From positions 1-21,895 of the IMG/VR virus record IMGVR_UViG_3300047552_000251: a DNA stretch of 21,895 nt. One strand, written 5' to 3'. Of this stretch, positions 1 through 21,895 are shown in pieces (position 1 is the stretch's first letter; every line of letters begins with the position of its first letter). Below the pieces are notes generated by a model. It was given only the letters and a program-made list of their open reading frames with translations. It was not told the DNA's origin and did no database searches. This stretch comes from a virus. A program made the translations under genes and the position numbers.

Positions 1-65
1 ACTACGTACAGATAAATATCTAGTCACAGTAAGATTAAAACATAACCATATTTAAAGGAAACAAT

Positions 66-1538
66 ATGGCTTATAATTTAGCTAGAAATTCTCGCGTATT
101 CTTCACTACTAACGTAAGTACTGCTACTGGAGCCGTAGTTACTGATGGTTCCGTACCTTTCAGCGTAACTAACTGTTTCGAAGTACAAGTTCTAGATGGT
201 TTCTCCTTCTCTCAAGGTACTAACCAGACTACTATCGCTATTAACGAAGCAGGTTCTACACCTATCCGTGGTCAGCGCGCTTTCAATACTGCTCTTAATC
301 CAGTTGAAATCAGTTTCTCTACATACATCCGTCCTCGCGTAGCTTCTAACCAAGCAACCGCCGAAGAGCGTGTACTGTGGAATGCCCTTATGGGTACTGT
401 AGCTGTAGACGGTCTAAGCGGTGTAACTTCAGTAACTTTAGGTGGTACTCCTTCTACTGCTACTCGTGCAGATACTAATACTGGTACTGTTACTATCACT
501 GGTACTTCTTTGACATATGCAGGTATTTCTGCAAATGACATCGTTACTATCAAGGGTGTTACAGGTACTGGTGCTACTTACTGGAATCAACCAGCTAAGA
601 TCGTATCTCTGTCCGGAACGGCCATTGTAGTTAACTACCTAACAGCCCCTCCAGCCGCAGCAGGCCTAACTTCTCCAGCATTTACTGGTGCTAAGTTTGA
701 TAAAGCAGCTTGGGTTGAAAATCCAACAGCTTCTGGTGTTGTTACTTCTTACAGCCAAGTTACTACTGCTCAGTCTAATCGCAACCAGCTTCAGACTTTC
801 GGTATGATCTTCTTGGTTGATAGCACTTGGTACGTTATTGATAACTGTGCTATGGATAGCGCAACTATCGACTTCGGTCTAGATGCAATTGCTACTGTAG
901 CTTGGACTGCCAAGGGTACTAAACTACGTCAGGTAACTCCTTCTGTAACTGGTGTAGATCTTAATGCAGCTAACCCAATCTTTGCAACTTCTGGTGCAAT
1001 GCAAGGTACTGCAGTTGGTAAGGTAACTACTGCTAACTATATCACTAACAAGTTGTCTACTGTAACTCTACAGAGTAATATTGGTGGTCTGCTTGGTACT
1101 GCATATACTGTAGTTCTGACTGGTGGTAACATAGCTATTAGTAATAACATTAACTATGTTACTCCTAATAACATCGGTACTGTTAACCTTCCAATTGGTT
1201 ACTACACTGGTGCGCGTGGTATCTCTGGTACTATGAATGCGTATCTACGTACTGGCTCTGGTCAGGCAGCTGATCTGCTTAACACTATGTTGAGCAACAT
1301 CGCTACAGCAGCAGAAACTAAGTACAAGTTGCAACTTGAAGTTGGTGGTTCTAATAACGGAACCCGTGTAGAACTAGAAATGCCCGGTGTATCTCTAGGT
1401 GTTCCAAGTATTGATATTGCTGACGTTGTTTCTACAGCTATCACGTTCAATGCTCAAGGTACTAACTCTACCACTTCTGGTAATACGTACGATATTGAGA
1501 ACACTAACGATCTATCTGTTCGTTACTACTCTCTATAA
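66..1538 (+). CDS. major tail tube protein, probable tandem (duplicated) tube fold
   Basis: Codes for 490 residues, starting at an ATG preceded by AAAGGAA at a 5-6 base spacing. The protein is Thr/Gly/Val/Ala-rich, mostly beta, with no signal peptide or membrane segment. Position directly before the G/T-type chaperones and the tape measure fits the major tail protein that polymerises into the tail tube. It is about twice the size of lambda gpV. Two halves look related: residues 66-110 resemble 376-411 (Pro-Ile, Gly/Arg-rich strand, Tyr-x-Arg, Leu-x-Asn-x-x-Met), and 255-285 resemble 432-466 (a strand, then Ser-x-x-Ile-Asp, then strand-Lys/Gln-Gly-Thr). The first half carries an extra Thr-rich insert at about 113-230. 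Codon choice is narrow (GGT, ACT, GTA, GTT), as expected for an abundant structural protein. Family assignment rests on context and fold-like pattern; there is no single diagnostic motif. Confidence 0.85.
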   Translation: MAYNLARNSRVFFTTNVSTATGAVVTDGSVPFSVTNCFEVQVLDGFSFSQGTNQTTIAINEAGSTPIRGQRAFNTALNPVEISFSTYIRPRVASNQATAEERVLWNALMGTVAVDGLSGVTSVTLGGTPSTATRADTNTGTVTITGTSLTYAGISANDIVTIKGVTGTGATYWNQPAKIVSLSGTAIVVNYLTAPPAAAGLTSPAFTGAKFDKAAWVENPTASGVVTSYSQVTTAQSNRNQLQTFGMIFLVDSTWYVIDNCAMDSATIDFGLDAIATVAWTAKGTKLRQVTPSVTGVDLNAANPIFATSGAMQGTAVGKVTTANYITNKLSTVTLQSNIGGLLGTAYTVVLTGGNIAISNNINYVTPNNIGTVNLPIGYYTGARGISGTMNAYLRTGSGQAADLLNTMLSNIATAAETKYKLQLEVGGSNNGTRVELEMPGVSLGVPSIDIADVVSTAITFNAQGTNSTTSGNTYDIENTNDLSVRYYSL

Positions 1539-1546
1539 TTGATTAA

Positions 1547-1583
1547 ATAGCGGGCACTTCGGTGCTCGCTATTCCCTCCCTTT
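1547..1583 (+). terminator. UUCG hairpin after the major tail gene (terminator or attenuator)
   Basis: Arms 1547-1557 and 1562-1572 form an 11-bp stem (one G-U pair) closed by a TTCG tetraloop. This is followed by TCCCTCCCTTT, not a clean T-run. It is probably a leaky terminator or mRNA 3'-stabilising hairpin that lets the tube gene be made in excess over downstream genes. Confidence 0.7.
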
Positions 1584-1599
1584 AAGGTAAATATTAAAC

Positions 1600-2034
1600 A
1601 TGTCAGAAACCGTAAGTCTTAAAAGCCTGCTAGTTCCCTCTAAGTCTACCGACGTAGAGTTTCCTGGTTACGAAGGCTTCAAATTAAGTTTGTCTTTCCT
1701 ATCACGTGAAGAACTCACTAAGATTCGTAAGAAAGCTACTAAGACAGAATTCAAAAACCGTCAACCAGTGGAAACACTAAACGATGAACTATTCCTATCA
1801 CTGTACGTATCAGCATGCGTCAAAGGTTGGGATGGTCTAAAGTTCTCCTATCTTGAGCAACTTGCACCAGTAGATATCTCTGCACAAAAAGCAGATGACT
1901 GTCTTGGATACTCACAAGAAAACGCACTATACCTAATGAAGGCCAGTGCAGATTTCGACGCTTTTGTTAGTGAGACCGTAACTGATCTAGCTAATTTTCA
2001 GCAACCCAGTGGACAGAAGTCAGTGACCAAATAA
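1600..2034 (+). CDS. tail assembly chaperone, G-like
   Basis: Codes for 144 residues. The protein is acidic/basic mixed and soluble, with no membrane segment. It sits between the major tail protein and the tape measure, where siphophages encode the gpG-type chaperone that coats the tape measure before tube assembly. Residues 28-70 (Leu-Ser-Leu-Ser-Phe-Leu-Ser-Arg-Glu-Glu-Leu-x-Lys-Ile) and the Trp-Asp-Gly-Leu segment near 77 resemble this family's usual pattern. The start ATG has a moderate AAGGT Shine-Dalgarno about 13 bases upstream. The frame overlaps an open -1 frame (from 1995) that leads into the next gene, the arrangement used to make the G-T fusion. Function is inferred mainly from position and frameshift architecture. 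Confidence 0.75.
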   Translation: MSETVSLKSLLVPSKSTDVEFPGYEGFKLSLSFLSREELTKIRKKATKTEFKNRQPVETLNDELFLSLYVSACVKGWDGLKFSYLEQLAPVDISAQKADDCLGYSQENALYLMKASADFDAFVSETVTDLANFQQPSGQKSVTK

Positions 2035-2041
2035 GGTCATT
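1995..2041 (+). other. putative -1 ribosomal frameshift region joining the G-like and T-like frames
   Basis: The -1 frame is open from just after a TAA at 1992-1994 through to the 2064 gene, so a single -1 slip between 1995 and 2034 gives one continuous G-T polypeptide. The linker residues read sensibly (FSATQWTEVSDQIRSFF). No classical X-XXY-YYZ heptamer is present. The only good re-pairing site is the Phe codon TTT at 1996-1998, which can slip to TTT at 1995-1997. A hairpin (2022-2028 with 2035-2041) brackets the zero-frame stop. The frame geometry is clear; the exact slip site is uncertain. Confidence 0.5.
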
Positions 2042-2063
2042 CTTTCAGAATTCAGATGCAAAA

Positions 2064-2363
2064 ATGACAAAGGAGTCCTACTTGGAAATGTGCAAATTAC
2101 TTGGCACAGAACCAGTAGAGTCCGAAATACCAATAGAGTTCGAAGATCTTTACGATGAAGTACAGGAAGCAATTACTGTATATAACATGCTACAAGATAA
2201 CTGGGACACTATGAATGGTTTATATCTTGGAAAGATATTAAACGGTATAGTTGATATCTTTAGTATTGCTGAGATAGAGGATAGACAAACTTGTTATAAA
2301 ATTATACAATTACTTGATTCTAACAGAAGTAAGGTAATTAACGAAAAGAAGCCCGCTAAATAA
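2064..2363 (+). CDS. tail assembly chaperone, T-like domain (likely made as a G-T fusion)
   Basis: Codes for 99 residues as a free frame from an ATG that lacks an upstream Shine-Dalgarno. The pattern Tyr-Leu-Glu-Met-Cys-x-Leu-x-Gly-Thr-Glu-Pro followed by an acidic Pro-x-Glu-Phe-Glu-Asp-Leu segment resembles, from memory, the T-type chaperone half of siphophage G/GT pairs; I could not search it. AAAGGAG at 2069-2075 could serve an alternative ATG at 2088, but spacing is long (12). In lambda the T part is never made alone and appears only by -1 frameshifting; the phase here (frame of 1600 minus one) allows the same. The last codons (EKKPAK and stop) lie within the terminator hairpin and are repeated exactly at the end of the next gene. 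Confidence 0.75.
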   Translation: MTKESYLEMCKLLGTEPVESEIPIEFEDLYDEVQEAITVYNMLQDNWDTMNGLYLGKILNGIVDIFSIAEIEDRQTCYKIIQLLDSNRSKVINEKKPAK

Positions 2364-2374
2364 GCGGGCTTTTT
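2343..2374 (+). repeat. direct repeat copy 1 (32 bp): gene end plus terminator
   Basis: Identical over 32 bp to 3131-3162. It encodes the C-terminal EKKPAK and stop of the T-like gene and the whole terminator hairpin. Both copies are read in the same frame by their respective genes, so they flank the endonuclease gene like the scars of an insertion. Confidence 0.95.
2349..2374 (+). terminator. rho-independent terminator after the T-like gene
   Basis: Arms 2349-2357 (AAGCCCGCT) and 2363-2371 (AGCGGGCTT) make a 9-bp GC-rich stem with a 5-base loop, followed by a T-run. The stop codon lies in the loop and stem, so the hairpin overlaps the coding end. Confidence 0.9.
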
Positions 2375-2395
2375 AATAGGTATAAAATATTCATC

Positions 2396-2424
2396 TTGAC
2401 AGAACACCCCTATAAGAGTATAAT
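2396..2424 (+). promoter_or_regulatory. promoter P1, consensus sigma70, for the homing endonuclease
   Basis: TTGACA (2396-2401), 17-bp spacer, TATAAT (2419-2424): an exact sigma70 match. Expected transcription start is about 2430-2432, giving a short leader before the ATG at 2459. It lies directly after terminator 1 and is the first of three related promoters in the window. Confidence 0.85.
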
Positions 2425-2454
2425 ATATTGTATATAAAAAAATTTTGGGGTGTT
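2403..2454 (+). promoter_or_regulatory. inverted repeat around P1; putative read-through hairpin hiding the endonuclease ribosome binding site
   Basis: AACACCCC (2403-2410, inside the promoter spacer) is perfectly complementary to GGGGTGTT (2447-2454, just before the start ATG). The AT-rich 36-base loop contains the -10 box and the expected start point. An RNA reading in from upstream contains both arms and could hide the GGGG ribosome binding site. An RNA started at P1 has only the second arm. Confidence 0.6.
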
Positions 2455-2458
2455 GATA

Positions 2459-3151
2459 ATGTCTGATCGTGGAATATATGCTCTTTACTGGGAAGAGCCC
2501 GCCTTAGTATATATTGGTAGAGCCATTAATACGCTAAACAGATTTAACAGGCACATTAATGATTTAAAAAATAATAAACACTGTAACTACAAAGTACAGG
2601 ATGCTTATAATAAATACGGAAAACCCTCACTTATACCACTATCCTACGACTATAGTGAGGAAGCTTTATGGATAAAAGAGTTTAATACTACAGTAGATGG
2701 TTTAAATATTACTAGTGGTGGAGACGGGGCCGGAGAAGGTGTAGATAACTCTTCCTCTAAGTATTCCAAAGCAGTAGTATTAAAAGTTTTTTCTTTACTA
2801 TATAAGTCAGACTTATCATATAACTTCATTAAGGATAAGTTATCAGTTCCTTTAAGTTTAGTTAAAGACATTGCTATAGGGGATAGGCATACTTGGTTAA
2901 GTAGTGTATACCCAGATAAGTACTCACTAATGCTTAATAGACTCCCTAGTAGAGTTAATTCAAACTCTATACGTAATAAATATACACTAGTACTACTAAA
3001 GTCCCCTACAGAAGAAATACATAAAATTACTAGTATAAAAGAGTTCTGTACCGAATACGGCCTTAACCCAGGAAATATTAGTAGTCTAATATCTGATAGA
3101 TTTAAAAGTAGTAAAGGATGGACTATATATGAAAAGAAGCCCGCTAAATAA
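2459..3151 (+). CDS. GIY-YIG homing endonuclease (free-standing)
   Basis: Codes for 230 residues. I chose ATG 2459 over an upstream in-frame GTG (2450) that lies in the GGGG ribosome-binding arm. The N-terminal GIY-YIG nuclease domain (residues 1-90) shows Gly5-Ile-Tyr, Tyr18-Ile-Gly, Arg28 and His32, a catalytic Glu67/68 before Trp-Ile, and the closing Gly-Leu-Asn-x-Thr-x-Gly-Gly. Residues 104-148 look like a helix-turn-helix. Residues 190-223 fit an IENR1/NUMOD1-type repeat (Ser-Ile-Lys-Glu-Phe, ending Lys-Gly-Trp-Thr). Such enzymes cut a site in phage genomes lacking the gene and copy it in by repair. The last residues (EKKPAK) come from the 32-bp repeat shared with the T-like gene. It looks intact. 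The target site is not visible; the neighbouring intergenic site is the likely one. Confidence 0.9.
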   Translation: MSDRGIYALYWEEPALVYIGRAINTLNRFNRHINDLKNNKHCNYKVQDAYNKYGKPSLIPLSYDYSEEALWIKEFNTTVDGLNITSGGDGAGEGVDNSSSKYSKAVVLKVFSLLYKSDLSYNFIKDKLSVPLSLVKDIAIGDRHTWLSSVYPDKYSLMLNRLPSRVNSNSIRNKYTLVLLKSPTEEIHKITSIKEFCTEYGLNPGNISSLISDRFKSSKGWTIYEKKPAK

Positions 3152-3162
3152 GCGGGCTTTTT
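3131..3162 (+). repeat. direct repeat copy 2 (32 bp): gene end plus terminator
   Basis: Exact copy of 2343-2374. It supplies the final codons and stop of the endonuclease gene and the terminator. Sequences on either side differ between the copies, so the repeat has sharp edges. Confidence 0.95.
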
Positions 3163-3163
3163 T
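3137..3163 (+). terminator. rho-independent terminator after the homing endonuclease
   Basis: Arms 3137-3145 and 3151-3159 form the same 9-bp stem as terminator 1, followed by a run of T to 3163. It insulates the tape measure promoter from endonuclease transcription. Confidence 0.9.
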
Positions 3164-3184
3164 ATTGCTCAATAATTTTTATCC

Positions 3185-3213
3185 TTGACATTAACTACCC
3201 CGAGTGGTATAAT
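3185..3213 (+). promoter_or_regulatory. promoter P2, consensus sigma70 with extended -10, for the tape measure and tail tip genes
   Basis: TTGACA (3185-3190), 17-bp spacer, TATAAT (3208-3213), with TGG before the -10 (an extended -10 element). The 18 bases at 3174-3191 are identical to 21084-21101 at promoter P3. With a terminator just upstream, P2 is probably the main promoter for the tape measure-M-L-K-I-J chain. Confidence 0.85.
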
Positions 3214-3225
3214 AGGGGTAGTTAA
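3191..3225 (+). promoter_or_regulatory. perfect 11-bp inverted repeat across the P2 -10 box
   Basis: TTAACTACCCC (3191-3201) and GGGGTAGTTAA (3215-3225) are perfectly complementary and enclose a 13-base loop containing TATAAT. The expected start (about 3220) lies in the second arm. It could be an operator for a dimeric repressor or, in read-through RNA, a hairpin. Confidence 0.75.
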
Positions 3226-3227
3226 CA

Positions 3228-3233
3228 ATGTAA
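3228..3233 (+). other. start-stop element (ATG TAA) downstream of P2
   Basis: An ATG lies 9 bases after the GGGG of the second arm, the same spacing as in the other two promoter modules (8 and 9), but TAA and TAG follow at once. It is either a leftover of a module that once led a gene or a minimal upstream ORF in the tape measure leader. The real tape measure ATG is 32 bases further on with its own Shine-Dalgarno. Confidence 0.4.
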
Positions 3234-3259
3234 TAGCGTGGTTTCATGAGAGGCAAATT

Positions 3260-6200
3260 ATGGCCAATGACATAAAAGTCAATCTAGCGGTATCCGATGG
3301 TGGTACGTTAGACGATCAAATTAAAAAAGCAAGAGTACTATTAAAAGAGCTTAATGCTATAAAAACTGTATCTAAAATGCAGAATACAGGAGCTCTTTCC
3401 CAAGGTCGCAACGATATGACCGATGTAGGGGCCAATCGCTTAGCTAAAGGTATTCAAGGGGCCACCGGTGCAGCAGGTCGTGACTTTGCTAAACAAGCAC
3501 AAGGTCTTGGTGGTTTAGTACACGTATATGCTACATTTGCTGCTAATATATTCGCAGTTAGTGCAGCTTTTACAGCACTATCAAAAGCCGCAGATTATGA
3601 TAATATGATCAAGGGGCTTGATCAGCTAGGCGCATCTAGTGGTAAAAATCTTGGTACCATGGCAAAAAATGTTACAGCCCTTACAGATGGGGCTATTAGC
3701 TTAAAAGAGTCTATGAGTGCAGTAGCACAAGCCTCTTCTGCCGGTATGAGTGGGCAGCAAATAGAGCGCATGGCTTTAGTAGCTAAGAAAGCGTCACAAG
3801 CTTTGGGTAGAGATATGACGGATTCTATTAACCGTCTATCACGTGGTATTACAAAGATGGAGCCGGAACTACTAGACGAACTAGGGATCTTTACTAGAGT
3901 AGATCGTGCTTCAGCAGACTACGCACGTAGTGTAGGTAAGTCCGTAAATGCCCTTACTGATTTCGAAAAACGTCAAGCATTTGCTAACGCCGCATTAACA
4001 GAAGCAGAGAAGAAGTTTGGAGCAATAAACCTATCTGCCAACTCTTTTAGTAAGCTTCAAGCCTCAATAACAGATATATTATATCAAGGCGGAACTTTAC
4101 TAAACAAGGTATTAAACCCTATAGCCGAAATACTGTCTAATAGCCCAACAGCTTTAGCAGCAGGATTATTAGGGATAGTTGGTATACTAGTAAAACAAGC
4201 ATTACCCGCTATTGCCAATATGAGACAGGGTTTGGCTGAGACAGCAGAACTAACAGGTAAAATAGCTGCCAATAGAGCTGCTCAAGCTAAAGCAGGTAGA
4301 ACTGGAGAGATTAAAGCCCTAAGAGACTCCATAGAGTTAGAGGCTGATAAAAGAGCCACTGCTATGGAGGAGTTAGCAAATAAGGCAAATAAAAAATCCT
4401 TCAGAGGGTTGGATCAGAATGCTAGATCTGTGCTTGACGAAGTAGATGCGAAAAAGATAACAGATGCTCAGATAAAAGCTCTAGAAGCTAAGGCTGGGGC
4501 AGGTACTAAAACAGCGAAAATGTATGGCCAGATAGCAGAAGCAGCTAAAAAAGCAAAAGAGGCCGAAGATGCGTGGGCCAAAGCTAACCAAGCACTAAAA
4601 ACTGAAGAAGGTAGAAAACTACCTTGGTATTCTACAGAAGCCATCAATAAAAGATTAGCAGAAGTAGCACAAGCAAAGGCTACTAGAGCTCAAATAATTA
4701 GCTCCGCGGCAGATGAGGCATCTGTAACCGGATTTACTGGAGGCATGGCAACGTTAGCTTCTGGTATTGAGAAGGCTAAGAAAGAGGCTAAAGATTCTGG
4801 AAAAGAGTTTGGTAAGTTCCAAACAGCTCTGGCTTATACTCAAGGTACCGCTGCCGTAGTAGCAACAAAAATAACATCTGTAGTATCCTCTCTAGGGGCT
4901 ATAGGTATGGTTATTGGTGTTGTAATTGGTGCTTTTGAGCTAGTATATAGCTGGTTATCTAAAAATTCTAAGCAATTAGTAGATTTTGATAAAGCTTCAG
5001 AAACACTAACTAGTTCTATAGATGGATTAGGTAGAACACTCGACTATTTAGCATCTAAAAGCCCCCTAGAACAACTAAGTGTAGATTCTATTAATGCTAG
5101 AGCTACTGCTATTTATGAACTTTCAAATAGTTTTGAATCTCTATACATTAAGTTTAAGAAGCTACAGAATACAGAAACAAGTTGGCTAGATGATACAGTA
5201 GACTGGGTTAAAAAGATAGGAAACTGGGATGTATCTTCTACAATGGCCAAGGATATGTCACAGGCAGCTAAGACGACATTAGATGCTATTACGGATCCAA
5301 AGAGAGCAGATAAATTAAGGGCATCATTAGAAGACCTAGTAGGTTCTAAGACTTTATCGGCAGCTTCATTTAAGAAACTAATAAATAAAAATGACGAGGA
5401 ATCTCTTAAGAAGTTTAATACTTTATTAAAAGAGAACGGTATAGAGGTAAGTAATGCTGCCTCCAAAGTAAAAGAGTATACAGACCAAGCAGATCAGACT
5501 ATAAAGACCCAACAATCTCTACTTACTAGTTTTATGCCTTCTGATAATTTATCAAAGTTCGCTATGGATCAGATAAAGATGGCTGAAAAGTTAGCAAGCT
5601 CATTATCTGATACCGAGAGTTCAATGTCTGCACTATATGAGACAATGAAAGACTCTCAAAGACTATCTATACTACCTGAGAAAGCACTTTCTGATCTAAT
5701 GGAAGCAGCCCCAGCGATAAGAAAGTTCCAAGAGGAGCTTGGTACTCAGCAAAATATAAAAGACATACAGCAAAAAGCCCTAACTTTAGAAGAAAAGAGA
5801 GTTTCTGAAAATGGTCTAGGAGAGCAGTATCAAGGTAGACTAAAGGCAATAAGAGCCGTAATAGCAGAGAGTAACGAAAAGATCTTAACTCTACAAGATA
5901 AGGCAACTCAGTACGTAAAACAAACAGCAGCGGCTTTATATGACTCCGGAGCACAGAAACTAACCCTAGCACTAAGTAATTCTTTAGCAAAAGCGGCCTT
6001 AGAGTACCAAGCAGCTATTGCGGGGGTAGTTGGTGGTGAAGAAGGTGCAAAGTTAGCAGCTGATATAGCAAAACAGCAGGTTGCTGCAGAAATTTCTCTT
6101 GTTAAAGCTTTATACGCCCAGTCTGAGCAAGTAGCCAAAAATACTATGGCTATAGAGATACGTAATAATAGAGACACCAGTGAGCTAGCTGATAAGAAGC

Positions 6201-8473
6201 TAAAAGCCGGGGGTCTATCAAAATCAGAAGAGCTGGAACAGACTAACATACGTAATAAAGCCAATAGCCGAGTAGAGGAGTTAACTAATGCCTTAGCCTT
6301 TGTTAATAAAGGAGGCAAGAGCCTAGCTTCTAGATTACGTGCAGATAAGGAAAGCGCTGATAGTTCTAAAGATGAATCAAAGATATCAGCATCAAACGCA
6401 CTACGAAGTGACGTAGGAAGCCTATCTTTAGCACAACTTGGTAGAGATAACCAGTTAGCTGCCCTATCAAGTAAGATGCAAACTATAGAAGCCAAAAAAC
6501 AGTTCGATCTTATCGAAGAGCAGTGGAAGGTTATTAGTAAAACTGCAGACGAAGAAAAAGATAGACTAGCAACTCAGTTAAGACAAGATGAGCTAACATC
6601 CGCAAATTCTATTACTTTAGATCAAGATTTAGAGACACGTATCCAGGCTACAAAAGAACAGATTCGTGCTATAGATGCAGTAAAAGCTGAATACGCTATT
6701 CTACAGGATATACAAAAACTGGAGAAGTACAAGCAGGTAGGTGGTAAAGCAGAGTACGCTGATAATAGACTCAAAACTCTAAATAGTAATCTGGCCTCAG
6801 TACGTAGAGGTAGGGAAGACCAAGAGGCAGCTGATGCAGAAGCCGAGCGCATCAAATCCATAGATCTAGTAATTGCCAAATCCCAGAAGCAGCAGGCCTT
6901 ACTAGAAGTACAGAAACGTACTATAGAGGTACTGGCTACTATGGAGCGTGCTACTACTGCCGAGCGAGCAAAAGCAGAACAAGATTCCTTTGATATTACT
7001 AGAAGAACTCTACTACTTAAAATAGAGGAACTAGAGGAAGAGAAAAAGAAAAGTAAGGATGCGGCTACTATACTACAAGCAGAACTACGGGTGGAAGAAG
7101 CAATAGCCCAATTCAGAAAAGAAGCAGAAGCCTCTCTATATCGTCAACTAGATCTTCAAAAGAAGTTAGTAGACGAAGGTGGAAAAAATACTATGCCAAT
7201 ATCTGATATGGTAGGATTAGAGGCTGACCGTAGAGCGAAAGACTTCCGTAAGAACCTAAAGAGTTCCGTGGATTATACTTTTGATGCTGTATATGCAGGG
7301 ATGGACGCAGGTATTGATGAATTATTTACTAAGATGCAGCAAGGTCAGAAAATCGCCTTTAAGGATATAGTAAATACTGTAAGAAATGCAATGTCTAATG
7401 TTTTTGCTGATGCTGCTAAAGAATACATGAAGATGGGTGTACGTGATATGATCTCTGGTATGTTTGGAGGTCCTAAAACTTACGAACAAACTATGACAAG
7501 CCTAACAGAAAAGATAGAGAAGAATACTAGTATAATGGCAAGCAAAACAGGCTCTACCAGTACTAGTAAGCTCGGAGGTCAGTCAACCTCTACATATACC
7601 AACCCAATCGGCCCCGCCAGCGCGGGAGTTGACCCTAAGACAGGGCAAACGGACTGGGAGAAGCAAGCTGCCCTAGATGAGGCATGGTTGGAAGGAACCG
7701 ATACTGTTGGAGCAGCTGCATCTACAAGTAAGGATGCAGCAGGAGGCTTCTTACAATCAGCTTCTGGTATGTGGTCTGCGGTTAAAGACTTTGCTACTGG
7801 TAATGCCACATTCTCACAAACTTTCGGTAGAATTATTGATGGTTTTGGAAATATGATGCCCTCCCTATTTACAGGAATCTATGGAGCTATTGCGAGTGCT
7901 ATGGGTGCTATAGGTGGCGGTGGAGGAGGTGGTGGAGGAGGTATCTTTGGAACCCTATTAAACCTAGGAGTTAGTTATCTTACTGGAGGCTTTGGGGGCT
8001 CAACTGCAGCAGGCCCAAGCGCTCTCGCTATGGGTACTGGTAATAGTACTATGGCAGGTACTGGAGGAAGCTGGTTAGGGAATACCTCAGGTTTTAAACT
8101 TGGGGGTTTTGCAAAGGGTGGTGCTTTTGAAGGAGCAGAAGGTCTTTCCAAGTACTCTAACTCTATCGTATCAAGCCCAATCAGCTTCGCCTTCGCGAAG
8201 GGCGGAGTTCCTAATATGGGAATAGCTGGAGAGTCTGGACCAGAAGCAATTATCCCATTAAAACGTGATGCCACAGGTAATCTTGGTATTCGTGGTGGTG
8301 GTGAGATGGTTAATAATATTGATATTAATATCTCTATTGAAGGAGGCTCTGAGAAGGATAATGGTGGTGGCATGTCTAAGGATATGGCAGGATTGCTTGG
8401 TAACTCTATTAAAGCAGCCGTAACACAAGAGCTAATTAAACAATCTAGACCAGGAGGCCTATTGGCAAGATAA
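3260..8473 (+). CDS. tail tape measure protein
   Basis: Codes for 1737 residues. The start is ATG 3260, preceded by GAGAGG at 7 bases; an in-frame TTG at 3185 is inside the -35 box of P2 and cannot be the start of a P2 transcript. The protein is long and helical, rich in Lys, Glu, Ala and Gln (coiled-coil heptads over much of 340-540 and 780-1420). Hydrophobic segments lie near 84-110, 300-315 and 539-565. There is a Gly-only run near 1552-1561. The C-terminal end has two Phe-Ala-Lys-Gly-Gly motifs, the second followed by Gly-Glu-Ser-Gly-Pro-Glu-Ala-Ile-Ile-Pro-Leu (near 1643-1668), a hallmark of lambda-family tape measures. It sets tail length and is ejected to help DNA cross the envelope. 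At the usual 0.15 nm per residue the tail would be about 260 nm, an inference. Confidence 0.96.
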   Translation: MANDIKVNLAVSDGGTLDDQIKKARVLLKELNAIKTVSKMQNTGALSQGRNDMTDVGANRLAKGIQGATGAAGRDFAKQAQGLGGLVHVYATFAANIFAVSAAFTALSKAADYDNMIKGLDQLGASSGKNLGTMAKNVTALTDGAISLKESMSAVAQASSAGMSGQQIERMALVAKKASQALGRDMTDSINRLSRGITKMEPELLDELGIFTRVDRASADYARSVGKSVNALTDFEKRQAFANAALTEAEKKFGAINLSANSFSKLQASITDILYQGGTLLNKVLNPIAEILSNSPTALAAGLLGIVGILVKQALPAIANMRQGLAETAELTGKIAANRAAQAKAGRTGEIKALRDSIELEADKRATAMEELANKANKKSFRGLDQNARSVLDEVDAKKITDAQIKALEAKAGAGTKTAKMYGQIAEAAKKAKEAEDAWAKANQALKTEEGRKLPWYSTEAINKRLAEVAQAKATRAQIISSAADEASVTGFTGGMATLASGIEKAKKEAKDSGKEFGKFQTALAYTQGTAAVVATKITSVVSSLGAIGMVIGVVIGAFELVYSWLSKNSKQLVDFDKASETLTSSIDGLGRTLDYLASKSPLEQLSVDSINARATAIYELSNSFESLYIKFKKLQNTETSWLDDTVDWVKKIGNWDVSSTMAKDMSQAAKTTLDAITDPKRADKLRASLEDLVGSKTLSAASFKKLINKNDEESLKKFNTLLKENGIEVSNAASKVKEYTDQADQTIKTQQSLLTSFMPSDNLSKFAMDQIKMAEKLASSLSDTESSMSALYETMKDSQRLSILPEKALSDLMEAAPAIRKFQEELGTQQNIKDIQQKALTLEEKRVSENGLGEQYQGRLKAIRAVIAESNEKILTLQDKATQYVKQTAAALYDSGAQKLTLALSNSLAKAALEYQAAIAGVVGGEEGAKLAADIAKQQVAAEISLVKALYAQSEQVAKNTMAIEIRNNRDTSELADKKLKAGGLSKSEELEQTNIRNKANSRVEELTNALAFVNKGGKSLASRLRADKESADSSKDESKISASNALRSDVGSLSLAQLGRDNQLAALSSKMQTIEAKKQFDLIEEQWKVISKTADEEKDRLATQLRQDELTSANSITLDQDLETRIQATKEQIRAIDAVKAEYAILQDIQKLEKYKQVGGKAEYADNRLKTLNSNLASVRRGREDQEAADAEAERIKSIDLVIAKSQKQQALLEVQKRTIEVLATMERATTAERAKAEQDSFDITRRTLLLKIEELEEEKKKSKDAATILQAELRVEEAIAQFRKEAEASLYRQLDLQKKLVDEGGKNTMPISDMVGLEADRRAKDFRKNLKSSVDYTFDAVYAGMDAGIDELFTKMQQGQKIAFKDIVNTVRNAMSNVFADAAKEYMKMGVRDMISGMFGGPKTYEQTMTSLTEKIEKNTSIMASKTGSTSTSKLGGQSTSTYTNPIGPASAGVDPKTGQTDWEKQAALDEAWLEGTDTVGAAASTSKDAAGGFLQSASGMWSAVKDFATGNATFSQTFGRIIDGFGNMMPSLFTGIYGAIASAMGAIGGGGGGGGGGIFGTLLNLGVSYLTGGFGGSTAAGPSALAMGTGNSTMAGTGGSWLGNTSGFKLGGFAKGGAFEGAEGLSKYSNSIVSSPISFAFAKGGVPNMGIAGESGPEAIIPLKRDATGNLGIRGGGEMVNNIDINISIEGGSEKDNGGGMSKDMAGLLGNSIKAAVTQELIKQSRPGGLLAR

Positions 8474-8808
8474 TGGCAGAATTTACATGGACACCTAGCA
8501 GAGGATTCACTCTTGATACCACTCCAAAAGTAAATGTTGCAAAATTCGGGGACGGGTACGCACAGCGTACCCCTTCCGGAATTAACAATATTGAACAGGT
8601 ATGGCAACTATCATTCCAAAATCAGGTAATAGCTACCGCAAATGCTATTATATCTTTTCTTGCATCAAAACAAGGATCAACCCCTTTTACATGGTTACCT
8701 CCAGGAGAGATTACCGAGGTGCTAGTAGTTTGTACAAAATGGTCAAGAACATATGACTCCCATCTTACAGCTTCAATAACTGCAACATTTGAGAGAGTAT
8801 ATGGTTAA
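8473..8808 (+). CDS. M: minor tail protein, gpM-like
   Basis: Codes for 111 residues. The ATG shares one base with the tape measure stop (TAATG), so translation is coupled. The pattern Phe-Gly-Asp-Gly-Tyr-x-Gln-Arg near residues 26-33, Phe-Thr-Trp near 71-73 and the ending Phe-Glu-Arg-Val-Tyr-Gly are characteristic of the phage minor tail protein M family. gpM forms part of the distal tail/tip ring connecting the tube to the tip complex. Length is close to that of lambda gpM (109). Confidence 0.92.
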   Translation: MAEFTWTPSRGFTLDTTPKVNVAKFGDGYAQRTPSGINNIEQVWQLSFQNQVIATANAIISFLASKQGSTPFTWLPPGEITEVLVVCTKWSRTYDSHLTASITATFERVYG

Positions 8809-9490
8809 TGGTGATATTCAAAAATTAAATCCCGGTACAGTAGTTGATTTATATGAGTTGGACGTAAGAGCACTTGGTGGAGAGCAGTTCTACTTCCACG
8901 CAGGTGTAAATGAGCTTGGTAATAATATTATATGGCAGGGAATATCTTACGCCAGATACCCTATAGAGGTTTCTGGATTTGAGAAAACAGGGCAAGGTAC
9001 CTTACCTAGACCAACTATTACGGCAGCCAACATTAACGGAGTGCTAACTCAGCTTGCAAAAGCTTATCAAGGACTATTAGGCGCTAAGTTGATTCGTAGA
9101 AGAACTTTTATTAAGTACCTAGACGCAGTAAATTTTAGTAGTGGCAATGCTTATGCAGACCCAAACGCTCATTTTGCTGATGAGGTATGGTTTATTGATA
9201 GAAAAAGTGGTGAGAATCCTATATTTATAGAATTCGAATTAGCAGCAGCTTTTGACGTATCAGGAGTACTTCTACCTAGAAGACAGTGTATACAGAATAC
9301 ATGTATATGGAAATATAGAAGCACTGAATGTGGCTTTAGTGGTGGAGCTGTAGCGGATATTAACGATGTTCCTACTACAGATATTAATAATGATGTATGT
9401 GGCAAAAAATTAAACTCCTGTAAGTTAAGGTTTGGTACTAATGGAGTACTACCTTATGGAGGATTCCCAGGAGTTGGCTTAATATCATGA
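8801..9490 (+). CDS. L: minor tail protein, gpL-like, with iron-sulfur cysteines
   Basis: Codes for 229 residues from ATG 8801 (an in-frame TTG at 8789 would add four); it overlaps the M gene by 8 bases. It aligns well with lambda gpL: Gly-Gly-Glu-x-x-Tyr/Phe-Phe near residue 26, Tyr-Pro-Ile-x-x-Ser-Gly-Phe near 53, Leu-Asp-Ala-Val-Asn-Phe near 107, and the C-terminal Gly-Gly-Phe. Cysteines 168, 177, 200 and 207 have the spacing (9, 23, 7) I recall for the lambda gpL residues that bind a [4Fe-4S] cluster; Cys163 is extra. gpL is part of the tail tip below gpM and supports gpJ. Confidence 0.94.
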   Translation: MVNGDIQKLNPGTVVDLYELDVRALGGEQFYFHAGVNELGNNIIWQGISYARYPIEVSGFEKTGQGTLPRPTITAANINGVLTQLAKAYQGLLGAKLIRRRTFIKYLDAVNFSSGNAYADPNAHFADEVWFIDRKSGENPIFIEFELAAAFDVSGVLLPRRQCIQNTCIWKYRSTECGFSGGAVADINDVPTTDINNDVCGKKLNSCKLRFGTNGVLPYGGFPGVGLIS

Positions 9491-10203
9491 ATATACCTAA
9501 TACTATACTGGAACAAGTATTCTCACACGCATATAAAGATAGCCCTAGAGAGTGTTGTGGGGTTATTTGTGTATTTAAGGGTAGGTTAAAGTATGTACCT
9601 TGTACTAATATAGCTACCGATATACAAAACTTTATTATAGACCCAGAAGAGTTATGTCAGATCGAAGACTCTGGAGAAGAGATTGTCTGTATAGTACATT
9701 CTCATGTTAATATTGCGGCCACACCTTCACAGGCGGATCTAGTTTCTATAGAGTATAATAGTATTCCCTGGTTAATAGTGTCTATACCTTCAAATACTCA
9801 TGAAATTATTTATCCAACAGGTTATAGACCTCCTAGGTTTGGAAGAGAATATACCTTTGGAGTACTAGATTGCTACTCCCTAATAAGAGATATATATTTA
9901 GAGGATCTAAATATACCTCTTAGAGATATGCCTAGGTGGCCCAACTGGTGGGAAGATGGTGTAAATCTATATGTTAATAATGCAGAAACTCTTGGATTCC
10001 AGAGAGTTACAGATGGCTCTCTAAAGCCTTATGATATTATATTAATGCAAACTGCCGCACCAGTGCCGGACCATGGTGCAGTTCTACTACCTTGTGGGCA
10101 TATAGCCCAACATATGACAGGTAGACTATCTAGTAAAGATGTTTATGGTGGGTACTATAGAAAGGTAACCACGCACGTTTATAGGTACCCAACATTATGT
10201 TAA
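9487..10203 (+). CDS. K: tail tip hydrolase, gpK-like (JAMM/MPN plus NlpC/P60)
   Basis: Codes for 238 residues; its ATGA overlaps the L stop. The N-terminal JAMM metalloprotease-like domain has the full zinc motif: Glu22, then His71-Ser-His73-x7-Ser81-x2-Asp84. The C-terminal NlpC/P60 peptidase domain has a catalytic Cys129 in Asp-Cys-Tyr-Ser-Leu and His196 in Pro-Asp-His-Gly-Ala, with a polar third residue probably at His205 or nearby. gpK is needed for tip assembly, and the NlpC/P60 part is thought to cleave peptidoglycan cross-links during DNA entry. Both active sites look intact. Domain order and length match lambda gpK. Confidence 0.95.
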   Translation: MNIPNTILEQVFSHAYKDSPRECCGVICVFKGRLKYVPCTNIATDIQNFIIDPEELCQIEDSGEEIVCIVHSHVNIAATPSQADLVSIEYNSIPWLIVSIPSNTHEIIYPTGYRPPRFGREYTFGVLDCYSLIRDIYLEDLNIPLRDMPRWPNWWEDGVNLYVNNAETLGFQRVTDGSLKPYDIILMQTAAPVPDHGAVLLPCGHIAQHMTGRLSSKDVYGGYYRKVTTHVYRYPTLC

Positions 10204-10793
10204 CAATTTTACTTTATGGCAAACTAGGAAAAAAGTTTGGAAAGGTACATAAGTACAATGTATCTTCAGTAGCCGAAGCAATTCGAGCACTCTGCGCTAC
10301 AATCAAAGGATTCAAGGAAGATCTTAATATTGGAAGCTACAAAGTACTTGATGGCTCACTCACTTCTTATAACGAAAAACAATTAGACTCACCAATTAGT
10401 AATAGAAATACCCTTAGAATTGTGCCTGTAATTGAGGGGGCCGGAGGGGGTGGAGGAATATTTAATATAGTACTTGGTGCTATATTAATATATGTTAGCA
10501 TGGGTGGCGCTAGTTCCCTCCTAGTTGGTTGGGGTGCTAGTACAGGTGCAGCTGCAGGCGTAATGTCTTTTGGTATCTCAATGGTACTTGGAGGAGTATC
10601 TTCCCTCCTATTCTCACCAGACCCTGTACAACAATCCTCTTATGAGTCTGTAGAGAATGCCCCATCATTTGCCTTTAATGGGGCAATTAATACAACCCAG
10701 CAGGGCAACCCTGTGCCAGTTTGTTATGGTAAGCTGATTGTAGGTTCCCAAGTTATTAGTGCAGGACTTTCTGTAGAGCAGACAACAGTATGA
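10197..10793 (+). CDS. I: tail tip assembly protein, gpI-like
   Basis: Codes for 198 residues; ATG 10197 overlaps the K gene by 7 bases. The N-terminal 75 residues look like a ubiquitin/beta-grasp fold (Thr-Ile-Leu-Leu-Tyr-Gly-x-Leu-Gly-x-x-Phe-Gly). A Gly-rich stretch and two hydrophobic segments follow (about 85-140). The C-terminal Pro-Val-x-Tyr-Gly-x-Leu-x-Val-Gly-Ser-x-Val-Ile-Ser-Ala-Gly is typical of gpI. In lambda, gpI is needed for tail tip assembly, but its place in the finished virion is less clear. Confidence 0.93.
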   Translation: MLTILLYGKLGKKFGKVHKYNVSSVAEAIRALCATIKGFKEDLNIGSYKVLDGSLTSYNEKQLDSPISNRNTLRIVPVIEGAGGGGGIFNIVLGAILIYVSMGGASSLLVGWGASTGAAAGVMSFGISMVLGGVSSLLFSPDPVQQSSYESVENAPSFAFNGAINTTQQGNPVPVCYGKLIVGSQVISAGLSVEQTTV

Positions 10794-13700
10794 GTTATAT
10801 AGCAGGTTCGGGAGGAGGTGGCTGCTTCAAGGCAGGCACCCTAGTACAGAAGCCTAACGGCCTTACAACTCCCATAGAACAAATAAAAGTTGGAGATATT
10901 GTACTATCTTTCGACGATAAAGGAATTATTAGTGAGTCTGTAGTTGAGCAAGTACACGTACATACAGAACCAGAACCTATAATTAAAATCGAGTTCTGGA
11001 ATGGCAGTATTCACTTAACTCCAAATCACTGGGTACTAAACCAATACTACTCTTTTGTAGAGGCTGGTAGCTTAACCATAGAAGATGCTTTAGTAGATGG
11101 GATGGGGCATTTACGTCCTATAAAGTCAATTATACCACAACCTTCCGAAACTGTGTATAACTTAACAGTTTCAGATAATCATACGTTTATTGCAGACAGT
11201 ATATGTGTACATAACGGTGGTTATAGGAATAGATTTCCAGTAGCAGGTTCTGGTGGTGGGGGTGGTGGAAAAGGTGGTGGAGGTGGAAGAGCACCTGTAG
11301 AGACACCTGATAATCTTCACTCAAAACAGTACGCTAGAGTACTAGATTTAGTCTCGGAAGGCGAAATCGAAGGGCTGGTAAATGGTTTAAAATCAGTTTA
11401 TCTAGATGATACTCCTATTGAGTCAGCAGACGGAACCCTAAATTTTAGTGGTGTATCTGTAGTTACACGAAATGGTACTCAAGCTCAGGACTATGTGCCC
11501 GGTTTCGGTACGGTAGAGGCCGAAACTTCTGTTTCCGTAGAAGTAAAAAGCGCTACTCCAGTTACTAGACAGATAACTAATACTAATGCCGATGCAGTAA
11601 GAATTACTCTCAGCACTCCAGTGTTATCTTTTCAAGACCCTAATACCGGAGACCTATCAGGTTCGGAAATACAGCTTAGTATTGATATTAATGATAATAA
11701 TACAGGATGGAAGTCCTATCCTATTCGTCAAGTATCAGGAACTATTGCTTCTGATGGTTCACAGGCTACGGGTACCTCTTCTATTTTATCATACTCCTTC
11801 GATATTAACTGGACTGGCCTTACTAATCTTACTTTACAGAACATTACATACAAAGTAGAATATAAACTAGTATCATCCGGAACCTGGCTAAGCTTAGGTA
11901 CTTTTACTGAAAGTGGTACAGGCAACAATGTAGCCAGTGAAGTACCTATATATGATGGTGAAAATGTAAATATAGTTGGCTATACGACTCAGTATACTAT
12001 AACACCCCCAAGCTACTCTAGAAGATTCTCCGCCAGTGTATCAGAGGGTATATATGAGTTCAAGGTAACTAAACTATCTGGCAGTGGAATGTCTGCTTTA
12101 TCCGCTATATCTACCACAGCTAATACTGGAATAGATGTTATTAGTGGTAAGACTACTAGTAAGTATCAGAGAGCATACAGACTTGAACTGGAAGGTACTG
12201 GCCCTTGGCAGGTACGTGTTACAAAAGTAACACCAGATGCCACAACTTCTAATCTACGAAATAATCTTTATTGGGATAGTTATACAGAGATAGTAGATTC
12301 CAAGCTATCATACCCTAACTCGGCTCTAGTAGCCATCTCCGTGGATTCGGAGCAGTTCTCTAATATACCTACCCGAGGTTACGAGATTAAAGGTGTTAAG
12401 GTACGTATACCAGATAACTATAATCCTATTACTAGAATATACACAGGTATCTGGAGTGGTACCTTCGCATACGCCTGGACAGATAATCCAGCATGGTGCT
12501 TCTATGATATTTGTACAAATACTAGATATGGGCTAGGAGACTACCTATCTGAAGGTCAAATAGATAAATGGACACTATATTCTATTGCACAATATTGCGA
12601 TGAACTAGTACCTAACGGTTTTGGTGGTCAGGAGCCTAGATTCACTTGTAACATGTACCTTCAGACTAGAGAAGAGGCATTCAAAGTAATTAATACTATG
12701 GCCGCAATATTTAGAGCTATGGTATACTGGGCCTCGGGAACCTTAGTCCCGGTACAAGATGCACCTACAACACCTGTTGACTTATATACTCCAGCCAATG
12801 TAATTGATGGGATGTTTACGTATCAGGGGGCAAGTGCTAAAGCCATTCATACAGTAGCACTAGTAAGCTGGAACGATCCAGCAGATATGTATAAATCTAA
12901 AATTGAGTATGTTGAAAACACTTCTGCTATAAATAGATATGGTGTCATTCAGACAGAAATAAACGCTATTGGATGTACTTCCAGAGGGCAGGCACATAGA
13001 GTAGGCGAATGGTTATTATATACTGAACAGAATGAGTCTGAGACTATAACATTTAAGACCGGACTTAGTGGTTGTAAGCTATCGCCGGGTAATACTTTTA
13101 AAGTATCTGATCCTACTAGAACTGGTACCAGATTAGGTGGCAGAGTTTCAGCAGCAACAACCACTGAGATTACTATAGATAGCTCTGTAACTATTGAACC
13201 AGGAATAACATACTACCTATATACTATACAGGAAGATGGAACAGTACTAAGTAGAAACATTAGTAATTCTCCAGGCCCTACTAACATACTAACCTTAGTC
13301 AGTGCACTTCCAAGTGCTCCTATAAAAGACTCGATGTGGATTTTAGCCCATACTCAAATGGAGCCAGAAACTTGGAGAGTAATAGGAGTAAAGGAAGATG
13401 ATAATAATACAGTAGAAGTATCTGCATTATTATATAATGATAGTAAGTACTCTCATATAGAACAAGATACACTATTAGACAATGTTAATAGTAGTGGAAC
13501 ACTATACCAAGCCCCACCGGCCGTATATAATATAACGGTAGTTGAATCATTATATTTAGTAGGTCTAGGTGTTGTTGGTACTAGAGCTACACTTTCTTGG
13601 TCTACCACAGAAGGTGCCTCTTATTATACTATTAAGTATACTAAAGCTAACGGTAATCCTGTTGAAATAACCTCAAGGTATTCATCAATAGATATTGCAC

Positions 13701-14866
13701 CAATTGATGAGGCTGAATATACTTTTACCATTATAGCATATAACTTATTAGGTGTACCTTCTCAACCTACTTCTTATACGTACACTATTAAAGGTAAGAC
13801 TACTCCTCCAAATAACGTATCTGGATTTAATTTAGCAGCTTTGGGAAATCAGGCATATATTACTTGGGATGCTTCAACAGACTTAGACGTACAGGTAGGT
13901 GGTTATATAAGAATTAGGTATACACCGGATACTTTAACCCCTTCATGGAATAACGCTACAGATATAGGCCCTGTATTACCTGGTACCTCAACATCCACTA
14001 TGCTACCATTATTAAGTGGCACATACTTAGCAAAGTGGGTAGACTCTACATATAATGCTTCTGTATCTCCCACTTCGATAATAACCGACGCCGCAAACTA
14101 CATTAATCAAAATGTAGTAGCAACAGTTATGGAGTCTCCTAGTTTCTTGGGTACTAGCTCATACATGATATTAGATGGTACATCTGGTTACCTAAAAATG
14201 ACTGGAACCTCTGATATAGATAGTATGCTTACTAATGTAGATACATGGGGTTATATAGACTCTCTTGGAGGTATAGGATCTTCAGCGTACTACAACTTCC
14301 AAAATTACTTTGACCTGGGTAGTATCCAGACTTCAAGACTTTCAGCTATTCTAGATATTAATGCCATAGATATTACTGGATATATTGACAGCAGAACTAT
14401 TAATATAGATGAATGGTTGTCTATTGACGGTTCTCTAGTAGATGACGTTAATGCAACATTATTTGTTAGCACTACTAATGATAATCCTTCTGGTTCTCCG
14501 ACTTGGTCTAATTGGCATCCCTTCTATGTTGGAGACTGGACAGCCAGAGCTTTTAAGTTTAGGCTAGAAGTATATAACTATTCACAGGGGGCTCATAATA
14601 TAGAGATTAAGTCACTAGGAGTTGTTATTGATATGCCAGATAGGTTGGAGTATGCTAATGATGTTGTCTCTTCTGGAGTAACTGCAATTACCATTACTCC
14701 TCCGTATATGGCACCATATAGTCTGGGTATAACTGCTCAGAATATGGATACCGGAGACTACTATCAGATTACCAGTAAGGGGTTGGGTGGATTTACCATT
14801 ACATTTTATAATAGTGCCGGAACCCCTATTTCCCGCACATTTGATTGGCAAGCAAGAGGATATTAA
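10790..14866 (+). CDS. J: central tip / host specificity protein, gpJ-like, with embedded Hint domain
   Basis: Codes for 1358 residues; its ATGA overlaps the I stop. After a Gly-rich leader and a Hint domain (residues 12-142), residues 165-300 match the start of lambda gpJ: Asp-Asn-Leu-x-Ser, Ser-Glu-Gly-x-Ile-Glu-Gly-Leu-Val-x-Gly-Leu-Lys-Ser-Val, then Phe-Ser-Gly-Val-x-Val-Val-x-Arg-x-Gly. The long middle part is the gpJ tip core. Two fibronectin type III-like modules lie near 907-1000 and 1005-1100. The C-terminal 250 residues are Ser/Thr/Asp-rich and probably bind the receptor or seat the side fibres. J trimerises at the tail tip. The Hint insertion makes it unusual compared with lambda J. 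Confidence 0.94.
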   Translation: MSYIAGSGGGGCFKAGTLVQKPNGLTTPIEQIKVGDIVLSFDDKGIISESVVEQVHVHTEPEPIIKIEFWNGSIHLTPNHWVLNQYYSFVEAGSLTIEDALVDGMGHLRPIKSIIPQPSETVYNLTVSDNHTFIADSICVHNGGYRNRFPVAGSGGGGGGKGGGGGRAPVETPDNLHSKQYARVLDLVSEGEIEGLVNGLKSVYLDDTPIESADGTLNFSGVSVVTRNGTQAQDYVPGFGTVEAETSVSVEVKSATPVTRQITNTNADAVRITLSTPVLSFQDPNTGDLSGSEIQLSIDINDNNTGWKSYPIRQVSGTIASDGSQATGTSSILSYSFDINWTGLTNLTLQNITYKVEYKLVSSGTWLSLGTFTESGTGNNVASEVPIYDGENVNIVGYTTQYTITPPSYSRRFSASVSEGIYEFKVTKLSGSGMSALSAISTTANTGIDVISGKTTSKYQRAYRLELEGTGPWQVRVTKVTPDATTSNLRNNLYWDSYTEIVDSKLSYPNSALVAISVDSEQFSNIPTRGYEIKGVKVRIPDNYNPITRIYTGIWSGTFAYAWTDNPAWCFYDICTNTRYGLGDYLSEGQIDKWTLYSIAQYCDELVPNGFGGQEPRFTCNMYLQTREEAFKVINTMAAIFRAMVYWASGTLVPVQDAPTTPVDLYTPANVIDGMFTYQGASAKAIHTVALVSWNDPADMYKSKIEYVENTSAINRYGVIQTEINAIGCTSRGQAHRVGEWLLYTEQNESETITFKTGLSGCKLSPGNTFKVSDPTRTGTRLGGRVSAATTTEITIDSSVTIEPGITYYLYTIQEDGTVLSRNISNSPGPTNILTLVSALPSAPIKDSMWILAHTQMEPETWRVIGVKEDDNNTVEVSALLYNDSKYSHIEQDTLLDNVNSSGTLYQAPPAVYNITVVESLYLVGLGVVGTRATLSWSTTEGASYYTIKYTKANGNPVEITSRYSSIDIAPIDEAEYTFTIIAYNLLGVPSQPTSYTYTIKGKTTPPNNVSGFNLAALGNQAYITWDASTDLDVQVGGYIRIRYTPDTLTPSWNNATDIGPVLPGTSTSTMLPLLSGTYLAKWVDSTYNASVSPTSIITDAANYINQNVVATVMESPSFLGTSSYMILDGTSGYLKMTGTSDIDSMLTNVDTWGYIDSLGGIGSSAYYNFQNYFDLGSIQTSRLSAILDINAIDITGYIDSRTINIDEWLSIDGSLVDDVNATLFVSTTNDNPSGSPTWSNWHPFYVGDWTARAFKFRLEVYNYSQGAHNIEIKSLGVVIDMPDRLEYANDVVSSGVTAITITPPYMAPYSLGITAQNMDTGDYYQITSKGLGGFTITFYNSAGTPISRTFDWQARGY
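10800..11250 (+). repeat. short direct repeat bounding the Hint segment
   Basis: TAGCAGGTTC occurs at 10800-10809 and 11241-11250, each followed by Gly codons, so Ala-Gly-Ser-Gly-Gly-Gly-Gly appears before and after the Hint domain. The offset is 441 bp (147 codons, in frame). Deleting one repeat unit would leave an ordinary Gly-rich J start. Confidence 0.8.
10823..11215 (+). other. Hint (intein-like / BIL-like) domain inside gpJ
   Basis: Residues 12-142 of J (131 aa) form a complete Hint domain without an endonuclease. It begins Cys12-Phe-x-x-Gly-Thr (block A), has a block B Thr77-Pro-Asn-His80, block F near 122-136 (Val-Tyr-Asn-Leu-Thr-Val, His-Thr-Phe), and ends Val-His141-Asn142 (block G). 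The next residue is Gly, not Cys, Ser or Thr, so standard protein splicing is not expected. Cleavage at either end, as in bacterial intein-like domains, remains possible. It lies in a poly-Gly linker where cutting or splicing would do little harm. Confidence 0.9.
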
Positions 14867-15717
14867 TGTCACAACATGACTATAACTTAGCAGATCAACC
14901 GGGAGCTTCTTTCCGAACAGATCTTAATAACGCGCTAGCAGCTATAGTATCATTTAATAGTGGTGCTACAGAGCCAGCAACTATGTTTGCCTATATGATG
15001 TGGGCAGATACTACAACCGGCAACTTGAAAATTCGTAACTCAGCTAATAATGCCTGGGTTACGATTGGCCCCATGGGAACAGCTAATCTAGGGCTGCTTT
15101 CATCTTCAGCAATCGGATCTACTGTACAGGGATATGATGCAACTCTAGCAGCGCTTGCAGGTACTACTGTAGCTGCTAATACTATGATCTATGCTACTGG
15201 TACTGATACTTTTACTACTACTTCATTAACCGCAGCAGGTAGAGCAATCCTTGATGATGCTGATGCAACGGCACAAAGAGCAACCCTAGGATTAGTAATT
15301 GGTACAGATGTTCAAGGATTTGATGCAAATACTGTTAAGAAGAATGTAGCAAATACATTTACAGCGGTACAAACACCAGCTACTGGAACTGCCTCTGTTA
15401 GTACCACTTCAACCTTTACTTTTAACCCTGCCACTCATGGTCAGGTATGCACGGTTACTTTAACTAACGCAATAACTGTAACATTAGCAATACAGGCAAG
15501 CTCTCTAGTAGCAGGAACTACTTATAGAATTAAGTTAAAGGCTGGCGATACTTCAGCTAGAACTTTTGCAAAGAACTCTACAATTAAAGTAGCTGGAGGT
15601 TCGGCACTACCTATTACATCAGGGGCTACAACTACTAACTCTATCGATCATCTAGTATTTGTGGCTCTAGATGCTAGTACTGCAGAGTGTGTTGGAGGTA
15701 CTGCAGATGTTCGTTGA
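14866..15717 (+). CDS. tail fibre protein with conserved N-terminal attachment region
   Basis: Codes for 283 residues. The start is ATG 14866, overlapping the J stop by one base, with AGAGGA at 5 bases; an in-frame upstream TTG is less likely. Residues 1-70 (Asp-Tyr-Asn-Leu-Ala-Asp-Gln-Pro-Gly, Phe-Arg-x-Asp-Leu-Asn, Met-Met-Trp-Ala-Asp-Thr-Thr) resemble a start I have seen in many phage fibre proteins and probably dock on the tip. Residues 80-170 have repeats such as Gly-Tyr/Phe-Asp-Ala and Ala-Leu-Ala, typical of trimeric fibre shafts. Residues 170-283 form a beta domain similar in outline to the C-terminus of the gene at 18572 (Gly-Gln-Val-x-x-Val-Thr-Leu). The exact family is not certain. 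Confidence 0.85.
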   Translation: MSQHDYNLADQPGASFRTDLNNALAAIVSFNSGATEPATMFAYMMWADTTTGNLKIRNSANNAWVTIGPMGTANLGLLSSSAIGSTVQGYDATLAALAGTTVAANTMIYATGTDTFTTTSLTAAGRAILDDADATAQRATLGLVIGTDVQGFDANTVKKNVANTFTAVQTPATGTASVSTTSTFTFNPATHGQVCTVTLTNAITVTLAIQASSLVAGTTYRIKLKAGDTSARTFAKNSTIKVAGGSALPITSGATTTNSIDHLVFVALDASTAECVGGTADVR

Positions 15718-18076
15718 TTCTGAATCAGGGAGTGTATCACTCCCTGAGATTGCCAACAGTCTCCGACTTAACGGCACAAGCAGTTATCTCTCCAAAGTAT
15801 TTGGCACGCCTACGAGTACAAATACATGGACATATTCGCTGTGGATCAAGCGATCATCGCTTACTACACTGCAAGCACTTATAGCGGATATTACCGATAA
15901 TGATCCTCTGTACCTTTATACCAATGACGCACTTGCTCTAGGTATTTCTGGTTCTGGCGTTATGTTCGGAACGAAGCTGCTCCGAGATGTAACATCTCAC
16001 GTTCAGATTACTTGGTCGCAGACGCCAACAACTGCTACCTTGTACGCAGATAATGCCGTTATCGAGACTTATACCGGCACTCCATTGCGCATGAATATTG
16101 CTGGAAAAACATACGGCATCGGCAATAATGCGGGGCAGTTTTTTAGCGGATATTTGTCCAACGTCTGCTTCATTGATGGCTCAGCGCTAACACCATCTTC
16201 TTTTGCTTACACCGATCCAAACGGCCAGTGGCGATCACTGAGCAAAGCAGCACTAACGGCACTTGCCTCGGCTGGCGGCAACAATAGTTTCTTCTTGCCG
16301 TTCGATAATGGCGCAAGCACTACAACGCTCGGTCAGGACGCATCCAGTAAAGGTAATAACTGGACGCTGAATAGCATGGTGCGCGATGGCTCAGTGAGTG
16401 ATTGCTGGTCTTACGACACGCCGACGAATAACTTCTCTGTAAATAACCAACTCGACAAGAACTCAGTCACGATTTCGGAAGGTGCGTTGAAGGTTTCCAC
16501 TGGCGGTGCATATACTAACCACCGGACGACTTTTGAGTTCAGTTCTGGCAAGTGGTACGCAGAAGCGACTTACATTTCAGGCTCAAGCAACAATGGATTT
16601 GTTGGAGTCTGTGATGCTTCTGTGGCAATTACTTCGTCCAGCTGGAATACAGCTAACGGGTGGTTCTACAACGGTTTTTCCGGTAACAAATACACGAACA
16701 ACGCTGGCTCTGCGTACGGAGCGACTTACGGTGCGAATGCTATTATCGGAATCGCCGTGGATGCTGATGCTGGAACGATCACTTTCTATAAAGACGGCGT
16801 GTCGCAAGGAGTGGCATTTACTGGGTTAACTGGGAGAGTCTTCTCATTTAGCACAAGTGATCCGGGGGATGGGCCACATGTATATGTATGGAACTTTGGA
16901 CAACGCCCTGTTTCTGGCGGGGCCTTTGATTCAGCATCTGGCGGTTACTTCCGCTACACACCTTCAGCGGGGTACAAAGCATGTTGCGCTAAGAATCTGG
17001 CAACGCCTACGGGTGCGGCTGCGGAGCCTAGTAAGCATGTAGCCGTTAAGACGAGAACCGGAACTGGCAACGTATCTGTCGCCGTTAGTGGAATTGGTTT
17101 TGCACCAGATTGGATTTGGTCAAAGGCCAGAAACCAAGCATGGCACCATAACATATTTGACCGAAATCGTGGTGTCACGCTTCCCCTATTATCTGACGGA
17201 ACAAACGCTGAAGGTGCGTTCTCTGTAAATGCACAGCTTTCTTCGTTCGATGCCGACGGATACACAATTGCTTCTACGTCATCAACTAATACGATGAACG
17301 ATGCAACTGGAACCTACGTCGATTGGCTCTGGAAAGCAGGCGGCGCAGCAGTAACGATTCCTGCCGGTTCAATCAATGGTACGAACATAGCAAGTCAAGT
17401 GTCTGCAAACACTGCGGGTGGATTCTCGATTGTTACTTACACCGGAATAGGTGCTAATGCCACGGTGGGTCACGGCTTGGGTGTTGCGCCGAAGATGGTG
17501 ATTGTCAAAGACAGAACACATGCATCTGCGCATTGGGTTGTCTATCACCAGAACATGAGTGCAACACCGCAGAACGATTACTTGATTCTGAGTGGTACGT
17601 TTGCAGTTCAAACGGCAAGCACAATCTGGAACAACACGGCTCCAACGTCGTCAGTGTTCAGCATCGGTACTTCAATCAATACTGGCTCTGCAAATAACTT
17701 CGTCGCCTACTGTTTCGCAGAAGTCCCCGGATTCTCGAAGATTGGTGCTTACGGAGGCAACGGTTCTGCTGATGGGCCGTTTGTTTATTGCGGGTTCCGT
17801 CCGAAGTTCGTGATGGTTAAGGGTATTACTGAAGCCGGCTTTAACTGGGAAATATTCGATACTTCGCGTATTCCTTACAACGATGGCCTTGCAACAGGGA
17901 TCAAACTTGAAGCAAACGCAGCAAGTGCCGAGCCTGGCATAACAGGAAACAACATTGACATCGTAGCCAATGGATTCAAGTTGCGAACGGCTGATTGGGG
18001 TATGAATAAACCGTCAAACACATATATCTTCATAGCCTTCGCCGAGGCACCCTTCAAATACGCTAATGCGAGGTAA
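15707..18076 (+). CDS. receptor-binding adhesin with LamG- and SPRY-like domains, foreign base composition
   Basis: Codes for 789 residues from ATG 15707, which has GGAGGT at 7 bases and overlaps the previous gene by 11. An upstream in-frame ATG (15671) has no such site. Residues 20-160 look like a LamG/concanavalin-type sandwich (Leu-Arg-Leu-Asn-Gly-Thr-Ser-Ser-Tyr-Leu; Gly-Tyr-Leu-Ser-Asn-Val-x-Phe-Ile-Asp-Gly). Residues 275-400 look SPRY-like (Gly-Lys-Trp-Tyr-Ala-Glu; Ile-Thr-Phe-Tyr-Lys-Asp-Gly; Val-Phe-Ser-Phe). A module starting Gly-Phe/Val-x-Pro, then Lys, then Trp, repeats three times (from about 464, 592 and 696). The gene ends Phe-Ala-Glu-Ala-Pro-Phe. It is clearly richer in G+C and in codons such as GCG, CTG, GGC and ACG than genes on either side, suggesting recent acquisition. 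Probably a carbohydrate-binding adhesin. Confidence 0.85.
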   Translation: MFVDSESGSVSLPEIANSLRLNGTSSYLSKVFGTPTSTNTWTYSLWIKRSSLTTLQALIADITDNDPLYLYTNDALALGISGSGVMFGTKLLRDVTSHVQITWSQTPTTATLYADNAVIETYTGTPLRMNIAGKTYGIGNNAGQFFSGYLSNVCFIDGSALTPSSFAYTDPNGQWRSLSKAALTALASAGGNNSFFLPFDNGASTTTLGQDASSKGNNWTLNSMVRDGSVSDCWSYDTPTNNFSVNNQLDKNSVTISEGALKVSTGGAYTNHRTTFEFSSGKWYAEATYISGSSNNGFVGVCDASVAITSSSWNTANGWFYNGFSGNKYTNNAGSAYGATYGANAIIGIAVDADAGTITFYKDGVSQGVAFTGLTGRVFSFSTSDPGDGPHVYVWNFGQRPVSGGAFDSASGGYFRYTPSAGYKACCAKNLATPTGAAAEPSKHVAVKTRTGTGNVSVAVSGIGFAPDWIWSKARNQAWHHNIFDRNRGVTLPLLSDGTNAEGAFSVNAQLSSFDADGYTIASTSSTNTMNDATGTYVDWLWKAGGAAVTIPAGSINGTNIASQVSANTAGGFSIVTYTGIGANATVGHGLGVAPKMVIVKDRTHASAHWVVYHQNMSATPQNDYLILSGTFAVQTASTIWNNTAPTSSVFSIGTSINTGSANNFVAYCFAEVPGFSKIGAYGGNGSADGPFVYCGFRPKFVMVKGITEAGFNWEIFDTSRIPYNDGLATGIKLEANAASAEPGITGNNIDIVANGFKLRTADWGMNKPSNTYIFIAFAEAPFKYANAR
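15725..15747 (+). repeat. perfect 10-bp inverted repeat at the start of the adhesin gene
   Basis: TCAGGGAGTG (15725-15734) and CACTCCCTGA (15738-15747) flank a 3-base loop. It begins 16 bases after the ATG, at the edge where base composition changes. No T-run follows, so it is not a terminator. It may affect translation or mark an exchange boundary. Confidence 0.85.
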
Positions 18077-18078
18077 TA

Positions 18079-18570
18079 ATGTTTTTAATTAATAATAAAC
18101 GAGTAAATATTGACGCTCCTTATAACCATAATGGTGTCACTTACCCTAACTTGCGCGATCCGGTCACACGTGACAAGGTAGGCGTAACCGAAGTACCTGA
18201 TCCAGTATATCCAGATCCAGATTATTTCTATTGGACTGAGAATGAAGACGGTTCACTAAATATTGCTCCTAAGTCTCCAGAGCAAGTGTCTCAAATGCTA
18301 CTATCTAAGGCTAAACAGAAGCGCATTGAGGATGTTAGAAATATTACAGTTACATCTTCTCTAGGAAATACTTTTGATGGTAATGAAGAAGCGCAAGGAC
18401 GCATGGCACGAGCAATTTTAGCAATGCAGGATACAGATCAGCTACCATGGGTACTAGAGAATAATACTGTAGTTGTAGTAAGTAAGCAGGAGCTACTTGA
18501 AGCGCTAAGACTTGCAGGACAGAAAATGTCCGAAATATGGGTAAAAGTATACTCGGAGGAGCTAGTATAA
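18079..18570 (+). CDS. fibre-associated small protein (DUF4376-like C-terminal half)
   Basis: Codes for 163 residues; ATG two bases after the previous stop, with GAGG upstream. The N-terminal 45 residues (Phe-Leu-Ile-Asn-Asn-Lys, Pro-Tyr-Asn-His-Asn-Gly-Val-x-Tyr-Pro, Val-Gly-Val-x-Glu) resemble the start of the 19730 gene. Residues 78-150 (Lys-Arg-Ile-x-x-Val-Arg; Asn-Thr-Phe-Asp-Gly-Asn-Glu-Glu-Ala-Gln-Gly-Arg; Leu-Pro-Trp) resemble the DUF4376-type region in the 20144 gene. Proteins of this kind are often encoded just after fibre genes and may act as fibre chaperones or short fibre parts; the role is not proven. Codon use returns to the AT-rich style of the rest of the phage. Confidence 0.75.
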   Translation: MFLINNKRVNIDAPYNHNGVTYPNLRDPVTRDKVGVTEVPDPVYPDPDYFYWTENEDGSLNIAPKSPEQVSQMLLSKAKQKRIEDVRNITVTSSLGNTFDGNEEAQGRMARAILAMQDTDQLPWVLENNTVVVVSKQELLEALRLAGQKMSEIWVKVYSEELV

Positions 18571-18571
18571 T

Positions 18572-19267
18572 ATGACAATTCAAAGAGACATGTCTACCGG
18601 CCTAGTAGCCGGTAGTACAGGACTAGGGTTCCTTCAGTATAAAGGAACCACAGTTGTAGCAGGAACGCTAAATGGCTCAACAACTGCTCCAACCAATACT
18701 ACTAGACTTAACTACGAGGGTAACTTCTATGCTAAGACTTTTTATGGGGATGGTACTGGATTAACAGGTACTGCAGCATCTCTTACAGCAGGCAATGCTA
18801 CCGCAGTTGCTGATGGAGCTATATCCAGCTTAGCAAAGATTAGTAGCTCTCTATATGGTACTAGCGGTGCTAATAAGCTAGTACAGTTTGACGCGGTAGG
18901 AGTAACCCCTGGTGTAGATATAAAAAGAGCTTTTACTACTCAACAGTCGGTAAAGTCCGGGACACTAACTGATACCACTACTATTAATTGGGATGGGGAT
19001 ACAAATGGTCAGGTAGTATCAGTTACCTTAGCAGGTAACCGTACTATGGCTGCTCCAACTAATATTGTGCAATATGGTATGTACTTAATGCGTGTTACAC
19101 AGGATGCTACTGGATCACGTACACTAGTATGGAACGGTTCTTTTAAGTTCGGAGGTAGTGGGGCACCTACACTAACTACAGTAGCTAATAAGACTGATTG
19201 GCTATCTTTTGTTGGTGGTACAGGCAATACCTTAGAGTATCTTGGTATAAGAAAGGATGCTGTATAA
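18572..19267 (+). CDS. tail fibre / spike-like structural protein
   Basis: Codes for 231 residues from ATG 18572, with GGAGGA at 11 bases. Residues 55-75 contain Phe-Tyr-Gly-Asp-Gly-Thr-Gly-Leu-Thr-Gly-Thr-Ala, a motif common in phage fibre and appendage proteins. The C-terminal 100 residues are beta-rich (Gly-Gln-Val-Val-Ser-Val-Thr-Leu; Asp-Ala-Thr-Gly-Ser-Arg-Thr-Leu-Val-Trp; Lys-Thr-Asp-Trp-Leu-Ser-Phe) and resemble the end of the 14866 fibre, suggesting a shared receptor-facing or trimer-capping domain. No signal peptide or membrane segment. Confidence 0.75.
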   Translation: MTIQRDMSTGLVAGSTGLGFLQYKGTTVVAGTLNGSTTAPTNTTRLNYEGNFYAKTFYGDGTGLTGTAASLTAGNATAVADGAISSLAKISSSLYGTSGANKLVQFDAVGVTPGVDIKRAFTTQQSVKSGTLTDTTTINWDGDTNGQVVSVTLAGNRTMAAPTNIVQYGMYLMRVTQDATGSRTLVWNGSFKFGGSGAPTLTTVANKTDWLSFVGGTGNTLEYLGIRKDAV

Positions 19268-19728
19268 TGTTTGCTCCTATGGTACTAGGTCTTGCCAGCA
19301 TTCCAGGGAATACGTCTTATAGTACTCCTGGAACGTATAACTTTACAGTACCCGAGTATACAACTCTGACTGTAGTAGTTACTGGAGCAAGAGGGGGAAA
19401 TGGGCAGGTAAAGACAGCGGCTGGGGGTACAGGAGGGTATAGCTCTTTTAACTCCACAGTAATTGGATATGGTGGTACTGGGGGTTCAGGAATGTCTCCA
19501 GGAGTAGGGGGTACAGCCTCTGGCGGAGATACTAATGTAACAGGGGCTAATGGTATACAAGAATCTACTATGTACCATGCTTCAACAGGAGGTTACGGAG
19601 GCACAGCAACAAAATTATATACCTCAGGACTTGTATCAGGTAGTACTATTACAGTAGTTGTAGGTGCAATGGGCTGGAGCCCCGATGCTACCTCCCCCCA
19701 CGGCTCAGTAGTCATTAGTTGGACATAG
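19267..19728 (+). CDS. glycine-rich adhesin-like protein
   Basis: Codes for 153 residues. The start is ATG 19267, overlapping the previous stop by one base with AAAGGA at 9 bases; an in-frame TTG at 19198 would run through the previous gene. After a short hydrophobic start, Ser-Tyr-Ser-Thr-Pro-Gly-Thr-Tyr-Asn-Phe-Thr-Val-Pro (about 15-27) and Leu-Thr-Val-Val-Val-Thr-Gly-Ala-Arg-Gly-Gly-Asn-Gly open a glycine-rich domain running to about residue 130, ending in Val-Val-Ile-Ser-Trp. Glycine-rich domains of this type occur in phage tail-tip adhesins such as gp38-like proteins, where Gly loops bind the receptor. Distal adhesin is inferred. Confidence 0.75.
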   Translation: MFAPMVLGLASIPGNTSYSTPGTYNFTVPEYTTLTVVVTGARGGNGQVKTAAGGTGGYSSFNSTVIGYGGTGGSGMSPGVGGTASGGDTNVTGANGIQESTMYHASTGGYGGTATKLYTSGLVSGSTITVVVGAMGWSPDATSPHGSVVISWT

Positions 19729-19729
19729 T

Positions 19730-20113
19730 ATGAAATATTTTATAAAAGATAAAGAGATATATTTAGGAAAGCCTTTTACATATAATGGGCTACAATACCC
19801 AGGAAACTGGTTATTGCTCGCATCTAGTAGTGAGAAAACATCTCTAGGACTACGTATAGAGGAAGATACCCTAGTTGACCCTATATGTATCCCTGAAAAG
19901 GTAGATATGCGCCAGTTCAGGCTTGCTCTTCTAGACTTGGGTATACTAGAGGAGTTCGAGAAGGAGCTAAGAGGTGAAGTTGCATCTATTGAGTGGAACT
20001 TTAGTACAGTAGTACTACGTAATAATAGCTTCTTTTGCATGTACATGAAAGAGTTTCTACGATACTCTGAGGAAAAAATAGATAATATTTTTATACTGGC
20101 TGGATCTAAGTGA
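19730..20113 (+). CDS. small fibre-associated protein
   Basis: Codes for 127 residues, starting two bases after the previous stop; the Shine-Dalgarno is weak, so translation is probably coupled. The N-terminus (Lys-Asp-Lys-Glu-Ile-Tyr, Pro-Phe-Thr-Tyr-Asn-Gly-Leu-Gln-Tyr-Pro, Asn-Trp-Leu) shares its pattern with the 18079 gene. Residues 60-127 have Val-Asp-Met-Arg-Gln-Phe-Arg-Leu-Ala-Leu-Leu followed by helix-rich sequence, a pattern I associate with small proteins near phage fibre genes. It may be a fibre chaperone or accessory subunit; function unknown. Confidence 0.7.
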   Translation: MKYFIKDKEIYLGKPFTYNGLQYPGNWLLLASSSEKTSLGLRIEEDTLVDPICIPEKVDMRQFRLALLDLGILEEFEKELRGEVASIEWNFSTVVLRNNSFFCMYMKEFLRYSEEKIDNIFILAGSK

Positions 20114-20143
20114 TCTTACTAACCTACAAATTAAGAGGATCTA

Positions 20144-20617
20144 ATGCAAGTTGATCACTACAGCGATACTAATGAACTAATTGCCGAGAATATAACACTT
20201 ACCCCACATCTACCAGATCTTCCAGCTGGCCACTACTATCTACCTCACGAGCAAAGCCTTTATTCAAAGAAGGCTGAACTTATAAAGCGTATTAAAGAAA
20301 TACGAGATAGAAAGACAACGCTAGGGGGATACAAAGCAGCAGGAAAATGGTTCCATTCGGATCCATTTTCTCGCTCTCAGCATCTTGGTCTAGTTATTCT
20401 AGGAACTAACCTTCCTGAGATTGACTGGAAGACTATGGATGGTACAATGTTAAGATTAACTCAGCCAATAGTTCAACAAGTATTCATATCCGCAGTAACC
20501 CAGGATTCAGCACTATTTGCGTACGCTGAATCATTGATTAACCAAGTCAATACTACAGAGAATATTGATAGTATAGATATTAATGCAGGCTGGCCGGAGA
20601 CATACGATGGAATATAA
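20144..20617 (+). CDS. DUF4376-like fibre-associated protein
   Basis: Codes for 157 residues with a strong Shine-Dalgarno (AAGAGGA, 5 bases). Residues 45-115 show the family pattern: Lys-Arg-Ile-x-x-Ile-Arg-Asp-Arg-Lys, Gly-Lys-Trp-Phe-His-Ser-Asp-x-Phe-Ser-Arg-x-Gln, Leu-Gly-Leu, Asp-Trp-Lys-Thr-Met-Asp-Gly, Leu-Thr. The first 40 residues are a Pro-rich link. This domain is widespread next to phage tail fibres; its biochemical role is not established. Confidence 0.8.
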   Translation: MQVDHYSDTNELIAENITLTPHLPDLPAGHYYLPHEQSLYSKKAELIKRIKEIRDRKTTLGGYKAAGKWFHSDPFSRSQHLGLVILGTNLPEIDWKTMDGTMLRLTQPIVQQVFISAVTQDSALFAYAESLINQVNTTENIDSIDINAGWPETYDGI

Positions 20618-21077
20618 TCAAGCAAGATCCGACCTCAAATCGGGCGACGTAGTCGCAACTACATCTAATTCTATCTTCTCCAAGATAATTCGTCTCTTTA
20701 CTCTATCTAATTATAGCCATGTCGGTATCGTTCTAGACATACATGGACGCAAGCTACTGCTGGAGGCGACCCCTCCAGCAGTACGTATAGTTCCTCTTAG
20801 CAACAAGAGTAATTTCTATGTTGTAAAGATGGATAAAATTCTATCTGCAGAAGCAGAGAATCTTGCCTTCTCTTATATTGGTACAGCTAAGTACTCCGTA
20901 CTAGAAGCAGTAAAGTCATACTTTGGACTAAATCGTAATCCTGAAGCCTGGCAGTGTGTGGAACTAGTAAAGCGAATACTACTAGAAAACGGAGTTCCAA
21001 CAGACTGTGAGGATACTCCTAGAGCATTAGTCGAGTATCTACTAAAAGACGGCAGAATCCTAATACATATTGACTAG
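20607..21077 (+). CDS. permuted papain-like enzyme (YiiX/YebB-type NlpC/P60 superfamily)
   Basis: Codes for 156 residues. ATG 20607 follows GGAGA at 6 bases and overlaps the previous gene by 11; an upstream in-frame ATG (20583) has no site. Key residues are in permuted order: Gly13-Asp-Val-Val opening strand, His38 in Ser-His-Val-Gly-Ile-Val, Glu53 in Leu-Leu-Glu-Ala, and Cys117 in Trp-Gln-Cys-Val-Glu-Leu-Val. This fits the circularly permuted NlpC/P60-like group, which includes peptidases and acyl-ester/amide enzymes. No signal peptide or membrane segment. In a tail cluster it could be a virion-associated wall or envelope enzyme, separate from the gpK hydrolase. Substrate unknown. Confidence 0.8.
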   Translation: MEYNQARSDLKSGDVVATTSNSIFSKIIRLFTLSNYSHVGIVLDIHGRKLLLEATPPAVRIVPLSNKSNFYVVKMDKILSAEAENLAFSYIGTAKYSVLEAVKSYFGLNRNPEAWQCVELVKRILLENGVPTDCEDTPRALVEYLLKDGRILIHID

Positions 21078-21094
21078 TATACAAATTTTTATCC

Positions 21095-21123
21095 TTGACA
21101 TGAGATACCCCAAGTGGTATAAT
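21095..21123 (+). promoter_or_regulatory. promoter P3, consensus sigma70 with extended -10
   Basis: TTGACA (21095-21100), 17-bp spacer, TATAAT (21118-21123), with TGG before the -10. The spacer ending (TACCCCAAGTGG) differs from P2 by one base, and 18 bases upstream match P2 exactly. It drives the 21157 gene and what follows. No terminator is visible in front of it. Confidence 0.85.
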
Positions 21124-21152
21124 AGTGTAGATTAAAATATTTGGGGGTTCTC
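21102..21152 (+). promoter_or_regulatory. inverted repeat around P3; putative read-through hairpin
   Basis: GAGATACCCCAA (21102-21113) pairs with TTGGGGGTTCTC (21141-21152) at 10 of 12 positions, enclosing the -10 box. The GGGGG is the only Shine-Dalgarno-like sequence before the ATG at 21157 (spacing 9). Same layout as at P1. Confidence 0.55.
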
Positions 21153-21156
21153 CTTT

Positions 21157-21717
21157 ATGGACGAAAAAACCGAGAGCAGTTATTTATACAAAAAGATAGA
21201 CTCTATTGAGCACAGGTTGGAGAGCCATGTTACAAAGATCGAACAGCGTCTCGACCAGTTGGTACACATTATGTCAGCAGTAGCCGCCCTTCAAGAACGA
21301 GAATCTCGTAATGCGGATGGAATTAAGGAAGTTAAGTCAACCTTAAAAGAATCCTTCGAAACCTTCCAAAAGGCTCTAGAAAGAATCCATAAGCGTTTAG
21401 ACGAGCTACACGATGAGCAGGAGAAGGAAATTGATGCCTGCGTAGTTCGAGACAAAGAGCTAAACATTAAGGTTAGTAACGTGCAGACAGAAGTTGCCAA
21501 ATGGCGGGATCGTGGTGTTGGATTATGGCTCGGCCTATCTCTTCTAGTATTTGTTATTCAAGGATACGGTGGCATGGTACTATCATCTTATATGGAAGAG
21601 TATAAGGCCACCAAAATAGCTATTGTAGAGATTAGCAAGAAGCAGCTCGAGACTTCACAAGAAGTTGAAAGACTAGTAGCTAAGCTGTCTGCTAACCAAG
21701 ATAAGGGGTCAAGATGA
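21157..21717 (+). CDS. coiled-coil protein with one membrane segment
   Basis: Codes for 186 residues. Residues 8-115 are charged heptad-type coiled coil (Ile-Glu-x-Arg-Leu-Glu; Ile-Glu-Gln-Arg-Leu-Asp-Gln-Leu; Ile-His-Lys-Arg-Leu-Asp-Glu-Leu). Residues 119-143 form a hydrophobic membrane segment flanked by Arg-Asp-Arg and Glu-Glu. A second helix follows to 180. The shape resembles XhlA-like or other phage membrane accessory proteins with an N-terminal coiled coil and a single membrane span, but I do not recognise a family. A lysis-related or membrane-anchoring role is only a guess. It starts a new transcription unit at P3. Confidence 0.75.
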   Translation: MDEKTESSYLYKKIDSIEHRLESHVTKIEQRLDQLVHIMSAVAALQERESRNADGIKEVKSTLKESFETFQKALERIHKRLDELHDEQEKEIDACVVRDKELNIKVSNVQTEVAKWRDRGVGLWLGLSLLVFVIQGYGGMVLSSYMEEYKATKIAIVEISKKQLETSQEVERLVAKLSANQDKGSR

Positions 21718-21895
21718 GTCCAGTAAAATTAAACTTTAAAATCTACCAAGGTAGCACCTTTAACGAGGTGCTACGTTGGGAGTCTAGTAAGAAGGTGTAT
21801 AAGCCTATTACAGCCATTACCCAAGCTGCGCCATGTGTCGTAACTTCTACTGGACATGCTTTACCTGATGGTTGGCGTGTCAAGATTACGAATGT
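21714..21895 (+). CDS. structural protein with FCCH-like start (partial, runs off the window)
   Basis: ATG 21714 overlaps the previous stop (ATGA) and 60 codons remain open to the edge. The N-terminus (Phe-Lys-Ile-Tyr-Gln-Gly-Ser-Thr-Phe, Leu-Arg-Trp-Glu) followed by Ile-Thr-x-Ala-Ala-Pro-Cys-Val-Val-Thr-x-x-x-His-x-Leu-Pro-Asp-Gly-Trp resembles phage proteins carrying a ubiquitin-activating-enzyme FCCH-like domain that lie near tail genes. Function unknown. Confidence 0.75.
   Translation, partial: MSPVKLNFKIYQGSTFNEVLRWESSKKVYKPITAITQAAPCVVTSTGHALPDGWRVKITN
21751..21774 (+). repeat. perfect 9-bp inverted repeat early in the last gene
   Basis: GTAGCACCT (21751-21759) and AGGTGCTAC (21766-21774) enclose a 6-base loop, 37 bases after the ATG. 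No T-run follows. It may be an mRNA structure affecting early elongation or coupling. Confidence 0.8.

Follow-up and report, generated by a model that had tools for sequence, protein, structure and literature searches.

A promoter-bearing hairpin predicted to silence read-through RNA of a GIY-YIG homing endonuclease gene in a siphovirus tail module

The tail module and the endonuclease leader

The window, by which the whole stretch of DNA analysed is meant, is a viral record 21,895 bases long and contains a siphovirus tail module, to which lambda-like L, K, I and J proteins belong in addition to the tail genes of Table 1. The reading frame of the second chaperone lies at -1 and stays open across the end of the first (1995-2034), so that a programmed frameshift as in lambda G/GT is likely, and the N-terminus of the J tail tip protein (10790-11270) has a Hint/intein-like domain (C12 ... 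VHN-G; Pfam PT-HINT, Hint). DNA relatives of the tail region were absent among 50,697 phage records and a close relative of the tape-measure protein was not found in IMG/VR; neither search yielded an uninvaded relative.

Table 1. Genes and leader features of the window
Feature	Position	Strand	Remarks
Major tail protein	66-1538		
Tail assembly chaperones	1600-2363		
Terminator and spacer leader, first copy (repeat D1)	2343-2395	+	includes terminator hairpin 2346-2374
Endonuclease promoter, TTGACA-17-TATAAT	2396-2424	+	consensus sigma70, 12/12
5' arm AACACCCC of masking hairpin	2403-2410	+	between -35 and -10; confined to read-through RNA
3' arm GGGGTGTT	2447-2454	+	Shine-Dalgarno (SD) of endonuclease gene
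GIY-YIG homing endonuclease, 230 aa	2459-3151	+	between chaperones and tape measure
Terminator and spacer leader, second copy	3131-3183	+	85%
Second perfect promoter	3185-3213	+	before tape-measure gene; spacer holds TTAACTACCCC
Perfect inverted repeat around -10 box, 11 bp	3191-3225 (arms 3191-3201, 3215-3225)	+	TTAACTACCCC/GGGGTAGTTAA
Tape-measure protein	3260-8473	+	
Third perfect promoter	21095-21123	+	motif TACCCCnAGTGGTATAATAG in common with 3185
Imperfect hairpin masking SD of 186-aa gene at 21157	21102-21152 (arms 21102-21116, 21138-21152)	+	

The gene lying between chaperone and tape-measure genes had been read as a GIY-YIG homing endonuclease in an earlier note on this DNA, and this identity was borne out by a match to the homing endonucleases of phrog_314 (E 1e-14, residues 5-226). 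The protein carries GIY, YIG, R28, H32, E68/E74 and N83, and its Pfam GIY-YIG score of 21.0 bits is slightly below the cut-off of 22.6.

The upstream gene is closed by a GC-rich terminator hairpin with a U-tract (about -19 kcal/mol). The endonuclease promoter follows, with its -35 box at 2396-2401, a 17-nt spacer and its -10 box at 2419-2424, and transcription would be expected to start at about 2430-2432. The two arms are complementary at 8 of 8 positions and enclose a 36-nt loop containing the -10 box; RNA made from this promoter would lack the 5' arm. The SD, GGGGUG (2447-2452), lies 6 nt 5' of the ATG at 2459, with a computed anti-SD pairing of -8.6 kcal/mol. Terminator, own promoter and perfect stem, which together had led the gene to be called triply insulated, were thus all located, as were the -10 box in the loop and the right arm serving as ribosome binding site. 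The T4 late box TATAAATA is absent from this promoter, whose TTGACA and TATAAT are host-type. It does not belong to the late class of phage promoters, which is a trait of the T4 cases and separate from the silencing step.

By computed folding, the probability that the SD is unpaired was about 0 in read-through RNA and 0.08-0.67 in own-promoter RNA starting ~7 nt past the -10 box, where the SD is only partly open because weak pairing with the coding region is possible. The energy needed to open the SD was 10.0 kcal/mol in read-through RNA and 1.7 kcal/mol in the gene's own RNA; the value recomputed for T4 segB, 9.4 kcal/mol, is comparable to the former. Sequestration of the SD by the stem in the long RNA is therefore predicted, and to this extent the silencing of read-through RNA put forward in the earlier note is supported in silico. 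Shuffled sequences gave a perfect stem of 8 bp or more around the -10 box with p 0.006 (mononucleotide) and 0.02 (dinucleotide). The minimum free energy (MFE) of the leader was marginally lower than that of shuffles (p 0.04-0.08), a weaker result than the stem test, and ranking by MFE across the window was uninformative. With these values the endonuclease site taken alone would be only moderate evidence.

Three promoter leaders and a duplicated cassette

Exactly three perfect promoters are present in the window (2396, 3185 and 21095), and all three have ACCCC in the spacer and complementary GGGG downstream. The hairpin is not specific to the endonuclease here, since the two other perfect promoters share this plan. 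At 3185 the repeat leaves the SD of the tape-measure gene uncovered, and inverted repeats of this kind may accordingly serve another job. At 21095, GAGA-CCCCAAGTG pairs with TATTTGGGG-TCTC, and SD opening was computed at 14.5 vs 6.5 kcal/mol; this SD, of the 186-aa gene, was the strongest among the starts checked (-10.1 kcal/mol) and is masked in the computed read-through RNA. Masking of an SD is thus predicted at two of the three leaders, those of the endonuclease and the 186-aa gene, and not at that of the tape measure. The 186-aa protein is of unknown function and its gene adjoins one with a weak C92-peptidase match; as a guess, it may be a lysis gene in the manner of T4 gene e.

The endonuclease gene is flanked on both sides by a 53-nt direct repeat, 85% identical, and EKKPAK followed by a stop is the C-terminus of both the upstream chaperone ORF and the endonuclease, encoded in each case by the respective leader copy. 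One T-A pair, with its T in the left and its A in the right arm, was lost as a unit between the two paralogous leaders (AACTACCCC/GGGGTAGTT at 3185, AACACCCC/GGGGTGTT at 2396), which preserved the stem. The endonuclease leader, being an 85% copy of that of the next gene, probably derives from the terminator-promoter cassette of the phage itself. The simplest history would be a duplication of the phage's terminator-promoter leader around the endonuclease, presumably in that direction. Comparison of the endonuclease start GTTGATAATGTCTGATCGTGG with the tape-measure leader GTTAACAATGTAATAGCGTGG, arms included, gave p 0.02.

After its repeat, the tape-measure leader (3185-3243) has GGGGTAGTTAACAATGTAATAG, in which an SD-like run comes with an ATG and an immediate stop codon. 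A dead start codon is not claimed here, the homology of GTTGATAATGTCTGATCGTGG and GTTAACAATGTAATAGCGTGG past the arm being suggestive but short of significance (p 0.13-0.17). The cassette was not found in other phages by motif search; the pattern TTGACAN6ACCCCNNGTGGTATAAT matched five contigs with one identical sequence, which has no matching right arm and was set aside as unrelated.

The plan common to the three promoters could also be that of a DNA operator, with ACCCC ... GGGGT as half-sites for a phage regulator around the -10 box and RNA pairing as a by-product. This possible reading is unlikely. It would account for ACCCC and GGGG at all three perfect promoters, for TACCCCnAGTGGTATAATAG at both 3185 and 21095, and for a repeat at 3185 that is clear of the SD. 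However, it leaves unexplained the distance between the arms, which varies among the promoters (13, 36 and 21-26 nt), and the change of both arms together, for beyond CCCC/GGGG the arms differ yet still pair, which would be unnecessary for a fixed dimer site; moreover, other endonuclease genes repeat the layout with unrelated arms that take in the SD (see below).

I-TevI-like autorepression, in which the endonuclease would bind its own leader, resembling the homing site, and shut off the promoter, is less probable again. I-TevI operators do resemble homing sites (PMC2988022), the leader matches at 85% the sequence at the gene's other border, a stretch in which the uninvaded insertion site would lie, and such repression could work jointly with the hairpin; but the homing site here is not known, no uninvaded relative having been found, and the same promoter motif occurs at 21095, an unlikely homing site.

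Predicted masking of Shine-Dalgarno sequences at other endonuclease genes

Masking of the SD in read-through RNA, the reading preferred here, was also predicted elsewhere. A GIY-YIG relative (L029) has -35 TTGTCT, 17 nt and TAAAAT; between the two boxes lies CTCCAT, to which the SD ATGGAG pairs. At L027 the promoter lies within a stem that includes the start codon, a weaker case (4.5 vs 0.7 kcal/mol). A scan of 123 loci placed the layout at HNH-type endonuclease genes, with a 14-bp stem at L001:230 and 13 bp at L031:665 and 5496. The clearest case is L132, an HNH homologue of the L001/L031 family found after the scan, where TTGACA is followed by TACAAT in the loop, the stem has 15-16 bp, its right arm includes AAGGAGAG and SD opening costs 13.6 vs 0.9 kcal/mol. 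Both L029 and L132 were reached through protein homology alone and inspected afterwards. The earlier note had suggested looking in the 5' regions of related endonuclease genes for conserved pairing; the layout does recur there (L001, L029, L031 and L132, more weakly L027), but orthologous covariation is not available, as no close relative of the phage carrying the same leader was found. No promoter-hairpin leader was seen in those cultured relatives of the HNH family that have any promoter-like site.

The shift in SD opening between long and own RNA was surveyed over 153 promoter-gene pairs from the collected loci (18 endonuclease genes and 135 others), listed irrespective of pairing, with the caveats that the loci were gathered around endonuclease genes and that the L001/L031 family was first spotted by the layout scan. 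The window's endonuclease gene, with a shift of 8.2 kcal/mol, ranked fourth of the 153; a shift this large occurred in 0.16% of cross-paired controls drawn from all sites and in 2% of those keeping the gene's right side. The four largest shifts all belong to homing endonuclease genes (window, L001, L031 and L132), whose stems are unrelated in sequence. A shift of at least 8 kcal/mol was found at 4 of 18 endonuclease genes vs none of the 135 others (Fisher p 1.4e-4), and one of at least 5 kcal/mol at 6 of 18 vs 5 of 135 (p 3.7e-4). The median shift over all 18 endonuclease genes was not significantly larger (p 0.13). That a C-rich promoter motif complements a G-rich SD by accident is the least probable account, for although single-site shuffles reach only p 0.006-0.08 and the pairing in the window was first picked out by eye, the cross-pair null is 0.0016, the layout recurs in homologues chosen irrespective of pairing, and large shifts are enriched at endonuclease genes.

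Endonuclease relatives without a promoter of the window's type often have another SD-masking RNA, a three-way junction with a loop-SD pseudoknot; this RNA is absent from the window. At L001 (two copies), L002, L025, L030 and L031 the leader consists of P1, a conserved hairpin (AGGGUAGCUCCCCU in most) and P3, the loop of which pairs with the SD. The exact core pattern CGAAAAGGGTAGCNCCCCTG was present in 96 viral stretches of IMG/VR (L034:4196-4265 and 95 more) and in only 2 stretches of 257 Gb of prokaryote genomes. Of 42 cores selected by position alone, 40 had a fully paired P1 (null 0.30; 13 distinct sequences) and 35 a fully paired P3 (null 0.10; 31 distinct sequences). In 45 of 52 cases (null 0.08) the P3 loop pairs with at least 6 bases whose end lies mostly 7-9 nt 5' of the ATG, and the loop covaries with the SD of the next gene. 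Endonuclease VII/HNH (phrog_1035) was matched by 48 of the 69 genes behind this RNA; the remaining families include GIY-YIG, HNH_3, LAGLIDADG, PD-(D/E)XK and DUF559, so that at least five nuclease families, mostly homing-type endonucleases, are represented. No Rfam 15 family matches the RNA and no description of it was found by literature search; it looks like an undescribed riboregulator. At L093:337-782 a GOLLD RNA lies in a viral tRNA array, beside an endonuclease gene with a pseudoknot leader.

The chances seem about even that phage homing endonuclease genes across unrelated folds generally have SD-masking leaders of at least two architectures, namely the promoter-in-hairpin of the window and the conserved P3-loop-SD RNA found with HNH/endonuclease VII, GIY-YIG, LAGLIDADG, PD-(D/E)XK and DUF559 genes, the latter possibly a switch sensing a phage-specific signal.

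A probable read-through silencer and its known counterparts

Silencing of read-through RNA is probably the best explanation of the endonuclease leader. RNA passing through the terminator at 2346-2374 would carry both arms, AACACCCC would pair with the SD GGGGUGUU and ribosome loading would be blocked, so that transcription of the upstream tail operon would give no endonuclease. RNA from the gene's own promoter, starting about 28 nt 5' of the ATG, would be without the 5' arm and would leave the strong SD usable. Endonuclease output would then be proportional solely to this promoter, on which terminator and hairpin together would make it dependent. The leader would be one member of a cassette also placed before the tape-measure gene and the 186-aa gene, and would have reached the endonuclease through duplication of the terminator-promoter leader. 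Protection from read-through is a safer claim than late timing, since with a host-type consensus promoter the arrangement alone gives insulation but no lateness; a regulator would be required to set the timing, and the common ACCCC motif is a candidate for this.

By this reading, a type of control so far known for a handful of T4-type genes would also operate in other phages and with host-type promoters, and a selfish gene could borrow the phage's terminator-promoter cassette and stay quiet inside an essential tail operon. Its recurrence at endonuclease genes with differing arms would supply a simple rule predicting when such genes are silent, and the relatives suggest a further RNA, apparently undescribed so far, that masks the SD of endonucleases from several unrelated folds.

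In T4-type phages, PeSL cassettes of promoter and stem-loop are repeated between genes and mark module borders. The window has three promoter and stem-loop copies, and the motif search for them in other phages matched one unrelated sequence. The leader hairpins of T4 genes e and soc silence a late gene on early read-through RNA through SD pairing and resemble the leader of the 186-aa gene at 21157; they differ from that of the window's endonuclease in preceding non-endonuclease genes and in having a T4 late promoter.

Hairpin control of this kind has been described for I-TevI, I-TevII, I-TevIII and segB of T4 and for mobE of Aeromonas phage Aeh1, and the promoter-in-hairpin arrangement in T4 and Aeh1 has genetic support (PMC2988022, PMC3014915). 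As segB and mobE are free-standing genes (PMC2988022, PMC3014915), the novelty that the earlier note saw in finding this logic in a free-standing gene falls away. Its argument that the nuclease would be costly if mistimed is weak, because loss of the I-TevI hairpin left T4 viability unaffected beyond intron splicing (PMC2988022, PMC3014915). The likeness to I-TevI stands as regards the SD-masking hairpin with a promoter inside it: as with I-TevI, segB and mobE, the gene encodes a homing endonuclease, the SD is predicted to lie in a stem limited to the long RNA, and the gene's own RNA would be without the 5' arm. It fails at the promoter, which is a phage late promoter in the T4 examples and a perfect host sigma70 promoter in the window. 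The window also differs in a promoter common to structural genes, an upstream terminator and a location in a siphovirus tail module. The type of silencing hairpin is thus known, and the twists here are the host-type promoter and the leader common to structural genes.

The transposase gene of IS200 is likewise a mobile gene, insulated by a terminator of impinging transcripts and an RBS-occluding stem-loop (PMC3196728). IS200 is an insertion sequence, and a promoter inside the masking stem is not claimed in that account; of the known systems compared, it comes nearest to the triple insulation seen in the window.
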